Of a DNA stretch of 64,000 nucleotides, positions 1 through 64,000 are shown piece by piece (position 1 is the stretch's first letter; each line of letters starts with the position of its first letter). The stretch spans positions 62,001 to 126,000 of the forward strand of contig NZ_JAATOO010000009.1 in NCBI RefSeq assembly GCF_011806575.1. Reading direction: 5' to 3'. The notes beneath the pieces were generated by a model. It was not told the DNA's origin. It searched no databases and was given only the letters and a program-made list of their open reading frames with translations. This stretch comes from Vibrio hepatarius (GTDB lineage Bacteria > Pseudomonadota > Gammaproteobacteria > Enterobacterales > Vibrionaceae). A program made the translations under genes and the position numbers.

Positions 1-720
1 GCTGTCATTATCAATACGCTTTTTCGCATCAACGATCAGAGAGAAAGAGGTGGCTCGGCAGCGGGTGTTTGAATACACCAACACGTTGCCGCTTACGTCT
101 TTCGCTTTTCTCTGAATGCTGGCAAATACTTCTGGTTTATCTAAATTGAATAATGCCAATTCGATGTTCGTTGGAATGTAATGGTCAAATCGATCCTCAA
201 CGGTTACAGGAGCTATCCCATAGAACTTCCTTAACTGTGCATAGAGAGGTTCGTCAAAGTGCAGGGCAGAAATGTCAGGATATTCTTGGCCGTTGATATA
301 GGTTTCAACAAAGCCTAATAGCCCATCTTCCGCAATCACTTTATGATCGATCTTAAACAAAGGCGTTCCAATAGAGACGTTCATCGCCTCTGAAACGGCA
401 AGTTCAGCGTTAGTTGGGACGATAGAAATGATCTCAGATGTCATATTATCTTCGTCTAGGTAACCAGAGAAAAAATCTGGTATATCTTGAAAACATACAG
501 AGACGGCATCCTGATTTACATAGGTGCCTTTTCCTTGTCTACGATACAGTAGACCATCCTCAACTAACGATTCTATAGCCTGTTTAACCGTACCACGGGC
601 AACGCCGAATTCAGAGGCGAGCGATAACTCGCCTTCGATTTTGTCTTGATACACCGCGGAGATCACTCGATCCCTAATCTCGTTTCTGATTCTGATGTAC
701 AGTGGAATATCAGGGTCCAT
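1..720 (-). CDS. GntR/UTRA-family transcriptional repressor (3' end outside window)
   Basis: Reading leftward from an ATG at 718-720, an open frame of 240 codons runs off the window edge. The first ~65 residues form a GntR winged helix-turn-helix (MDPDIPLYIRIR start, then GELSLASEFGVARGTVKQAI and a wing with YRRQGKGTYV). The rest is a UTRA ligand-binding domain of the HutC/FarR type (FVETYINGQEYPDISAL, later SFSLIVDAKKR). UTRA regulators run about 235-250 residues, so the stop should lie just past the edge. An AGGAG ribosome site lies 5-9 bases upstream, next to the end of the SIS gene (7-base gap), so it is the last gene of the PTS operon. It probably represses that operon and responds to a phosphorylated substrate; the ligand is unknown. 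Confidence 0.88.
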   Translation of the reverse strand, partial: MDPDIPLYIRIRNEIRDRVISAVYQDKIEGELSLASEFGVARGTVKQAIESLVEDGLLYRRQGKGTYVNQDAVSVCFQDIPDFFSGYLDEDNMTSEIISIVPTNAELAVSEAMNVSIGTPLFKIDHKVIAEDGLLGFVETYINGQEYPDISALHFDEPLYAQLRKFYGIAPVTVEDRFDHYIPTNIELALFNLDKPEVFASIQRKAKDVSGNVLVYSNTRCRATSFSLIVDAKKRIDNDS

Positions 721-727
721 ATTACTC

Positions 728-1507
728 CTACAAATAATGGATCTGGCTCTTATATAACTCAAAGATATTTGAGTTGATTCTATCATTTCCGTCGAGATTT
801 GCACTGGCCAAAACAGGAGGCGTTACTCCCATTTCTAGGAGCTTTTCTGCCACCGAGACAACAATACTGTTTGCAATTGCAGCGCCGATGATGGTTGAAG
901 TAGGCGCAACCTTCTGTGCGAGTCCTTCAATCTTTACCGAAGCATCACCATAATCACCGGCATTATCAATCACGAAATCGGCTACCTCATGCAGCAGTTT
1001 GCCACTGGTATGCTTTGACGTAATTTGTCGAGCGGTTTCCATACTGGTAATTGCAATGACGGTTGCGCCTTTCTTTTTGGCGGTTAGCGCAACGTCTAGA
1101 ACAATCGGGTTTCTTCCGGATACAGAGTGCACCAAAATCACATCACCTGAGCCAAGGGGCGATGAGTCTATGAGCTGGCATCCAAATCCTTCTACGAGTT
1201 CGAATCGGCTTGTCAAAGTGACAGGTTTTACGTCTAACGCGAGTGCTGGGGTGAAAATCGGATTAAACGTCGCGAGCCCACCGGCACGGTAAGTGAGCTC
1301 CTCAGTGATAATCCCAGCGTGGCTGGCACCAAACGAAAACGTGGAATGTCCTTTGCTGAGTTTGTCGGCGATAAGTGCAGCCACTGTCTGCACAATGTCG
1401 TGCTGTTCTTGTAGCTGATCCAGTTTGATTTTGACGGTGTCGATATATTGTTTCATTGCTTGGGGCATGTTTAGCAAGCGGGCGATATTGCTACCTCCCG
1501 TCTCCAT
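728..1507 (-). CDS. SIS-domain sugar isomerase-like protein
   Basis: 259 residues with a sugar-isomerase (SIS) fold: an N-terminal helical part, then FSFGASHAGIITEEL, DVILVHSVSGRNP around residues 120-132 (the Ser/Thr loop that binds phosphosugars) and GATVIAITS. It resembles the group of SIS proteins often annotated as UPF0309 or phosphoheptose-isomerase-like, not GlmS or KdsD, which carry extra domains. It lies 3 bases downstream of the EIIC gene and 7 bases upstream of the GntR gene, so it belongs to the operon. A role in isomerising a sugar phosphate, or in sensing one, fits a PTS operon. The substrate is not visible in the sequence. Confidence 0.8.
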   Translation of the reverse strand: METGGSNIARLLNMPQAMKQYIDTVKIKLDQLQEQHDIVQTVAALIADKLSKGHSTFSFGASHAGIITEELTYRAGGLATFNPIFTPALALDVKPVTLTSRFELVEGFGCQLIDSSPLGSGDVILVHSVSGRNPIVLDVALTAKKKGATVIAITSMETARQITSKHTSGKLLHEVADFVIDNAGDYGDASVKIEGLAQKVAPTSTIIGAAIANSIVVSVAEKLLEMGVTPPVLASANLDGNDRINSNIFELYKSQIHYL

Positions 1508-1510
1508 AGG

Positions 1511-2815
1511 TTATAGGAACGTTTTGGACAGAAGGTGAACAAGCGGAGCCAAAATAAACATATCGGAATCACCGGCCCACAAAGCTGTATCAGGAATCGT
1601 GGTGTTAATTAGGTAACGGACACAAAGGAACTGTCCCCAAGAAACCACAGTTGCGGTTAAGAAGCCCGCCAATAACGCGCCTTTGTATCCACCCGTGCTG
1701 TTGCCAAACACGCCCGCGGTACCCGCATGGAAAAACAAAACGATCATCGAAGGAACAAATACGTAACCTGTCGTATTACCAATGATGGTTAACCAGAATA
1801 TCGCGCCGACAAAGCTACCGACGAAACCAAGAACAACCCCATTCTGTGAACATGGAAATACGATAGGGCAGTCCAGCGCTGGTTTGGCATTGGGTACAAC
1901 TTTATCTGAAATGCCTTTGAACGCCGGCACCATTTCGCCAATGAACATGCGAACACCAAGTAGTACTACGGCAATCCCCCCCGTGAACAACAAAGACTGT
2001 TTGAGAGAGTAAATGTAGAAGCTAAGGTCGCCTGATTTTGACAGTATCTCTGCAGCTTTTGGTGTGCCTTTGATTTGAATGATGAACGTACCGATGTAGA
2101 ACAACAGCAACATTGTCAGAGCAGTAACGACGTTCGAATCTCGCAGAAAGCCTAATTTTTCAGGAACTTTCACTTCCGACGCGTCGATTTTGTTTTTTGC
2201 GAAGACTTTGCCGAATATCGCTGAAAGGATCGCAACAGAAGCCGACGTGTGACCAAGACCAACGTTGTCGTTACCCGTCACTTTGCGCATAAATGGCTGA
2301 GTGATCGCTGGCTGAAGCGTCCAGTAAACGCCCATTATCACCGCAATAAACAGAGTGAGCTTCCAACCTGCGACGTCTGGCACAGTATTCACAGCGATAC
2401 CCGCGAATACCATTGTGGTCCAAAACATCATATGACCTGTGAGATAAACGTACTTAAACGACGTGAAACGAGCGAGAATCAGGTTAATTACAAAGCCAAT
2501 CGCCATCGCCATTGTTACTGATGAACCATAAAGCGAAATAAACGACTCTTGACCGATAATATCGTTGAGCGACGCTTTTTCTAGGCCAAATACTTCGGTC
2601 CAAATTGGCTCGAACGTTAATAGAGCACCGATAATGATCCCTGCGCCAGCACCAATAATTAGGAAACCAAGTATTCCTTTTAGTGTGCCGACTACTGTGT
2701 CAGAAAATGATTTTTTCTGTAACACCAAACCCATCATGACGATAATACCGATGAGGATAGATGCTTCACCAAATATATTGGTGGTGATCCAACTTATTAC
2801 ATCAATCATACCCAC
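1511..2815 (-). CDS. PTS transporter subunit EIIC, ascorbate (UlaA/SgaT) type
   Basis: 434 residues, strongly hydrophobic with about ten or more membrane segments. It matches the UlaA-like EIIC family: LQKKSFSDTVVGTLKGILGF near the N-terminus, YLTGHMMFW near 125, FIGEMVPAFKGISDKVVP and GLGHTSASVAIL, which resemble the corresponding UlaA segments (SVIIKGTIKTIIGF, MLTGHIMF, FVAELSEAFNGIS). It would carry the substrate through the inner membrane while EIIB phosphorylates it. It sits directly downstream of EIIB (8-base gap) and upstream of the SIS gene (3-base gap). L-ascorbate is only one possible substrate: the operon lacks the UlaG/UlaD/UlaE/UlaF enzymes, so another acid or lactone is more likely. 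Confidence 0.9.
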   Translation of the reverse strand: MGMIDVISWITTNIFGEASILIGIIVMMGLVLQKKSFSDTVVGTLKGILGFLIIGAGAGIIIGALLTFEPIWTEVFGLEKASLNDIIGQESFISLYGSSVTMAMAIGFVINLILARFTSFKYVYLTGHMMFWTTMVFAGIAVNTVPDVAGWKLTLFIAVIMGVYWTLQPAITQPFMRKVTGNDNVGLGHTSASVAILSAIFGKVFAKNKIDASEVKVPEKLGFLRDSNVVTALTMLLLFYIGTFIIQIKGTPKAAEILSKSGDLSFYIYSLKQSLLFTGGIAVVLLGVRMFIGEMVPAFKGISDKVVPNAKPALDCPIVFPCSQNGVVLGFVGSFVGAIFWLTIIGNTTGYVFVPSMIVLFFHAGTAGVFGNSTGGYKGALLAGFLTATVVSWGQFLCVRYLINTTIPDTALWAGDSDMFILAPLVHLLSKTFL

Positions 2816-2822
2816 TCCTTAA

Positions 2823-3098
2823 TTAAAACAGCCCGCTTTTGTTTAGCGCAGTTTTGATTTCTTCTAAATTGAGGTAATCATTCACCTCAATAACCGGGCA
2901 GCCACAGCCTGACAAATTATCAATGAACTCAGAATTCGTAATTATAAGATCGGCTGAGACTGAGCGAGCAGATGAAACATCCATATGTTCAATTTTGTAG
3001 TTTGAAATACCAAACTCGGACTTGAGTACAGACTCGACGTTCATGCTTAGGATTAATGATGTGCCCATACCTAAACCACATACAGTTAATATTTTCAT
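2823..3098 (-). CDS. PTS EIIB subunit, ascorbate/lactose type
   Basis: 91 residues starting MKILTVCGLGMGTSL. The Cys of the VCGLGMGTS loop (residue 7) is the phosphoryl acceptor expected of EIIB proteins of the UlaB type. A longer reading with 12 extra residues exists, but the ATG at 3098 begins right at the EIIB fold and has an AAGGAA ribosome site, so it is preferred. The gene begins 5 bases after the EIIA stop codon and is followed by EIIC. It takes phosphate from the EIIA His and passes it to the sugar bound by EIIC. Confidence 0.9.
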   Translation of the reverse strand: MKILTVCGLGMGTSLILSMNVESVLKSEFGISNYKIEHMDVSSARSVSADLIITNSEFIDNLSGCGCPVIEVNDYLNLEEIKTALNKSGLF

Positions 3099-3103
3099 TG
3101 CGT

Positions 3104-3541
3104 TTATTCCTTGATTGAATTGAGTAGCTGGCATGCTTGTTCAGCAGTTTGAGCTTCTCGAAGCAGATCCATCATGTTTGGTGTTGATAGAGCGCCAGTG
3201 AGATTGCGAATGTTTTCGACGTGGGTATCTTTGTCGACAGCAGACATACCGAAGATCAGTGACACTGGGTCATGTTCTTCGTGTCCAAATGAAATCGGCG
3301 TGTCTAACACGATCAGGGCGAACCCTGATTTCAGAGCTCCGTCTTCTGGTCGAGCGTGCGGCATGGCTAGGCCCTCTGTTAGCACCCAGTAGGGACCAAA
3401 CTCGCGAAATACGTTCAGCATTCCTTGTGTGTACGCTTCTTCCACTAAGCCAGAGTTAACCATCAACGCGCCTATCGCTTTGATTGCCTCTTCTGCATTG
3501 TCTACGTTGATACCAACATTGATTGCGTCTTCAGTGATCAT
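3104..3541 (-). CDS. PTS EIIA subunit (PTS_EIIA type 2 / UlaC-like)
   Basis: 145 residues with the EIIA type-2 (mannitol/fructose/ascorbate) signature: EGLAMPHARPEDG, in which His62 is the expected phosphorylation site, followed by GFALIVLDTPISFG. It accepts phosphate from HPr and donates it to the EIIB encoded next. The start codon overlaps the creatininase-family gene by four bases (ATGA type), which indicates translational coupling. Length is normal for a free-standing EIIA of this type. It is cytoplasmic. Confidence 0.9.
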   Translation of the reverse strand: MITEDAINVGINVDNAEEAIKAIGALMVNSGLVEEAYTQGMLNVFREFGPYWVLTEGLAMPHARPEDGALKSGFALIVLDTPISFGHEEHDPVSLIFGMSAVDKDTHVENIRNLTGALSTPNMMDLLREAQTAEQACQLLNSIKE

Positions 3542-4275
3542 TTACGGATTCCTTTGAAATCAGTGATTATTTGGATTGCCGCTTCAAGTGAAGCTTGCAC
3601 TAATTTTTCCCCTTTCTCGGCTGACGCTTTGGTTGGGTCACCCAGCACTGCTGTGTTGCTGAATTCGGTCCAATGGAAAGGCACGGAACTAAAGTGAGGG
3701 GGGAACTCAGGATAGTTCGCTTGTGCCGAATCCAAATCGACGCTGTCGGGGATGAGATAACACGCCAGGCTGGTTTCGATCTCATCCGCGTGCATAAAAC
3801 TAGGGTGGGGTGACGCCGACTCTTGAAGCTGTAACGCGATATTTCGCGTACCTGGCCAAGTAATAGAAATCAACGTTACTCCCTCTGCTTTGAGAGCTCT
3901 TGCTGCCGTTTTCATCGCATCAAAATTGCCAAAATGTGTGTTGATTACCGCTAGCGTATCAACGCCATATTCGCGCATATTTCGAGCGATCTTCGTCAGC
4001 AGTTCTGAAAGCAGCTCTGTCCCGATATCGATGGCGCCGGCAAAGTGCTGTAGAGACCAAACCTGACCAAATGGAATCGTTGGTAACAGTACGGTTTCTT
4101 CGCCGAAATGTTGGTCGATACGCTTAGCAAATTCAGTCGCGAGCAAGGTATCTGTTGCCAAAGGTAAGTGGTTCCCATGTGGTTCAGTGGCACCAAGTGG
4201 CAAAAGCGCGACTTTTGCTTCACTTAACAACTTGATCGCTTGCTGCTCATTACATACTTCAAGTTCCATGCTCAC
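3538..4275 (-). CDS. Creatininase-family amidohydrolase
   Basis: 245 residues. The creatininase fold is recognised from LLPLGATEPHGNHLPLATDT at residues 25-44 (metal ligands expected in the E-x-H-G-x-H-L-P-L-x-T-D pattern) and VINTHFGNFDAMKTAAR near 130, plus MHADEIETSL (HAGExETS-like motif) near 180. Members hydrolyse cyclic amides, formamides or similar C-N bonds using two metal ions. It overlaps EIIA by 4 bases and the phosphotriesterase-family gene by 4 bases, so the three are one translational unit. Placed in a PTS operon, it may open an amide or amino-sugar derivative after uptake. The real substrate is unknown; creatinine itself is unlikely. Confidence 0.85.
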   Translation of the reverse strand: MSMELEVCNEQQAIKLLSEAKVALLPLGATEPHGNHLPLATDTLLATEFAKRIDQHFGEETVLLPTIPFGQVWSLQHFAGAIDIGTELLSELLTKIARNMREYGVDTLAVINTHFGNFDAMKTAARALKAEGVTLISITWPGTRNIALQLQESASPHPSFMHADEIETSLACYLIPDSVDLDSAQANYPEFPPHFSSVPFHWTEFSNTAVLGDPTKASAEKGEKLVQASLEAAIQIITDFKGIRK

Positions 4276-5246
4276 TCCTTCATCGCGAAATAGCGTTGCG
4301 GGTTGAGAACAAAGAACTGATGAATTAGCGCCTCACCATCTAGACCAGCATCATTCGCTTCTTCAATAAATCTTGGCGCCCAGTGAGTGAGAAGGTTGGC
4401 CATGCCCAAACCGCCAAGGCCGTAATGGGCAGACATTGATTTACGCGCAAAATCGCCACCAATTAGGATTTGCTCTTTGAATCCAGCCTTAACCAAGGTG
4501 ATCAGTGCCTCTGAGCGAATGTGCTCTGGGAAATACTTGATTCGGTTCGCACCATCGAAGCCAAGGAAAGCGCCACTTTTTCCTGCTTGCTTTAACAGCC
4601 AAGGATCTGGGTTTCTATCAAGGTGAGCAAAACCGACTCGGCTCATATCCATACCTAATTGCTTGAAGATCGCGATTTGCTCCAGCAGCATGGTGCCCAT
4701 TTCCGTGTGGCTGTGTAACGGTGCGCCAGTTTCCATCGAGGCATTTGCAATCACTTCCATTGTTTTGCGCTCTAGAGGATGGATCTGGTTGTATCCGGTT
4801 CCGCATTTCACCACGCCAGCTCTGTGCGTGGTGCCCTCAATGCCTTCTTCGACTTCAGCAATGACATTTTCTGTCAGCTTAGCGATGGAGTTTGACTCGA
4901 CATATTCTTGGAAGGTTTGTGCTGTGGCTGGCTTTTGGCTTGTCCACAAGAACCCTTTGTTAAAACCTGTTGTGCCGATGATTTGTAAGCCAGCTTGCGC
5001 ACCCAATTTGGCGACGGTTTCAATTTGTCTTCCGTAGTCCGGTGCGGTTGCATCGTAAACGGTGGTAACGCCAGCCGCTTTGAAGTCGACAAGCTCTTGA
5101 AGGGACGCATCAGGATCATCGAGTAGCAAATCTGTTTCACCTTTGCTTTTCCAGTAAGGGGGAATACAAAAAATGTGGTCGTGAGAAGAGGTCACCCCTA
5201 GATATGTCGCTTCAATATCACCATGCAGTGTTCGTACTTTTGCCAT
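4272..5246 (-). CDS. Phosphotriesterase-family metal hydrolase (PHP/YhfV-like)
   Basis: 324 residues, amidohydrolase superfamily, phosphotriesterase branch. The binuclear metal ligands can all be placed: HxH at His22/His24 (SHDH), the probably carboxylated Lys147 (VVKCGTGYN), His180 (HSHTEMG), His208 (FAHLDR) and Asp265 (GGDFARK). Known members include lactonases acting on phosphorylated sugar lactones, as well as true phosphotriesterases. In a PTS operon a lactonase for a 5- or 6-phosphorylated lactone is the best guess. It is the first gene of the operon; its promoter should lie in 5250-5330. An upstream TTTTCTCC on the plus strand (GGAGAAAA on the coding strand) is a good ribosome site. 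Confidence 0.87.
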   Translation of the reverse strand: MAKVRTLHGDIEATYLGVTSSHDHIFCIPPYWKSKGETDLLLDDPDASLQELVDFKAAGVTTVYDATAPDYGRQIETVAKLGAQAGLQIIGTTGFNKGFLWTSQKPATAQTFQEYVESNSIAKLTENVIAEVEEGIEGTTHRAGVVKCGTGYNQIHPLERKTMEVIANASMETGAPLHSHTEMGTMLLEQIAIFKQLGMDMSRVGFAHLDRNPDPWLLKQAGKSGAFLGFDGANRIKYFPEHIRSEALITLVKAGFKEQILIGGDFARKSMSAHYGLGGLGMANLLTHWAPRFIEEANDAGLDGEALIHQFFVLNPQRYFAMKE

Positions 5247-5309
5247 GCTTTTTCTCCTGTACTGTTGTGAAAGTCATATGATTTTATGTCTTGTTGTATG
5301 GTTGACTAT

Positions 5310-5321
5310 ATGACTAGTCAT
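5310..5321. promoter_or_regulatory. Palindrome ATGACTAGTCAT, candidate GntR operator
   Basis: A perfect 12-base palindrome lies 64 bases upstream of the first gene of the PTS operon. A related partial copy (TGACTATATGAC) overlaps its left side and TCATATGA occurs at 5274-5281. UTRA-type GntR regulators bind short palindromes in their own operon promoter, so this is the best operator candidate. The match to any specific regulator is inferred only from position and symmetry. Confidence 0.45.
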
Positions 5322-5650
5322 TTAAACATTGCACAATTTGAGTTTCGTGGTGATTTTTTGATCGATAATTGTGATCAAAGGGGCAAAATAATGTAATGCA
5401 GACAGTTGTAAGCGTTTTTTTCGTTGTTGTGGTGTAGGTGATTTCTGAAGTTTAAGAAGTTGTTTAGGAGAGCTCTTAGGAAGTTGGCAATTTACTCACG
5501 CAAGCTTTTGCGTAGACCACGATTATTCACCCTATTTGTGACTATTCATCGTCCGTCAAGGTCAACAAATGCAATCAGTTCCAACGTCGCAAGCATGCTA
5601 AGCAATTTGTAACAATCGTAACGGGAGCGACGTTAATAAATGCCGCCGTT
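5322..5650. other. Intergenic stretch, no gene seen
   Basis: About 330 bases between the PTS operon promoter and the broken pirin gene. All six frames are interrupted and I recognise no RNA or repeat here. The left end must hold the operon promoter. Confidence 0.5.
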
Positions 5651-6066
5651 GGGAACAGCGTTATGAGTAACATAAACAAAGATTTGACGGTTGATTGTGA
5701 GCTTGGTGAAGATGCACTTCTGTTCGAATGGTGCTACAGCGGGAGTTAGGTGGGTTTGCTGTTCGCCGTTCATTACCAACAAGCGAAGAAATGGGCTTAT
5801 ATGTGGTGCACGGTCGTTTACGTGCTAAAGACACCGATATGCCAGAGCATTCTCTGGTTGTCTTGGATAACCCTCAAGGTGTAGTTATCCATTAAAACAA
5901 GACTCCCGTATCGCTTTTTGGTGGTGATAAAGTTGGGCCACGTTGTATTGATCGGAACTTCGTTTCTAGTCGTAGAGAACGGATTAAGGAAGCCAAAGCC
6001 GATTGGACTTAAGGTTGCTTTGCGAAAATTCCCAGTGATGACAAGGAGTTTATCCCTCTACCTTAA
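5651..6066 (+). pseudogene. Broken pirin-family gene (3' part only)
   Basis: Joining two plus-strand frames gives a recognisable pirin C-terminal half. One frame gives MSNINKDLTVDCELGEDALL (from 5664) and stops near 5748. A +1/-1 shift near 5750 leads to a frame with RRSLPTSEEMGLYVVHGRL, LVVLDNPQGVVIH, then a stop at 5893-5895. After that the same frame continues with FGGDKVGPRCIDRNFVSSRR and KEAKADWT, a second stop at 6009-6011, and the pirin end EFIPLP. The LGG-x-x-GPRxIxxNFVSS and EFIPLP features are typical of pirins (cupin-fold, iron-binding). With at least one frameshift, two stops and no N-terminal half, it cannot make a normal protein. Confidence 0.75.
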
Positions 6067-6103
6067 CAATTACGTTTTTTACACCACGGCGATTTGCATT
6101 TTC

Positions 6104-6332
6104 GTCAACCTAGATAGCATCGTCTCACGTCGAAGGTCGAGTATTTCATCGATCAGCTTTTGTTTGGCATTTAAGCCGAATGCTCGGCGTAGTTATTGAT
6201 TTTGACCACTTCGTCAGCGTGTAGGCGGTAGACTTCGCTTTTTAAGCGCGTTTTTACTTCACTTTTTATTAAACCCTGCTGTTGAAGTAACTGAACGATC
6301 TTCTCGTCTTTCGGGTGATTCTTTTGTCCCAT
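6104..6332 (-). pseudogene. Frameshifted copy of the 82-residue hypothetical gene
   Basis: From an ATG at 6330-6332 the first ~48 residues equal those of the intact gene at 8876-9124 (MGQKNHPKDEK, LIKSEVKTRLKSEVYRLHAD, ending at INNYAE). A single deleted A near 6180 (CCGAATGC against CCGAAATGC) then shifts the frame. The DNA homology continues to 6104, so the copy also lacks the last few codons of the intact gene. Function unknown. Confidence 0.85.
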
Positions 6333-6392
6333 TTCAATCTGTTAGCGTTGTTCAAATTGCGAAGAGAGCCTACTTGTCGAGTGTGACAAGTT
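6104..6392. repeat. Direct repeat copy A (about 290 bp)
   Basis: This 289-base segment matches 8895-9184 in the same orientation. By eye the two differ at three substitutions (in TGTTTGGC/TGCTTGGC, GTTAGCG/GTTAGTG, CTTGTCG/CTTATCG) and one missing A in copy A near 6180. Both carry the same small minus-strand gene, which is intact only in copy B. The copies flank a 2.5-kb segment with the sigma-factor/GST pair and a carboxypeptidase fragment. Confidence 0.95.
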
Positions 6393-6603
6393 AATACACA
6401 AAAGGGCCGTTTCTTGAACATGGTAGGAGAGTTGGAACAAATTGGAGGCTAGGGCTAATACTGCTTATAAGGTTTCATCCTTGAAGCAAGAAGTTATAGA
6501 TATCACACTATTGTGTGTAGCTTGGGAAGTATAACCACACGCGATATCGGTTTGATGTGACATGTCCAAGTAAACCAGATTCAGTAGCCATAACTAATAC
6601 ACC
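6393..6603. other. Intergenic stretch downstream of the sigma-factor gene
   Basis: I see no coding frame here. A short inverted repeat (ACACTATTGTGT near 6508) may act as a weak terminator for the sigma-factor gene, but it lacks a T-run. Confidence 0.4.
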
Positions 6604-7158
6604 TTAACAACCCGTGCAAGTCTTCTTTTTAGTGTGGTAGTCCATCACTTGACCTTGGCTATCAATGGAAAATGAACAGCATTCATCAAACAGACCAAAC
6701 AGTGCTTTTCGGCTCTTTTGCACTCTGGATTTAAGTGTTGAGTAATTAACTCCTATTTTTTCAGCAAACTCTTTTTTAGTTAACCCGTTTATCTCTATAG
6801 CTGTTAACAAATCAGCATCCTGTCTGGGTAATGCATTGATAAATGGAATAATGCACTTAGATAGTTGTTGTAACACCTTTTGTTCTGGCTCTGTGTACGA
6901 AAACTCATATTCAGAGATATCACTGTCAACTTTGCGCCGCCGATAAAAATCAATAATGGTATTGCTGGCAATCTGGAACAACCAAGGCTTGATCTTCTTG
7001 TTGTCACGTAATTTTGGCAGGCTTTTGTAGGTCTTGATTAATACCTCTTGAAGCACATCTTCTACGTCATTTGGGTCAGAGATATTTTTATGTAGAAAGC
7101 CTTTAAGGCTACTTTCATATTCCAACCATACTTTATCAATATCCACAATCGCATTCAC
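6604..7158 (-). CDS. sigZ: ECF sigma factor, SigZ-like
   Basis: 184 residues. Region 2 contains DVEDVLQEVLIKTYKSLPKL and KPWLFQIASNTIIDFYRRR (residues ~30-75); region 4 has LTAIEINGLTKKEFAEKIG and YSTLKSRVQKSRKALF (~118-153). The C-terminus carries a Cys-rich tail (DECCSFSIDSQGQV, then KKKTCTGC), as I recall for SigZ-type ECF factors, where it could bind a metal or sense redox state. There is no anti-sigma gene next to it. The GST-family gene lies 61 bases upstream on the same strand, so the two are probably co-transcribed. It lies between two direct repeats, which suggests acquisition or rearrangement. Target promoters are unknown. Confidence 0.85.
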   Translation of the reverse strand: MNAIVDIDKVWLEYESSLKGFLHKNISDPNDVEDVLQEVLIKTYKSLPKLRDNKKIKPWLFQIASNTIIDFYRRRKVDSDISEYEFSYTEPEQKVLQQLSKCIIPFINALPRQDADLLTAIEINGLTKKEFAEKIGVNYSTLKSRVQKSRKALFGLFDECCSFSIDSQGQVMDYHTKKKTCTGC

Positions 7159-7219
7159 TCATCAGTTACGGGCATAGGTAAATAGAAGTGCCAATCAGGG
7201 CAGTTCTATGGCTAAAATA

Positions 7220-7915
7220 TTAAGCGCAACCTTTGCTGGAGTTACATTCTGCACTCAGTACATCCTTGCCCTCTCCGAGATAGGTATTAGTCAAGTAAAC
7301 GTCCATAAACTTCTCTATAAAGTACGGCGACACTGATTTATCAGACAGACCAGTATCAAGTAAAGCTTTCTGCCACGATTGAGATTTGGGCAAACCATAT
7401 AGGCAGTCGTAACCAGTATGTTCTTTAACAATAGCAGCGCGATGCAGTAAAGGTAGCCAAGCGATATCAACCTTGCTTAAGACATCAGTCTTAAAGAACT
7501 TCGAATTGCTTGAAAGTTTCTTTTCAACTTTTTCAAATGCGGCTCTGAATTTCTTCATTCGATATTCGAAAGTTGTCTTGTCTCTGCTGCTCATTGTTCC
7601 GCATTGAGCCAGATAATTTTTTGACCCCAAGTAACTCCAAGCTCGATCTAATGCACGCTGTTCGTTGGAAACATCCTGTTCTAGCGGCCCATATTCATCT
7701 TCAATAAACTCAATAATTGCATCCGACTCAAATAAAAACGTTCCATTCTCAGTCAGCAGTATAGGTACTTGGGCATTTGGTGATATATCAAGGAACCACT
7801 GCGGTTTGTCTTGCAGATTGATGTACTCAATTTCATATGAGATCTGCTTCGCCTCAAGAGTGGCAGTGACTCGTTGTACAAATGGACAGATCTCAAAGCT
7901 AATGACTTTTAACAT
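7220..7915 (-). CDS. Glutathione S-transferase-family protein
   Basis: 231 residues. The N-terminal thioredoxin-like domain begins LKVISFEICPFVQRV (Cys10 in a CPFV motif, as in omega/beta-type GSTs) and includes NAQVPILL (cis-Pro) and LFESDAIIEFIEDEY (GSH-binding SDAI loop). The C-terminal half is helical. The end is unusual: AECNSSKGCA, with two Cys, echoing the Cys tail of the sigma factor encoded downstream. It may modify or reduce a target that controls the sigma factor, or be part of its stress output; this is inference. The start ATG has a GGAGG ribosome site. Confidence 0.82.
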   Translation of the reverse strand: MLKVISFEICPFVQRVTATLEAKQISYEIEYINLQDKPQWFLDISPNAQVPILLTENGTFLFESDAIIEFIEDEYGPLEQDVSNEQRALDRAWSYLGSKNYLAQCGTMSSRDKTTFEYRMKKFRAAFEKVEKKLSSNSKFFKTDVLSKVDIAWLPLLHRAAIVKEHTGYDCLYGLPKSQSWQKALLDTGLSDKSVSPYFIEKFMDVYLTNTYLGEGKDVLSAECNSSKGCA

Positions 7916-8207
7916 TATGTTGCCTCCTCACTTAGGTTATAAGGCTCACACTAGTAAGACGAGGGGATATCAAAAAAGACGAAAAAATTTTTGTAAAGAA
8001 ATGAAGCTGAAGAAATGACATAGAAACTGTATGCCCAGCTTCACCGTACTAAATGCTTATGTAATGGAAGAAAATGTCCAAAACCGTACAGAATTGGCAC
8101 CTCACCAAGTGGTGCCAATTTGCTATTTGAGCACTAAAAATTATCTGAAAACGGGATTCAAGTTAGTTAACTCTAATGAGCTTCTGTCTAAAAACGACTT
8201 AGCCTAA
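7916..8207. other. Promoter region of the GST/sigma operon with a hairpin
   Basis: No coding frame is convincing. The region must hold the minus-strand promoter of the GST gene; CGTC occurs there in the coding strand (near 7958), a motif common in ECF -10 elements, but I cannot assign a promoter. At 8092-8120 there is a perfect 10-base stem AATTGGCACC/GGTGCCAATT with a 9-base loop. Confidence 0.4.
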
Positions 8208-8582
8208 TCAAAGACGCATTGCCTGAAAGACATCGGCAATCAGGCAAAAAAACGTCAAATTCATCAAAGCTGCTTGAGCGTTGTTTAGGTAATGACGTCT
8301 CAAATGCTCTTTGAAATACGTAGCGTTAAGCGTTTCACCAGTCGCTAGTTTCACCAACTCGTCAGTCGTTAGCAGGCTGCCTTGATTACAGATATTGTCA
8401 GAAAGCCAAGTGAAGATAGGGGGTAAATCACCAGACTGGATCGCTGAGTCTACATCCACGCTTTGCTTCATTGACGCCATAAATTGAGCGGCATGCATCG
8501 CACCTAACGTGTAACTCGGGAAGTAACTAAATGCGCCGTCTGTCCAGTGTATATCTTGCATACAGCCATTCTTAAAGTTGCC
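8208..8582 (-). pseudogene. C-terminal fragment of a carboxypeptidase M32 gene
   Basis: This stretch encodes about 95 residues that match the end of the intact carboxypeptidase at 11074-12564 (MQDIHWTDGAF, then SYTLGAMHAAQF, IQSGDL, LNATYFKEHLR). Homology starts abruptly near 8582 and the catalytic HExxH part is absent. The frame then runs past the normal stop into 20 unrelated residues ending at 8208. The fragment even keeps the hairpin that follows the intact gene (8219-8247 against 11018-11048). Several residues differ (Y-to-H, T-to-P, WSK-to-CNQ), so the copy is not recent or came from another strain. Confidence 0.9.
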
Positions 8583-8875
8583 GATGTCCTAAAATATGAT
8601 CACCAAGTTATGCTCGCAGATTTGTTGGTTTTCAATGCAAAACAGACAGATTTAATAGTGGATTAAACATTTGAAGGTTGTGTAAATCCTATCCTTTACC
8701 GATCATTCTTTGTAACGGCGGGCAAGATATCGTGCTTGAACCGTGGGGCAACATAGAGTCAATTGAGTACGTACTAGGTTAGCAACTTTCGGCTCGTTAA
8801 TTAACCAATGTACGGTATGTGAATGTAATAACTCACGTTGATTTGGTAAAAAGCTTGTATGAGTCGTTCATCAGT
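8583..8875. other. Intergenic stretch with possible decayed coding traces
   Basis: Plus-strand frames give short protein-like pieces: DVLKYDHQVMLADLL near 8588 and, in another frame, NGGQDIVLEPWGNIESIEY ending with a stop near 8780. They might be remnants of one broken gene, but I recognise no family. Confidence 0.3.
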
Positions 8876-9124
8876 TTATAAGGTTTTGACTTGAGTCAAC
8901 CTAGATAGCATCGTCTCACGTCGAAGGTCGAGTATTTCATCGATCAGCTTTTGCTTGGCATTTAAGCCGAAATGCTCGGCGTAGTTATTGATTTTGACCA
9001 CTTCGTCAGCGTGTAGGCGGTAGACTTCGCTTTTTAAGCGCGTTTTTACTTCACTTTTTATTAAACCCTGCTGTTGAAGTAACTGAACGATCTTCTCGTC
9101 TTTCGGGTGATTCTTTTGTCCCAT
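8876..9124 (-). CDS. Small hypothetical protein, 82 residues
   Basis: An intact frame starting MGQKNHPKDEKIVQLLQQQG and ending LTQVKTL. It is charged, probably all-helical, with no signal peptide or membrane segment. I do not recognise the family. The gene sits inside direct repeat copy B; the copy at 6104-6332 is frameshifted. A short DNA-binding or accessory protein is possible, but the sequence does not show it. No clear Shine-Dalgarno was identified beyond AAATGGGAC at the start itself. Confidence 0.55.
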   Translation of the reverse strand: MGQKNHPKDEKIVQLLQQQGLIKSEVKTRLKSEVYRLHADEVVKINNYAEHFGLNAKQKLIDEILDLRRETMLSRLTQVKTL

Positions 9125-9184
9125 TTCAATCTGTTAGTGTTGTTCAAATTGCGAAGAGAGCCTACTTATCGAGTGTGACAAGTT
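8895..9184. repeat. Direct repeat copy B (290 bp)
   Basis: Same orientation and about 98-99% identical by eye to 6104-6392. The flanks differ immediately outside (TTGA before and TATGACTAG after, against TTTC before and AATACAC after), so the boundaries are sharp. No terminal inverted repeats or transposase are seen. Confidence 0.95.
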
Positions 9185-9639
9185 TATGACTAGTTCAGCC
9201 CTGAATATGCTGCGTTTCGAAAATGGGAGGAAAGTGGTAAAGAAACAGAAAGCCGCGCCATCTCTGCTTTAACCTATATTGAATTTTCTTGTTAATTAGA
9301 AAGTTTTCATGAAGTCCGCGATGGCCTTTATCTGTAACAACAACTTCACGATATCTAAGCATAGTCAGCACTTATTTCGCTTCGTTTTTCCTAAGTGATA
9401 GCTAACTGCAAGAGTTTTCTTTCCCGCTCGCTGTCACGCCACTACCTTCGCCCTTAATCCATCTATTTTCTGCCATTAAGTCATACAGTTTAGTCGCAAT
9501 CATCTTCACCTACGCAATTTGAGGGTTGTGAACTAAACGCCATACTTTAAAGATAATTATCACCATAAATTCAGTTATTTGGCCAAATATGTCTAATATA
9601 TAGTTATGAATCTAAATTCGAGAAAAGGCTAAGATATTT
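9185..9639. other. 455-base stretch with no intact gene
   Basis: On the minus strand a short frame with a protein-like look (MIATKLYDLMAENRWIKGEG, from about 9510) is stopped after some 34 codons, and later frames are also closed. It may be the start of a decayed gene. The right end (9600-9639) holds the ribosome site AGAAAAGG for the diguanylate cyclase gene. Confidence 0.4.
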
Positions 9640-10995
9640 GTGTTGCTAAGGACATACAAATTCAACCTTTGGTATTTCACTGTGTTGACGATAGCGTACT
9701 TCTTGTTTTCTTACACAGTCATTAGCTTGGTCAGCGATAAATTTGTTGATAAGCAAGTGCAACAAGTAAGAGAAGAAGTGCAGCATGAACTAGCGTTGGT
9801 TCGACACAGTATAGAGGCCAATGTTTATCGAGATACATTTCTTGCTGATGGCTTTGCTTCGTTTGTGGCACTAAACCCTGATCTCGCCATCAAAAACTGG
9901 CATGTGATGTCTGAGCAATTTTTATCCAAATCAAGCTTGGTAAGAAATATAGGCATAGCCCCAAATGACATTATCTCTCACGTTTATCCTTTAGAGGGAA
10001 ACGAAAAAGCAGTGGGGTTAGATTTTCGTACCATCCCTAACCAGTACAAAGCTGTGCAGATAGCTAAACAAAGCAAGAAAGTGCATATCACCGGACCACT
10101 AGAACTCGTACAGGGAGGCAGGGCACTTATCGTTAGGTACCCAATATTCACTGATATTCCAAATAATAATGAATATTGGGGAGTATTCAGTGTCGTCTTG
10201 AACTATGACAAGCTAATTGAAAAATCAAACCTTCGCACTTTGAAAGGTGTCGACATTGCTCTCGTGGCTAATCAACATGATCAATTGATCGAAGGAGATG
10301 CAAGCGTTTTAACTGAGTATGATGTTACTTATCCTATCTATTTGCCCAATGGCAACTGGACGCTGTTTGCTAAATATACCGATTTTGATGAAATCGAAAG
10401 TATAGGCTGGTTTCGAACTCTCTTTAGTGCGCTTGGTTGGATGACATTTATCGTCATCTATATCTTAGTTTTATTTCTAATCAACAACTATTTTCATGTT
10501 CATCAACTCTCGTTACATGACGAGTTGACAAAATTGCCTAATCGTCGTTATTTGTTCAATGAGTTGGACCGCATCATGTCAAGAAAAGGCTCTTCGGTTC
10601 AATTTACCGTTTTAAATGTTGATTTGAATAAGTTTAAGGCAATTAACGATTCGCTAGGGCATGAAGCGGGCGATGCGGTTTTGAAACACACCGCGTCATT
10701 ACTCACTCGGTGTTTACGCTCTTCTGATTTTGTTTCAAGAGTGGGTGGTGATGAGTTCGTTGTAATTTTGCAGCGCACAACAAAACCTGAAGACGTCGAA
10801 CAGGTTATTCGCAATATTCACTCTTTTATAGAATACAATGTGTTACGTTGGAACGGGCATAGGATATGGCTATCAATCAGCGTTGGTTATTATAGTTATA
10901 TCGGCAAAGCAGACCCAACAGCAATTAATGACATTCTGTCAAAAGCAGATAAAAGTATGTATCAAGAAAAGCGCGCTTGTGAACCAGCGGCATGA
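9640..10995 (+). CDS. Membrane diguanylate cyclase with CHASE-type sensor
   Basis: 451 residues, GTG start with AGAAAAGG upstream. Residues ~11-31 form a membrane segment; ~35-250 resemble a periplasmic CHASE sensor (GLDFRTIPNQYKAVQIAK, HITGPLELVQGGRALIVRYP); a second membrane segment lies near 262-285. The GGDEF domain follows (LHDELTKLPNRRYL at ~295). The active-site motif GGDEF is intact at 369-373, preceded by RSSD with five residues between, the inhibitory I-site. It should make c-di-GMP from two GTP and be subject to product inhibition. The signal sensed is unknown. It is a single gene between the rearranged region and the convergent carboxypeptidase gene. Confidence 0.9.
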   Translation: MLLRTYKFNLWYFTVLTIAYFLFSYTVISLVSDKFVDKQVQQVREEVQHELALVRHSIEANVYRDTFLADGFASFVALNPDLAIKNWHVMSEQFLSKSSLVRNIGIAPNDIISHVYPLEGNEKAVGLDFRTIPNQYKAVQIAKQSKKVHITGPLELVQGGRALIVRYPIFTDIPNNNEYWGVFSVVLNYDKLIEKSNLRTLKGVDIALVANQHDQLIEGDASVLTEYDVTYPIYLPNGNWTLFAKYTDFDEIESIGWFRTLFSALGWMTFIVIYILVLFLINNYFHVHQLSLHDELTKLPNRRYLFNELDRIMSRKGSSVQFTVLNVDLNKFKAINDSLGHEAGDAVLKHTASLLTRCLRSSDFVSRVGGDEFVVILQRTTKPEDVEQVIRNIHSFIEYNVLRWNGHRIWLSISVGYYSYIGKADPTAINDILSKADKSMYQEKRACEPAA

Positions 10996-11017
10996 CGCGA
11001 GATAAGAGAGGATTCAT

Positions 11018-11048
11018 ATTGCCTGAAAGACATCGTCAATCAGGCAAT
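11018..11048. terminator. Hairpin between convergent cyclase and carboxypeptidase genes
   Basis: ATTGCCTGA and TCAGGCAAT pair over nine bases, with a further GAC/GTC in the loop. There is no strong T-run on either side, so termination efficiency is uncertain. A second copy stands at 8219-8247 behind the carboxypeptidase fragment. Confidence 0.55.
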
Positions 11049-11073
11049 TAACCACCTAACTTAGCTAGATTGC

Positions 11074-12564
11074 TTAAGCATTGTTTAGGTAACGGTTTCT
11101 CAAATGCTCTTTGAAATACGTTGCGTTGAGTGTTTCCCCCGTTGCTTGCTTCACCAACTCATCCGTAGTGAGTAGGCTGCCTTTACTCCAAATATTGTCA
11201 GAGAGCCAAGTGAAGATAGGGGTGAGATCACCAGATTGGATCGCGGAATCCACATCCACGCTTTGCTTCATCGATGCCATAAATTGCGCCGCATACATCG
11301 CGCCTAATGTGTAACTCGGGAAGTAACCAAACGCGCCGTCCGTCCAGTGAATATCCTGCATGCAGCCATTTTTATAGTTGTCTTTGGTCGACAAACCCAA
11401 ATAGCTTTGCATTTTTAGATCCCACAGTTCAGGTATATCTGTGTGCTTGATTTGGCCGTTGATCAGATCGCGCTCTATCTCATAACGCAAGATAACGTGC
11501 GCAGGGTAGGTGAGTTCGTCAGCATCCACACGGATGAAATCTTTCTTCACGCGTGTATAGAGCTTTTGAAAGTTATCCTGTGAGAACAGTTTTGCATCGT
11601 GGCCAGTGAAGTGTTGACCTGCAAGACGTGCTAAATGCGCGATAAAAGCATCGTGTCGACCAACCTGCATTTCAAAGAACAGCGATTGTGATTCGTGAAT
11701 ACCCATAGAGCGTGCTTCGCCCGATGGTAAACCCGCGAGTGACTTTGGTAAACCTTGTTCGTAACGAGCGTGACCTGTCTCGTGTACGATCCCCATCAAC
11801 GACTGTACAAATTCTTGCTCATCGTAACGCGTGGTGATGCGTACATCACTTGGAACGCCGCCACAGAATGGGTGAACGCTTTCATCGAGTCGGCCGTGCT
11901 CAAAATCAAACTGCAAAAGCTTCATTACGTCTAAACCAAGCGCTTTCTGAGTCTCGCTTGGGAAACGGCCTTGCGGCGCAATGAATTTTTCTGCAGATTG
12001 TTTTTCGATCGCTTGGTCGATCATCTCTGGAAGCCAGCTTTTCACATCGCTAAACAGTACGTCTAGAGACGCAGTTGTCGTACCAGGTTCATAGATATCA
12101 AGCATTGCGTCGTAAGCAGAAAGGCCAGTGGCTTCTGCACGAATCTGCGCTTCTTCTTGAGACAGCTTAACCACTTCCGCCCAGTTCTTCTCAAAACCTT
12201 GCCAGTCGTTTTGACCGCGCTGTGTGCGCCATGCATGCTCACACTTAGAACCAGCTAATGACTTTGCCTGCACGAGTGATTCCGGCAGAACGTTCGCTTG
12301 CAACCAAGTGCGCTTGAGCTCACGCAATGTCGCGCTGTCTTGGGCGTTTAGTGATTCTTGCTCGGCTTCAGCAAACCAATCTGCTAACTGTGGCCGTGTT
12401 TGCAAGCTGTGCATGTGAACAGACAACTCTGCCATCGCCTCTGATCGAGCTTGGCTGCCACCACTTGGCATCACGGCCGCTTGGTCCCAGCCACAAATCG
12501 CGGCTAGGTGTTGAAAATGAGAAAGTTTTTGAGAGTGTGCTTTGAGTTTTTCGAATGCGCTCAT
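11074..12564 (-). CDS. Carboxypeptidase Taq-family (M32) metallopeptidase
   Basis: 496 residues from the ATG at 12562-12564, which has a GGAAGG ribosome site; a 14-residue longer reading begins without homology to the family. The zinc motif HETGH is at 261-265 (GIVHETGHARYEQG), followed by GLPSGEARSMGIHESQSLF, which supplies the third ligand. Length and layout are those of M32 carboxypeptidases, cytoplasmic dimeric enzymes that remove C-terminal residues. The gene stands alone, convergent with the diguanylate cyclase. Its last ~95 codons are duplicated at 8208-8582. Confidence 0.93.
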   Translation of the reverse strand: MSAFEKLKAHSQKLSHFQHLAAICGWDQAAVMPSGGSQARSEAMAELSVHMHSLQTRPQLADWFAEAEQESLNAQDSATLRELKRTWLQANVLPESLVQAKSLAGSKCEHAWRTQRGQNDWQGFEKNWAEVVKLSQEEAQIRAEATGLSAYDAMLDIYEPGTTTASLDVLFSDVKSWLPEMIDQAIEKQSAEKFIAPQGRFPSETQKALGLDVMKLLQFDFEHGRLDESVHPFCGGVPSDVRITTRYDEQEFVQSLMGIVHETGHARYEQGLPKSLAGLPSGEARSMGIHESQSLFFEMQVGRHDAFIAHLARLAGQHFTGHDAKLFSQDNFQKLYTRVKKDFIRVDADELTYPAHVILRYEIERDLINGQIKHTDIPELWDLKMQSYLGLSTKDNYKNGCMQDIHWTDGAFGYFPSYTLGAMYAAQFMASMKQSVDVDSAIQSGDLTPIFTWLSDNIWSKGSLLTTDELVKQATGETLNATYFKEHLRNRYLNNA

Positions 12565-12773
12565 GTGTCGCCTTCCATGACTATAGAGAAAACAAAAGTT
12601 TACCAACGCTGCATGAGCTTACCAAGTCATTCGCGAAGAAATTGTCGCGGCTTAGTGTAAAGCGCATGAGAAGGCGAGGTTTTAAGGGGATGATGAAATA
12701 AATTTGATTGAAATGCCTGTGTAAATATGACAATAAAGGATCAGTTTTATCTTTTTGCTTGGTGGATGTAAGC

Positions 12774-13409
12774 GTGATACACAATTTTGAAGCGTTTTTG
12801 ATCGCGATAACCATACTGACGTTAACTCCAGGGTTGGATACGGCGTTGGTGATTCGTAATTCTTCCCGTGGTGGATTCACCGACGGTGCCGTCACCAGCT
12901 TGGGTATTTGCCTAGGCTTGTTTGTCCACGCGACTTTTTCTGCGATTGGTATTTCAGCCATTCTTGCTCAATCGGCAGAACTGTTCCATTTGGTTAAGAT
13001 GGTGGGTGCGGCGTATCTGATTTACTTGGGTTTAACGACGTTGCGAGGCTTGTGGAGCAACCATACAGCGCCTCAAGCTTCGACAGGCTCGGTAACTCGC
13101 CATGAGTTCAGCTTTTCTCGCTCAATGCGAGAGGGTTTTTTGTCTAATGTCCTAAACCCAAAAACGGCGGTGTTCTATCTTGCTTTCTTACCGCAGTTTA
13201 TCAATCCGGAAGGCTCCGCGTTTTTGCAGTCGACTTTAATGGCGGCGATTCACTTTGTTATCGCGATGGTGTGGCAATGTGGTCTAGCGGGCGCATTAAC
13301 TTCGGCGAAAAACTTACTGAAAAGTGCGCGTTTCATGCATTGGATGGAAGGCACAACCGGTGTGGTGCTGGTGGGGCTCGGCGTTAAGTTGATGCTGGAA
13401 GATAAGTAA
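12774..13409 (+). CDS. LysE/RhtB-family amino-acid exporter
   Basis: 211 residues from a GTG at 12774 (MIHNFEAFLIAITIL), chosen because LysE proteins begin directly before the first membrane helix; a reading starting at 12708 would add 22 residues of no recognisable kind. Features: LTPGLDTALVIRNSSRGG (conserved PGPD-type motif) at ~18-35, HLVKMVGAAYLIYLGL, GFLSNVLNPKTAVFYLAFLP, and six predicted membrane segments. Members export amino acids or homoserine lactone-like compounds. It is monocistronic, with a strong terminator shared with the convergent MarR gene. Confidence 0.88.
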   Translation: MIHNFEAFLIAITILTLTPGLDTALVIRNSSRGGFTDGAVTSLGICLGLFVHATFSAIGISAILAQSAELFHLVKMVGAAYLIYLGLTTLRGLWSNHTAPQASTGSVTRHEFSFSRSMREGFLSNVLNPKTAVFYLAFLPQFINPEGSAFLQSTLMAAIHFVIAMVWQCGLAGALTSAKNLLKSARFMHWMEGTTGVVLVGLGVKLMLEDK

Positions 13410-13433
13410 GCAAATTGGGGTATCCAACCTAAC

Positions 13434-13461
13434 AAAAGAGCGACGATGACGTCGCTCTTTT
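13434..13461. terminator. Bidirectional terminator
   Basis: A perfect 12-base stem (AAAAGAGCGACG / CGTCGCTCTTTT) with ATGA loop separates the convergent lysE-type and marR-type genes. The A-run and T-run let it work on both strands. Confidence 0.92.
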
Positions 13462-13476
13462 ACTATCTATGGGAAA

Positions 13477-13926
13477 TTACTTGGTGAGTGTTGCCACTGA
13501 CTTTCTCAGCGCGTCCAGTGTTTGGCAAAGGTCGCGATATTGCGTCGCGGTTAAGCCATCAAGGATTTGTGATTCCCACTCCATTGCACGCGGAACGATG
13601 TGCTGGTAAAGGTTCAAGCCTTTCTCGGTTAGCTCAATTTTAGACGCGCGCAAATCGTTTTCTGATTTGGTGCGCTTGATGAGCGCTTTGTCTTCGAGAA
13701 TGGTTAACGTGCGTGACACTTTCACTTTGTCGAGCTTAGTGATTTCGGATAGGTCACGGGCAATCACATTTTCACGCGCTGCTAAGTTGGCGATGATTCT
13801 CCACTCTGAGCGGGTAATACCAAATTCTTTTTTGTACAGAGTTGCGAGGCTTTCTGATACCTGTTCGGAAGTCTGTATCAATTTGTAAGGTAAGAAGTTG
13901 TCTAGTGAAAATGCAAATTGTCCCAT
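13477..13926 (-). CDS. MarR-family transcriptional regulator
   Basis: 149 residues with a MarR winged helix: EFGITRSEWRIIANLA (~34-49), ARDLSEITKLDKVKVSRTL (recognition helix, ~56-74) and LIKRTKSENDLRASKIELT (wing). It is the last gene of the TRAP-transporter operon, 10 bases after dctM. MarR proteins next to aromatic-degradation genes usually repress them and are released by a pathway acid. Its likely target is the divergent promoter region 16785-17042. The effector is not known. Confidence 0.88.
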   Translation of the reverse strand: MGQFAFSLDNFLPYKLIQTSEQVSESLATLYKKEFGITRSEWRIIANLAARENVIARDLSEITKLDKVKVSRTLTILEDKALIKRTKSENDLRASKIELTEKGLNLYQHIVPRAMEWESQILDGLTATQYRDLCQTLDALRKSVATLTK

Positions 13927-13936
13927 GTTCCCTCAA

Positions 13937-15241
13937 TTAACCGCTGTATAACCAGTGTGGTAAAGCTAATGACAATGCTGGAATCAGTGCAACCAGTGCC
14001 AATCTGAGCATGTCTACCGTCCAAAATGGGATGATACCTTTAAAGATGGTCTTCGTCTTTATATCTTTCACTACACCAGAGAGGACAAAAACGTTCATTC
14101 CGACAGGAGGAGTGATCAAGCTGATCTCCGTTACCACAACGACAAGAATACCGAACCAAACTAAGTCGTAGCCCAAGCTTTCGACTAATGGGAAAAAGAT
14201 CGGCACAGTTAACAGCAGCATCGACATACTTTCAAAGATACAACCCAGAACAATGTAGACACAGATAATCGCGATGATCACCATAAAGGGCGCCATGTTC
14301 ATGCTGGTAATCAGTTCAAGCAACTGGTTGGTAAACCCTGAGCGGTTGATAAAGTTTGAAAAGATCAACGCAGAAATCACCACACTGAATAGCACACCAG
14401 TTGTTTTGGCCGAGTCGAGCAGGATTTCATGTAGCACTTTGACGGTGATCGCGCGCTTCATCATCGCGATAAGTAAAGCGCCCGCCGCACCGATGCCTGC
14501 GGCTTCAGTTGGGGTAAACGCGCCTGCGTAAATACCGCCCATCACCAAAATGAATAGCGCAATGGTCGATAACACACCTTTTAGCGCAATCAAACGCTGT
14601 GGCCAAGGCACACGCTCCATCGGTGGTGCCATCGTTGGCTGACGGTATACAGTCCAGCGAACCGCAACTAGGTACAACACGACACCCAAAATGCCCGGTA
14701 CTAACCCTGCAGCAAACAGTTCTCGAATACTGGTTTCGGTTAATAGCCCGTACACCACCAACATCACGCTGGGTGGAATCAGAATGCCTAATGTACCACC
14801 TGCTGCGATAGATGCGGCAGCCAAGCTGTCTTGATAGCCGTATTTCCGCATCGGTGGCATAGCGACTTTCGACATCGTTGCTGCCGTTGCTAGGCTAGAT
14901 CCACAAATCGCCGAGAACCCGCCGCACGCGAGGATTGTCGCCATGGATAATCCGCCTTTGCGGTGGCCAACAAACGCGTTGCTGGCGGCGTAAAGCTCTT
15001 GTGAAATACCCGCTCGGTTGACCAAGTTGCCCATCAGTACAAACAATGGAATGACCGACAAGCTGTAATCTTGCCCGGTGTCGATGATACGTCGCGCCGC
15101 CATCGATAGCGTCGCAGACCAGTTGAAGTCGACCAGTACGCCAAAGCCAACAAAACCGACGATCCCCATTGCGTACGCTAACGGAATACGCAATAAAACC
15201 AGCGTCAGGAGGGCTACAAATCCCACTAATGTTACCGTCAT
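13937..15241 (-). CDS. dctM: TRAP transporter large permease (DctM)
   Basis: 434 residues, about twelve membrane segments, DctM-type: MGIVGFVGFG, GLSMATILACGGFSAICGSSLATAATM, GYQDSLAAASIAAGGTLGILIPPS and LITPPVGMNVFVLSGV. It forms the ion-coupled translocating subunit of a TRAP transporter for organic acids. Its start overlaps the end of dctQ (ATGA). With the divergent maiA/FAH genes, the cargo is probably an aromatic or related carboxylate. Confidence 0.93.
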   Translation of the reverse strand: MTVTLVGFVALLTLVLLRIPLAYAMGIVGFVGFGVLVDFNWSATLSMAARRIIDTGQDYSLSVIPLFVLMGNLVNRAGISQELYAASNAFVGHRKGGLSMATILACGGFSAICGSSLATAATMSKVAMPPMRKYGYQDSLAAASIAAGGTLGILIPPSVMLVVYGLLTETSIRELFAAGLVPGILGVVLYLVAVRWTVYRQPTMAPPMERVPWPQRLIALKGVLSTIALFILVMGGIYAGAFTPTEAAGIGAAGALLIAMMKRAITVKVLHEILLDSAKTTGVLFSVVISALIFSNFINRSGFTNQLLELITSMNMAPFMVIIAIICVYIVLGCIFESMSMLLLTVPIFFPLVESLGYDLVWFGILVVVVTEISLITPPVGMNVFVLSGVVKDIKTKTIFKGIIPFWTVDMLRLALVALIPALSLALPHWLYSG

Positions 15242-15753
15242 GAGTCACTCTCCTGTGTGGAATTGCTAACGGGCGCTTTGCTAAACAAGTATTGGAACGC
15301 CAATGTCAAAGCGATGACCATCGAGATCCAGCCGATAAACGAGACAAAGTACATTACATAACCGATAGGAATTTCGAGTACGTCAGTAGTTTCACCATAA
15401 GAGAGTGAACGCGCGCCTAATCCCCATACTTTCCAAGCGATCAAACCGAGTGCAAACGCGCTACATAGGTTGATGAACGCTTGGCGCAGATTGGTCAGTG
15501 AGACTGGAAACCAGTCATCCAACAAATCGACACAAATGTGTTCTTCGCTCCAGGTAATCAATGAAAACGCGGAAAAGACAACAATTGCTAGCATGATTTC
15601 GACCAGCTCGACACCGCCGGGAAAAGGGCTATTAAAGAAGTAGCGTCCGACGACATCGATGACGGTAAGCACCAGCATGCAAAAGAGGGTCAATGAAGCA
15701 ATTACGCCCAGTATCTGGCGCAATTGCTTGAGAATAGAAAAGGTCAAGTTCAT
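15238..15753 (-). CDS. dctQ: TRAP transporter small permease (DctQ)
   Basis: 171 residues with four hydrophobic segments and DctQ features: DVVGRYFFNSPFPGGVELVE at ~29-48 and SEEHICVDLL. It pairs with DctM in the inner membrane. Its ATG shares one base with the dctP stop (TAATG) and it overlaps dctM by four bases, so dctP, dctQ and dctM are translationally coupled. Confidence 0.93.
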   Translation of the reverse strand: MNLTFSILKQLRQILGVIASLTLFCMLVLTVIDVVGRYFFNSPFPGGVELVEIMLAIVVFSAFSLITWSEEHICVDLLDDWFPVSLTNLRQAFINLCSAFALGLIAWKVWGLGARSLSYGETTDVLEIPIGYVMYFVSFIGWISMVIALTLAFQYLFSKAPVSNSTQESDS

Positions 15754-16784
15754 TACTCAGCTCCAAGAAGCTCAACTTGCTCGTGGTAGTAAGCCAAAGC
15801 TTCTTCCGGGTTGCCGATGCGACGTTTCTTCGCGGTTTTCAGCCACTCTGCTTCTAAGCCTTGTGCGAAACTCTTCGCTTGCGAAATCATCTCTGGTGAC
15901 GCTTCTTGAATGTTGCCGTTTCTCGCAAGTGTATCTTTTACGCCCGCTTGGTCTGCTTGATCCATCATTTGACCAAATAGACGAGACAGCTTTTCGCCAG
16001 ATACCGATAATACTGCTTCGCGGTCTTTCGCTGATAAGCTATCCAATGTATCTGGGTTCATTAAGATGCTGAAGCTGCCGCGGTACAAACCGCCAGGGAA
16101 GGTGATGACATTTGGTGCGACTTCATTCAGACGGAAGCTTTTCAACGCTTCAAGAGTTAGGAACGCACCATCTACTACGCCTTGAGATAGGGCTTCGTAT
16201 ACTTTAGTTGGTGGAAGTGCCACCGGAGCAACGCCCATTTTCTTGCCAAGCACAGACATCACTTCGCCCGCGACGCGCATTTTCTTTCCGTCGAGATCGT
16301 CAAATGAGTTCACTTTCTCACGGGTAATGATCGTGCCTGGGCCATGAACCCCAACCCCAAGGACTACGGTGCCACGGTGTTCTTTGCCTTTTTTCAAATA
16401 CTTATCAAATACGCGCCAGTAAGCTGCAGAAGCTTGTTCAGATGAGAGAGTGTTAGAAAAAGTTGGGATCTCTGGTAGCGTCGTCAGCTCAAAACGTCCG
16501 GGTTTAAAACCATGAAAGTACCAAGTGACGTCTGCAACGCCATCCATGATCATATCCGCTTGTGCTGGTGGTGGCGCCATATTGTGCTCAATTCGGATAT
16601 CGACTCTTCCTTCCGTGGCCTCGTTGACCCATTTTCCCCATGTCGGCCACACCAAAGTATTAATTCCGTGGTTGGGTGAACCCCAAGAACTAATGATCAA
16701 TGTTTTTTCAGCTGCGAAAGCTGAAGTGGTGGTTCCAATGCATGTTGAAGCGGCAGCAATCAAAGTCAAAACTAACTTCTTCAT
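15753..16784 (-). CDS. dctP: TRAP transporter periplasmic binding protein (DctP)
   Basis: 343 residues. The ATG at 16784 gives a clean signal peptide (MKKLVLTLIAAAS, cut after SAFA) and has AGGTGAGG six bases upstream; the upstream GTG at 16796 is less likely. The mature protein has the DctP/TAXI-like fold features: SSWGSPNHGINTLVWPTWGK, DGVADVTWYFHGFKPGRF, and GEVMSVLGKKMGVAPVALPP with a conserved Arg region (KKMRVAG). It captures the substrate in the periplasm for DctQM. It is the first gene of the operon dctP-dctQ-dctM-marR, divergent from maiA. Confidence 0.92.
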   Translation of the reverse strand: MKKLVLTLIAAASTCIGTTTSAFAAEKTLIISSWGSPNHGINTLVWPTWGKWVNEATEGRVDIRIEHNMAPPPAQADMIMDGVADVTWYFHGFKPGRFELTTLPEIPTFSNTLSSEQASAAYWRVFDKYLKKGKEHRGTVVLGVGVHGPGTIITREKVNSFDDLDGKKMRVAGEVMSVLGKKMGVAPVALPPTKVYEALSQGVVDGAFLTLEALKSFRLNEVAPNVITFPGGLYRGSFSILMNPDTLDSLSAKDREAVLSVSGEKLSRLFGQMMDQADQAGVKDTLARNGNIQEASPEMISQAKSFAQGLEAEWLKTAKKRRIGNPEEALAYYHEQVELLGAE

Positions 16785-16906
16785 TTTTAACCTCACCTGT
16801 TACTTTTGTAACTTTATTTTTTGAGTGTTTGCGATTCTCGCTCGGATTTTCGGCTTATTTTTTCGCCTTTCCCAACAGAGCAAAGCACATTGACCGAATA
16901 AAAACA

Positions 16907-16916
16907 ACATTAATGT
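16907..16916. promoter_or_regulatory. Palindrome ACATTAATGT, candidate MarR operator 1
   Basis: A perfect 10-base palindrome in the 258-base divergent promoter between dctP and maiA. Its left part ACATTAAT recurs at 16951-16958. Position and symmetry suggest a site for the MarR regulator encoded in this cluster. Confidence 0.4.
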
Positions 16917-16941
16917 AATAATTTTGTTACTACTATGTATA

Positions 16942-16958
16942 AATGTTTGCACATTAAT
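16942..16958. promoter_or_regulatory. Inverted repeat AATGT-TTGC-ACATT, candidate MarR operator 2
   Basis: Two 5-base arms around TTGC, with ACATTAAT overlapping the right arm and matching the first palindrome. Such paired sites are usual for MarR control of divergent operons; binding is not shown. Confidence 0.4.
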
Positions 16959-17042
16959 CTTGGTTTGTGTATAAGTTAATTACAAATGAAACTAAATGGC
17001 TGTGTGTTTTGACCTGCGGATTGATGACGAAAGGTAACCTGA

Positions 17043-17684
17043 ATGAGTGAGAGAGCTGAGATTAAATTGTATGACTACGTGCGTTCGACGGCGGCGTATC
17101 GAGTGAGAATCGCGCTGAATCTAAAACAACTGACGTATCAGTCTTTATCCGTCTCATTGCTAGACGGTGAGCAGCGTAGTGCGGAATACCTAAGCGTTAA
17201 TTCGGCGGGCTTAGTGCCTTCGTTGGAGACCAGCGAGGGTGTGATGACTCAATCTTTAGCGATCATCGAATATTTGGAAGAGCAGTATCCAGAACCCGCT
17301 CTTTTGCCTACCGATCCAATGAAAAGAGCAGAGTGCCGTGCATTGGCGTTGGACATCGCATGCGACATTCATCCGCTGAACAATTTACGAGTGTTAAAAC
17401 ATTTGACGTCGACACTCGGCCACAGCGAGCAAGAAAAGCTGGCTTGGTATCACCACTGGTTAAAACAAGGATTTGCTGCGATTGAAGGCAAACTTGCCCA
17501 GACTGATTCCCCGTTTTGCTGTGGGACAGAGCCAACCATGGCTGACATTTGTCTTGTCCCACAGCTTTTCAATGCGCGCCGTTTTGAACTGGATTTAACC
17601 CCTTACCCAAGAATGGTCGAGGTTGAGCAGAACTGCCTAGGGTTGGCTGCGTTTGCCAATGCAAGCCCAGACAAATCGGCATAA
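17043..17684 (+). CDS. maiA: Maleylacetoacetate isomerase (zeta-class GST), copy 1
   Basis: 213 residues. The zeta GST signature is YVRSTAAYRVRIALNLK at ~12-28 (SSCxxRVRIAL-type; here STAAYR), then GLVPSLE, MTQSLAIIEYLEEQYP and DIACDIHPLNNLRVLK. The enzyme uses glutathione to turn maleyl-acetoacetate (or maleylpyruvate) into the fumaryl isomer in the cytoplasm. It heads the plus-strand operon with a VOC enzyme and fumarylacetoacetase. A second copy lies at 34471-35118 in the tyrosine operon; by eye the two are clearly different proteins of the same family. Confidence 0.9.
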   Translation: MSERAEIKLYDYVRSTAAYRVRIALNLKQLTYQSLSVSLLDGEQRSAEYLSVNSAGLVPSLETSEGVMTQSLAIIEYLEEQYPEPALLPTDPMKRAECRALALDIACDIHPLNNLRVLKHLTSTLGHSEQEKLAWYHHWLKQGFAAIEGKLAQTDSPFCCGTEPTMADICLVPQLFNARRFELDLTPYPRMVEVEQNCLGLAAFANASPDKSA

Positions 17685-17756
17685 CGGCGCACGTTGGAAA
17701 AGTATCCACTGCGCGCAAGTAAAGTTAATGAAACAGAGTAATGATAGAGGCTAACC

Positions 17757-18290
17757 ATGAACATCAAGAAAATTCACCACGTTGCTTATCGCTGTATTGA
17801 TGCTAAAGAGACGGTGGAGTGGTACGGAAAATATCTCAACATGAACTTTCTCGCTGCGATTGCAGAGAATGAAGTGCCATCGACAAAAGAACCTGACCCA
17901 TACATGCATATATTTCTCGATGCAGGCGCAGGCAATATTCTCGCGTTTTTCGAGCTGCCAAACAGCCCAGAAATGGGGCGTGATGAGAACACCCCAGAAT
18001 GGTGTCAACACTTGGCACTTGAGTTGGAAACGATGGATGAATTGTTAGAAGTAAAAGCCAAACTTGAAGCGGATGGCATCGAAGTGGTTGGCGTGACGGA
18101 CCACACCATATTTAAGTCGATTTATTTCTTCGATCCATCGGGCCATCGCCTAGAGCTTGCGGTGAACACGGCGACCGATGAAATGAACAAGATGATTGAT
18201 GAAGCCAAATGGGACATGTTGAACGAGTGGGCGAAGACCAAACGCGCGCCAGAACATGTGCGCTGGATGCACGATGGCAGCTTTAAATAA
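17757..18290 (+). CDS. VOC-superfamily metalloenzyme (glyoxalase/extradiol dioxygenase-like)
   Basis: 177 residues. The vicinal-oxygen-chelate fold shows HHVAYRCIDAKETVEWY at the N-terminus, NILAFFELP, WCQHLALELETMDEL and FFDPSGHRLELAV. Possible metal ligands are an early His, the Glu of FFEL, the His of CQHLAL and the Glu of RLEL, as in glyoxalase I and related dioxygenases. The C-terminal ~35 residues are an extra helical, Trp-rich extension. Between maiA and fumarylacetoacetase, it could be a ring-cleavage or ring-fission-product enzyme, or a glyoxalase-type isomerase. Which one cannot be settled from sequence alone. RBS: AGAGG before ATG. Confidence 0.78.
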   Translation: MNIKKIHHVAYRCIDAKETVEWYGKYLNMNFLAAIAENEVPSTKEPDPYMHIFLDAGAGNILAFFELPNSPEMGRDENTPEWCQHLALELETMDELLEVKAKLEADGIEVVGVTDHTIFKSIYFFDPSGHRLELAVNTATDEMNKMIDEAKWDMLNEWAKTKRAPEHVRWMHDGSFK

Positions 18291-18386
18291 TGCCTTTTTA
18301 CTTTAACTTCATTTTTTACTGATACGCCGGATCGTCAATCTAACCAACGACAAAGTGCGCCCGGTTTTTTACACAAAGTCTGCCTG

Positions 18387-19685
18387 ATGGAACAACATAT
18401 GAACTTAAACGAAACACACGATAGTGACTTGAAATCATGGGTTGAGAGCGCCAACGCGCCTGAATGTCCTTTTCCGATTCAGAACCTGCCTTTTGGCGTA
18501 TTCTCGATCGAGCATCTTCAACAACCGCACGTTGGTGTCGCGATTGGAGACTATATCCTCGACTTAACGTTGGTTGAACAGGCTGGGTTGCTATCGCTAG
18601 ATAATAAGGTTTTTGATCAGAGCAAACTGAATCCGTTTATGGCGTTAGGTAAGACTGCTTGGTCAAGTGTGCGTCGCGATGTTTCCCGTTTACTTGATAC
18701 CAACAACGCCGTGTTGCGTGATGACGAGCAATTACGCAGTCGTGTATTAATCGCGCAATCAGAAGCCACTATGCATCTGCCGTTCGAAGTGACGGAATAC
18801 ACCGATTTTTACGCCTCTCGAGAGCACGCCACCAACGTCGGCTGTATGTTCCGCGATCCAGAAAACGCACTGATGCCGAACTGGCTCCATATCCCGATCG
18901 GCTATAACGGCCGTGCGAGCACAGTGGTGGTTAGTGGTACTGATATTCATCGTCCGGTTGGTCAGCTCAAAGCCCCAGATGCCAAAGCGCCAATATATGC
19001 GCCATCAAGAAAGCTGGATATTGAACTCGAGATCGGTGCAGTGGTGGGTTCAGGAAATGAGATGGGAAGCTCGATTACTACATCACAGGCGAATGACATG
19101 ATCTTTGGTTATGTGTTGTTGAATGATTGGTCGGCGCGAGACGTTCAGGCGTGGGAATACCAGCCTTTAGGACCGTTTCAGTCTAAAGCGTTCGCCAGCA
19201 CCATCTCTCCTTGGGTGGTGACTCAGGAAGCGCTCGAGCCTTTTAGGGTGTCAGGGCCAACACAAGAGCCAGAGCCGCTGGAATATCTTCAACAAAGCCA
19301 AGCGCAGAATTTCGATATCGAGTTGTCGGTAGAGCTATTACCGCAAGGTGCTGAGCAGAGTACGGTGATCAGCAACACCAACTTCAAATGCATGTATTGG
19401 TCTTGTGCGCAGCAACTCACACACCACGCGTCCAGTGGTTGTGCAATGCGCACTGGTGACTTACTTGGCTCGGGAACCATCTCTGGCCCAACACCTGATT
19501 CTTGTGGTTCGATGCTGGAGATGACCTGGAACGGCCGCGATCCAATCACGTTAACCGACGGCTCTCAACGCACATTTATCGAAGACAACGACACGCTGAT
19601 TCTTTCTGGCTATAGCCAAGCTGCCGCGTATCGAGTTGGCTTTGGACAAGCGGTCGGAAAAATACTACCGAGCAAATCAAACTAG
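18387..19685 (+). CDS. Fumarylacetoacetase (full-length, two-domain)
   Basis: 432 residues, the length of true fumarylacetoacetases: an N-terminal SH3-like domain (FGVFSIEHLQQPHVGVAIGD, ILDL) and the catalytic FAH domain (FYASREHATNVG, RDPENALMPNW, PSRKLDIELEIGAVVG, LLNDWSARDVQAWEY, GPFQSKAFASTISPW). It splits fumarylacetoacetate into fumarate and acetoacetate using a divalent metal. An alternative ATG at 18399 has a GGA closer to ideal spacing, so the true start may be there. The gene at 33461-34471 is a shorter member of the same superfamily. Confidence 0.92.
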   Translation: MEQHMNLNETHDSDLKSWVESANAPECPFPIQNLPFGVFSIEHLQQPHVGVAIGDYILDLTLVEQAGLLSLDNKVFDQSKLNPFMALGKTAWSSVRRDVSRLLDTNNAVLRDDEQLRSRVLIAQSEATMHLPFEVTEYTDFYASREHATNVGCMFRDPENALMPNWLHIPIGYNGRASTVVVSGTDIHRPVGQLKAPDAKAPIYAPSRKLDIELEIGAVVGSGNEMGSSITTSQANDMIFGYVLLNDWSARDVQAWEYQPLGPFQSKAFASTISPWVVTQEALEPFRVSGPTQEPEPLEYLQQSQAQNFDIELSVELLPQGAEQSTVISNTNFKCMYWSCAQQLTHHASSGCAMRTGDLLGSGTISGPTPDSCGSMLEMTWNGRDPITLTDGSQRTFIEDNDTLILSGYSQAAAYRVGFGQAVGKILPSKSN

Positions 19686-19706
19686 CGTCTAACAAATACC
19701 GCCGAG

Positions 19707-19732
19707 AACTTATCCGAATCATCGGATAGGTT
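19707..19732 (+). terminator. Weak hairpin after the fumarylacetoacetase gene
   Basis: AACTTATCCGA pairs with TCGGATAGGTT (one G-T pair) around ATCA. No T-run follows, so it may only attenuate transcription into the thiolase gene or be an RNA-processing element. Confidence 0.4.
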
Positions 19733-19807
19733 CATGGATTTGTTCGTGCTAACAAAATAATAAATATAACTATCAATTGTTTAAGTGAATTTCTAGAGAT
19801 TGAAATT

Positions 19808-21013
19808 ATGAAACGGATTTTTATTGTTGCCGCAAAGCGAACACCGATAGGCACGTTTTCCGGCTCCTTATCGGCGCTATCGAGCGTGGAATTAGGCGCA
19901 CATGTGATAGCGGCATGTTTAGAGCAGTCAAAGCTCGCCCCACAATTGGTTGACGAAGTCATCGCTGGTAATGTCCTCAGCGCAGGCACGGGGATGGGAC
20001 CCGCAAGGCAAGCCGCGATTAAAGCAGGCATTCCTTACAACGTTCCTGCTCATACATTGAACATGATTTGTGGCAGTGGCATGAAAGCAATCATGGATGC
20101 TGTCAGCCACATCAGAGCTGGCGATGCACGTATTGTGATGACATGTGGAATGGAAAGTATGTCCAATGCTGCGTTCTTAGCCAGTGGCAATATCCGACAA
20201 GGGGTTCGCATGGGGCATCAGGTGATGGAAGACTCAATCATCAAAGATGGGTTGACCGATGCTTTTCACGGTTACCATATGGGCATCACTGCAGAAAACA
20301 TCGCTAAGAAGTTCGATATTTCCCGCGAGCAGCAAGATGAGTTTGCGTTAAACAGCCAGCGTAAGGCAGCCATTGCGTTAAAAGATGGCCATTTCAACGC
20401 AGAGATCGCGCCCGTTTCCGTCTCCTACCGCAAGCAAACCCAGCTAGTAGAGCAAGATGAATTCCCTAAGCTCGATTGCACGCTCGAAGACTTGCAGAAT
20501 CTAAGGCCTGCGTTTGATAGACAAGGTACGGTCACGGCGGGGAACGCATCAGGGATTAATGATGGTGCGTCGGCCATTCTACTCGCTTGTGAAAGCGCGG
20601 TTGAGCAGTATGGGCTGACACCATTAGCGGAAGTTGTCGAGTATGCGCAAGCGGGAGTTGATCCCGAATTTATGGGGCTTGGCCCAGTTTCGGCCGTCGG
20701 TCATGTGCTTGAAAAGTCCAGAATGAAACTGACCGATATTGAGGTATTTGAGTTCAACGAAGCCTTCGCTGCGCAAGCAATCGGCGTTAATCAGCAGTTA
20801 GCAAGCGTACATCACATTGAACCGTCTTGGCTCGAACAGCGCGCTAACTTAAGTGGTGGCGCGATAGCGCTTGGTCACCCAATCGGCGCCTCTGGTAATC
20901 GCATTGTGACTACTTTGGTGTACCAGTTAGAGCGAACTCAGTTGACGTTCGGCTTGGCATCATTGTGTATTGGTGGTGGCATGGGCACTGCACTCATCAT
21001 CAAGCGTTGCTAG
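19808..21013 (+). CDS. atoB: Acetyl-CoA acetyltransferase (thiolase)
   Basis: 401 residues with all thiolase landmarks: nucleophilic Cys88 in NMICGSGMKA, GECFNEAFA-like FEFNEAFAAQA near 318, His357 in ALGHPIGASG and Cys387 in LCIGGGMG. It would cleave acetoacetyl-CoA to two acetyl-CoA. Followed after 12 bases by the CoA-transferase genes, it completes conversion of the acetoacetate released by fumarylacetoacetase into central metabolites. The symbol reflects family and context; phaA-type naming is equally possible. Confidence 0.88.
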   Translation: MKRIFIVAAKRTPIGTFSGSLSALSSVELGAHVIAACLEQSKLAPQLVDEVIAGNVLSAGTGMGPARQAAIKAGIPYNVPAHTLNMICGSGMKAIMDAVSHIRAGDARIVMTCGMESMSNAAFLASGNIRQGVRMGHQVMEDSIIKDGLTDAFHGYHMGITAENIAKKFDISREQQDEFALNSQRKAAIALKDGHFNAEIAPVSVSYRKQTQLVEQDEFPKLDCTLEDLQNLRPAFDRQGTVTAGNASGINDGASAILLACESAVEQYGLTPLAEVVEYAQAGVDPEFMGLGPVSAVGHVLEKSRMKLTDIEVFEFNEAFAAQAIGVNQQLASVHHIEPSWLEQRANLSGGAIALGHPIGASGNRIVTTLVYQLERTQLTFGLASLCIGGGMGTALIIKRC

Positions 21014-21025
21014 GGGAGAGCAAGT

Positions 21026-21682
21026 ATGAAAAAAGCGATCAACGCAAAAGGCATTAAAGCGCTGTTGCACGACGGAATGACAATTATGAGTGGCGGTTTT
21101 ATGGCGATTGGCGCGCCGGAGAAACTCATCGACCTATTGATTGAGCATGATATTAAAGACATCACGCTGATCACCACTGATACTGGCTCTCCGGGTAAAG
21201 GAGTGAGTAAGCTAATCGCGCAGCAACGGGTCAAAAAGCTCTATGCCTCTCATATCGGTACTAATCCGGAAACCGGACAACAGATGTGCGACGGTAGCCT
21301 AGAGGTTGAGTTAGTCCCGCAAGGAACACTGGCAGAGCGGATCCGAAGCGCAGGTGCAGGCTTAGGTGGTGTGCTAACACCGACGGGATTAGGCACGATT
21401 GTCGCGGAAAACAAACCAGTCATTGAAGTGAACGGCCAGCCATTTTTATTAGAAACTCCACTTAAAGCCGACTTAGCGATCATTCGCGGTTCGGTAGTCG
21501 ATAAACGTGGCAACATTCATTACAGCAAAACCACGCAGAACTTTAATCCATTAATGGCGACGGCAGCCGATGTAGTGATCGTTGAGCCAGCCGAACTAGT
21601 CGAAGTAGGTGACATTGCGCCAGAGACCATCCATACCCCGAGTTTGTACGTTGACCATATTTATCTGGAGGAGCACACCTGA
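21026..21682 (+). CDS. atoD: 3-oxoacid/acetoacetate CoA-transferase subunit A
   Basis: 218 residues with the family I CoA-transferase alpha features: GMTIMSGGFMAIGAPEKLID (the GGF...G CoA-binding loop), TDTGSPGKGVSKLIAQQRVK and VPQGTLAERIRSAGAGLGG. It pairs with subunit B, whose start codon overlaps its stop (TGATG). Together they move CoA from succinyl-CoA or acetyl-CoA to acetoacetate. Symbol by analogy with AtoD; scoA would also fit. Confidence 0.88.
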   Translation: MKKAINAKGIKALLHDGMTIMSGGFMAIGAPEKLIDLLIEHDIKDITLITTDTGSPGKGVSKLIAQQRVKKLYASHIGTNPETGQQMCDGSLEVELVPQGTLAERIRSAGAGLGGVLTPTGLGTIVAENKPVIEVNGQPFLLETPLKADLAIIRGSVVDKRGNIHYSKTTQNFNPLMATAADVVIVEPAELVEVGDIAPETIHTPSLYVDHIYLEEHT

Positions 21683-22350
21683 TGAGTCAGTTAGATAAAG
21701 ACGCGATTCGTAAGCGTATCGCCTCACGCGTTGCGCAAGAGCTTAAAGATGGTGATGTGGTCAATCTAGGGATTGGTCTACCAACCTTGGTGGCGAACGA
21801 AATCAGTCAGGATGTGGAGTTGCTGTTTCAAGCAGAAAACGGCCTGTTGGGTATCGGCCATCTGGCACAAAGTGAAGAAGTCGACTGGGATTTAGTCAAT
21901 GCGGGTGGGCAACCGATAACAGCTATAACAGGGGCGAGCTATTTTAACAGCGCGGATTCCTTTGCCATTATTCGTGGTGGCCATGTTGACGCGACGGTAT
22001 TGGGCGCTTTGCAAGTTGACCAAAAAGGTAACCTCGCCAGCTGGATTGTACCGGATAAGATGGTGCCGGGTATGGGCGGCGCGATGGATTTAGTGGTCGG
22101 TTCAAAGCGTGTCATCGTCGCGATGGAACACACAGCGAAAGGGCAAGCAAAGCTGATGAGTCAGTGCTCGTTTCCTTTGACCGCGGTTGAGCAAGTAAAC
22201 TTAATTGTGACCGAAATGGGGGTGTTTGAGATCACGGAGCAAGGCATGGTGATGACAGAAATTGCTCCGGAGTTTTCCTTTGATGATGTGCAGGCGGTGA
22301 CGGGCGCAAGGTTGATTCGCTCCCCGAGTCTGAAAACCATGACCGTTTAG
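21682..22350 (+). CDS. atoA: 3-oxoacid/acetoacetate CoA-transferase subunit B
   Basis: 222 residues with GDVVNLGIGLPTLVAN and the catalytic Glu region FQAENGLLGIG (Glu in the ENG motif at ~53), then NSADSFAIIRGGHVDATVLGA and KRVIVAMEHTAKG. It carries the active-site Glu that forms the CoA thioester. It is the last gene of the maiA-VOC-FAH-atoB-atoDA run and is followed by a strong terminator. Confidence 0.9.
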   Translation: MSQLDKDAIRKRIASRVAQELKDGDVVNLGIGLPTLVANEISQDVELLFQAENGLLGIGHLAQSEEVDWDLVNAGGQPITAITGASYFNSADSFAIIRGGHVDATVLGALQVDQKGNLASWIVPDKMVPGMGGAMDLVVGSKRVIVAMEHTAKGQAKLMSQCSFPLTAVEQVNLIVTEMGVFEITEQGMVMTEIAPEFSFDDVQAVTGARLIRSPSLKTMTV

Positions 22351-22352
22351 TA

Positions 22353-22384
22353 GAAAAAGAGCGACTTTTGAGTCGCTCTTTTTC
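22353..22384. terminator. Strong terminator after atoDA, usable in both directions
   Basis: A perfect 14-base stem (GAAAAAGAGCGACT / AGTCGCTCTTTTTC) with a TTTG loop lies between the convergent CoA-transferase and LLM genes. Confidence 0.93.
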
Positions 22385-22405
22385 TTTCTCGGTACAACAG
22401 CCTTT

Positions 22406-23404
22406 CTATGACTGCTCACATTTTAGTTCAGCCAACAATTCGTAAGAGCGTAGCTTCTTCTGGTGGTCGAATATCACCGAGTGCGCCATGATCTCATCAG
22501 CTTGCGTTCGCTCGACTAAAGATTGAAGTTTCTCTAGCACCAGCGCTTTATCACCGTGGATCGATTCTCGCAGTTGGTTATTCACCTGTTGCTTTTCGTG
22601 CGGCTGCCACAGTGAGTCCATATCACTAACCGGCGCGGGTATTTTGCCTTGTCCGCCACGAATCAACTGTAAGAACTTCTGTTTTTCCGTCGTGGCTAAA
22701 AAGTTCGCTTCTTGCGTTGTTTCTGCAACGACAACATTCACACCTATCATCACATAGGGTTTATCGAGTTGTTCTGAAGGCTGGAAGTTTGAACGGTAAA
22801 TGTCCAGCGCTCGCATCATCGCATCCGGCGCGAAGTGTGAGGCAAACGCAAATGGCAACCCTTTTAGTGCTGCAAGTTGGGCGCTGTAGGTGCTTGAACC
22901 CAGCAGCCAAAGCGGAACATTTGAGTCAGCGCCCGGACAAGCTTTGACAGGTTGCCCTTGAGACACCGGGCCCATAAAGAACTGCAGCTCTTCCAATAGC
23001 TCAGAAAAGTCTGGGTCGAACCTTTCTGGATCGCGGCGCAGTGCGTGCATGGTTGGGTAATCAGTACCGGGTGCGCGTCCTAATCCAAGGTCAATCCGAT
23101 CAGGGTAGAGGGCTTCCAGCGTGCCGAACTGCTCAGCAATCACCAAAGGTGCATGATTAGGTAGCATGACGCCGCCAGAGCCTAAACGGATCGATTGAGT
23201 CTGCGCGCCAATATGGCTGATCAACACCGCCGTCGCCGCACTGGCGATATCAGGCATGTTGTGGTGCTCTGCAAGCCAAAAACGGTGGTAGCCTAACTTT
23301 TCAGCATGTTGGGCTAGGGAAACCGACTTTTGGTAGGTTTCCCGATAGTTGGAGCCGTCTGCGACAGGGGCCAGGTCTAAGACGGAGATTCGTGGAAATT
23401 GCAT
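22406..23404 (-). CDS. LLM-class (luciferase-like) flavin monooxygenase
   Basis: 332 residues, YhbW/luciferase-like group: [19 protein letters not shown] start, [55 protein letters not shown] and [20 protein letters not shown]. Such proteins use reduced FMN and O2 with varied substrates or act as simple flavin oxidoreductases. It stands alone; its 3' end faces atoDA. The substrate cannot be inferred from the neighbours. Confidence 0.9.
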
Positions 23405-23523
23405 ATGACCTCAGAGTTGCGTTGTTCCTAATCACTATGTGGAGTTAGTGTGGCACGAAATAAACCCTGAATTTATCAATAATACAGACGCAATTAATAA
23501 GTCCTGTGTATGCCTAAACAATA

Positions 23524-23546
23524 AATGGGAGCAAAAAGCTCCCATT
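23524..23546 (-). terminator. Terminator after the AGCS symporter gene
   Basis: AATGGGAGC and GCTCCCATT form a perfect 9-base stem with a five-base loop. On the minus strand it is followed by TATTGTTT, a modest T-rich tail. Confidence 0.8.
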
Positions 23547-23574
23547 AAGTTAAGTCAATATAACGAGTTATCAG

Positions 23575-24945
23575 TTAGTTGGCGTTGGCCAGTGATGCTT
23601 TGTCGACGGTATTGGCAAAGTACAGTTTGGTTTCTTCGAGAACCACTTGGCGTAGAGCGATCAGACCAATTAAGTTTGGAATGGCCATTAAGCCGTTGAC
23701 GATATCCGCAAGAATCCAAATCATATCCAGTTGCAGAAACGCGCCAGATGCGACCAAAACAACAAAGATGAATTTGTACGGCAGTACGGCTTTAGTACCA
23801 AACAGGAACACCACGCAACGCTCGCCGTAATAGTTCCAGCCTAAAATGGTCGTGAACGCAAAGAACATCAAACCAATCGACACCAACAGCGGGCCAAAAG
23901 TGTCTGCGTTTAAGCCGACAGCAAACGCATGAGTTGTCATCGCGGCGCCCGAAAAATCACTTTGCCACGCACCAGTCAGAATCAGCGCTAAGCCGGTCAT
24001 GGTACAAATGATGATGGTATCGAAGAATGTACCCGTCATCGAAATCAGACCTTGTTTAACACAAGAGTCGGTCTTCGCTGCGGCGGCTGCCATCGGAGCA
24101 CTACCTAGGCCAGATTCGTTCGAGAATACCCCACGCGCGATACCAGACTGAATCGCCAGCATGATGCTAGCCCCAAGAAAACCACCTGTTGCAGCTGTTG
24201 AAGTAAATGCCGAAACCAGTACCAACTCTACCGCATCCAGCAAGTGTTCTGCGTTCATGATAATCACGCTTAAACACGCCAATACATAAAACAGCGCCAT
24301 GGTTGGGACAACTTTGCCTGCGACTTTGGCGATCGACTGAATACCGCCTAGGGTGACAAATGCGACCAGTAGCGTCAGCACACTCGCTGAAATTTCTCGT
24401 GATACACCGAATGAAATCTCAGAGGCATCCAAAATAGCATTTACTTGCGGGAAGGTACCAATACCAAAGCATGCGACACCCAAAGCAAACACAGCAAACA
24501 TGATCGCCAGCGCTTTTGAGCCAACACCGTATTGCAGGTAGTACATTGGTCCGCCGACCATCTGACCTTTATCGTCGACTTTGCGGTATTTCACTGCCAG
24601 TAAACATTCCGCGTACTTGGTTGCCATGCCGAATAATGCGGCAAGCCACATCCAAAATAGCGCACCTGGGCCACCGAGTTTGATTGCGGTGGCAACACCA
24701 ACAATGTTACCCGTGCCGATGGTTGCTGATAGGGCAGTACATAGTGCAGCGAAGCTAGAAACGTCGCCTTGTTTTGCAGAATCATCTTTACTAAAGACCA
24801 TCTTTAGTGCCGAAGGAAGGTGTCGAAATTGAATTAAGCCAAGGCTAAAAGTGAAGTAAACACCTGTTCCTACTAGCAAGATCAGTAGCGGTGGTCCCCA
24901 GACGAAATGGTCAATGGTAGTCAGTAAAGATTGAAGGTTATCCAT
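23575..24945 (-). CDS. Sodium:alanine/glycine symporter (AGCS family)
   Basis: 456 residues, about eleven membrane segments, AGCS family: VGTGVYFTFSLGLIQFRHLP, TALSATIGTGNIVGVATAIKL, GGPMYYLQYGV, GIARGVFSNESGLGSAPMA and LIALRQVVLEETKLYF. It imports alanine or glycine with sodium. A tandem glycine riboswitch lies in its leader (25051-25265), so glycine is very likely a substrate. As I recall, the same arrangement exists in V. cholerae and was used as a model for the cooperative glycine riboswitch. Confidence 0.93.
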   Translation of the reverse strand: MDNLQSLLTTIDHFVWGPPLLILLVGTGVYFTFSLGLIQFRHLPSALKMVFSKDDSAKQGDVSSFAALCTALSATIGTGNIVGVATAIKLGGPGALFWMWLAALFGMATKYAECLLAVKYRKVDDKGQMVGGPMYYLQYGVGSKALAIMFAVFALGVACFGIGTFPQVNAILDASEISFGVSREISASVLTLLVAFVTLGGIQSIAKVAGKVVPTMALFYVLACLSVIIMNAEHLLDAVELVLVSAFTSTAATGGFLGASIMLAIQSGIARGVFSNESGLGSAPMAAAAAKTDSCVKQGLISMTGTFFDTIIICTMTGLALILTGAWQSDFSGAAMTTHAFAVGLNADTFGPLLVSIGLMFFAFTTILGWNYYGERCVVFLFGTKAVLPYKFIFVVLVASGAFLQLDMIWILADIVNGLMAIPNLIGLIALRQVVLEETKLYFANTVDKASLANAN

Positions 24946-25050
24946 GATTTCCCCTTTAGTGATAAAACGTTACTAAGGAGAAGAGAGAAAAGCAGAGATC
25001 ATTGATCTCAAAGAGCCAAAAGACAGAAGGCTTATAGCTGGTAAGTACTT

Positions 25051-25265
25051 TCCACTCCTCTGTCCTTTTGCCTGAGAGTTTCACTTGGCCGCAAATACGC
25101 GGCAAAGCTTGCTCCTTCGGCGACCGATTTAACGGTTCTCTCCAGAGGTTCCTCCAACTACAGTCCCTGCTGTACAGTACAGCACCTGAAATAGTTAATT
25201 CTTCGGCGGGTTATGCTGACCAATTGTTAATAATTGGTTAATAACCTCTCTCCTGCAGTCTTCAT
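25051..25265 (-). promoter_or_regulatory. Tandem glycine riboswitch upstream of the AGCS symporter
   Basis: On the minus strand the leader holds two glycine aptamers in series. Aptamer 1: GCAGGAGAGAGG ... CCCGCCGAAGAA ... CAGGTGCTGTACTG ... GGGACTG. Aptamer 2: CTCTGGAGAGAACCG ... GGTCGCCGAAGGAGCAAGC ... CTCTCAGGCAAAAGGACAGAG. The GGAGAG, CGCCGAAGG and CAGGCAAAAGGACAG blocks are the conserved core of this class. A linker of a few bases joins them. For a transport gene, glycine binding either allows or blocks expression through the downstream expression platform (24950-25050); the direction cannot be read here. Confidence 0.95.
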
Positions 25266-25405
25266 CGGAACAATTGCTCATCTAAGTGAGCAAAAGTTGG
25301 TCATTAGTGTTGTGGCTAATGACTTGTGAACTCTATCATGTTTTTATGCTATTTCAACAGTCTTATTGGGGAAAATCATCGAAAGGTTGAAAAGTGAGCA
25401 GAAAC

Positions 25406-25437
25406 AAAAAATCCCCAGCATATAGCCGGGGATTTTT
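25406..25437. terminator. Terminator after yggL
   Basis: AAAAATCCCC and GGGGATTTTT surround an 11-base loop (AGCATATAGCC, itself pairing GC with GC). It serves the minus-strand yggL gene and could also end leftward-opposed transcripts. Confidence 0.85.
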
Positions 25438-25452
25438 ACTGATGAATCAGGC

Positions 25453-25791
25453 TTAGAAGTAGTTCGCGTCTACCAGCTCACTTGCTGTTACAGATTTCAC
25501 TTCAGCACGCGCTTCAAGCCAAGCAACAACTTGCGCTTTCTGTTCTTCAGTCGCGTTTTGGTAACGCTCTTGCGCGCACAAGAAGCCTTCAAATACTTCT
25601 AGGCCGCCACCACCGAAACATAGACCAATGCTGTCGATGTAGTCGATGAAATCATCAACAAATGAATCGTAGCTATCGAAGTCTTTGATCGTGGTTTCAC
25701 AGCTGATATCAAAGCCAAGCATTGCGAATTCGCCTAAGAATAGTTTCTTCTGAATGCGGCGTTTTTTGTTTTCCAACTTAAATGGTTTCAT
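25453..25791 (-). CDS. yggL: YggL-family (DUF469) ribosome-associated protein
   Basis: 112 residues: basic N-terminus (LENKKRRIQKKLFLGEFAM) followed by FDISCETTIKDFDSY and FVDDFIDYIDSIGLCFGGGG. This is the YggL family; the E. coli member binds the 50S ribosomal subunit, as I recall. Length is typical. A single gene with its own terminator; a TCTG/AGGCC region before the ATG holds the likely ribosome site (GAGGCC). Confidence 0.9.
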   Translation of the reverse strand: MKPFKLENKKRRIQKKLFLGEFAMLGFDISCETTIKDFDSYDSFVDDFIDYIDSIGLCFGGGGLEVFEGFLCAQERYQNATEEQKAQVVAWLEARAEVKSVTASELVDANYF

Positions 25792-26042
25792 TATTTGGCC
25801 TCTGTTAGTTTACCGGGTCTTTATACCTTGTTTCTTGGTATCAACCAAACAGTATTCTAAAGTGGTGGATAGGTTTGGCTAATCGTTACCCACATTCGGT
25901 GGGTTTTGCGCACAATTGTACAAATACTCGACTTGAGTTTAAAGAAAACTACTCAGTTCTGACTCTTTTCCGTGATTTGATGGTATAAATTAAAGGGTTA
26001 AGGAGCATAACGCGTGTTGAGCAGTTTAGCTAAGGAGTGTCT

Positions 26043-26201
26043 ATGACTCGATTGATTACGATTGCCTTTTTGGTCGTGCTGGCGTTTATGCTGGTACGTT
26101 ATCGAACCAGTGAAAAATTGCAAAAGTATGTCGTGGTCACTCTGCTATCTGGCTTTGTTATCTACACCGCGGCCTTGATGATTTCTGAATTGATACGCTA
26201 G
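26043..26201 (+). CDS. Small two-helix membrane protein
   Basis: 52 residues, ATG at 26043 with AAGGAG seven bases upstream. Two hydrophobic helices (LITIAFLVVLAFMLV and YVVVTLLSGFVIYTAALMI) are joined by a basic loop (RYRTSEKLQK). I do not recognise a named family. It is followed after 14 bases by a gene for a coiled-coil membrane protein and is probably co-transcribed with it, so the two proteins may act together in the inner membrane. Confidence 0.75.
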   Translation: MTRLITIAFLVVLAFMLVRYRTSEKLQKYVVVTLLSGFVIYTAALMISELIR

Positions 26202-26215
26202 TTAGGAGCCGTTAC

Positions 26216-26953
26216 GTGAGTAAGCAAACAGAGATAGAAGACAATAATGATGACGTTGTTGTGATTGAAGAGCGCGACAAGCGTACGTATCTCTATATCG
26301 CGATTGCTGGCGTGCTTGGTTTAGCCTTGGGTGGCTTAGGCGGCTCTGCATGGACTGCTGGCAAGTGGGAGTCGACCTACAACGAAATCGAAGATAAATA
26401 CCAAGCGCTGGTGGATGAAAAGAAACAGTTGTCAGTTGAAGTCGAACAACGCGTTGCCAACGTCAATGACGAAGTCGCGCAAAAACTTGAGCTGAAATTG
26501 CAGGAGCAACAAGCACTGCATGAAGAACAATTGACGACGATAAAGGCTCAAGTTTCGGAGCTTGAAAAAGTTAACCTTGCTTTGGAAGAACAGATTAATC
26601 AGCAAAAAGAGCAGATGGCGCAAGTCGACAAGCGTAATACGCAGCTAAACCGTCAAGCGGATATGCAAGCAACCATGTTTGAGCGTTCGCGTGAGCTGTT
26701 CCAGAAAGAACTAAAAGTGAAAATGGAACTGGAAGCGCTACAAAAAGAGCGAGAAGAACTGCAGCCGAAACTCAAAACATTGAAGAAAGACTGTGATGCT
26801 TACCTTGAAGGCACATCGTGGGATGCAAAATCAGACGCGTGTGACAACCAAGACAAAGTCAATTCCCGCCTTAGCCAGATTAATCAAATGATCAGCGTCT
26901 ACAAGATGGATCTAGAGCAGATGAAGGCACTGTCTGAAGAACTCGGTTTGTAG
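26216..26953 (+). CDS. Membrane-anchored coiled-coil protein
   Basis: 245 residues, GTG start (the ORF begins GTGAGTAAGCAA, with AGGAGCC upstream). Acidic N-terminus, one membrane helix at ~29-48 (YIAIAGVLGLALGGLGGSAW), then a long heptad-rich coiled coil to ~195 with many E, K and Q. A short segment with two Cys (KKDCDAYLE ... SDACDNQ) follows near residue 190-215 and could form a disulfide if periplasmic. No family recognised. Domain layout suggests a scaffold or tethering role in the envelope. It forms a pair with the 52-residue membrane protein. Confidence 0.75.
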   Translation: MSKQTEIEDNNDDVVVIEERDKRTYLYIAIAGVLGLALGGLGGSAWTAGKWESTYNEIEDKYQALVDEKKQLSVEVEQRVANVNDEVAQKLELKLQEQQALHEEQLTTIKAQVSELEKVNLALEEQINQQKEQMAQVDKRNTQLNRQADMQATMFERSRELFQKELKVKMELEALQKEREELQPKLKTLKKDCDAYLEGTSWDAKSDACDNQDKVNSRLSQINQMISVYKMDLEQMKALSEELGL

Positions 26954-27194
26954 TAAATCTGCTTATTGTCTGTCGTATACACAAAACATGAATTAGTCTG
27001 AATGCAATCTGTCAGTTTCGTTATCTCGATGTGACTAAATCTGACAGGTTGCCCTCAATCGGTTCTGCCCCAAAGCAAGTTAGCTACCGTTTAAGCCTCA
27101 CGTCTCTGAATCATCATTTGGCCTATTTTTCCTAATGCCTGTCAGGCGTCTATAGGATCGCGGGAACATCTCCCCTTGTTTAACGAACACTCAC

Positions 27195-28535
27195 CTAGTA
27201 ACCAAAGTCTTTCACATCAACTTCTAGCTCTCTGACTTGAGAACCTATTTTTTTATGGAAGTGGTAACGAATTTCTTCATCAGCCATATTGGTCAAATCA
27301 AAACTAAAATATTGAACTAAAACCTCTTTCATCTCAGGTATGTCATACTGGTCGAAGTTTGGTACATAACTGGTGTTATATTTGTTGTGGCTAATTTCTT
27401 TGAAAGTGCGAACAAACTTTTTAGGTTTGATTTCTACCCCAAAACGCTTACATAGGCGCAGGACATAATGATCTAATCTGTGGAGTAGCTTTTCATCATT
27501 GATCTCAGCGAAAAAAAATTGCCAACCCTTACATTTCTTCTCAAACACACAGCCAGTGATTCGTAGGTTTAATCGCCATTCTAAAATTTTTAAGCTCTTA
27601 TTTTTAGAGTGCTTATAGCTTGTGAAAATCCCAGCAAGAGAAGCCTTTAACTTTTCAATCGAACCGTTTCTTGCAGAGATATGCTCATTGGTGAATTGAT
27701 ACCCAAGATAATCAAAACCGTTGGCAAGTGAGTCAATTTTTGACTTCTCTGGCACTTTCACAGGGCAGTGTATTTTTAAACCAATATTGCGAAACTTCTT
27801 GATAATGATTTGTGCTAGATCGTGTGCTTGATCAGCAGAACAAAGAACTAATACATCATCAACGTAGCGGTAGCATTTTACGTTAGGCAATTCAGATAAA
27901 AATTTGTCAATGTTTTGGAGGTAGATGGCTGCAAGGATGTTGGAAACAGCCAACCCTTGAGGTACGCCGACTTCACTTGGCTTATCATCCTTTCTCGAAA
28001 CTAGAACTGAAGGGGCAGTGACAGCCGAAAAGATCATGTCTAGTATGTGATCTTGCCTAATGCGCTTTCTCAATTGAGAGCGTAGGTTTTTATGTCTTAT
28101 TGATGGGTAAAAATTCGAAACATCTAACTTAATATAGCTATCAAAGTCACCAGATAAAGCGTGAGCCTTGACATCTTTAATGACATCTTGAGGAAGCGTG
28201 AACGTCACTGATTCTGCAAATCGGTCTTGTAGAAAGTTACACATAGCACGTAATGCAATTCTATCTCTCACTGTAGGGATAGAGATTTCACGAGGGGCTT
28301 TATTTCTCCCTTTAGTCAGCAACTTTAACTTGTACTTGGAAAACGCATACGAACCTTCAATCATTTTACGAGAAATGATTTCAACTTGCGGGTCTAACTG
28401 TTTTCTAAAAGCATACTGATTCATATTGTCTATGCCAGTAGCACCAGAATATACAACATGATTGGAAAAGATTTCTTTTAGATTCTCGTGCCTAAACTCT
28501 TTATTAAATTGGTCTTGTACACGCATTTTATCCAC
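27195..28535 (-). CDS. Reverse transcriptase of a defence-type RT-SLATT system
   Basis: 446 residues. RT motifs in order: basic N-terminal part (KLLTKGRNKAPREISIPTVRDRI, ~70-92), motif A IKLDVSNFYPSI with Asp138, motif B VGVPQGLAVSNILA (~189-201), catalytic YVDD at 224-227, and FDYLGYQF as motif E. The C-terminal ~140 residues are basic and may bind RNA. No maturase X, HNH endonuclease, NAxxH or VTG features are seen, so it is not a group II intron or an evident retron RT. FYPSI and this layout fit the 'Unknown Group' RTs, many of which act in phage defence (DRT systems). Its start overlaps the SLATT gene by eight bases. Base composition is visibly more A/T-rich than the flanks. Confidence 0.9.
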   Translation of the reverse strand: MDKMRVQDQFNKEFRHENLKEIFSNHVVYSGATGIDNMNQYAFRKQLDPQVEIISRKMIEGSYAFSKYKLKLLTKGRNKAPREISIPTVRDRIALRAMCNFLQDRFAESVTFTLPQDVIKDVKAHALSGDFDSYIKLDVSNFYPSIRHKNLRSQLRKRIRQDHILDMIFSAVTAPSVLVSRKDDKPSEVGVPQGLAVSNILAAIYLQNIDKFLSELPNVKCYRYVDDVLVLCSADQAHDLAQIIIKKFRNIGLKIHCPVKVPEKSKIDSLANGFDYLGYQFTNEHISARNGSIEKLKASLAGIFTSYKHSKNKSLKILEWRLNLRITGCVFEKKCKGWQFFFAEINDEKLLHRLDHYVLRLCKRFGVEIKPKKFVRTFKEISHNKYNTSYVPNFDQYDIPEMKEVLVQYFSFDLTNMADEEIRYHFHKKIGSQVRELEVDVKDFGY

Positions 28536-29181
28536 CAGTACAAGTTGGAGTGGATAAGAATAAAGACGAGTTTAATGCAAGCAATATCAGTACTGGCAAG
28601 ACATAGAAAAACACAAGAGTTAACAACCTAGTAACAAAATAAGATACTGCTAAAAACCAGTGATGTGATGTCGGTATTCTAGTAAGAGCTTGTTTTGGTT
28701 GTTGTTTGTTTTCCGAGGTGTCTGAATGGAAATCTTTGCTTACTTGTCTTACGGTGCTGGTACTTGCCCAATACTCTTGGCATAGTGCGATGGCAAAATC
28801 TTTGTCAGTGTGGTTTTCACAAGCATTTAGCTTAGATTCGTAGGTTGTTGATAAATTGGTCAAATCAGCATTTGGCTTGGAGGCTTGGTGCATAATGCTA
28901 TTCAAACTTTCATAACATTCTTTGATTAGGTTTGCTCTTTCCTTAAATGAAAGCCCGTTGATGAATCCTGAAATGCAAAGTACGAGGACAGAATATACAA
29001 CCCAAGAGATCGCTTCGATTCCATTTTGTGGGTTCTTTAGATAATAAACGGATACGGCGACAGAGAAGAATGAATACCAGAGTAGTATTACTTGTGAGTG
29101 AAAGGCGTTAGACAAAAGTCGTTTTTCAGTTTGAATTCGTGCTTTTCTTGTCCACCAAATATTGTCTGCTAAAGCCACCAT
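28528..29181 (-). CDS. SLATT-domain membrane effector
   Basis: 217 residues. The start DNIWWTRKARIQTEKRLLSN and FHSQVILLWYSFFSVAVS match the SLATT family (two-helix effector domain associated with SMODS/SLOG and RT systems; my reading is the SLATT_5 subgroup). Membrane helices lie at ~31-48 and ~57-75; a cytoplasmic helical linker (~80-150) and a third hydrophobic stretch at ~175-208 follow. Predicted role: pore-forming or membrane-disrupting effector, triggered by the RT's product or by phage. ATG preceded by AGGAGA. It is the first gene of the two-gene operon and follows the structured leader 29239-29376. Confidence 0.85.
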   Translation of the reverse strand: MVALADNIWWTRKARIQTEKRLLSNAFHSQVILLWYSFFSVAVSVYYLKNPQNGIEAISWVVYSVLVLCISGFINGLSFKERANLIKECYESLNSIMHQASKPNADLTNLSTTYESKLNACENHTDKDFAIALCQEYWASTSTVRQVSKDFHSDTSENKQQPKQALTRIPTSHHWFLAVSYFVTRLLTLVFFYVLPVLILLALNSSLFLSTPTCTGG

Positions 29182-29224
29182 CTTCTCCTAATGTTGGGGG
29201 TGTGCTTCATAGAGGTAGTTTAGT

Positions 29225-29400
29225 TACAATAAGTTAACACTCCTACTGGAGTAAGCATATCCGAGATACACTAAGGGCGAACCCTTCGAAATTAGTTTCA
29301 CTCTTACTGCTAAGAGTGGACAGCTACTAAGAACTGTCACCACTATGAAACACAGTGTGTATGGTACATTTTCGGAGTTCGAGGCTCAATAATTTCTTGT
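29225..29400 (-). ncRNA. Candidate structured non-coding RNA of the RT-SLATT system
   Basis: The 44-220 bases upstream of the SLATT ATG contain a series of perfect hairpins (minus-strand RNA): GACAG/CTGTC at 29319-29338, CACTCTTA-GCAG-TAAGAGTG at 29299-29318, AAGGG-UUCG-CCCTT at 29273-29286 and ACTCC-AGTA-GGAGT at 29239-29252. The first three are enclosed by long-range pairs: TCCGA (29372-29376) with TCGGA (29260-29264), and ATACACACT (29354-29362) with AGTGTAT (29266-29272). That makes a closed multibranch fold. Several DRT systems use such an RNA as template or cofactor. No Northern-type evidence; ends are approximate. Confidence 0.65.
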
Positions 29401-29568
29401 CACCGTTAAGCTAGTTTTCATACTTTAAGTAATTAAAGGATCACTAATTTAGCAAAATCACTGACTCATTTCTGTCCAATTGTGAGTTATGACACCATCA
29501 GGCCGACTGTATAATCTAGTCGTGGCTAACCAGCGGATGCGTACGAGCGAGTGTGAGTTACTACACAT
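29401..29568. other. Upstream flank of the RT-SLATT ncRNA
   Basis: A/T-rich DNA with a possible minus-strand promoter (TTGCTA near 29453, TACTTA about 18 bases on). No gene seen. It ends at the terminator of the M20 peptidase gene, which is likely to mark the right edge of the inserted system. Confidence 0.35.
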
Positions 29569-29605
29569 AACAAAAGAGCCACATCATTGATGTGGCTCTT
29601 TTGTT
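29569..29605 (-). terminator. Strong terminator after the M20 peptidase gene
   Basis: A perfect 17-base stem beginning AACAAAAGAGCCACATC with an ATT loop and flanking A/T runs; it can serve both strands. Confidence 0.93.
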
Positions 29606-29618
29606 AATGGAGACTAAG

Positions 29619-30725
29619 CTAGTGCGTTAAGTAGTGCTTAACAAACTCAGTCACTTTAACCATATCATCGATAGCGATGAACTCTTCAGTGGTGTGAACT
29701 TTTGCCATGCCGGTTGAAACGTTGATCGTCGTTAAGCCTTTAGCATTGAAGTTGTTTGCATCGCTGCCGCCACCAGTGCCTTTGGTGTAAGGTGACGTGC
29801 CAATCGCTTCGAAAGATGCTTTAACCGCAGCAATATGCGGATGGTTGTCGTCTAGGACGAATGCGTTGTAGGCACGAGTCGATTCGATCTCGACTTCGGC
29901 ACCGTGTTTGGCGGCTGCTGTCTCGAAGGTTGAAATCATGTGTTCGACTTGCGCTTGTAGTTTGCTGTCATTCAATGAACGCGCTTCTGCGACAATTCGG
30001 ATCTCTGGCATGACGATGTTTGTTGCGTTACCACCTTGGACGATACCAATGTTTGCCGTGGTTTCTTCGTCGATGCGTAGCAGCTTCATTTGCATGATGG
30101 CGTCAGCCGCAACTTGAATTGCACTAATGCCTTGCTCTGGTGCTAAGCCAGCATGGGCTGGGCGACCTTTGATCGTCGCAACGATCTTTTGCTGACCTGG
30201 CGCTGCATTGACGATAGTGCCAATTGGACCGCCAGTATCAAGCACGATCGCTTTGTCTGCGCTGATGTAGCTCATATCGAAATGTTGTGAACCAAACAGT
30301 CCGCCTTCTTCATGTACCGTGAAAGCAATTTCAATCGTCTTATGCTCAAGGTTCTCGGCTTGAATACAACGCACGGCTTCGATGATCGCGGCGATACCGG
30401 ATTTGTCGTCGCCACCAAGAATCGTATTGCCTTTAGAGCGAATAATGCCATCTTCGATGACAGGCTCAATGCCTTTGCCCGGTGTAACCGTGTCCATATG
30501 ACAGCTTAATACGATGCTGTCGTCTAACTTGCCTTCTAGGCGAGCGTAAATGTTGAAACCATTCGATACTTCTTCGGGTACTGGAAGCTTGTGTACGGTG
30601 AATCCGAGTTCGCCAAGCTGCTCTGCAAGAGCTTCGCCAATTTGTTTCTCATCACGGGATTCACTGTCGATTTTTACTAGCTTAATAAAGTGTTCAACTA
30701 AGCGTTCACGATTAATTAGGGTCAT
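29619..30725 (-). CDS. M20-family peptidase, tripeptidase T-like
   Basis: 368 residues from the ATG at 30723-30725, which has AGAGGT upstream; a reading longer by 16 residues lacks family similarity. Metal-site motifs: SCHMDTV (His76, Asp78), GGDDKSGIA (Asp106) and VHEEGGLFG (Glu139/140), with a dimerisation domain in the middle and GGSDANNF near 330. It resembles PepT-like M20 enzymes that cleave small peptides. It is alone and has a strong terminator. The promoter lies in the 520-base gap before hpd, transcribed divergently. Confidence 0.88.
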   Translation of the reverse strand: MTLINRERLVEHFIKLVKIDSESRDEKQIGEALAEQLGELGFTVHKLPVPEEVSNGFNIYARLEGKLDDSIVLSCHMDTVTPGKGIEPVIEDGIIRSKGNTILGGDDKSGIAAIIEAVRCIQAENLEHKTIEIAFTVHEEGGLFGSQHFDMSYISADKAIVLDTGGPIGTIVNAAPGQQKIVATIKGRPAHAGLAPEQGISAIQVAADAIMQMKLLRIDEETTANIGIVQGGNATNIVMPEIRIVAEARSLNDSKLQAQVEHMISTFETAAAKHGAEVEIESTRAYNAFVLDDNHPHIAAVKASFEAIGTSPYTKGTGGGSDANNFNAKGLTTINVSTGMAKVHTTEEFIAIDDMVKVTEFVKHYLTH

Positions 30726-31245
30726 TGTTCTACCTCTTATAGGAACAGAGGCGGATACCTTATCCTTGTTCATTGCTGCCTAGGGTGAGTTAAATCAATG
30801 AATGGATAACTCCTAGCGAATAATTCATATCTAACGATGACCCATTATCTTTATATGTGAATCGTTCTAACGAATGATATCTATGCTGTATGGTGTGGTG
30901 CTGGTGGTATTAGCTCGGTGTATTGGCGTCAGACTCCAGAGTTAATTGCTCGAGATCACAGTGTGGATTGAATGGTACGAATCTCAGTGCCTCTGTCGAA
31001 CAGAAAATACATCTCAGAAGGCGTACGCAAAGTTAGCCATTTGATATGTTAATGTAAATAAAATGTTACTATGAATTCTCGTTATCTTATTGTTTTTATT
31101 GACTTGATATTGTGTGTAAAGTCTCTGTTTACAGACTTGGTTAACTTTATGTAAACGCACAAGTTGTCGGTAAAAGGTTCCCTTTAATCGCGTAATCAGC
31201 AAACTTAAAGGTAGACACGCTGACACATGAAAAGAGGGACCAAGA
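30726..31245. other. Divergent promoter region, M20 peptidase / hpd operon
   Basis: 520 bases with no convincing gene. It must hold promoters for the leftward peptidase gene and the rightward hpd operon. A small inverted repeat TCGTT-CT-AACGA lies near 30865. A TyrR-like site is listed separately. Confidence 0.5.
31115..31133. promoter_or_regulatory. TyrR/PhhR-like box with a 7-base spacer
   Basis: TGTAAA and TTTACA form an inverted repeat 113 bases before hpd. The TyrR consensus has a 6-base spacer; here it is seven (GTCTCTG). Control of hpd by an aromatic amino-acid regulator is plausible, but the spacer makes this a weak match. Confidence 0.4.
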
Positions 31246-32319
31246 ATGAACGAGGCGTTTAACCCATTAGGCACCGATGGTTTTGAGTTTGTTGAATACA
31301 CGGCGGCGGATGAAAAAGGCATTCAGGCGCTCAAAGACTTGTTTGGCTCACTAGGTTTTGCTGAAATCGCGAAACATCGCTCGAAAGAAGCGTGGCTATA
31401 TCGCCAAGGCGACATCAGTTTTATTGTCAATGCGCAGCCACACAGCCAAGCTGAAGCTTTTGCTAAAGTTCACGGTCCGTCGGTATGTGGCATGGCTTTT
31501 CGAGTTCATAATGCCGCAGAAGCGCTACAACATGCGTTGAACAACGGTGCTGAAGAATACAAAACCGAAATTGGCCCAATGGAGCTGAGCATTCCGGCCA
31601 TTTATGGTATCGGTGAGAGCCTGCTTTATTTTGTTGACCGTTACGGTAAGCAAAGCATTTACGACGTGGATTTTAAGTTCTACGAAGATGCGCAACAGCG
31701 TTTAGATAACATGGACGTGGGCCTCTATGAGATCGACCACCTGACTCATAACGTTAAGCAAGGCCACATGGATATTTGGTCCGGTTTCTACGAGCGTATC
31801 GGTAACTTCCGTGAAATCCGTTACTTTGACATCGAAGGCAAGTTAACCGGTCTTGTTAGCCGCGCAATGACTGCGCCGTGTGGCAAGATTCGCATTCCTA
31901 TCAATGAATCGTCTGACGATAAATCACAGATTGAAGAGTTCATTCGCGAATACAATGGCGAAGGGATTCAACATATCGCTTTGACCACCGACAACATCTA
32001 CCAAACGGTACAAACACTGCGTGACCGCGGCATGGACTTTATGCCGACGCCAGATACTTACTACGAGAAAGTCGATGAGCGCGTAGAAGGGCACCAAGAA
32101 GACGTTGATAAGCTGCGTGATCTGCAAATCCTGATTGACGGTGCGCCGATGAAAGATGGCATCCTACTGCAAATCTTTACCCAAACGGTGATTGGTCCAG
32201 TGTTCTTCGAAATCATCCAACGCAAAGGTAATGAAGGTTTTGGTGAAGGTAACTTCAAGGCGCTGTTTGAGTCGATCGAAGAAGACCAGATTCGCCGTGG
32301 AGTATTAAGCGATGCATAA
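31246..32319 (+). CDS. hpd: 4-hydroxyphenylpyruvate dioxygenase
   Basis: 357 residues, the usual length. The iron ligands can be placed at His165 (IDHLTHNV), His243 (IQHIALTT) and Glu322 (FFEIIQRKG), in the two-VOC-domain fold. It turns 4-hydroxyphenylpyruvate into homogentisate, the second step of tyrosine breakdown. It heads the hpd-hmgA-FAH-maiA operon; hmgA overlaps its end by eight bases. In vibrios loss of the next enzyme leads to brown pyomelanin from accumulated homogentisate (established knowledge). Confidence 0.95.
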   Translation: MNEAFNPLGTDGFEFVEYTAADEKGIQALKDLFGSLGFAEIAKHRSKEAWLYRQGDISFIVNAQPHSQAEAFAKVHGPSVCGMAFRVHNAAEALQHALNNGAEEYKTEIGPMELSIPAIYGIGESLLYFVDRYGKQSIYDVDFKFYEDAQQRLDNMDVGLYEIDHLTHNVKQGHMDIWSGFYERIGNFREIRYFDIEGKLTGLVSRAMTAPCGKIRIPINESSDDKSQIEEFIREYNGEGIQHIALTTDNIYQTVQTLRDRGMDFMPTPDTYYEKVDERVEGHQEDVDKLRDLQILIDGAPMKDGILLQIFTQTVIGPVFFEIIQRKGNEGFGEGNFKALFESIEEDQIRRGVLSDA

Positions 32320-33439
32320 ATGGATCACATTCCCTCATCGGGAGGGAGTGTGCTCAAAACAAGCACATGCGGACTTCCCGGAAGAGGCTATCTATGAACG
32401 TGAAGCGGGCCGAAGTGGTTTCTTTGGCCCGGCGGCGCACTTTCATCACCAACATGCTCCGACAGGTTGGACTGAGTGGGAAGGGGAGTTACGCCCAAGA
32501 GCGTTTAACTTCAATTTGGTTGAAAAAGCGAGCCAGATTTCGCCTTGGAATGTTCCGCATCTGCTGCACAACTCGGATTGTAAGATCCGAGTTTGGCGTA
32601 TGGATGAAAAAATGGATTTCTTGGTGCGCAATGCTGACGGCGATGAGTTGCTGTTTATTCACCAAGGTAAAGCCGATCTGTTTTGTGACTACGGCCATAT
32701 TCAAGTGTCGGAAGGTGATTACGTGGTGATCCCACGTTCGACCAATTGGCGATTAGAGCCATCGGAACCGATGTTTATCCTGATGGTGGAGAATACCGAT
32801 GCGGCCTACACCTTACCTGACAAAGGGATGGTAGGGAACCACGCGGTGTTTGATCCCGCCGTACTGGAAGTGCCGTCTATCAATGCGCAGTTCAAAGCGC
32901 AATATTCTGAACAGCCGACGCAAGTTCAAGTCAAACGCCACGAAAAAGTCAGCGTAATTTCATATCCATTTAACCCACTTGACGCAATTGGTTGGCATGG
33001 TGATTTAGCCGTGGTGAAAGTGAACTGGCGCGATATCAGACCTTTGATGTCACATCGTTATCACTTACCGCCTTCGGCACATACCACGTTTGTCGGCAGT
33101 GGATTTGTCGTCTGTACCTTTGTGCCGCGTCCAATCGAAAGTGACCCGGGAGCATTGAAAGTGCCGTTTTACCATAACAACGATGACTATGATGAAGTGC
33201 TGTTTTATCACGCGGGCGATTTTTTCAGCCGCGACAATATCGAAGCGGGGATGGTGACGTTTCATCCGGCGGGATTTACACACGGGCCACACCCAAAAGC
33301 GTTCAAAGCGGGTCAGGAATATAAGAAAAAGTTTACTGATGAAGTCGCCGTTATGATTGATACCCGTCATGCATTGAACTTCAGTGATGAGGCGGAAAGT
33401 GTCGAAAACAAAGAATATGTCTACAGTTGGAAAGCATAA
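32312..33439 (+). CDS. hmgA: Homogentisate 1,2-dioxygenase
   Basis: 375 residues; shorter than the ~430-residue pseudomonad and animal enzymes but still showing AAHFHHQHAPTGW near the N-terminus, GDYVVIPRSTNWRLE, and the iron-ligand region HAGDFFSRDNIEAGMVTFHP with THGPHPKAF after it. It opens the ring of homogentisate to maleylacetoacetate. The start overlaps hpd by eight bases, so the two are translationally coupled. The cupin-type fold and context make the assignment secure. Confidence 0.92.
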   Translation: MHKWITFPHREGVCSKQAHADFPEEAIYEREAGRSGFFGPAAHFHHQHAPTGWTEWEGELRPRAFNFNLVEKASQISPWNVPHLLHNSDCKIRVWRMDEKMDFLVRNADGDELLFIHQGKADLFCDYGHIQVSEGDYVVIPRSTNWRLEPSEPMFILMVENTDAAYTLPDKGMVGNHAVFDPAVLEVPSINAQFKAQYSEQPTQVQVKRHEKVSVISYPFNPLDAIGWHGDLAVVKVNWRDIRPLMSHRYHLPPSAHTTFVGSGFVVCTFVPRPIESDPGALKVPFYHNNDDYDEVLFYHAGDFFSRDNIEAGMVTFHPAGFTHGPHPKAFKAGQEYKKKFTDEVAVMIDTRHALNFSDEAESVENKEYVYSWKA

Positions 33440-33460
33440 CGCTAAAAAAAGGGATAGAAA

Positions 33461-34471
33461 ATGAAGTTAGCGACCCTGAAGAACAACACTCGAGACGGAC
33501 TACTTGTGGTGGTCAACAAACAGCTGACCAAATGCGTCGCTGTACCTGAAATTGCAGAACATTTACAACAAGCGCTCGATTATTGGGATCGAGTCGAATC
33601 GCAACTGAACGAAGTCTACATCGCTCTAAATGAAGGCGAGTTGCTCAATGAGATGGACTTCGACCAAGAGCTGTGTGAATCACCATTACCAAGAGCGTTT
33701 CAATGGGCGGATGGCAGTGCGTATGTCAATCATGTCGAATTGGTACGCAAAGCGCGTGGAGCAGAAATGCCGCCAAGCTTTTGGACTGATCCGTTGATGT
33801 ATCAGGGTGGCTCTGATGCGTTTATCGGTCCGCGTGATGATATCCCTGTCGCCAGTGAAGAGTGGGGTATCGACTTTGAAGGTGAAGTTGCGGTGATCAC
33901 CGATGATGTGCCAATGGGCGCCTCTGTCGAACAAGCTGCGTCAGCGATTAAGCTATTGATGCTGGTTAATGATGTGTCACTACGCGGCTTAATTCCTAAT
34001 GAGTTGGCGAAAGGGTTTGGTTTTTTCCAATCTAAACCGTCATCGGTATTCTCTCCAGTGGCAGTAACACCTGACGAGCTTGGTGATGCCTGGGACGGTG
34101 GCAAAGTCAACTTGCCGTTACTGTCTCACTACAACAATGAACCGTTTGGTTGTCCGAACGCGGGTGTCGACATGACCTTCGAGTTTCCCGAGCTGGTAGC
34201 ACACGCGGCGAAAACACGTCCACTTTCTGCGGGGGCGATTATTGGTTCCGGTACGGTATCGAACAAACAAGGCACAGACTTTGGTACCGCGATTTCTGAA
34301 GGCGGCGTCGGTTATTCGTGTATCGCGGAAGTGCGCATGATCGAAACTATCCGCGATGGCAAACCATCAACCCGCTTTATGAAGTTTGGTGACCGAATCA
34401 AAATGGAGATGTTAGACAAAAACGGCCAGTCGATTTTCGGCAGTATCGACCAGCAAATAGTGAAGTACTGA
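33461..34471 (+). CDS. Fumarylacetoacetate hydrolase-family protein
   Basis: 336 residues, bacterial FAH family (HmgB-like): FEGEVAVITDDVPMGAS (metal-binding E-x-E region), LMLVNDVSLRGLIPNELAKGF, FFQSKPSSVFSPV and LSAGAIIGSGTVSNK. It lies 21 bases after hmgA, shares one base with maiA (TGATG), and should hydrolyse fumarylacetoacetate. It is a different branch from the 432-residue protein at 18387-19685, which has the extra N-terminal SH3-like domain. Confidence 0.9.
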   Translation: MKLATLKNNTRDGLLVVVNKQLTKCVAVPEIAEHLQQALDYWDRVESQLNEVYIALNEGELLNEMDFDQELCESPLPRAFQWADGSAYVNHVELVRKARGAEMPPSFWTDPLMYQGGSDAFIGPRDDIPVASEEWGIDFEGEVAVITDDVPMGASVEQAASAIKLLMLVNDVSLRGLIPNELAKGFGFFQSKPSSVFSPVAVTPDELGDAWDGGKVNLPLLSHYNNEPFGCPNAGVDMTFEFPELVAHAAKTRPLSAGAIIGSGTVSNKQGTDFGTAISEGGVGYSCIAEVRMIETIRDGKPSTRFMKFGDRIKMEMLDKNGQSIFGSIDQQIVKY

Positions 34472-35118
34472 TGTCCAATCTCATTCTCTACGGTTACTGG
34501 CGTTCTTCTGCCGCATATAGGGTCAGGATTGCGCTCAATCTTAAGCGTTTGGACTACGAGCAACGTTCGGTGCACTTAATCAAGCATGGCGGTGAGCAAC
34601 ACTCCGCCACGTTTCAACGGTTGAATCCGAGTGAGTTAGTCCCGGTGCTGATGGATGACGATGTATGCTTAAACCAATCTTTGGCGATCATCGATTATTT
34701 GGATGAGCAGTATCCCGAGGTGTTGTTAACGCCAAGAGATTTGAAAACACGTTATTTAGTAAAAGCTCTAGCACAAGATATCGCGGTCGATATCCATCCG
34801 CTCAACAACTTGCGCGTGCTTCAATATCTGACCGATCAGGCGCAGTTGTCTGAGAGTGCAAAAGGGGAGTGGTATCGACATTGGATTGAAACAGGCTTTC
34901 ACGCGTTAGAGAAAAAACTGGCTCAAACCAGCGGTACGCACAGTGTCGGCGATGAGATTAGCTTAGTCGATGTATGTTTGGTTCCTCAGGTGTACAACGC
35001 GGAGCGTTTTAACGTCAATCTAGAACCTTTCCCAACTATCTGTCGCGTGACATCGTCACTTCGTCTGCATCCTGCTTTTATCAACGCAGACCCTGAACAA
35101 CAGCCGGACGCTGAGTAA
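34471..35118 (+). CDS. maiA: Maleylacetoacetate isomerase, copy 2
   Basis: 215 residues. Zeta-GST signature YWRSSAAYRVRIALNLKRL at ~9-27, then NPSELVPVL, LNQSLAIIDYLDEQYP and DIAVDIHPLNNLRVLQ. It acts on maleylacetoacetate from HmgA before the FAH step. It closes the tyrosine operon and is followed by a GC-rich hairpin. Compared with copy 1 the same signature has SSAAYR in place of STAAYR. Confidence 0.92.
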   Translation: MSNLILYGYWRSSAAYRVRIALNLKRLDYEQRSVHLIKHGGEQHSATFQRLNPSELVPVLMDDDVCLNQSLAIIDYLDEQYPEVLLTPRDLKTRYLVKALAQDIAVDIHPLNNLRVLQYLTDQAQLSESAKGEWYRHWIETGFHALEKKLAQTSGTHSVGDEISLVDVCLVPQVYNAERFNVNLEPFPTICRVTSSLRLHPAFINADPEQQPDAE

Positions 35119-35148
35119 CGCCTATTTTCAGAAGCCATAAAACATAAA

Positions 35149-35167
35149 GGCCACCTAAATGGTGGCC
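35149..35167 (+). terminator. Hairpin after the tyrosine operon
   Basis: GGCCACC and GGTGGCC form a 7-base GC-rich stem around TAAAT. No T-run follows, so it may be a processing signal rather than a full terminator. Confidence 0.6.
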
Positions 35168-35199
35168 CTGTGCGTTTGGATAACCCGCTTAACTGAAGT

Positions 35200-35376
35200 T
35201 TATGCTCGTTGTCTTTCGCGCTGCTGTAGTTCAGCGATATTGAATTGACGCACGTCCAAAGAAGCTAAGTCATGGCACTCTTGGCACGAGTGGTGGCACT
35301 TGCCATCAATGTATTCGTGTTTAGTTAACAAGCTTGGCTTTTTACACCAGTCGCAGATACCTTCGATAGTAAACAT
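35200..35376 (-). CDS. Small Cys-rich, probably zinc-binding protein
   Basis: 58 residues from the ATG at 35374-35376, preceded by GGAG; an upstream GTG would add four residues. Cys/His pattern: CDWC at 8-11, then CHHSCQECH at 27-35. This is a compact zinc-ribbon-like arrangement. The C-terminus is basic and helical (ELQQRERQRA). I recall similar small proteins as conserved hypotheticals in vibrios. Function unknown. It stands alone between the tyrosine operon and the Sel1/J-domain gene. Confidence 0.7.
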   Translation of the reverse strand: MFTIEGICDWCKKPSLLTKHEYIDGKCHHSCQECHDLASLDVRQFNIAELQQRERQRA

Positions 35377-35546
35377 TATGATCTCCACACCTTTTCAAAC
35401 TAGGTGATATTTTCGCGACGAATTATTGCACGAGAAATACGTCGAGGTTAATCATTTGTTATTGGATATGGGAGGGTGATCGATTGCGCAGCCCTTTAAT
35501 ATCGAGTGTGTCGAAAAATCTCGTGTTAAAAACTTAGCCTTTGTAA

Positions 35547-36572
35547 CTAATTATTAACAGAGGTAAGAACAATTTTTAGCGCTCCATTTAAACGTTTCAT
35601 TTCTTCTTCACTTCCTTGTAAATCAGGATGATAGATTTTACAAAGTTGCTTATATCGCACCTTCACTTCTTTGCTGCTTGGAATGTTGGTCGCTTTGTAG
35701 CCGAATACCGCGCAGGCGAGGGCGAGTTTGTTGTCTTTGGCGGCTGGCTCAGAACTCGTTTGTTTGCTGGCTTGTAGCTTTTTAAATTGGCGGTACAAGG
35801 TATCCAACTGGCGCTTTTGTTGCTTGAGTGTCGAGTCTTGTATTTTGACCTGTTCACGCAGTTTTAGTGTCTCTTGTGAAGCTCTTACATCTGTGTTGCG
35901 TTCTTGCTGGGCATGAGCATTTAGTGTCTTTCTGTGCCAAACTAACAGCGCCATAATCGCTATTACGAGGGCGGCAACCAGATAAATCCAAGGCTGCGCT
36001 GAGTTACTTGCGCTGGCTTTTGATTTTTCGACCGGATTGAGCTCGATCTCAGGTGAATCAAACGCCACTTCTAACTGGTCGATAGAAGAGACTTGTTTGG
36101 CGCGCTGAGCGTTGAACTTCTGCTCTAGGACTCTTTCATATCCGAGCTGTGCATTTTCATCGTGCTTTGCTGCGATTCGATACCAGATCTCCGCCATATC
36201 CAGAGCGTTGGGTGGTTCACTTTGCTTTTCGTATAACTCGCCTAATCTCGCCTGTGCTTGCGTATCACCATTGATGGCTAACTGTGTCAGCCAATAGATG
36301 GCTTGGTTAAGGTGTTTGCTGTCTTGCGATTGCTTTAACGAAAGGGTGATTAACGTTTGTATCGCGCCTTGATTGCCCGCGGTTGCTGCACGCTCAAGCC
36401 AGTAACGAGCTTCTTGATCGGAAGCTTCAACACCGTCCCCAGCGAGATATCTCTCGGCAAGTTGAAACTGAGCATCAGTGTCGTTGTGTTGTGCTTTTTC
36501 GGTTAACTCGTCCACTGTCATGGCCCAAGATGAAGTCGAGAGTAGAAGCAGTACAAAGGTGAGCAGTTTCAA
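35547..36572 (-). CDS. Sel1-repeat / transmembrane / J-domain protein
   Basis: 341 residues. Signal-like N-terminus (MKLLTFVLLLLSTSSWA), then three or more Sel1-type (TPR-like) repeats (AQFQLAERYLAGDGVEASDQ, ARLGELYEKQ, AEIWYRIAAKHDENAQ) to ~165, a membrane helix at ~195-215 (WIYLVAALVIAIMALLVW), a coiled coil (~225-270), and a C-terminal DnaJ-like domain (~285-340) with KVRYKQLCKIYHPDLQG, i.e. an HPD motif. So a periplasmic protein-interaction part is joined to a cytoplasmic J-domain that could call a DnaK/HscA-type chaperone. This domain order is unusual. The start fits the signal peptide. Confidence 0.85.
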   Translation of the reverse strand: MKLLTFVLLLLSTSSWAMTVDELTEKAQHNDTDAQFQLAERYLAGDGVEASDQEARYWLERAATAGNQGAIQTLITLSLKQSQDSKHLNQAIYWLTQLAINGDTQAQARLGELYEKQSEPPNALDMAEIWYRIAAKHDENAQLGYERVLEQKFNAQRAKQVSSIDQLEVAFDSPEIELNPVEKSKASASNSAQPWIYLVAALVIAIMALLVWHRKTLNAHAQQERNTDVRASQETLKLREQVKIQDSTLKQQKRQLDTLYRQFKKLQASKQTSSEPAAKDNKLALACAVFGYKATNIPSSKEVKVRYKQLCKIYHPDLQGSEEEMKRLNGALKIVLTSVNN

Positions 36573-36631
36573 TTCAATCCCTTATAAGTGGTGATGCTAA
36601 TATTAGAGTTTAATTCATTTAAACGACAAAT

Positions 36632-36657
36632 AAAAAATGGCTTCCGAAGAAGCCATT
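36632..36657 (-). terminator. Terminator after the OmpA-family lipoprotein gene
   Basis: AATGGCTTC / GAAGCCATT with a UUCG tetraloop on the minus strand, followed by TTTTTTA. A textbook intrinsic terminator. Confidence 0.95.
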
Positions 36658-36682
36658 AAATTTACCAAGAAACTGCGAGCTG

Positions 36683-37351
36683 TTATTTCAGCGGCAGGAT
36701 TTGAATCTCTACGCGGCGGTTACATGCACGTCCAGCGGTTGTGCTGTTGGTACATAGTGGGTAGCGTTCACCGTTACCACGTGCGATTGCACGACCAGAT
36801 GCCACACCTTGAGAAATCAGGTAACTACGTACTGCTTCAGCACGGCGCTCTGAAAGGACTTGGTTAAGTGTGTCGCCACCAGTGCTGTCTGTGTGACCAT
36901 CGATCACAAGGCTTGTGTCTGGGTACTCAACAAGGATACGCGCCACACCACGTAGTGTGTTGTGGATGCTTGGGTCTAGGTCGTATGAGCTAGACGTAAA
37001 GCCAATGCCGTTTTCCATGCGAAGTAGCAATTGGTTTTCACCAACACGTTCTACTTGAACACCTGAGTTTAGAAGTTCTTGACGCAGCGCTGCTTCTTGA
37101 CGGTCAAAGTAGTAACCTACACCGCCACCCACTGCCGCACCACCTGCTGCACCGATTAGCGCACGCTGACGACGCTCTTTTGCATCATCACCTGTGGCTA
37201 CACCAACCGCAGCACCAGCGATTGCACCGATGATAGCGCCTGTCGTTGCTGAGTTAGTTTCAGTTTCGCCTGTGGTTGCGTTTTGGCGTTGCGTTGCTGC
37301 ACAGCCAGATAAAGAGATAGCAACTGCTAGAGCTAGTGTAATTTTTTTCAC
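36683..37351 (-). CDS. OmpA-family lipoprotein with glycine zipper (YiaD/YfiB-like)
   Basis: 222 residues. Lipoprotein signal with lipobox LSGC (Cys17), a Gly/Ala-rich glycine-zipper region (GAIIGAIAGAAVGVATGDD, ALIGAAGGAAVGGGVGYYF) and a C-terminal OmpA domain: LVIDGHTDSTGGDTLNQVLS, AEAVRSYLISQGV, NRRVEIQI. It should sit in the outer membrane and bind peptidoglycan through the OmpA domain. Length and layout match YiaD-like proteins. A single gene. Confidence 0.92.
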   Translation of the reverse strand: MKKITLALAVAISLSGCAATQRQNATTGETETNSATTGAIIGAIAGAAVGVATGDDAKERRQRALIGAAGGAAVGGGVGYYFDRQEAALRQELLNSGVQVERVGENQLLLRMENGIGFTSSSYDLDPSIHNTLRGVARILVEYPDTSLVIDGHTDSTGGDTLNQVLSERRAEAVRSYLISQGVASGRAIARGNGERYPLCTNSTTAGRACNRRVEIQILPLK

Positions 37352-37494
37352 AAGTACATCTCCATGTGTCCCGGAATCATTTCCAAGATTAATTAATAAT
37401 TATATTAAGAACTGCAGAATCATCCAGATACAGTCTATATAAGTCAATCAAATCTAGTGTATTTGACATATCCTTAACGGGAGATTAACGAATG

Positions 37495-38217
37495 TCAGCG
37501 TAACATTTTGCGCGCTTGTGCGCCGTTGATCGGGCGATTGACGGAGACAGTGCGGCCTTTCTTTAAACCGACTTCGTAATCGTCAGTGAGGTTTTTCATC
37601 GCTTCACGCAGCTGCTGTTTAAAAGTCTCACGGTCAATATTTTGAAACTCTTTATCGATGTAGTCGTCAATTTTTTTCGCGGACTCTTCATCTGGGCTGA
37701 TGATAGGCAGCTTCTCGAGTGCGCCTTCTACCCAACCAGATAAAAAGGAGCCAACACGTCGGGTGACTTCACCTGAAGGTGTACCAGTACCGGCAAAGCT
37801 ATTGCGGAACTTACCCGTTTGCTCATTCATCTCACGGTAGATGATATCGAAGGCGAATGCGGCAAAGATCGCGCGGTCTGCTTCACCAATAAATTCAGCG
37901 CGTTTCAGACCTTTGTGATTGAGCAGCACGGCCTCAACGCCAAACTTGGTATTAATACCACGAATGATACGCAACAAATGTGAGCCGACATTAGAGGGAA
38001 GTAGGTGTGTCGATTGAGTTTTTCCCATCTTGATGAACTCAATATCGTCTTTGTCCAGACCATATTTCATCATTAAGCGGTGCGCCATTTTAATCGCGTT
38101 AGCAGCTTCGTTTACGTTAGCTGAATTACCAAGTTCAAGACACTTCGCAATTTTTTTAAGGGCTTTTTGTTTATCCATCGACAGCTTAAGTGTTACCAAT
38201 TTTGAAAAGTCGGACAT
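37495..38217 (-). CDS. DUF2786 domain-containing protein
   Basis: 240 residues. The N-terminal DUF2786 pattern is QKALKKIAKCLELGNSANVN, EAANAIKMAHRLMMKYGL (~17-54). The remainder is charged and helical and ends in a basic tail (KKGRTVSVN, QARKMLR). DUF2786 proteins are of unknown function, seen in bacteria and phages. No signal peptide. It stands alone. The first two Met (1 and 14) are both possible starts; the longer form is kept. Confidence 0.82.
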   Translation of the reverse strand: MSDFSKLVTLKLSMDKQKALKKIAKCLELGNSANVNEAANAIKMAHRLMMKYGLDKDDIEFIKMGKTQSTHLLPSNVGSHLLRIIRGINTKFGVEAVLLNHKGLKRAEFIGEADRAIFAAFAFDIIYREMNEQTGKFRNSFAGTGTPSGEVTRRVGSFLSGWVEGALEKLPIISPDEESAKKIDDYIDKEFQNIDRETFKQQLREAMKNLTDDYEVGLKKGRTVSVNRPINGAQARKMLR

Positions 38218-38591
38218 TTTAACGTGTTATCAGACAAAACGGAAATCGAGTTGGATAGAATGAGTGCTGAGAGGAGATAAAAACCGTCATCGACTTTATT
38301 AGAGGGGGTTGGTAGTGAATTACACTCGTTGCCAGTCCGATCAAGCGTCGAGTTTCCCGCATCTATCCAAATCAAATGGACGTTGTATTGCAAAGTTAAG
38401 ACAACGACTCTTTGAGCCTCTTCATATACTCAAGTTATTCAACCATTGGATAAAGGGTTGAGCGCGTCCTTAGGCTTAACCTTGTGCTGGATTTAAAAAC
38501 GTAGTCATCGCAATTGATTGAAACTACATGCTTAATCATGGGATTGCTGTTTAGTTTTAGGTGCCAGCCAGTTTACAGAGGTGGCAATGTC
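38218..38591. other. 374-base stretch between divergent genes, no gene seen
   Basis: Holds promoters for the DUF2786 gene (minus) and the DUF3187 gene (plus). I see no RNA or repeat. The right end carries the ribosome site GAGGTGG of the DUF3187 gene. Confidence 0.5.
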
Positions 38592-39593
38592 ATGAATATG
38601 CAGAAACGAAGTCGTCACAGTCTATTTGGGGTAATTTTGTTCGTTTTACCGTCCACAATCTATGCACAAGCTACAGAACATTCTGATGTCGACTTTGGCC
38701 CGCTAAAAGTCTACGCCCAATCTCCATTGCAATCGAGCGGTTTAACGCCCTTGGTGAGAAGCGGTTTTAGCTATCGCCCTGATACGATTGAACTCTACAC
38801 TAGCGGTAGCATTGCGAGTGTGTGGGCTAGGACAGACGACTATCTTGCTGACTATTATCAAAATACACTGGTGATCGGCGGCTTGTGGCAATTGGATGAA
38901 CGTTGGTCACTGGATGCAAGCTACACTTGGCGTTTTGCAGCGGATAACCGCTTAGACAGTCTAACCAAGGATTTTCATGATTTTTTTGGATTGAGTCAAA
39001 ACGGGCGAGATGAGGTCGATGATCACTCATTTGATATTTCTGCACCCAAGTATGGTGCTGAAGTTCATGACTTTAGAGGCGAAACACTGAGTAATGCGTT
39101 CAATTTCTATCTTGGCTATCAAGTGCTAGAAAACGATAAGCACGGTTTGTCTCTTGGTGGGTCGCTCTACTACAACTATGTCAGCAGTGGGCCATTCAAA
39201 GTCAGCCATTTTGAGCAAAGTTTACAGGCAAACTACAGCTATCGGACTGGTAAACACAATATCTACACCTTACTTGGCGTTACGTATCGCCATGACGATA
39301 AGGTGTTGGCAGATATAAAATATAGGACGTTTTCTTTCTCTTCTGGGGTGAGTTATCAGTATGAGATTCATCCAAAGCACCGTATTCTCGCCGAGTTTCA
39401 CCTCTACGAGGGCAACTCAGACAACATCAGTGACTTGGATGAACCATCGACTGAATTTCTACTCGGCTACCGTTATCACTCCCGCTATGGGGCGATTGAA
39501 GTGGTTGCAATAGAGAATGTGTTCAACATGGATAACAGTACCGATATTGCATTCAGCTTAGGTTATCGCCATCAATTCTCTAGCTCGGACTGA
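38592..39593 (+). CDS. DUF3187-family outer-membrane protein
   Basis: 333 residues from the ATG at 38592 (GAGGTGG upstream); the frame is open 26 codons further but without a signal peptide there. N-terminal signal sequence (SLFGVILFVLPSTIYA). The mature part begins FGPLKVYAQSPLQSSGLTPL and has alternating aromatic/polar strands (LSLGGSLYYNYV, SLQANYSYRTGKHNIYTLLG) typical of an outer-membrane beta-barrel. This matches DUF3187. It ends LGYRHQF, a C-terminal Phe-containing strand common in barrels. Function unknown. Confidence 0.85.
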   Translation: MNMQKRSRHSLFGVILFVLPSTIYAQATEHSDVDFGPLKVYAQSPLQSSGLTPLVRSGFSYRPDTIELYTSGSIASVWARTDDYLADYYQNTLVIGGLWQLDERWSLDASYTWRFAADNRLDSLTKDFHDFFGLSQNGRDEVDDHSFDISAPKYGAEVHDFRGETLSNAFNFYLGYQVLENDKHGLSLGGSLYYNYVSSGPFKVSHFEQSLQANYSYRTGKHNIYTLLGVTYRHDDKVLADIKYRTFSFSSGVSYQYEIHPKHRILAEFHLYEGNSDNISDLDEPSTEFLLGYRYHSRYGAIEVVAIENVFNMDNSTDIAFSLGYRHQFSSSD

Positions 39594-39658
39594 GTCTCAA
39601 CATCACTAGTGTGAAGTCGAGAGCCAGTCCAAGGTGATAACAAGGTCGTAGCGCTTAG

Positions 39659-40342
39659 CTAGATACCCAGCTCGTCGAGTAGGTCATCGGGGTTGATGTT
39701 CGTTGCGTTATCTTTGTCTTTTTCTGCTGGAGCTGGCTTTTGACGCGCTTGTTCTAAGATCGCATCAGGGCTTTCATCTTCAGCGACTTCAAATTCTTCC
39801 AATTGAATGAACTCGGTTTTATCCATTGCGAGTTCTAGGTAGAAAATGTTGCCTTGCTCAGTCGAGAAGGTAACACGACGAGCCTGTGGGCGATCTAGGT
39901 TTGTATCGACCGATAAAATCACCTGCTTGTTCAGTGCTAGCATTTTAGGCTGGTTTTGAGTGATGTGGGTTTGCAACGTTTTGCGGATTTGATTGGTGAA
40001 ATCCCCGACCAGTTGGTTCATCAGCTCGCCCAGAACGTCCGCGACTTCATCTGAAGTATGCAGAATAGCGAGTTCTTCTTCTGGCATGCCCATGCTACGC
40101 ATGTAGTTGGTGTAGACCTCCAGTGCGGCTTTGGAGGTAAAGTTGATGATCACCAGCCCTGAAAAACCACCGTCAAATAGTACAAAACAGCCGAAATCAG
40201 GTTTTAGACTGGTTTTGGAGATTTTTTGCACCATCGCTGAGTAGCTGATATTTGAACTGGTCGCTGAGGTCAGGACACCTGATACAGACTGGCAAAGCGT
40301 TAAAAGGATGTCGTCTGTCGTAATAATTTTTGTTTTTTTCAT
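39659..40342 (-). CDS. DUF3334-family protein (CheX/CheC-like)
   Basis: 227 residues, no signal peptide. The middle part (GFSGLVIINFTSKAALEVY, LHTSDEVADVLGELMNQLVG) has the pattern of CheC/CheX-type phosphatase folds, with E-x-x-N-like residues in ELMNQ. The acidic tail (DESPDAILEQ, PDDLLDELGI) is disordered. I recognise it as DUF3334, common in vibrios and relatives. A role in chemotaxis-like phosphate removal is suggested by the fold only. Confidence 0.8.
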   Translation of the reverse strand: MKKTKIITTDDILLTLCQSVSGVLTSATSSNISYSAMVQKISKTSLKPDFGCFVLFDGGFSGLVIINFTSKAALEVYTNYMRSMGMPEEELAILHTSDEVADVLGELMNQLVGDFTNQIRKTLQTHITQNQPKMLALNKQVILSVDTNLDRPQARRVTFSTEQGNIFYLELAMDKTEFIQLEEFEVAEDESPDAILEQARQKPAPAEKDKDNATNINPDDLLDELGI

Positions 40343-40543
40343 TGGCGATTTGCTCGTAAAGACTCTTCAAATCAAGTCCATGATTTTAAAGAGTTGAAAA
40401 GAAATGTAATAAGTTCCAATTTGACACTGCATTTCTGTTTTGATCACTCTTTTAAATGTTGTAAAGTGACCTAACTCATAGATTATAACTCATCATATTG
40501 AACCCAATGCTGACAGGATCAGCGTAATAGGGGCAGGAAGCAA

Positions 40544-43500
40544 ATGTTACCAAGATTACACTCACAATCTGACGTGGATCCCGTCGTCCTCAGTTTTCTC
40601 GAAGAACTTAAAGCATCAGGATTTTCCGGAGACATCGAAAGCCAATATTCAAGTCGTTTAGCCGTTGCTACTGACAATAGCGTTTACCAGCAACTTCCTC
40701 AAGCCGTAGTTCATCCAAAGTCGACACAAGACGTGGTGCTGATCGGTAAGCTGAGCACTAAGTCCAACTATGAGCGTATTACGTTTTCTCCCCGCGGTGG
40801 CGGTACTGGTACGAACGGTCAGTCGTTGACGAAAGGGATCGTGGTTGACCTGTCGCGCCATATGAATAAGGTGCTGGAAATCAACGAAGACGAAGGTTGG
40901 GTACGTGTTCAAACGGGTGTAGTTAAGGATCAACTGAATGATGCGGTTCGCCCTTATGGCTATTTCTTCTCACCGGATCTTTCAACCAGTAACCGCGCAA
41001 CCTTGGGCGGTATGGTAAACACCGATGCGTCGGGGCAAGGCTCTCTGAAATACGGTAAAACGTCGGATCATGTGTTATCGCTACAAGCAGTATTTGCCGA
41101 CGGTTCAGTCCTTGAGTCTGATTTATCAAAAGGCCTGCCTGAAGAAGGCGAGTATGCTCACCAAGCCTACAAAGTGACTGAGCAAGTCTGTCGTGAACAA
41201 CGTGAACAGATTAACGCTAAATTCCCACCATTAAACCGCTTTCTGACCGGTTACGATCTTAAAAATGCGCTAGATGAAGAAACCGATCAGTTTAATCTGA
41301 CTCGCGTTCTGTGTGGCGCAGAAGGTTCATTGGCATTTGTCACCGAAGCGAAACTTAACCTGACACCGATTCCTAAAGCGCGAACCTTGGTTAACGTGAA
41401 GTATGACAGTTTTGACTCTGCTCTGCGCAATGCGCCATTTATGGTCGAAGCCCAGGCGCTCTCTGTTGAAACGGTTGACTCGAAAGTACTTAACCTCGCC
41501 AAAGAAGACATTGTTTGGCATACGGTGAGTGACCTGCTAACCGATGTTCCTGGTAAAGATATGCAGGGCATCAATATGGTGGAGTACGCAGGCCAAGACG
41601 AACAAGAAGTCACGCAGCAAGTTGCGGCGCTAACAGCGCGTTTGGATGAGATGCTTGAACAAGGTGAAGCCGGCATCATTGGTTACCAAGTGTGTGACGA
41701 CTTGGCGAGCATCGGACGCATCTACAACATGCGTAAAAAAGCGGTCGGTCTGCTTGGTGCGGCGAAAGGTCGAGCTAAGCCTGTCGCATTTGCAGAAGAT
41801 ACGTGTGTACCGCCAGAGAACTTAGCGGACTTTATTGTCGAGTTCCGTGAACTGTTGGATGCAAAACAGCTGAACTACGGTATGTTTGGTCACGTTGATG
41901 CGGGTGTACTGCACGTTCGTCCTGCGTTGGATTTATGTGATCCCCAGCAAGAAGCGCTGATGCATGAAGTATCAGACGAAGTGGTTAAACTGGTTGCGAA
42001 ATATGGCGGCTTAATGTGGGGTGAACACGGTAAAGGCTACCGCTCTGAGTATGGCCCCGAGTTTTTTGGCGAAGAGCTGTTTACTGAGTTACGTCGAGTT
42101 AAAGCGGCATTCGATCCGCACAATAAAATGAACCCGGGTAAGATCTGTACGCCGTTAGACAGCAACGCTGAGCTTGTTAAAGTTACAGATACCAAACGCG
42201 GCTTTTATGACCGCCAAATCGACGTCAAAGTACGCGACAGCTTCAAACAAGCGATGGAGTGTAACGGTAACGGCTTGTGTTTTAACTATGATACGTCTTC
42301 GCCGATGTGCCCTTCGATGAAGGTAACAGCAGATCGTCGTCATTCGCCAAAAGGCCGCGCAGGTTTGGTTCGCGAATGGTTGCGTCAATTGAGCGAGCAA
42401 GGTGTCGATATTCTCGACTTAGAGAAGCAGACACTGGAAAATACTACATCCATCAAAACGATGATTGACCGCGTTAGGAATACGCTCAACAAACGCCATG
42501 AAGACGACTTCTCTCACGAAGTGTATGAAGCGATGAATGGCTGTCTTGCGTGTAAAGCGTGTGCCAGTCAGTGTCCGATCAAAGTGGACGTACCGAGTTT
42601 CCGTTCTCGTTTCCTCAATATTTATTACTCGCGCTACCAACGTCCGATGAAAGATTACTTGGTCGCGAATATTGAAACCATGCTCCCAACAATGGCGAAA
42701 GCACCAAAACTGGTTAATGGTGCGTTGAAACAGAAATGGGTACAGAACTTGACGGCTTCAACGGTGGGTTATGTCGATGCGCCTTTGCTCTCTGTGCCAA
42801 CTTTGGAACAGCGCTTAACAGAGCTCAAAACGTTCGACCTGCAATACCTTGCTTCGCTTTCTAAGGAAGATAAGCAGAATCATGTGGTTATCGTGCAAGA
42901 CCCATTTACCAGCTACTACGACGCTGAAGTGGTGGAAGATTTCGCTAAACTCGCGCTTAAGCTTGGCAAAACACCTGTGCTGTTGCCATTTAAACCGAAT
43001 GGCAAAGCGCAACACATCAAAGGCTTCCTCAAGCAGTTTGCGAAAAATGCATCGAACACTGCCGCGTTCTTACAACAAGTGGCAGATATTGAGATTCCGC
43101 TGGTTGGCGTCGATCCAGCGTTGGTGCTGTGTTATCGAGATGAATACCAAGAAGTGCTTGGCGACAAGCGTGGTGATTTTCAAGTGCTAACCGCTCACGA
43201 ATGGCTATTGCCACGATTAGCGGAATTCGGAACGCAGTCTGGCCAAGAACAACAACCTTGGTACCTGTTTGCTCACTGTACTGAAAAAACCAAAATGCCA
43301 AACTCTGAAAAAGAGTGGGGGACGATATTCGCTCATTTTGGTGGACAACTAAACACCGTTCCAGTGGGATGTTGTGGTATGGCTGGAACGTTTGGTCACG
43401 AAGTCGATAAGCTGCAAATGTCAAAAGACATTTACGGGCTAAGTTGGAAACCGAGCTTGCAAGATCTACCAAAAGAACGTTGCTTGATCACCGGTTACTC

Positions 43501-43576
43501 TTGCCGCAGTCAGGTCAAACGTTTTGAAGGCGTGAGGATGAAACATCCTGTCCAAGCTTTATTACAACTCGTTTAG
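40544..43576 (+). CDS. ydiJ: FAD-linked oxidase with iron-sulfur C-terminus (YdiJ/D-2-hydroxyacid dehydrogenase type)
   Basis: 1010 residues: FAD_binding_4 domain (SPRGGGTGTNGQSLTKGIVVD, ~85-105; FSPDLSTSNRATLGGMVNTDASGQGSL), FAD oxidase C domain (YGMFGHVDAGVLHVRP, GEHGKGYRSEYGPEF), then an iron-sulfur part with CNGNGLCF ~570 and a ferredoxin-like motif CLACKACASQCP (Cys667, 670, 673, 677), and a CCG-type end (VGCCGMAGTFGHE). This is the YdiJ architecture; the E. coli protein has been reported as a D-2-hydroxyglutarate dehydrogenase (recollection). It oxidises a 2-hydroxy acid and passes electrons through FeS centres. A strong terminator follows the stop. Confidence 0.92.
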   Translation: MLPRLHSQSDVDPVVLSFLEELKASGFSGDIESQYSSRLAVATDNSVYQQLPQAVVHPKSTQDVVLIGKLSTKSNYERITFSPRGGGTGTNGQSLTKGIVVDLSRHMNKVLEINEDEGWVRVQTGVVKDQLNDAVRPYGYFFSPDLSTSNRATLGGMVNTDASGQGSLKYGKTSDHVLSLQAVFADGSVLESDLSKGLPEEGEYAHQAYKVTEQVCREQREQINAKFPPLNRFLTGYDLKNALDEETDQFNLTRVLCGAEGSLAFVTEAKLNLTPIPKARTLVNVKYDSFDSALRNAPFMVEAQALSVETVDSKVLNLAKEDIVWHTVSDLLTDVPGKDMQGINMVEYAGQDEQEVTQQVAALTARLDEMLEQGEAGIIGYQVCDDLASIGRIYNMRKKAVGLLGAAKGRAKPVAFAEDTCVPPENLADFIVEFRELLDAKQLNYGMFGHVDAGVLHVRPALDLCDPQQEALMHEVSDEVVKLVAKYGGLMWGEHGKGYRSEYGPEFFGEELFTELRRVKAAFDPHNKMNPGKICTPLDSNAELVKVTDTKRGFYDRQIDVKVRDSFKQAMECNGNGLCFNYDTSSPMCPSMKVTADRRHSPKGRAGLVREWLRQLSEQGVDILDLEKQTLENTTSIKTMIDRVRNTLNKRHEDDFSHEVYEAMNGCLACKACASQCPIKVDVPSFRSRFLNIYYSRYQRPMKDYLVANIETMLPTMAKAPKLVNGALKQKWVQNLTASTVGYVDAPLLSVPTLEQRLTELKTFDLQYLASLSKEDKQNHVVIVQDPFTSYYDAEVVEDFAKLALKLGKTPVLLPFKPNGKAQHIKGFLKQFAKNASNTAAFLQQVADIEIPLVGVDPALVLCYRDEYQEVLGDKRGDFQVLTAHEWLLPRLAEFGTQSGQEQQPWYLFAHCTEKTKMPNSEKEWGTIFAHFGGQLNTVPVGCCGMAGTFGHEVDKLQMSKDIYGLSWKPSLQDLPKERCLITGYSCRSQVKRFEGVRMKHPVQALLQLV

Positions 43577-43583
43577 TGTTAAG

Positions 43584-43614
43584 TAGCCCAGTTTCAGATA
43601 CTGGGCTATTTTTT
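43584..43614 (+). terminator. Terminator after ydiJ
   Basis: TAGCCCAGT / ACTGGGCTA with a 7-base loop followed by TTTTTT. Confidence 0.95.
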
Positions 43615-43641
43615 AGGTATCACAACAGTACTAAGAGACAT

Positions 43642-44103
43642 ATGGACAAGCTAGAGAGAAAAATCCCACCCGTTGCGGTATTCATTATTTTGATTATCTT
43701 GATTAACCGCGTCACTCACGTATTGCCAGCGTTTACTGTCGATCTGCCGCTGCATTCGCTACTTTTGGCGGTTTGCTTCGTTTTGTCTGGTGTCATTGGT
43801 GTGTCTGGTGTTTATCAGTTCCACCGAGCGAATACCACAGTTCATCCGGTCAAAGTTGAAGATGCTTCTACGGTCGTACAAACTGGAATATTTGCCTATA
43901 CACGTAACCCAATGTACCTAGCACTATTCGTCCTTCTGTTCGGCTTTGCGTACTGGCATCAGAACCTGCTAGCTCTAGTTTTCTCCTTTTTATTCATCCC
44001 TTACATGAACCGATTTCAAATCTTGCCCGAAGAGCGAGCGTTAGAGAAATTGTTTGGTAATGAGTATATTGTTTATAAACAAAAGGTTAGACGCTGGATT
44101 TAG
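43642..44103 (+). CDS. Isoprenylcysteine carboxyl methyltransferase-like membrane protein
   Basis: 153 residues from the ATG at 43642; an earlier in-frame ATG at 43576 lies inside the ydiJ stop and terminator and is unlikely. Four membrane helices and the ICMT/PEMT-type C-terminal signature: VQTGIFAYTRNPMYLALFVL (the RNPMYLG-type motif) and EERALEKLFGNEYIVYKQKV. Such bacterial proteins are presumed SAM-dependent methyltransferases of unknown substrates. It lies just after the ydiJ terminator, so it needs its own promoter or read-through. Confidence 0.88.
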   Translation: MDKLERKIPPVAVFIILIILINRVTHVLPAFTVDLPLHSLLLAVCFVLSGVIGVSGVYQFHRANTTVHPVKVEDASTVVQTGIFAYTRNPMYLALFVLLFGFAYWHQNLLALVFSFLFIPYMNRFQILPEERALEKLFGNEYIVYKQKVRRWI

Positions 44104-44220
44104 TGATGACTCGCATTTTAGAGTAAAGTATCGCTATGAAATAGGGTTTTAGTTCTTAACCCTATCAGACAAATATATTATCCCTGTCAATGTATGTGAA
44201 ATTTATAGGAAGTAGAACTT

Positions 44221-45804
44221 ATGATACGTTGGCATTTCTCCGCATTAGTCGGTGCCGCGACGTGTGCGATCGCAGCTCCCAGCATTGCTCAAGATTTCTC
44301 CCCACGAATTATCGATGGAACGGCAGCCAGCTCTGTTGACTGGCCATACATGACAGCGCTTGTTAAACGTGGAGCCTCAGCTTATGAAGGTCAATTCTGC
44401 GGCGGTAGCTACATTGGTGATCGCTATATTTTAACCGCCGCTCACTGCGTTGAAGGCCAAACAACGCAAGACTTTGAAGTGATCGTTGGCATTAACAACC
44501 TCAACCATGAAGAAACCGAAGGGGTGAGGTTAACTCCACAGCAGATCTACATTCATCCCGCATATAGTAATTTAGCAAATGATATCGCTATTATAGAGCT
44601 GCCTAGGGTTTTAGCGGCAGATGAAGCAACGCCTGTTGATATTGCTGATTCAAACACTCGATCAAATACTCCAGACGGTACGGACATGACGGTGGCCGGT
44701 TGGGGCTCGACGACACCAGAATACGGCAACCATACAACTTCGGCTGAGCTACTTGAAGTTACGGTGCCTATGGTTGACCAAGCTGTCTGTGCTGCGACAT
44801 TTGCCTCGGTTGCAGACTCAACAGACTCAGATAACTTTTGCGCTGGTTATGCTTATGAAGGCTACGACTCGTGCAGAGGTGATAGTGGTGGCCCACTAGT
44901 CATTGACTCTTCAGGTGTACAGCTTGGGATTGTCAGTTTTGGTTCTCAGCAGTGCGGTGAAGTCAACTCTTACGGTGTATACACCAACATTAGCCTTTAC
45001 ACTGACTGGATTGCGCAAATTACCTCAGGTTTGAGTTACAGCGAAATGAGCCCTAGGGCGTACAAAGAGACTGGCACCAATACGCATGAGTTTGTTCTTA
45101 AAAACTTTTCTGACAGTGCAATAACTATCGATAGTGTGGTAGCGGCCAATGACATAGCCATTTTAACTGATAGCTGTACAGGTGCTATTCAATCGGGCTC
45201 GGCATGTACAGTTACCGTGAGTTTTAATTCCCCTAATTATGAAAAACAGACATTAGCTATTACGGTTAACTATACGGCTAATGGCACAGCTTATAGCGTA
45301 GAACTTGAGGCACAATATGAGATAGCAATCGCCCGTAGTTCTGCACTAGCGGATGCTCTATCTATCTCTAATGTTGATGTTTACTCAAATGAGTACCCTT
45401 GGCAAATCACATCAAATGGCTTACGCTCCGCGCCTATTGCCCATTCTCAACGATCATCAGTGATATTTGAGGGGATTCCTTCAGGTTACTATGAATTTGA
45501 TCTAAAAGTATCTTCTGAAGCTGCAGATACAGTTGATCTCTACGTTAATGGAGAATATGTCGATGGGATAGGTGGTGAGTACACGCTTAAACCGTGGGTT
45601 TACCTACCTAGTTATTCCAATAGCGTCAAGTTTGAGTACCAAAAAGATGGCTCAATAGATATTGGCGATGACGCGGCATACATTTCCAACTTCCGTAAAG
45701 CGAATTTTGAAACGCAATCCGATCGCCGTAGTAGTGGCGGAGGTGGTGGCAGTTTAGGCTGGTTAACGCTGACAATGCTATTACCGTTATTACGACGTAA
45801 GTAA
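44221..45804 (+). CDS. Secreted trypsin-like serine protease with GlyGly-CTERM tail
   Basis: 527 residues. Signal peptide (about 1-23, ending SIAQ), then RIIDGTAASSVDWPY, the mature start typical of S1 peptidases. The triad is His75 (LTAAHC), Asp121 (NDIAII) and Ser222 (CRGDSGGPL). After the protease domain (~265) comes an Ig-like region (FVLKNFSDSAITIDSV, SACTVTVSFNSPN), then a C-terminal Gly-rich stretch (RRSSGGGGGS), a hydrophobic helix (LGWLTLTMLLPLL) and RRK: the GlyGly-CTERM signal processed by rhombosortase in vibrios. It should go out through the type II system and be anchored or cut. Followed by a strong terminator. Confidence 0.92.
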   Translation: MIRWHFSALVGAATCAIAAPSIAQDFSPRIIDGTAASSVDWPYMTALVKRGASAYEGQFCGGSYIGDRYILTAAHCVEGQTTQDFEVIVGINNLNHEETEGVRLTPQQIYIHPAYSNLANDIAIIELPRVLAADEATPVDIADSNTRSNTPDGTDMTVAGWGSTTPEYGNHTTSAELLEVTVPMVDQAVCAATFASVADSTDSDNFCAGYAYEGYDSCRGDSGGPLVIDSSGVQLGIVSFGSQQCGEVNSYGVYTNISLYTDWIAQITSGLSYSEMSPRAYKETGTNTHEFVLKNFSDSAITIDSVVAANDIAILTDSCTGAIQSGSACTVTVSFNSPNYEKQTLAITVNYTANGTAYSVELEAQYEIAIARSSALADALSISNVDVYSNEYPWQITSNGLRSAPIAHSQRSSVIFEGIPSGYYEFDLKVSSEAADTVDLYVNGEYVDGIGGEYTLKPWVYLPSYSNSVKFEYQKDGSIDIGDDAAYISNFRKANFETQSDRRSSGGGGGSLGWLTLTMLLPLLRRK

Positions 45805-45810
45805 ACAAAA

Positions 45811-45840
45811 AGCCCCCACTCAAGAGTGGGGGCTATTTTT
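45811..45840. terminator. Terminator between the protease and hutH
   Basis: AGCCCCCACT and AGTGGGGGCT form a GC-rich stem around CAAG, flanked by AAAA and ATTTTT, so it can act for both convergent genes. Confidence 0.93.
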
Positions 45841-45851
45841 ATCTCTTAATG

Positions 45852-47384
45852 TTAGAAGCTTGGAAGAATGGCTTCTGGCATTAGATGATTGTGTACTGCC
45901 AGTTTTAACAGCGAGTTCGCTTGCTCTATGTCCGGTGCGAAGTAACGGTCTTTATCGTAGAACGGTACTTTTTCACGCAGAATCTGCTTCGCTTCTTCTA
46001 CTTTTGCCGAAGACTTATTTGGCGCACGGAAGTCGATACCTTGTGCAGCTGCTAAGTATTCAACCGCTAGAATGCCGCGTGTGTTTTCCGCCATGTCACG
46101 TAGACGACGGCCCGCGAATGTTGCCATCGATACGTGGTCTTCTTGGTTTGCAGACGTTGGCAAGCTGTCGATTGACGCTGGGTGAGCCAATGTTTTGTTT
46201 TCACTCGCTAGCGCCGCCGCCGTCACCTGAGCAATCATAAAGCCCGAGTTTACGCCGCCATTATCTACTAAGAATGGTGGCAGTTTGCTCAGTGCACTGT
46301 CGATAAGTAGAGCCATACGACGCTCAGACAAGCTACCGATTTCCGCGATTGCCAGTGCTAAGTTATCCGCTGCCATCGCAACAGGTTCTGCATGGAAGTT
46401 ACCACCCGATATGATGTCGCCATCTTCAGCAAAGACTAATGGGTTGTCAGATACCGAGTTCGCTTCGATCTCCAGTGTCTCTGCCGAGTTTCGAATTTGC
46501 TGTAAGCATGCCCCCATCACTTGAGGTTGACAGCGCAGTGAGTATGGATCTTGTACTTTTTCACAGCCAGTGTGTGACTCACCAATCTCACTGCTTACGT
46601 CCAGCATATGGCGATACGCAAGCGCTGCATCCATTTGCCCGCGATGGCCACGTACACGGTGGATTCGTGGGTCAAACGGGCGACGGCTACCTAGTGCAGC
46701 TTCTACCGACATTGCGCCGCATACCGTTGCAGAGGCAAACAAATCTTCTGCAGCAAACAGACCTTCTAGTGCAAATGCTGTTGATGCTTGTGTGCCGTTA
46801 AGCAGCGCAAGGCCTTCTTTTGGCGCTAGAGTGATTGGGTCTAACCCAGCGACTTTTAATGCTTCTAAACCAGAGATGATTTTGCCATTGTGGCGAGCTT
46901 GGCCTTCACCTAATAGCACGGTGCTCATGTGAGCCAAAGGCGCCAAGTCACCCGATGCACCGACAGAGCCTTTTTGCGGCACACATGGGTAAACTTGCGA
47001 GTTCACCAGTTGAATCAACGCCTGAATAACACTTAGACGAATGCCAGAGAAACCACGAGAAAGGCTGTTGATCTTGAGCACCATCATTAAACGTACGGTT
47101 TCATCAGACATAAACTCGCCAATACCCGCAGCGTGAGAGAGCACGATACTTTTTTGCAGCGTTTCTAGGTCTTCAGGAGCGATACGCGTGTTAGCCAGTA
47201 GACCAAAACCCGTGTTGATGCCGTAAACGGTGCGGTCGTCAGCAATGACCTGTTCAACAACCTTAGTGCTTTCTTCGATTGCTGGAAATGCTTCTGGATC
47301 GAGTGACAGATTCACAGGTGAACGGCTCACTTGACGCAGTTCTTTTAAGCTAAGATTTCCCGGCTTTAGCATTAAATTTAACAT
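45852..47384 (-). CDS. hutH: Histidine ammonia-lyase
   Basis: 510 residues starting [10 protein letters not shown], chosen over a frame 30 codons longer that begins inside hutU; AAGGA lies eight bases upstream. The MIO cofactor triad Ala-Ser-Gly is at 143-145 (GASGDLAPL), with [19 protein letters not shown] and [16 protein letters not shown] as further family blocks. It removes ammonia from histidine to make urocanate. Order on the minus strand: hutC apart, hutI-hutG-hutU-hutH; this is the promoter-distal gene (26-base gap to hutU). Confidence 0.95.
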
Positions 47385-47410
47385 TTTCTTTTTCCTTAAT
47401 TCAGGTCTGC

Positions 47411-49108
47411 TTATTTTAGCTTTTTCAGTTCTTCGTTGAGCATTGGCAGGTCGAGGCCTTGCTCTGCTGCGCATTTCTTGGCGATGTCGTAGCCCGCATC
47501 TGCGTGACGCATAACACCTGTGCCTGGGTCATTGTGAAGCACGCGTGCAATACGCTCTGCTGCATCGTCTGTACCATCACAACAGATAACCATGCCTGAG
47601 TGCTGAGAGAAGCCCATGCCTACGCCGCCACCGTGGTGTAGAGAGACCCAAGTTGCGCCGCCCGCGGTGTTTAGCAGGGCGTTAAGTAGCGGCCAGTCTG
47701 ATACAGCGTCTGAACCGTCCATCATGCCTTCTGTTTCACGGTTTGGACTTGCAACCGAACCTGAATCTAAGTGGTCACGACCGATAACGATAGGTGCTTT
47801 TAACTCGCCATTTCTGACCATTTCGTTGAACGCTTCGCCTAAGCGTTTACGATCTTTCAGGCCAACCCAACAGATACGAGCAGGCAGACCTTGGAACTGA
47901 ATGCGTTCACGAGCCATGTCGAGCCAGTTATGTAGGTGAGGGTTATCTGGAATGAGTTCCTTCACTTTTTGGTCGGTTTTGTAGATATCTTCTGGGTCAC
48001 CAGACAGCGCTGCCCAGCGGAAAGGACCGATACCTTCACAGAAGAGTGGACGAATGTAAGCCGGTACGAAACCCGGGAAGTCGAACGCGTTTTCTACGCC
48101 TTCTTCCAGTGCCATTTGGCGAATGTTGTTACCGTAGTCCAGAGTTGCTGCGCCGCGCTCTTGTAGCTCTAGCATCGCTTTTACTTGCACAGCCATTGAC
48201 TCTTTCGCTGCTTTGACGACTGTGGCTTCGTCTTTCAAACGCATTTCCGCCGCGTGCTGCATAGACCAGCCAAGAGGTAGGTAACCGTTTAGAGGGTCGT
48301 GTGCTGATGTTTGGTCGGTGACCACGTCAGGAGTGATGTTGCGCTCTACAAGTTCTGGGAATACATCCGCCGCGTTTGCAAGCAGACCAACAGAGACTGG
48401 CGTATCAGATTCGTAAATGATCGCCAGCGCTTCATCAAGGTTAGTGGCTTTCTTATCCACATAACCCGTACGTAGACGGTAATCGATACGTGATTCGTCG
48501 CATTCAACCGCGATCATCGAGAAACCCGCCATCGTCGCAGCAAGGGGTTGAGCGCCACCCATGCCGCCAAGACCACCAGTTAGGATCCAGCGACCTTTTG
48601 GATTGCCGTCGAAGTGTTTTTTCGCCACTGAAACGAATGTTTCGTAAGTGCCTTGAACGATGCCTTGAGAGCCGATGTAAATCCAGCTACCCGCTGTCAT
48701 CTGGCCGTACATCATTAAGCCTTGCTTATCTAGCTCGTTGAAGTGTTCCCAGTTTGCCCAGTGTGGCACTAGGTTTGAGTTGGCGATCAAAACACGAGGA
48801 GCATTTTTGTGAGTAGGGAAGACCGCAACAGGCTTACCAGACTGAACCAAAAGTGTTTGATCATCTTCAAGACGCTCTAGCACTTCAACGATTTTGTCGT
48901 AACATTCCCAGTTGCGGGCTGCACGGCCAATACCGCCATAAACCACCAGTGAATGAGGGTGCTCTGCCACATCAGGATCTAGGTTGTTCATCAGCATACG
49001 AAGCGGTGCTTCCGTCAGCCAAGATTTTGCTCTCAACGTTGTGCCGTGAGGGGCACGGATTGTGCGTGTTGTATCGAGACGCTTATCTTCTACTTGGCGT
49101 TCCGTCAT
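47411..49108 (-). CDS. hutU: Urocanate hydratase
   Basis: 565 residues, the normal length (~555-565). Typical blocks: [44 protein letters not shown], the NAD-binding [19 protein letters not shown] and [14 protein letters not shown]. It adds water to urocanate to give imidazolonepropionate using NAD as an electrophile. It lies between hutG and hutH; the gap to hutG is 88 bases. Confidence 0.95.
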
Positions 49109-49196
49109 GGTAAGACTCCTTGTGTTTCACTAAATTCAGGTAGCAGTAGGGCGGCCAAGCCCGTTAAGGCCTAGCTTCACTGCTCACTGGTTTCTA

Positions 49197-50210
49197 CTAT
49201 TGTTCTGAAAGTGCGTTGGCGATATCCCAACAAAGTCGAGCGGCCAACCGAGCTGTCTGACTGTCTACGTCATAGGTCGGGTTGTACTCGGCGATATCGG
49301 CAATAACCAACTTTTGTTTGTAATGTAAAATTCGGTCCAAAAACGGCGACAACGTCTCCATGCTGACGCCTCTTGCAGCGGGCGCACTTACTCCTGGCGC
49401 GGTTGCCGCGGGGAATACATCCAAATCGATCGTTAGGTAGATGTAATCGCAATTGTCGATAAAGTGCTGCAACTGGGTTAGGTGATAAATATGGTTTAAG
49501 TGGGCAAGGTCTTTGTCTTCCACATACCAAACATTTAACTCATCTGCGCGCTTAAATAGTGCTTCAGTATTGCTTGCGCGGCTGACACCTAAACAGGCGT
49601 AATGAAATGGCCAGCCGTGTTGTTGGCAATAGTGCTGAATCTGATTAAACGGCGTACCCGAACTCGGCTTTACGTCTGCTTGTGTGCTTTCAAAGGCTCG
49701 TAAATCAAAGTGCGCATCAAAGTTAATGATGCCGATTTTTGGTGGCTTGGCTGGGCTGAGATATTCAAAATAACGCGCAAGACCTTGGAAAGAAGCCCAT
49801 GCCACTTCATGTCCGCCGCCTAACGTAATAACGGGGGTAGAGCGCAATGCTTGGGCAATCACAGCCGCGCAGTCCGATTGAGACTGCTCCAGTAAATCGT
49901 CTTCACATACCACATTGCCGAGGTCGATCAACGTGCTTTCGTTGTGCCAAGCCATGTTCGCGAGTGCACGACGAATAAGGTCCGGCGCTTTACGCGCACC
50001 GACGCGACCTTTGTTACGTGCAACCCCTGCGTCACAGGCGAAACCAAGTACACTGATTGCATTGCGATACGGTTCTAACTCCTGAACCGGAATTTTTTTA
50101 ATTACATGATGGACACGCTTACCTAAGCTGCCGTCTTCCGCGTCATGTCTGCCTTGCCAATGAAAATCTTGGTTTGTATTGGGTAGGCGAGTCGTCATTT
50201 GATCAGACAT
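49197..50210 (-). CDS. hutG: Formimidoylglutamase
   Basis: 337 residues, arginase/ureohydrolase superfamily. Manganese ligands are expected in GGGHEVAW (~118), NFDAHFDLR (~168) and [15 protein letters not shown] (~262), followed by SAPAARGVS. It hydrolyses N-formimidoyl-L-glutamate to glutamate and formamide, the last step of the pathway. Its start overlaps hutI by eight bases, so they are coupled. Confidence 0.94.
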
Positions 50211-51459
50211 GATTCAGTTCCCCGTTGATGATACGAGCGGATAAACGTGATACGCCTTGCTGGTAGCTAAAATCCGCTGGATGTTCGATATCCCAAATTG
50301 CGAAATCGGCGTCAAATCCAGTCTGAATTTGACCTCGACTTTCTGCAAAACCCAAAGCTCGAGCTGCATTGCAAGTCACACCTCTAAGTGTTTCTTCCGG
50401 AGTGAGTCCAAACAAGGTACAACCCATATTCATCATCATAGTCAAATCTGCAAAAGGTGACGTGCCTGGGTTCAGATCAGTGGCAATTGCCATCGGAACT
50501 TTATGTTTGCGTAGAAGTTCGATTGGCGGCAGTTGGGTTTCTTTTAAGAAATAGAATGCGCCCGGCAGGAGTGTGGCAACCGTGCCAGAATCTCGCATTG
50601 CTATAACGCCTTGCTCGTCGAGATACTCAATATGATCCGCTGACAAACCGGAGTATTTGGCTGTCAAGGCAGTGCCGCCAAGGTTTGAAAGCTGCTCGGT
50701 ATGCCCTTTAACTTTTAAGCCATGCTGCTGCGCAGCGATAAAGACTTTCTCGGTCTGCGCTAGGTCAAACCCGATGGACTCACAGAAGACATCGACGCTG
50801 GTGGCGAGTTTTTCTTCAGCAACAAGTGGGATGATTTCCTGACAGACCATGTCGATGTAGTCATTCGCTTTGCTCACATATTCTGGTGGCAGAGCGTGCG
50901 CAGCGAGTAATGTGGTCTCCACGCGGATCTGACGGTGATCTTCGAGTGCTTTTGCAGCGCGCAGCATCTTGATTTCATCGTTGAGGGTTAAACCATAACC
51001 AGACTTCACTTCCACGGAGGTGACGCCTGTTCGAATTAGCCCATCCAACCGAGGTAAAGCCAGCTCAACAAGTTGTTCTTCGCTAGCTGCACGTGTTGCT
51101 TTGACCGTCGATAGAATACCGCCACCTTGTTTAGCAATCTCTTGGTAAGGCACACCGTTCAAGCGCATTTCAAACTCGTTGGCACGGTTACCGGAGTAAA
51201 TAAGGTGGGTATGGCAATCGATGAAACCCGGTGTAACGAGCTTGTTTTGGCAGTTGTAAACGTGACCAATTGCGGGTAAATCGCTTGAGACAGAAACGAT
51301 TTTCCCCGCATTGATATGAATGTGAGTAGGTTCCGACACCTGATAACCGGCAGCGCCCGAAGTCATCGATACGATACGCGCATTGATGAGCGTCATGTCG
51401 TTGCTTTGGGTTTTATTATGGTGATTGTTATGAGTGTCCATTCTGCCAGTAATATCCAT
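50203..51459 (-). CDS. hutI: Imidazolonepropionase
   Basis: 418 residues, amidohydrolase family: [20 protein letters not shown] (HxH metal site), [41 protein letters not shown] and [10 protein letters not shown]. It opens the imidazolone ring to N-formimidoylglutamate. The start is uncertain: Met at 51459, 51441 and 51396 are all possible and none has a clear ribosome site; the last fits family N-termini ([11 protein letters not shown]) best. First gene of the operon, just downstream of a HutC operator. Confidence 0.93.
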
Positions 51460-51468
51460 ATGCTTAAA

Positions 51469-51478
51469 TGTATATACA
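51469..51478. promoter_or_regulatory. hutI: HutC operator at the hutI promoter (TGTATATACA)
   Basis: A perfect 10-base palindrome 10 bases before the hutI frame. It matches the TGTA-N2-TACA site I recall for HutC in other gamma-proteobacteria. The repressor gene follows immediately (51556-52266). Confidence 0.8.
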
Positions 51479-51555
51479 AATAATGATTCGGGTTAGTCAA
51501 ACGATCAAGTTTAATGTTATGAAAATGTGATCGTTAAGCAAAATAATTGGCTAGA

Positions 51556-52266
51556 TTAGAGTAGAACTTTAGAGCTTAATTTGTACTTCGAACCCGGATG
51601 GTAGAGTAATGCTGAACTCACCAGTTTATCTTGGCTCCATGTTCTACGGTTTAAGAGCAAGCAAGGCTCGTTGCCGCTCAAGTTCAATGAAGCGCGAACA
51701 TGAGAGTCTGCAACTATCGCTTCAACCGTGTGCTCAATTGCGCTAAGCGGGCAGTTCTGCGACAGGTATTGGTTGGGTGTGATTTGGGTAAAGTCTTGCT
51801 CTAGGTAGTTAGGTGCGTAAGCAGCATTTACCCAACGCAGTTCCAACTGAATCGGCGCGCTATCTTCAAAGTGTATGATTTCACTATAGAAAATTGGCGT
51901 ATTGAGCATCACTCCGAGTTTGGTTGCAATACGTTCATCCGCTCGTATCGCCGTTTGTTTGATCACTTTGCTGGTATAAGCTTTGCCGCGCTGCGTGACT
52001 TCTTCCGCGATGTTTCTGATATCTAACAGCGGGGATTCCGCTTTCTCTTCTGGGGCGCAAACAAAGGTGCCTAAACGGGGCTTACGCTGAAGTTTACCCT
52101 CAGAGACCAAATCACGTATCGCTTTGTTGACCGTCATACGGCTGACGTCAAACTGCTTGGTGAGCTCAATTTCGGTTGTAATTTGATGCCCGACCGGCCA
52201 CTGGCCAGACTCAATTTTGTCGTTAATGAACTGCTTAATCTGCAGGTATAAAGGCGCGTTGCTCAT
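51556..52266 (-). CDS. hutC: Histidine utilisation repressor HutC
   Basis: 236 residues from the ATG at 52264-52266 (MSNAPLYLQIKQFINDKI). A GntR winged helix (WPVGHQITTEIELTKQF, VSRMTVNKAIRDLVSEGKLQR) is followed by a UTRA domain. Urocanate is the usual effector of HutC. The gene lies beyond the hutI start with its own promoter; a near-copy of the operator (52298-52307) lies 31 bases before its ATG, so it is probably autoregulated. A 14-residue longer reading would cross that operator and is not favoured. Confidence 0.93.
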   Translation of the reverse strand: MSNAPLYLQIKQFINDKIESGQWPVGHQITTEIELTKQFDVSRMTVNKAIRDLVSEGKLQRKPRLGTFVCAPEEKAESPLLDIRNIAEEVTQRGKAYTSKVIKQTAIRADERIATKLGVMLNTPIFYSEIIHFEDSAPIQLELRWVNAAYAPNYLEQDFTQITPNQYLSQNCPLSAIEHTVEAIVADSHVRASLNLSGNEPCLLLNRRTWSQDKLVSSALLYHPGSKYKLSSKVLL

Positions 52267-52297
52267 GTTGTGTTCTTGTATTTTTTGACTATACAAA

Positions 52298-52307
52298 TGT
52301 TTATACA
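52298..52307. promoter_or_regulatory. hutC: HutC-like operator at the hutC promoter (TGTTTATACA)
   Basis: One base differs from the palindrome TGTATATACA at 51469. An adjacent CTATACAAATG suggests a second half-site. Supports autoregulation of hutC. Confidence 0.65.
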
Positions 52308-52458
52308 TTTAAATGGAACTTACAAGCAAGGTGTTTAGCATTGAGTCGAATCTGCGAGTGCGCCACATTTTCCTTGGCGAATGACGAAAATGGCTTGATC
52401 TCTCACGGAGGGCACGTTAAACAAATGTTGCTAACAACGAAAGGCAAAAGGAAACAGA

Positions 52459-53202
52459 ATGTTCGGTAAGTTAAAGGCTTCATTAGGCATTGGCGCAGCG
52501 AAAGTCGATACAGTTTTAGAAAGCATGTCAATGTTTCAAGGAGACACGCTAAAAGGGGTTGTACATATTCAGGGTGGTGATGTAGAGCAGCAAATTGACG
52601 CGATCAACTTAAAACTATGTACAGAAGTGAAAGTCGAAAGCGACAACAGTGTCAGCTATCAAAGTTTTGTTCTTGGCAAGCTGCAAGCGGTACAGCCATT
52701 TACGGTTCAGCCGAATGAAAATAAACAAGTGCCTTTCGAGCTTAAACTCGATGATGAAACACCGATCACAGCGTTAAATGCTCTCAAGAACCTGTGCCAT
52801 GTTTGGGTAGAGACATCGCTAGACATTGATTTTGCGATCGATCCTAAAGACCGTGATTTTCTTGAAGTGAAACCTCTGCCAGTCGCTGCGAAAGTCATTT
52901 CTGCGATTGAAAACGCTGGCTTTGCGATGGTTAAAGCAGACGTAGAAAAAGGTTACTTACGCGGTGGAAACTTCTCATCTAAGTCAGGTTGTTATCAGGA
53001 AATTGAGTTCCGTAACAACGGCTTTATCAATAAAAAAGAGATTGAACTGTCATTCATCTTGGAAGGTGGCTTGATGCATTGTCTGGCTGAAGTGGATCGC
53101 TCACTAAGCTTGCGTGGCGATCAATACATTTCCTTTACTCTGCCGCTAGGCGCAAGTGATGGTGACATCAGCCAAGCCGTTAGCCGTGTGTTATCGGTGT
53201 AA
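52459..53202 (+). CDS. Spo0M/SpoOM-like protein (sporulation-control family)
   Basis: 247 residues: KLKASLGIGAAKVDTVLES, MFQGDTLKGVVHIQGGDVEQ, an arrestin-like beta fold, and FVLGKLQAVQPFTVQP with PFELKLDDETPITALN. This is the SpoOM family, present in many non-sporulating bacteria. As I recall, its V. cholerae counterpart lies near the hut genes. Function in vibrios is unknown; the fold suggests protein binding. RBS AAAAGGAAAC at -8. Followed by a terminator. Confidence 0.88.
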   Translation: MFGKLKASLGIGAAKVDTVLESMSMFQGDTLKGVVHIQGGDVEQQIDAINLKLCTEVKVESDNSVSYQSFVLGKLQAVQPFTVQPNENKQVPFELKLDDETPITALNALKNLCHVWVETSLDIDFAIDPKDRDFLEVKPLPVAAKVISAIENAGFAMVKADVEKGYLRGGNFSSKSGCYQEIEFRNNGFINKKEIELSFILEGGLMHCLAEVDRSLSLRGDQYISFTLPLGASDGDISQAVSRVLSV

Positions 53203-53210
53203 TCGTGAGA

Positions 53211-53245
53211 AAAAGCGCCACCCGAACATCGTCGGGTAGCGCTTT
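53211..53245. terminator. Bidirectional hairpin after the Spo0M-like gene
   Basis: AAAGCGC-C-ACCCGA pairs with TCGGGT-A-GCGCTTT (one C-A mismatch) around ACATCG, with A and T runs at either end. Confidence 0.88.
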
Positions 53246-53257
53246 GATTCTTGGCCT

Positions 53258-53728
53258 TTAATCAATTGGGTAGACTTTTTCAAAGCGCTCTAGCACCAAC
53301 TCTGAACTGAGCGTAAACTCAGCCCCAATTTCTTTGGCGTATTGGGTGAAGAAATCGATATGCGCCTTTCGCCACCATTCATAAGTCCCATCTCCTTCGC
53401 CTTCCGATTGAGCAAACTCTTCGCTTACCTGGTCAAACGGACAGAAAGACACATCGGTTAATTTCACAATGCAGACGGGTTCTTCTTTCCAGTTGAGAAC
53501 AACGGTGAGTCGGCCAACTTCTGGGAAAGGTTCATTTTCAATCTCATAACCCTGTTTAAGGCTACACGACGCCCGTTTTTGACCAATATTGATCAAGCGC
53601 GCGCATTCATTGGCGTTGTACTCGTCAGCACAGAAGTATTCAGCGATGGTTTGAGGAATCGCATCACGTTCTTCAACGCTCAGCGTTTGCAAATATTGGT
53701 CGAGGAAAGCTTGTTGCTCGGGTGTCAT
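53258..53728 (-). CDS. ASCH-domain protein
   Basis: 156 residues starting MTPEQQAFLDQYLQ (ATG at 53726-53728, AAGGAC upstream); a longer frame would run into the relV terminator hairpin. The ASCH fold shows as CARLINIGQKRASCSLKQGYE, PEVGRLTVVLNWKEEPVCIVKLTDV, FAQSEGEGDGTYEWWRKAH. ASCH domains bind RNA; some members are ribonucleases or amidohydrolases of modified nucleosides. Length is typical. It is convergent with the Spo0M-like gene. Confidence 0.88.
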   Translation of the reverse strand: MTPEQQAFLDQYLQTLSVEERDAIPQTIAEYFCADEYNANECARLINIGQKRASCSLKQGYEIENEPFPEVGRLTVVLNWKEEPVCIVKLTDVSFCPFDQVSEEFAQSEGEGDGTYEWWRKAHIDFFTQYAKEIGAEFTLSSELVLERFEKVYPID

Positions 53729-53745
53729 ACGGGTCCTTGTAAATA

Positions 53746-53770
53746 CGCCTTTCAACAGTGCTGAAAGGCG
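53746..53770 (-). terminator. Hairpin between relV and the ASCH gene
   Basis: CGCCTTTCA and TGAAAGGCG form a perfect 9-base stem with further CA/TG pairing in the 7-base loop. The tail on the minus strand is only moderately T-rich. Confidence 0.75.
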
Positions 53771-53790
53771 TTGTCGTTGGTTTATGGCTG

Positions 53791-54564
53791 TTAAGCAGCA
53801 CTTAAGTTTGTGGTCAAATAAGGCTGCCAAGCGTGTTGGTAGAGCTCTTTTGACTGGCTGCGCATGGTGCGGATTTTCGCCATTTCAAATTCAGACAGGT
53901 CACGGCTTTCTGCTGCAGCTTGTCGTTCAATCTTTTGAATTTTCTCATAAAGATCGTGTTCAGGGCCACTTTTCACATCTGCAATCGCTTTTAAGTGAAT
54001 TTGTACTTCCGCTACGAGTTGAGTTTTTGGCAACTGAACAAGCAGGTTTAGATCGCGATAGCCTGATGCGGCTGGATTTTTAAAGCGATTTTTTACTTTT
54101 ACGATGGTTGTTTCGCGGTTAAGGATTTCGTACACCGTGGTCAGACTCTCAATGTCATCGGCAACGATCGTTGCGCGCGCCAAGTCAGTAATGCGCTCTA
54201 CTTGTCCGTCGAGCTCGTGTTCGATTTTTGCTTTCGCTCGGTCAGAAGACTTCACGCCGGCGAAGTAAGCTTCAGTGGAGGTCAGTAGCGCGGCACTTTT
54301 ACATAGAGTTTCTAGCTCGGCTTGAGCTTGATGTGCTTTGGAGTAGAGGATGTCGAAGTCAGAATATGGCTGGCGTGGTGTGTTGTTGGTAGAGGCAATG
54401 CCATACAGACCACTCAAGTTATGTCTAAACGCTTTAGAACACATTTCGTTCTGATTACCAGAACGATTTTGTTCCCCAGCCGGAGCGGTTGGAATCGCGG
54501 CAAACGCCGGCGCTCGGCTGAGCATTAATAGCATCAGTGCTGTTGTTCGCAGGAATAAGCTCAT
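53791..54564 (-). CDS. relV: (p)ppGpp synthetase RelV
   Basis: 257 residues, the length of V. cholerae RelV as I recall it. The RelA/SpoT synthetase-like part holds RITDLARATIVADDIESLTT (~124-143), KVKNRFKNP and SGYRDLNLLVQLP, VAEVQIHLKAI. Residues reported critical in RelV (K107, D129, R132, L150, E188 in my memory) line up with K105, D127, R130, L148 and E186 here, all two lower. The N-terminus (LFLRTTALMLLMLSRAPAFA) looks like a signal peptide, odd for a GTP/ATP-using enzyme. It lies in the same hut-Spo0M-relV-tpm-purT order as in V. cholerae. Confidence 0.88.
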   Translation of the reverse strand: MSLFLRTTALMLLMLSRAPAFAAIPTAPAGEQNRSGNQNEMCSKAFRHNLSGLYGIASTNNTPRQPYSDFDILYSKAHQAQAELETLCKSAALLTSTEAYFAGVKSSDRAKAKIEHELDGQVERITDLARATIVADDIESLTTVYEILNRETTIVKVKNRFKNPAASGYRDLNLLVQLPKTQLVAEVQIHLKAIADVKSGPEHDLYEKIQKIERQAAAESRDLSEFEMAKIRTMRSQSKELYQHAWQPYLTTNLSAA

Positions 54565-54877
54565 TCACTCTCCTTAGATTCGTAGCGGCTTAGAAAAAGG
54601 TGTCGAAAAAGGTTTCAAGCACTAAGTCCTACGACTCTCTGTTTGATATATTGGGGCAAAATAGTGAATCCCAATCCAAACAACTCTGACTATTTGCGTT
54701 TTTAGAGCTAGCTCTCATTCGTATCAAGCGGCAAAAAAGCAAACGTTCAATTTTGAGTACGTGTTTGAGTATATAGAACTAATCTGAACCAAGTATGAAC
54801 AGTCAGTTAATGTGGGGATACCACTGCCGACGGCTTTCGTATAGTCTATGGCTATTAAAGTCAGACCCGAGATAATA
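54565..54877. other. 313-base divergent promoter region, relV / tpm
   Basis: No gene. A perfect 12-base palindrome AGAGCTAGCTCT stands at 54704-54715, between the two divergent genes; it may be an operator, but I cannot assign a regulator. Confidence 0.45.
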
Positions 54878-55525
54878 ATGAGAGATCCAGAATTTTGGCA
54901 CGGAAAGTGGGCCAGTAATCAGATCGGTTTTCACCTTGATGATGTGAATCCACTACTGATCAAATATTGGCAGCACACCAATCCAAGCTATGAAGATAAA
55001 GTCTTGGTGCCACTGTGCGGTAAGTCAGAAGACTTGGTTTGGTTAGCGACTAAACACGAAGATGTGCAAGGTGTTGAGCTAAGTAAGATTGCGGTTCGAG
55101 CGTTTTTTGCTGAACACTTTTACACGCCGATGGTGACGTCAATCAATGGTATGCATGAGCTGTATCAGTTTGACGAGTTATCGATTTACACCGGTGATTT
55201 TTTTACTGCGCCTGTTCAGAACGCGGATATCATTTATGACCGTGCAGCGCTGGTTGCTTTGCCACAAGAGATGCGTGAAGAATACGCTCAGCGCGTGAAA
55301 TCATTGCTTAATCCCGGAGGTCGTATCTTATTGGTGACATTGGACTATGTTCAGGAAGAAATGTCTGGACCTCCTTTCTCGGTTTCTGAGCAGGAAGTAC
55401 GTCGTTTGTTTGCAGAATTCAAGATAACCAAACTCAACCGTGATGACGCGGATGAGGACCACCCTAAAATCGCCAAAAAAGGGTTGTCGCGCTTTGCTGA
55501 AGAAGTCTATTTGTTGGAAGCTTAA
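54878..55525 (+). CDS. tpm: Thiopurine S-methyltransferase
   Basis: 215 residues from the ATG at 54878 ([20 protein letters not shown]), which is the conserved start of bacterial TPMT; a frame 10 codons longer exists but adds no homology. SAM-site blocks: [50 protein letters not shown]. It methylates thiopurines and, in bacteria, selenium and tellurium compounds. Followed by a strong terminator. Confidence 0.93.
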
Positions 55526-55551
55526 ACGACATAAACCAATAGTTTAAACGT

Positions 55552-55580
55552 AAAAAGGCTTGGAATATCCAAGCCTTTTT
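55552..55580. terminator. Terminator between tpm and purT
   Basis: AAAAAGGCTTGGA and TCCAAGCCTTTTT form a perfect 13-base stem with loop ATA; T-runs on both sides serve both convergent genes. Confidence 0.95.
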
Positions 55581-55598
55581 CTTTTTGGTTGTTTACCG

Positions 55599-56774
55599 TT
55601 AGTAGATAACTTTAACCTTGCTCGCACTGCTGACAGCGTCTTCAATGGCTTGCTCAATGGTGTCACGGCGCGTAATGGCGACACCAAGACGACGACGTCC
55701 ATCGATATCTGGCTTGCCAAACAGACGCAACTGAGTTTGAGGTTGAGCCAGTGCTAATTCCATTCCTTCGAAGCGAATGTCTTCAGAAGTGCCTTGACCA
55801 AGGATAACCGCAGATGCACAAGGGCCGTATTGGGTAATGGCTGAGATTGGTAAACCAGTGAACGCACGAACGTGTAGGGCAAACTCTGAACTGTCTTGAG
55901 ACATCAGGGTAACCAGACCAGTATCGTGTGGGCGAGGGGAGACTTCATTAAAGATAACCGTATCGCCTTTTACAAACAGCTCTACACCAAAGATGCCGTA
56001 ACCGCCAAGTGCGTTAACCACTTTGCCTGCTGCATCTTGTGCTGCTTGTAGGGCCGCATCTGACATTACTTGTGGCTGCCAAGATTCGCGGTAGTCACCG
56101 TCTTCCTGGCGGTGGCCAATTGGTGCGCAGAAATGAACACCATCAACTGCGCGCACAGTCAGAAGGGTAATTTCGTAATCAAAATCGATAAAGCCTTCGA
56201 CAATCACGCGACCTGCGCCAGTACGACCACCTTCTTGAGCATAGCTCCACGCTTTATCTACGTCATCGGCACTTTTGATCACGCTCTGACCTTTGCCTGA
56301 TGAACTCATCACCGGTTTACAAACACAAGGAATACCGACCGCTTCAATCGCAGCGGTAAACTCTTCATAGCTGTCAGCAAAACGATACGGTGAGGTAGTC
56401 AGTTGCAACTCTTCTGCTGCCAAACGACGAATGCCTTCACGGTTCATCGTCAGTTTAGTGGCTTTCGCTGTTGGCACAACGTTTAAGCCTTGGCTTTCTA
56501 GCTCCACGAGCTTGTCGGTCGCGATAGCTTCAATTTCTGGTACGACGTAATCAGGCTGCTCTTTTTCAATAATGGCCTGCAAAGCATCACCGTCCAACAT
56601 ATCAAGAGTGTAGCTGCGGTGAGCAACCTGCATCGCTGGAGCCGATTCATAACGGTCGCACGCGATCACTTCCAATCCAAGACGCTGACATTCAATCGCC
56701 ACTTCTTTACCGAGTTCACCAGAACCTAATAGAAGTACGCGAGTAGCATTTTTACGAGTAGCCGTACCAAACAT
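55599..56774 (-). CDS. purT: Formate-dependent GAR transformylase PurT
   Basis: 391 residues, the usual length. ATP-grasp enzyme: [19 protein letters not shown] at the N-terminus, [64 protein letters not shown]. It uses formate and ATP to formylate glycinamide ribonucleotide in purine synthesis. A strong PurR box upstream indicates purine control. Confidence 0.96.
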
Positions 56775-56838
56775 AATTAACCTTTCTAACAGAGCGGATT
56801 TGAATTAATGCGACGGATCATACTGATTAACACTAGAA

Positions 56839-56854
56839 AAGCAAACGTTTGCGT
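56839..56854. promoter_or_regulatory. purT: PurR operator upstream of purT
   Basis: AAGCAAACGTTTGCGT is nearly the full 16-base PUR box, with a perfect 12-base core GCAAACGTTTGC, 65 bases before purT. Confidence 0.93.
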
Positions 56855-57127
56855 TATCTTGTTAAACAAACGGCATTCTTATTAGTTGGTAATTTTTGCA
56901 ATATGATGAAGATCACACTTTTGAAAGTGTGTTAGTATTATTACTCTAAATCATTATGCAACTACATGTTTATATTGGGAAATATTCATGGGGTTAGTAC
57001 AAGATTCTTAAACTAAATTTAACGGGTCGCCATGGATCGCGGTGATACCCGATGTTCATTCCTCACTCTGTGGGTGTGAGGGTTTAATAGATAAGTGACA
57101 TTGATTGTCACAATAGAAATTGAATAG
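56855..57127. other. Intergenic stretch between purT and the HD-GYP gene
   Basis: Contains a leader hairpin CCTCAC/GTGAGG (57061-57081) and A/T-rich promoter DNA. I looked for a c-di-GMP riboswitch core here and did not see one. Confidence 0.4.
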
Positions 57128-58330
57128 ATGCATTACGATCCTAAGAACTCAATAAAAATACCTTTAGACACGCTTAGCATTGGCATGTTTGTTACCGCGA
57201 TTGAAGATAATAAGCGGGTAAACCTGTCGAATGCAGGGCGGGTGTCTTCTCAGCGTGCGATTGACGAGCTGAAAAAGAACAGCATCAAATACGCTTGGGT
57301 TGACCAAAGCCTGTCGGTAAAAGGTTGCGTGTTTAAGCCGGTTAAGTTGACCAACGATGAACCTGAAGAGGCGTCTCCGCTTAAGTTTAAACGCGTTCAT
57401 AAAAGTCGTTTTTCTCACCAAAAACGCGCCTCACGGATCATTCGAGAGGCAAAAACGCTTGCCCATAGAATTCTCAACCAAACATTTGCAGGTAATTCGG
57501 TCCACGTCGATGAATTGGAGCGTTGGGCGGATGATTTGATCGAGCAAGTCTTAGTTGATTCAGACGCTCTTCATTGTGTTTCAGCATTACGAAACAAAGA
57601 CGAATATTTGCTTGAGCATTCAGTGAATGTCGCAACCTTACTTGTCTCTTTTGGTAAGCATTTAGGACTTTCCAAAGAGGAACTAAAACATGTAGCAATT
57701 GGTGGCATCATCCACGATATCGGAAAAATCAAAGTGGACGACAAAATCCTCCATAAGCCAGGGCGTTTGACGTCAGAAGAATTTGAGCACATGAAAGGCC
57801 ACCAAACACATGCCAAACAGATGATTGGTTCGGTTGTTGGTGTGAGTGATATCAGTCGAGATGTCTGTTTGATGCACCATGAGAAGCTAGATGGTCAAGG
57901 GTATCCAAAGGGCTTGAGCGGCGAGCAAATTTCAATTTACGGTCGCATGAGCTCGATTGTTGATATCTATGATGCTTTGACCGCAGACCGCTGTTATAAA
58001 CGCGGCATGAGTTCGGCTGAAGCGTTTAAGATTTTGCTTAGCCTGACACCGTTTCAACTGGATAAGAAAATGGTCTATAAGTTCATCAACTGCGTGGGTA
58101 TCTATCCGGTGGGCGCGTTGGTTGAACTGAGTGACGGGAAAGTGGGAATCGTGTGGACCTCGAACAGTGCCAATCCTCTTAAGCCAGAAGTAAAATGTTT
58201 CTACTCGCGCAAGTACCGTCACTTTATCGATGTTTGCTACGTCGATCTCAAACACAGCCAGCTCAGTATAGAAAAGGCGATAGCCCCAAGCCTGTTGGAA
58301 GTCGATCCAAGTCCATTTTATGACATATAA
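57128..58330 (+). CDS. HD-GYP c-di-GMP phosphodiesterase with DUF3391 domain
   Basis: 400 residues, no membrane segment. DUF3391 at ~10-75 (LDTLSIGMFVTAIED, YAWVDQSLSV). The HD-GYP domain shows HD at 196-197 (IIHDIGK), HHEKLDGQGYPKG at 250-262 and SSIVDIYDALTADRCY. It should degrade c-di-GMP to pGpG/GMP, opposite to the cyclase at 9640. The tail after ~330 may be regulatory (LVELSDGKVGIVW). Single gene, terminator directly after the stop. Confidence 0.93.
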   Translation: MHYDPKNSIKIPLDTLSIGMFVTAIEDNKRVNLSNAGRVSSQRAIDELKKNSIKYAWVDQSLSVKGCVFKPVKLTNDEPEEASPLKFKRVHKSRFSHQKRASRIIREAKTLAHRILNQTFAGNSVHVDELERWADDLIEQVLVDSDALHCVSALRNKDEYLLEHSVNVATLLVSFGKHLGLSKEELKHVAIGGIIHDIGKIKVDDKILHKPGRLTSEEFEHMKGHQTHAKQMIGSVVGVSDISRDVCLMHHEKLDGQGYPKGLSGEQISIYGRMSSIVDIYDALTADRCYKRGMSSAEAFKILLSLTPFQLDKKMVYKFINCVGIYPVGALVELSDGKVGIVWTSNSANPLKPEVKCFYSRKYRHFIDVCYVDLKHSQLSIEKAIAPSLLEVDPSPFYDI

Positions 58331-58356
58331 AAAAGGCGCTCACTGAGCGCCTTTTT
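58330..58356. terminator. Terminator between HD-GYP gene and cdd
   Basis: AAAAAGGCGCT and AGCGCCTTTTT form the stem around CACTG; suitable for both strands. Confidence 0.93.
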
Positions 58357-58361
58357 GAGTT

Positions 58362-59249
58362 CTATACTGCGAGGTATGAAACCTGAATGTCTGGGTTGAC
58401 CGCTTCTAGTGTCGCTTGTGTATCGGCCAAGTGGCTGATGCTGCCATCGGCCATTTCTGCCAACGCAACAGAGTCAATTTGCTCCAAAGACTGACCGTCT
58501 AGTAACATCTGAATCATTGCGACTTGCAGCGGAGGTAGGCTTGGGTTAAATGCCGCATTCTCTGCGTAAGCACCCAAGTATACTTTGTCGTTTTTCGCTT
58601 TGATTGCGATACCGCTTAGGTTGTGCGTATACGGCGCGTGGCTCTTGTTGAGGCCTTTTAGCGCTTCAAGGACTAGTTCGTCGGATTCTTCGGTCGTTTT
58701 ACCGTGATCGACGGCAGTCATCAATCCTGATTCAATGCCTAAATCGGCAGGGCCGAATGACTCTGGTAAGTATTGTTGCAGTGTCATTTCGTCACGTTGA
58801 GGTAGTTGAACCACCAGCTCATTTGCTGTTGTCAGCTCGTTCATAAACTGACGACAGTGACCGCAAGGACTGAAGTTAATCGTGATGTCAGAGACGCCTT
58901 GTTCGCCTTTCATCCAAGCATGGCTAATCGCGGATTGCTCTGCGTGAACAGTCTGTCCTAGTTGAGCACCTAAAATTTCGACGTTAGCACCAAAGTAAAG
59001 ACGGCCAGACAAGCCACGTACGATTGCACCCACATAAAAATTAGAGATAGGCGCGTAAGAATAGGCTGCAGCAAACGGCAGTAACGCAACGCGCAGTTCG
59101 TCATCTTGCAGACCAGAGATCGCAAGTAGTTGTTGGAACTGCTTAGCAGAAATAGTCGCGTCAAAATCATCAGCGAGCAGAATCGGGGACAGGTACTCTG
59201 CTACCTTGCTTGGCGCTTCTGAAAGCGCTTGTTCAATGCGGCTTCTCAT
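58362..59249 (-). CDS. cdd: Cytidine deaminase
   Basis: 295 residues from [10 protein letters not shown] (ATG at 59247-59249, AAGGATT upstream). The zinc-site residues are His102, Glu104, Cys129 and Cys132 (TVHAEQSA and PCGHCRQF), the same numbers as in E. coli Cdd, which supports the start. It deaminates cytidine and deoxycytidine. The two-domain length is the large enterobacterial/vibrio type. Confidence 0.96.
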
Positions 59250-59498
59250 GTTGAATCCTTGTGTAAACATGTGGTGATATCGAAGACAAGCAGTGCATTA
59301 CAGCGTGAACCCACTTCGATACTGGCATTTCATTTTATGGAAAGTAGCAAATAAATCTGTGAATAAAATCACATTAAATAATGCAATGAGATTCTCTGTT
59401 TCATAGTTAGAGTGAGGTCACACATGATAACGATTGCAGTCAAAAATTAAGTGAACTACGCCGAATAAACATCCGTTACTCGGCGAAGCAGACCATTT

Positions 59499-60176
59499 TT
59501 ATGCCGCTAACCAGACTGCAAAGGCAAAGAATGATGGTGCGAGAATAGAGGTGATCACGCCGCATAGCACGAGCGCCAACGAACTGAACGCCGCATCTTG
59601 CCCATCTCTTTCTGCGCAGGCTGCAGTGCCCAATGCGTGAGAAACGGTGCCCATCGTCAATCCTTTGGCAATAGGGTGGGTAATGTTGAGCAGATTGTAA
59701 ATTGGGTAAGCAACCATCGCCCCAAACAGGCCAACTAACAGTACCAAAATTGCGGCGATCGCTGGTTCACCACCTAAATGGCTCGATACTTCCATCGCGA
59801 TAGGCGTTGTCACCGATTTTCCTAATAGACTAGCGATTAGCGTAATATCAGCTTGCATGTATACAGCGATAACGCTGCTGGTTAGCATTGACATCGCACT
59901 ACCAACACCACACGCAAGCGCGATAATTCGCCAGTTGGCTCGAATCTGTGGCAGTTGCTCGTAGAGCGGAAACGCCAAGGCAACGACCGCTGGTTGTAGC
60001 AGATAGTTAAGCCATCCGTTTGCTTCGTAATAGGTTTCAAATGGGACTTTGAAGTAAGTGAGAATCGGGATTATCACTACAAGACTGATGATGAGCGGGT
60101 TCATCAACGGTGTGTTGCACTTTCTGCAGATCCAGCGCGCTGCAAGGAAGACGATGACAGTAACTAATAACCACAT
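59499..60176 (-). CDS. yohK: LrgB-family membrane protein (YohK-like)
   Basis: 225 residues, about seven membrane segments, LrgB family: ARWICRKCNTPLMNPLIIS near the start, LLQPAVVALAFPLYEQL, SLLGKSVTTPIAMEVSSHLGG, GTVSHALGTAACAERDG. It pairs with the LrgA-type gene, whose stop overlaps its start (60176). Members take part in membrane permeability or export of small metabolites; the E. coli YohJK pair was reported to export 3-hydroxypropionate, as I recall. Confidence 0.9.
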   Translation of the reverse strand: MWLLVTVIVFLAARWICRKCNTPLMNPLIISLVVIIPILTYFKVPFETYYEANGWLNYLLQPAVVALAFPLYEQLPQIRANWRIIALACGVGSAMSMLTSSVIAVYMQADITLIASLLGKSVTTPIAMEVSSHLGGEPAIAAILVLLVGLFGAMVAYPIYNLLNITHPIAKGLTMGTVSHALGTAACAERDGQDAAFSSLALVLCGVITSILAPSFFAFAVWLAA

Positions 60177-60541
60177 TACTTGTTTCCTCCTTTAAGTACG
60201 CGATCTAAGAACAATCCGAGTACCACCAACACAATCGCGGTACCGCCAATGGCACTTGCGAGAATCGGCACTGCGTTCGCAAACAACAGGTCAAAATGAT
60301 CCATTAGCCCGACACTGATCGGCACAAACAGTAGCACCATGTAACGGATAAGCAGCGTAGCGCCACTACGGACCCATTCAACCGGTACCAACCCACTCGC
60401 CATAAGGCCAAATAGAATCAGCATGCCAATGATGCTGCCCGGGATAGAAATGTCTAAGAGGTGTTGAAGATTGATGCCTGCCACAAGGCACAAGAAGATC
60501 AGCCCCAAAGATACGACGTATTTAAGCAAATTTTTAGCCAT
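60176..60541 (-). CDS. yohJ: LrgA/CidA-family membrane protein (YohJ-like)
   Basis: 121 residues from the ATG at 60539-60541 ([20 protein letters not shown]), which best matches the N-terminus of YohJ; an ATG at 60580 (133 residues) and a TTG at 60601 are other possibilities. Family blocks: [48 protein letters not shown]. Holin-like membrane protein partner of the LrgB protein encoded next. No clear ribosome site decides the start. Confidence 0.87.
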
Positions 60542-60680
60542 ATGAAGTTGTCGTCCAAGTATATAAACTGCTCGTTGCATTTTCACAACGTAAGATTCCA
60601 ATCGGAGTTGGAGTTCAAAACCTCACCAGCCGTTTTATTTTAATAATCGGTGAGGAGTAGGGTGCAGGCGTTATGACTAC

Positions 60681-62105
60681 TTAAGATACTAGCTTTTGAA
60701 CGTATTGGTATACGGATTTTAAAATAGCCATCTTCTTTTCATCACTTCCATGTTCGTGAACTAAGTTTTCCAAATTGAGCATATACTCTTCAATACGACT
60801 TTCGAAGTACTCGCGACAGTGCATAGCCCAGCGTTGTTGCTCAGTTTCGTCCAAAGTCCACGGGAAATTTCGGGCGCGGTAGCGGAATAGAAGTGGTGCG
60901 ATTCGCTGGTCATTAAACGAAATGTCCAGTGCGGCTAGATTGTTTGGGTCAGTTTCACGGATGATATCCATTGACGCTTTGTCTGCGGGAGAGAAAAAAC
61001 CGTCATAGAGTTGAGTGTCAACGTCATTGCTGCCCTCATACTCTCGCTCGATGCTGTATAAGCCCTGCAGCTTTTCACGAACTTCTGGATTCTGGCGCAA
61101 GATTGCCAAATTCTTTAAGCATTGCTCGCGGTTGATACCAATGTTTTCTGCGTTCTCTGCGGTTAGCGTCTTAGCCGGAGCGAGAATAGGGCACTTATTC
61201 AAGTGAACCAGTTTAACAGGGACTGGTAGCTCACCTTCTGCCAACTCACTATGTTTGGTGTATAGACGCTCGTGCAATTGCTCGGTCGTCAAATCGAGGA
61301 GTGGTTGAGGGTCTTTGGCCAAATCCACCGTGATGACTGCATTTTTATTGGTCGGATGCCAAGCCACCGGCACAATCCAACTGGTGTAGTTGCATTCACG
61401 ACCTAACATGCCTGATACGTGCATCAACGGCGTCATATTGACGATGTCGATAAGCTCATTCAACTTGCGTTTATGGCGCATATTGAGGAAATAGTCGAAC
61501 AGTTTTGGCTGTGCCGCTTTTAGCTTTTTCGCCATCTCAATAGTGGCGATAACGTCCGCCATTGCGTCGTGCGCATTTTCGTGTTCAATACCGTTGGCAA
61601 CCGATAAGTGTTCAAGCTTAAAGCTGATAAAACCTTCTTCGTTTTCTGGCCAGTTGATCCCTTCAGGGCGCAAGGCATGGCACGCACGCATGACATCCAG
61701 CAAATCCCAGCGAGAGTTGCCGTTTTGCCAGCTCCACGCGTACGGGTCAAAGAAGTTGCGGTAACAGGTGTAGCGGGTGACTTCGTCATCAAAGCGAATG
61801 CTGTTGTAGCCAAGACTCGTTGTATTTGGTGTCGCCAACTGCTGATGGATTTTGGCAATGAACTCTGGCTCAGACAGACCTTTTGTTTGCGCGGTTTGTG
61901 GCGTGATTCCAGTAATCAGCGCCGCTTCTGGCGACGGTAGATAATCAGTTGGCGGTTGGCAGTAGATGACAAGAGGTTCACCGATGATATTAAAGTCCTG
62001 ATCGGTGCGAACGCCTGCAAACTGACACGGACGGTCTTTAGCAGGGCTAGTTCCCCACGTTTCGTAATCAAAAAAGAAAAACGTAGGTTGGTGCTCTTGT
62101 TGCAT
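60681..62105 (-). CDS. sbcB: Exodeoxyribonuclease I
   Basis: 474 residues, the size of ExoI. DEDD nuclease domain: FFFDYETWGTSPAKDRPCQFAG (FDYET), LGYNSIRFDDEVTRY, and GIEHENAHDAMADVIATIEMAK; SH3-like and C-terminal parts follow (HVSGMLGRECNYT, FRYRARNFPWTL). It degrades single-stranded DNA 3' to 5' in recombination and mismatch repair. Single gene. Confidence 0.95.
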   Translation of the reverse strand: MQQEHQPTFFFFDYETWGTSPAKDRPCQFAGVRTDQDFNIIGEPLVIYCQPPTDYLPSPEAALITGITPQTAQTKGLSEPEFIAKIHQQLATPNTTSLGYNSIRFDDEVTRYTCYRNFFDPYAWSWQNGNSRWDLLDVMRACHALRPEGINWPENEEGFISFKLEHLSVANGIEHENAHDAMADVIATIEMAKKLKAAQPKLFDYFLNMRHKRKLNELIDIVNMTPLMHVSGMLGRECNYTSWIVPVAWHPTNKNAVITVDLAKDPQPLLDLTTEQLHERLYTKHSELAEGELPVPVKLVHLNKCPILAPAKTLTAENAENIGINREQCLKNLAILRQNPEVREKLQGLYSIEREYEGSNDVDTQLYDGFFSPADKASMDIIRETDPNNLAALDISFNDQRIAPLLFRYRARNFPWTLDETEQQRWAMHCREYFESRIEEYMLNLENLVHEHGSDEKKMAILKSVYQYVQKLVS

Positions 62106-62198
62106 GCTCTATTACCAAGTATTTGAAATTCACTTAGGTATTAGAACACTGCCGCTGCATCAAGGCAATCGACAAGGGATATTCTTAGCTTGAGTGCT

Positions 62199-62228
62199 AA
62201 AAAAATGGCCGACATGATGTCGGCCATT
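62199..62228 (-). terminator. Terminator after the TcyP-like gene
   Basis: AATGGCCGACA / TGTCGGCCATT with a 3-base loop, followed on the minus strand by TTTTTAG. Confidence 0.94.
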
Positions 62229-62247
62229 GAGGAAGGAATGATTCTGC

Positions 62248-63621
62248 TTACGCTTTTTGCGTTTCCAGCTCTTCGCTTACTGTTTTCTTACCCATGATGC
62301 GGCTAGTGATTGTACCTGCCGTCATCGCACCTGATACGTTCAGTGCGGTACGCGCCATATCGATTAATGGCTCGATAGAGATAAGCAGCGCAGCGATAGT
62401 CACTGGCAAGCCCATGGCTGGTAGTACGATAAGTGCTGCGAATGTCGCACCGCCACCAACGCCTGCAATACCGAATGAACTCACCACGATGATCGCAATT
62501 AGCGACAGGATGAAGTTGATATCCATCGGGTCAATACCGACCATCGGCGCAACCATAACCGCGAGCATTGCAGGGTAGATACCCGCACAACCGTTTTGAC
62601 CAATCGTCGCACCAAATGACGCGGAAAGGTTCGCGATCGCTGGTGGCACGTTTAGTTTTTCGATTTGCGCTTCTACGTTCAGTGGGATAGACGCTGCAGA
62701 GCTACGAGACGTAAACGCAAAGGTCAGTACTGGCCAGATCTTCTGGAAGAACTCTTTCGGGTTCACACCGAAGAACGCCACAAGAATGCCGTGAACAACA
62801 AACATCAGCGCTATTGCCACGTAAGACGCGACGATAAAGCCAAGTAGGTTCAGGATATCACCTGCACTTGATGTCGCGACGACTTTCGCCATTAACGCTG
62901 CAATACCGTAAGGCGTTAGCGCCATGATCATTTTCACTAAACGCATGACGATAGATTGAATCGCTTCGACGAAAGTGCGAATTGGTGCTTCTAGCTCGTG
63001 CTTCTCCGCCATGACTTTACGTGCAGCAATGCCCGTTAGCACGCCAAAGATAACCACTGCAATGATCGAAGTCGAGCGAGCGCCAGTTAGGTCTGCGAAT
63101 GGGTTAGTTGGAATAAAGCTAACCAGCATTTGCGGGATAGTTAGGTCACTCACACGGTCTGCACGACTCTCTAGTACTGCGATACGAGCTGTTTCACGCG
63201 CACCTTCAGTTAGACCTTCAGCCGTAAGACCAAATGCCTGAGTGACAAAGATAGCAACGATGGCAGAGATTGCTGTAGTGATCAAAAGGATAGAAATGGT
63301 GAGTGCTGAAATCTTGCCTAGTGAACCGCCTTTTTCAAGTTTCACGACCGCAGCGATCATAGAAACGAGTACTAACGGCATAATCACCATTTTCAGCAGG
63401 CCGACATAACCACGACCCACGACGTTGACCCATTCTAGGGTTTCGTTAATTACAGGATTGCCTTCACCGAAGATCAGTTGAAGAGCCAAACCAAAAGCAC
63501 TACCTAGCACTAAACCGAAAAGTACCAGGCGCGATAGAGTATTCTCTTTTCTTTGTTGAGCAAACAGCAAGAAGAGAATGCCGGCAAATACCGCTAACGA
63601 CGCAATAGCAGCTACTGACAT
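62248..63621 (-). CDS. tcyP: L-cystine uptake carrier, TcyP/YdjN-like (dicarboxylate:cation symporter family)
   Basis: 457 residues; DAACS family with about eight membrane helices and two re-entrant loops. Blocks: GYVGLLKMVIMPLVLVSMIA, FTSRSSAASIPLNVEAQIE (the serine-rich loop), GATIGQNGCAGIYPAMLAVM and ALNVSGAMTAGTITSRIMG (TM8-like). Length and the SRSSAASIPL sequence resemble E. coli TcyP (YdjN) more than GltP or DctA. Likely sodium-driven cystine uptake; dicarboxylate transport cannot be excluded. Confidence 0.85.
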   Translation of the reverse strand: MSVAAIASLAVFAGILFLLFAQQRKENTLSRLVLFGLVLGSAFGLALQLIFGEGNPVINETLEWVNVVGRGYVGLLKMVIMPLVLVSMIAAVVKLEKGGSLGKISALTISILLITTAISAIVAIFVTQAFGLTAEGLTEGARETARIAVLESRADRVSDLTIPQMLVSFIPTNPFADLTGARSTSIIAVVIFGVLTGIAARKVMAEKHELEAPIRTFVEAIQSIVMRLVKMIMALTPYGIAALMAKVVATSSAGDILNLLGFIVASYVAIALMFVVHGILVAFFGVNPKEFFQKIWPVLTFAFTSRSSAASIPLNVEAQIEKLNVPPAIANLSASFGATIGQNGCAGIYPAMLAVMVAPMVGIDPMDINFILSLIAIIVVSSFGIAGVGGGATFAALIVLPAMGLPVTIAALLISIEPLIDMARTALNVSGAMTAGTITSRIMGKKTVSEELETQKA

Positions 63622-63805
63622 GTCTGATTATCCTTATGTATTTTTAAGGTGCATTAAGGGACTTAATGCTTATGAAGAATAGAATTCGGATGGGCAAGAT
63701 AATGATTCGAGGATAATGAATAAAGTGATTAAAAGTAATTTCTTATGCCTAAAAGTTATTAATCTCTCTTAGGCGTAATGTTTGCTATTCGATTGAAGTA
63801 AAAAG

Positions 63806-64000
63806 CTATTGATATTGCTTGATGAGCTGGCGCATATCGACGCTGTTTAAAATGGTGACTCTCTTATTGGAACGCTTAAACACACTGTATTGCATCGCCT
63901 TGGCGACATCACTGGCATGGATCGGAATCAGCTTTGCGAGCGGGCCAACCATCAGTGGACGAAGTACGCTCAAAATAGATTGGACGACTTGCTCGTCGGT
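63806..64000 (-). CDS. SDR-type NAD(P)-binding oxidoreductase, C-terminal part only
   Basis: The last 65 codons, stop TAG at 63806-63808, continuing beyond the right edge. The residues include LRPLMVGPLAKLIPIHASDV and AKAMQYSVFKRSNKRV. This ending is typical of atypical SDR/HTATIP2-like NAD(P)H-binding proteins annotated as oxidoreductases. The N-terminal nucleotide-binding part is not in the window, so the call is tentative. Confidence 0.65.
   Translation of the reverse strand, partial: TDEQVVQSILSVLRPLMVGPLAKLIPIHASDVAKAMQYSVFKRSNKRVTILNSVDMRQLIKQYQ

Follow-up and report, generated by a model that had tools for sequence, protein, structure and literature searches.

The window, that is, the whole 64,000-nucleotide stretch of Vibrio hepatarius DNA that was analysed, carries on its minus strand a structured non-coding RNA (ncRNA), a gene for a SLATT_5 membrane protein and a gene for a reverse transcriptase (RT), in this order (Table 1). 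The SLATT_5 gene lies directly upstream of the RT gene and overlaps its start by 8 bases. In a PADLOC search the RT matched the RT_UG17 profile over residues 4-444 (E 3.2e-165), and the next-ranked named DRT type was Drt3a (E 3.4e-35). The YVDD motif was placed by alignment at residues 224-227, and the final residue of the protein is Tyr446. The SLATT_5 protein scored 134.7 bits with the NCBIfam model, against a cut-off of 60. Both protein families and the C-terminal Tyr are established at the locus: a UG17-type RT with YVDD stands next to a SLATT-domain gene. It was reported in 2021 that 82% of UG17 RTs co-occur with SLATT_5 (PMC8934634), and a preprint of October 2025 named the set of UG17 RT, SLATT and upstream ncRNA DRT10, a phage defence system (PMC12632851). 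According to that work, tandem-repeat DNA is copied from a 137-nt RNA that lies upstream of SLATT, the DNA is primed on a C-terminal Ser in Eco3 and likely on Tyr444 in Eco1, and repeat addition is driven by an A-B-A′ pattern that follows stem-loop 5 directly on its 3′ side (PMC12632851).

Table 1. Features of the locus, in positions of the window.
Feature	Positions	Strand	Evidence
Putative mobile unit, ~2.42 kb, holding only ncRNA, SLATT and RT	27063..29489		92-97% identity in six loci; flanks differ
UG17 (DRT10) reverse transcriptase, 446 aa, C-terminal Tyr446	27195..28535	-	PADLOC RT_UG17 3.2e-165; alignment
SLATT_5 membrane protein, 217 aa	28528..29181	-	Pfam 1.1e-22; PADLOC RTasSLATT 3.7e-56; NCBIfam SLATT_5
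DRT10-type ncRNA, ~152 nt, ends inferred from homologues	29202..29353	-	fold z; covariance models R1, R2, R3; pair changes
SL1 3′ arm, outer stem: ACC, U, CUAUGAAGCAC	29202..29216	-	swap tests; 11/14 pairs two-sided
Probable template UAACU-UAUUG-UAACU (A-B-A′)	29222..29236	-	A-B-A′ test alone and over ten loops
SL5 hairpin ACUCC-AGUA-GGAGU	29239..29252	-	4/5 pairs two-sided
SL4 hairpin AGUGUAU/AUAUGCU	29254..29272	-	5/7 pairs two-sided
SL3 hairpin AAGGG-UUCG-CCCUU	29273..29286	-	4/5 pairs two-sided
Conserved linker AAACUAAUUUCG, core CUAAU	29287..29298	-	ACTAAT invariant in a 16-sequence MAFFT alignment
SL2b hairpin CACUCUUA-GCAG-UAAGAGUG	29299..29318	-	4/8 pairs two-sided; recovered on the unfitted alignment too
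SL2a hairpin GACAG/CUGUC, loop with CTTAGTAG	29319..29338	-	5/5 pairs two-sided
SL1 5′ arm, outer stem: GUGUUUCAUAG, U, GGU	29339..29353	-	swap tests; 11/14 pairs two-sided
Candidate promoter of the ncRNA-SLATT-RT operon: TTGAGC 29384-29389, 17-nt spacer, TACCAT 29361-29366	29361..29389	-	4/6 per hexamer

An AlphaFold2 model of the RT, built on 29 sequences, had a mean pLDDT of 91.6 and resembled group II intron RTs and DRT9. Tyr446, with a pLDDT below 50, lies in the disordered tail of the model, which comprises the last four residues. The tails of 44 distinct homologues ended in Ser in 32 cases and in Tyr in 6 (38/44), and a Ser or Tyr stood within the last three residues in 43/44. By analogy with the published enzymes, DNA synthesis would probably be primed on Tyr446. 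Other assignments of the RT were rejected. The NCBIfam Drt3a model gave 101.7 bits (cut-off 200), the group II intron RT/maturase model TIGR04416 gave 140.5 bits (cut-off 300), and retron_St85_RT, the one retron family scored, gave 46.3 bits (cut-off 235). DRT9 was set aside on the absence of a poly-U template loop, the loop here being GUUAACUUAUUGUAACUAAA, and on a PADLOC Drt9 match of only 1.7e-17.

Homologous loci were drawn from whole genomes, GTDB contigs, plasmids and IMG/VR. A tblastn search against phage records returned 61 records, all below 60% identity, 2 of which cover 80% of the query. In L014-L017, which belong to one genome family, frames of 547-711 aa match the UG17 profile over most of the length (E 1e-111 to 5e-97); they perhaps encode a related RT with an extra domain.

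A preliminary description of this DNA had proposed a multibranched ncRNA at 29239-29376. Folding beyond chance was borne out, since the minus strand of this stretch folds with a z of -3.6 (1/200 shuffles as good); the plus strand folds less well (z -2.85, 1/200 shuffles). The four hairpins of that proposal, including the one with the UUCG loop, are present on the minus strand as SL2a, SL2b, SL3 and SL5, and all of them covary across homologues. The proposal holds for a structured RNA and not for its ends. Upstream of homologous SLATT genes an outer stem, SL1, keeps its place while its sequence varies and encloses five smaller stem-loops; the interval 29239-29376 covers this stem and the template only in part or not at all. 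With the ends corrected to 29202-29354, the RNA folds with a z of -5.6, and 0/200 shuffles were as good. One of the smaller stem-loops, SL4, had been overlooked, its 5′ arm having been assigned to a long-range helix.

That earlier structure, in which the RNA is closed by the long-range helices TCCGA/TCGGA and ATACACACT/AGTGTAT and recurring CTTAG words serve as the template, has in our judgement almost no chance of being right. Its arms are indeed complementary, its words are clustered and its stretch folds better than shuffles. For the helices, 7 copies of the mobile unit were compared; the tool counts 6 distinct ones, and the window and L002 differ by a one-base end offset, which leaves 5 variants. 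Over this stretch the window and L002 are identical, and only they have TCCGA/TCGGA intact; one of its pairs is broken in L004, L005, L019/L021 and L022, that is, in every variant unlike the window, and the helix shows no two-sided change. The second helix (ATACAC/GTGTAT) is invariant, again without any two-sided change. Neither forms in the minimum-energy fold of 29190-29376, in which AGUGUAU has AUAUGCU as its local partner; the 5′ arms of both fall in or next to promoter-like DNA, outside the RNA as the homologues define it. SL1 and SL4 covary and exclude both helices. When compensatory changes, the check proposed with that structure, were looked for in homologues, the hairpins and the corrected outer stem had them and the two long-range helices did not.

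The recurring words are found on the minus strand as described: CTTAGTAG (29324-29331) in the SL2a loop, CTTAGCAG (29307-29314) in the SL2b stem-loop and CTTAGTGT (29268-29275) at the SL3-SL4 junction. All three lie outside the template loop, the one used by Eco3, and the word in SL2a has changed in L005 and L022. Across the window as a whole, CTTAGYRK occurs 12 times versus 12.4 expected, so there is no excess; only the local clustering of the words is unusual. The idea of a template copied more than once is predicted by DRT10 homology, and it is the choice of the CTTAG words for this role that is not retained.

To follow the RNA in other loci we used three covariance models. R1 was trained on five sequences ~97% alike and searched against 80 sources totalling 490,624 bases, which took in the whole window. 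Apart from the unit's own copies, it recovered the complete RNA at 12 further loci, near-duplicates included (E 1.6e-11 to 1.4e-4), each time just upstream of SLATT, and gave weaker matches in the right place in L035, L043, L055, L049, L072 and L048 (E 0.019-0.23). Copies of the unit itself also scored on their antisense strand (E 0.003-0.016), and there were a few other matches (E 0.69-2.3). R2, run over 56 sources, matched L048, L024, L035, L055, L049, L043 and L072 at E 0.0011 or better, none of which was in its training set. R3, whose training set already included two Eco3-type loci (L043 and L072), was applied to the window plus 31 other sources, and 18/31 were matched at E <1e-3 (several near-duplicates), including L068. 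No RNA match was obtained with R3 in 12/31 sources, some of which have SLATT (e.g. L025, L027 and L070), and L054 reached only E 0.28. No Rfam family was found on the RNA. One match fell below the Rfam threshold (Streptococcus sRNA SpF25, 36.6 bits versus a gathering value of 48); it lies at 29568-29657 on the minus strand, covers a terminator-like hairpin (29574-29600) at the end of the neighbouring gene and is probably due to chance.

The outer stem was analysed by swapping its arms between subfamilies. With eight subfamilies and windows cut by eye, the native total was reached by 1/40,320 permutations, the native assignment itself. In a second round the windows were fixed, with a conserved motif and the SLATT gene as reference points, and 49 loci were reduced to 19 subfamilies, 5 loci without the anchor motif and the loci without a recognisable SLATT motif being dropped. 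The native mean was -28.8 versus -20.1 kcal/mol, and 0/200,000 random permutations reached it. When 14 sequences were fitted to R1, 33/44 pairs had two-sided changes and 97.1% of the cells paired, versus 75.5% in shuffles and 35-50% in slid versions; with 18 sequences the figures were 37/41 pairs and 94.6% of the cells, all these pair counts being inexact, as model-fitted alignments lean towards the model and the near-identical L003 and L010 were aligned differently in SL1-SL2. An A-U to G-C compensatory change in SL2a is seen in L005. RNAalifold on an unfitted MAFFT alignment of 16 diverse RNAs, in which the outer stem was misaligned, recovered SL2b, SL3 and SL5 only, with 6/16 pairs two-sided, in SL2b and SL5. 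A conserved, covarying RNA in the same place upstream of SLATT is established at this locus.

Because blastn against E. coli genomes found no match with the RNA, the whole operon or two homologous RTs, L068 stood in for the published E. coli loci and was taken as the Eco3 anchor through its template. L068 was found by R3 at E 1.8e-5, and its loop reads CAAUGAUUCCAAU, which is the published Eco3 template followed by A′. If the first C is counted as nt 107, the numbering implied by the published mutant numbers (PMC12632851), nt 1 falls at L068 position 1601, which is the start of the R3 match. The SLATT/RT region of L068 is broken.

At the window locus the loop after SL5 carries an A-B-A′ pattern, with A = UAACU at 29232-29236, B = UAUUG at 29227-29231 and A′ = UAACU at 29222-29226. 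The probable template lies in this loop 3′ of SL5, just outside the interval 29239-29376, and its predicted product is single-stranded (CAATAAGTTA)n. For the window alone, the pattern had a p of 0.045-0.053 with its position fixed and 0.106 with the position unfixed. Over ten non-redundant loops the mean length of A was 4.0 versus 2.45, and 0/5000 shuffled sets reached it; in a chimera control 326/100,000 permutations reached the native mean. The position-constrained search, which was prompted by the published template position and covered 23 loops reduced to 10 non-redundant ones, gave a Fisher p of 0.0018, versus 0.025 for the unconstrained search, in which the loop was located in 43/49 loci (22 distinct). 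Individually, L035 (with an A of only 2 nt), L041 and L054 were unremarkable (p 0.86, 0.34 and 0.54, respectively).

Close relatives vary within this loop. In L019 and L021 one additional A separates B from A′, which gives a 10- or 11-nt unit (with a 3-nt A at 10 nt), and in L022 A′ is UAACC, four bases being kept. These are natural variants for the study of template realignment, without designed mutants. A DRT10 RNA with another template phase or length, which would realign on AACU or fewer bases or produce imprecise repeats as Eco1DRT10 does, is improbable at this locus: the 5-nt identity UAACU sits at the place of Eco3's CAAU, directly after SL5 and GU. Such a reading would accord with Eco1 and Eco2, which use an A/A′ of only 2 nt, Eco1 being imprecise (PMC12632851), as well as with the Tyr at the end of the RT, like that of Eco1, and with the 10- or 11-nt unit allowed by L019/L021. 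With the UAACU reading, the Tyr-ended side of the DRT10 family gains a member whose predicted repeat (CAATAAGTTA) is precise and can be tested. The window's own genome nowhere contains two copies of CAATAAGTTA in tandem, so that repeat reads would be diagnostic.

The candidate promoter is a weak match and ends 7 nt before position 29353. A stricter promoter scan (cut-off 9/12) reported none on the minus strand here. Across 32 loci the -10-like hexamer was best right before the RNA (mean 4.56/6, with no window over 20 nt further upstream exceeding 3.97). The homologues suggest that the RNA starts near 29353. Its 3′ end lies ~20 nt from the SLATT start codon, and the scan reported no minus-strand terminator between the two. 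Both observations would fit a cis-acting mRNA leader that regulates SLATT-RT and is not a template. We regard such a leader as very improbable, given the covariance link to L068, a locus with the published Eco3 template, and the A-B-A′ enrichment over the loops.

We conclude that the stretch at 29239-29376 is in all likelihood part of the ncRNA of a DRT10 (UG17) anti-phage system, because of the RT_UG17 match (3.2e-165), the SLATT_5 gene upstream of the RT, the covarying RNA, the A-B-A′ enrichment and the Ser/Tyr of the RT tails. The structured RNA upstream of SLATT, with its outer stem and smaller stem-loops, is homologous to the Eco3DRT10 RNA, and the A-B-A′ pattern lies directly 3′ of SL5 (p ~0.05 for the window alone, clear over the ten loops). 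Structure and template are now placed where the homologues put them. DRT10 is already a described kind, as is its link to telomerase, and the locus adds a further member. No account of this locus was found in the literature on DRT10, UG17 RTs or Vibrio SLATT/DRT, as covered by titles and the beginnings of abstracts. Vibrio is absent from the main text of PMC12632851; the locus or a sister may still be in its supplementary tables.

RNA, SLATT and RT are probably transcribed from one common promoter. On the model of the published system (PMC12632851), the RT would bind the RNA and use its own final residue, probably Tyr446 at this locus, to prime DNA. It would copy the short template UAACUUAUUG in the loop 3′ of SL5 and halt at SL5, which is the probable template boundary by analogy with SL5 of Eco3DRT10 (PMC12632851). 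The new DNA end would then leave A and re-pair with A′ (UAACU), and repetition of this cycle would yield single-stranded (CAATAAGTTA)n; the repeat DNA may act on the SLATT membrane protein. In this scheme the binding of RNA by the RT, priming, repeat synthesis and phage defence are carried over from the published DRT10 (PMC12632851).

The three components are contained in a compact unit (27063-29489), which is 92-97% identical in L002, L004, L005, L019, L021 and L022. Its flanks differ between loci, the right flank being common to L019 and L021 only; the unit has the same ends in different flanks, with no recombinase inside. Close relatives with a named host come from Photobacterium lucens, Photobacterium jeanii, Vibrio thalassae, where the copy is partial, and a plasmid of Pseudoalteromonas carrageenovora. 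The recurring ends are TGGACAGAAATGAG... on the left and ...CTTGCTTTGGGGCA on the right. Right-end-like words followed 20-60 nt later by left-end-like sequence occur in L094, L097, L004 and L022, an array-like arrangement; a shuffled control of 65,073 bases contained 3 left-like and 2 right-like words. The DRT10 operon might be the cargo of a recombinase-less ~2.4-kb cassette, the enzyme being supplied elsewhere, in an undescribed marine gammaproteobacterial cassette system; we consider this rather unlikely. Copies of 34-74 nt of the unit's left end were also observed elsewhere in same-genus genomes (L093, L094, L096-L099 and L101). In the wider neighbourhood, the genome's only match to PF08411, the ExoI/SbcB C-terminal family, lies 31 kb away at 60681-62105 on the minus strand. 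E. coli strains that express UG17 have been reported to depend on sbcB as an essential gene (PMC12483538).

The closest known systems are Eco3DRT10 and Eco1DRT10 (PMC12632851), with which the locus shares the RT family, the SLATT_5 partner, the order ncRNA-SLATT-RT, an outer stem with smaller stem-loops, the A-B-A′ loop directly 3′ of SL5 and a C-terminal Ser/Tyr, here Tyr as in Eco1. The Eco3DRT10 template is CAAU-GAUUC-CAAU, whereas the locus has its own 10-nt template, UAACU-UAUUG-UAACU, in the same place; Eco3DRT10 has four smaller stem-loops and an RNA of 137 nt, and here there are five, with SL2a as the extra one, and ~152 nt. Unlike Eco3/Eco1DRT10, the locus forms part of a compact 2.4-kb unit that carries no recombinase. 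DRT9 (UG28) is alike in its Class 2 UG RT, its upstream ncRNA and, sometimes, a SLATT gene (PMC12483538), and DRT9 chains rank 6, 7 and 9-12 among the 50 fold matches listed of 557; however, DRT9 copies a poly-U tract into poly-dA, and the loop here has no run of more than two U. DRT3a (UG3) also makes RNA-templated repeats, in its case dinucleotide repeats (PMC13174585), but it requires a second RT, DRT3b, and uses the template ACACAC. Eukaryotic telomerase is alike in its working, with templating and alignment segments and a template boundary element (PMC12632851), although DRT10 is protein-primed, bacterial and SLATT-linked. No telomerase entry is among the 50 fold matches listed of 557 (E up to 0.001), and the locus is not classed as a telomerase.
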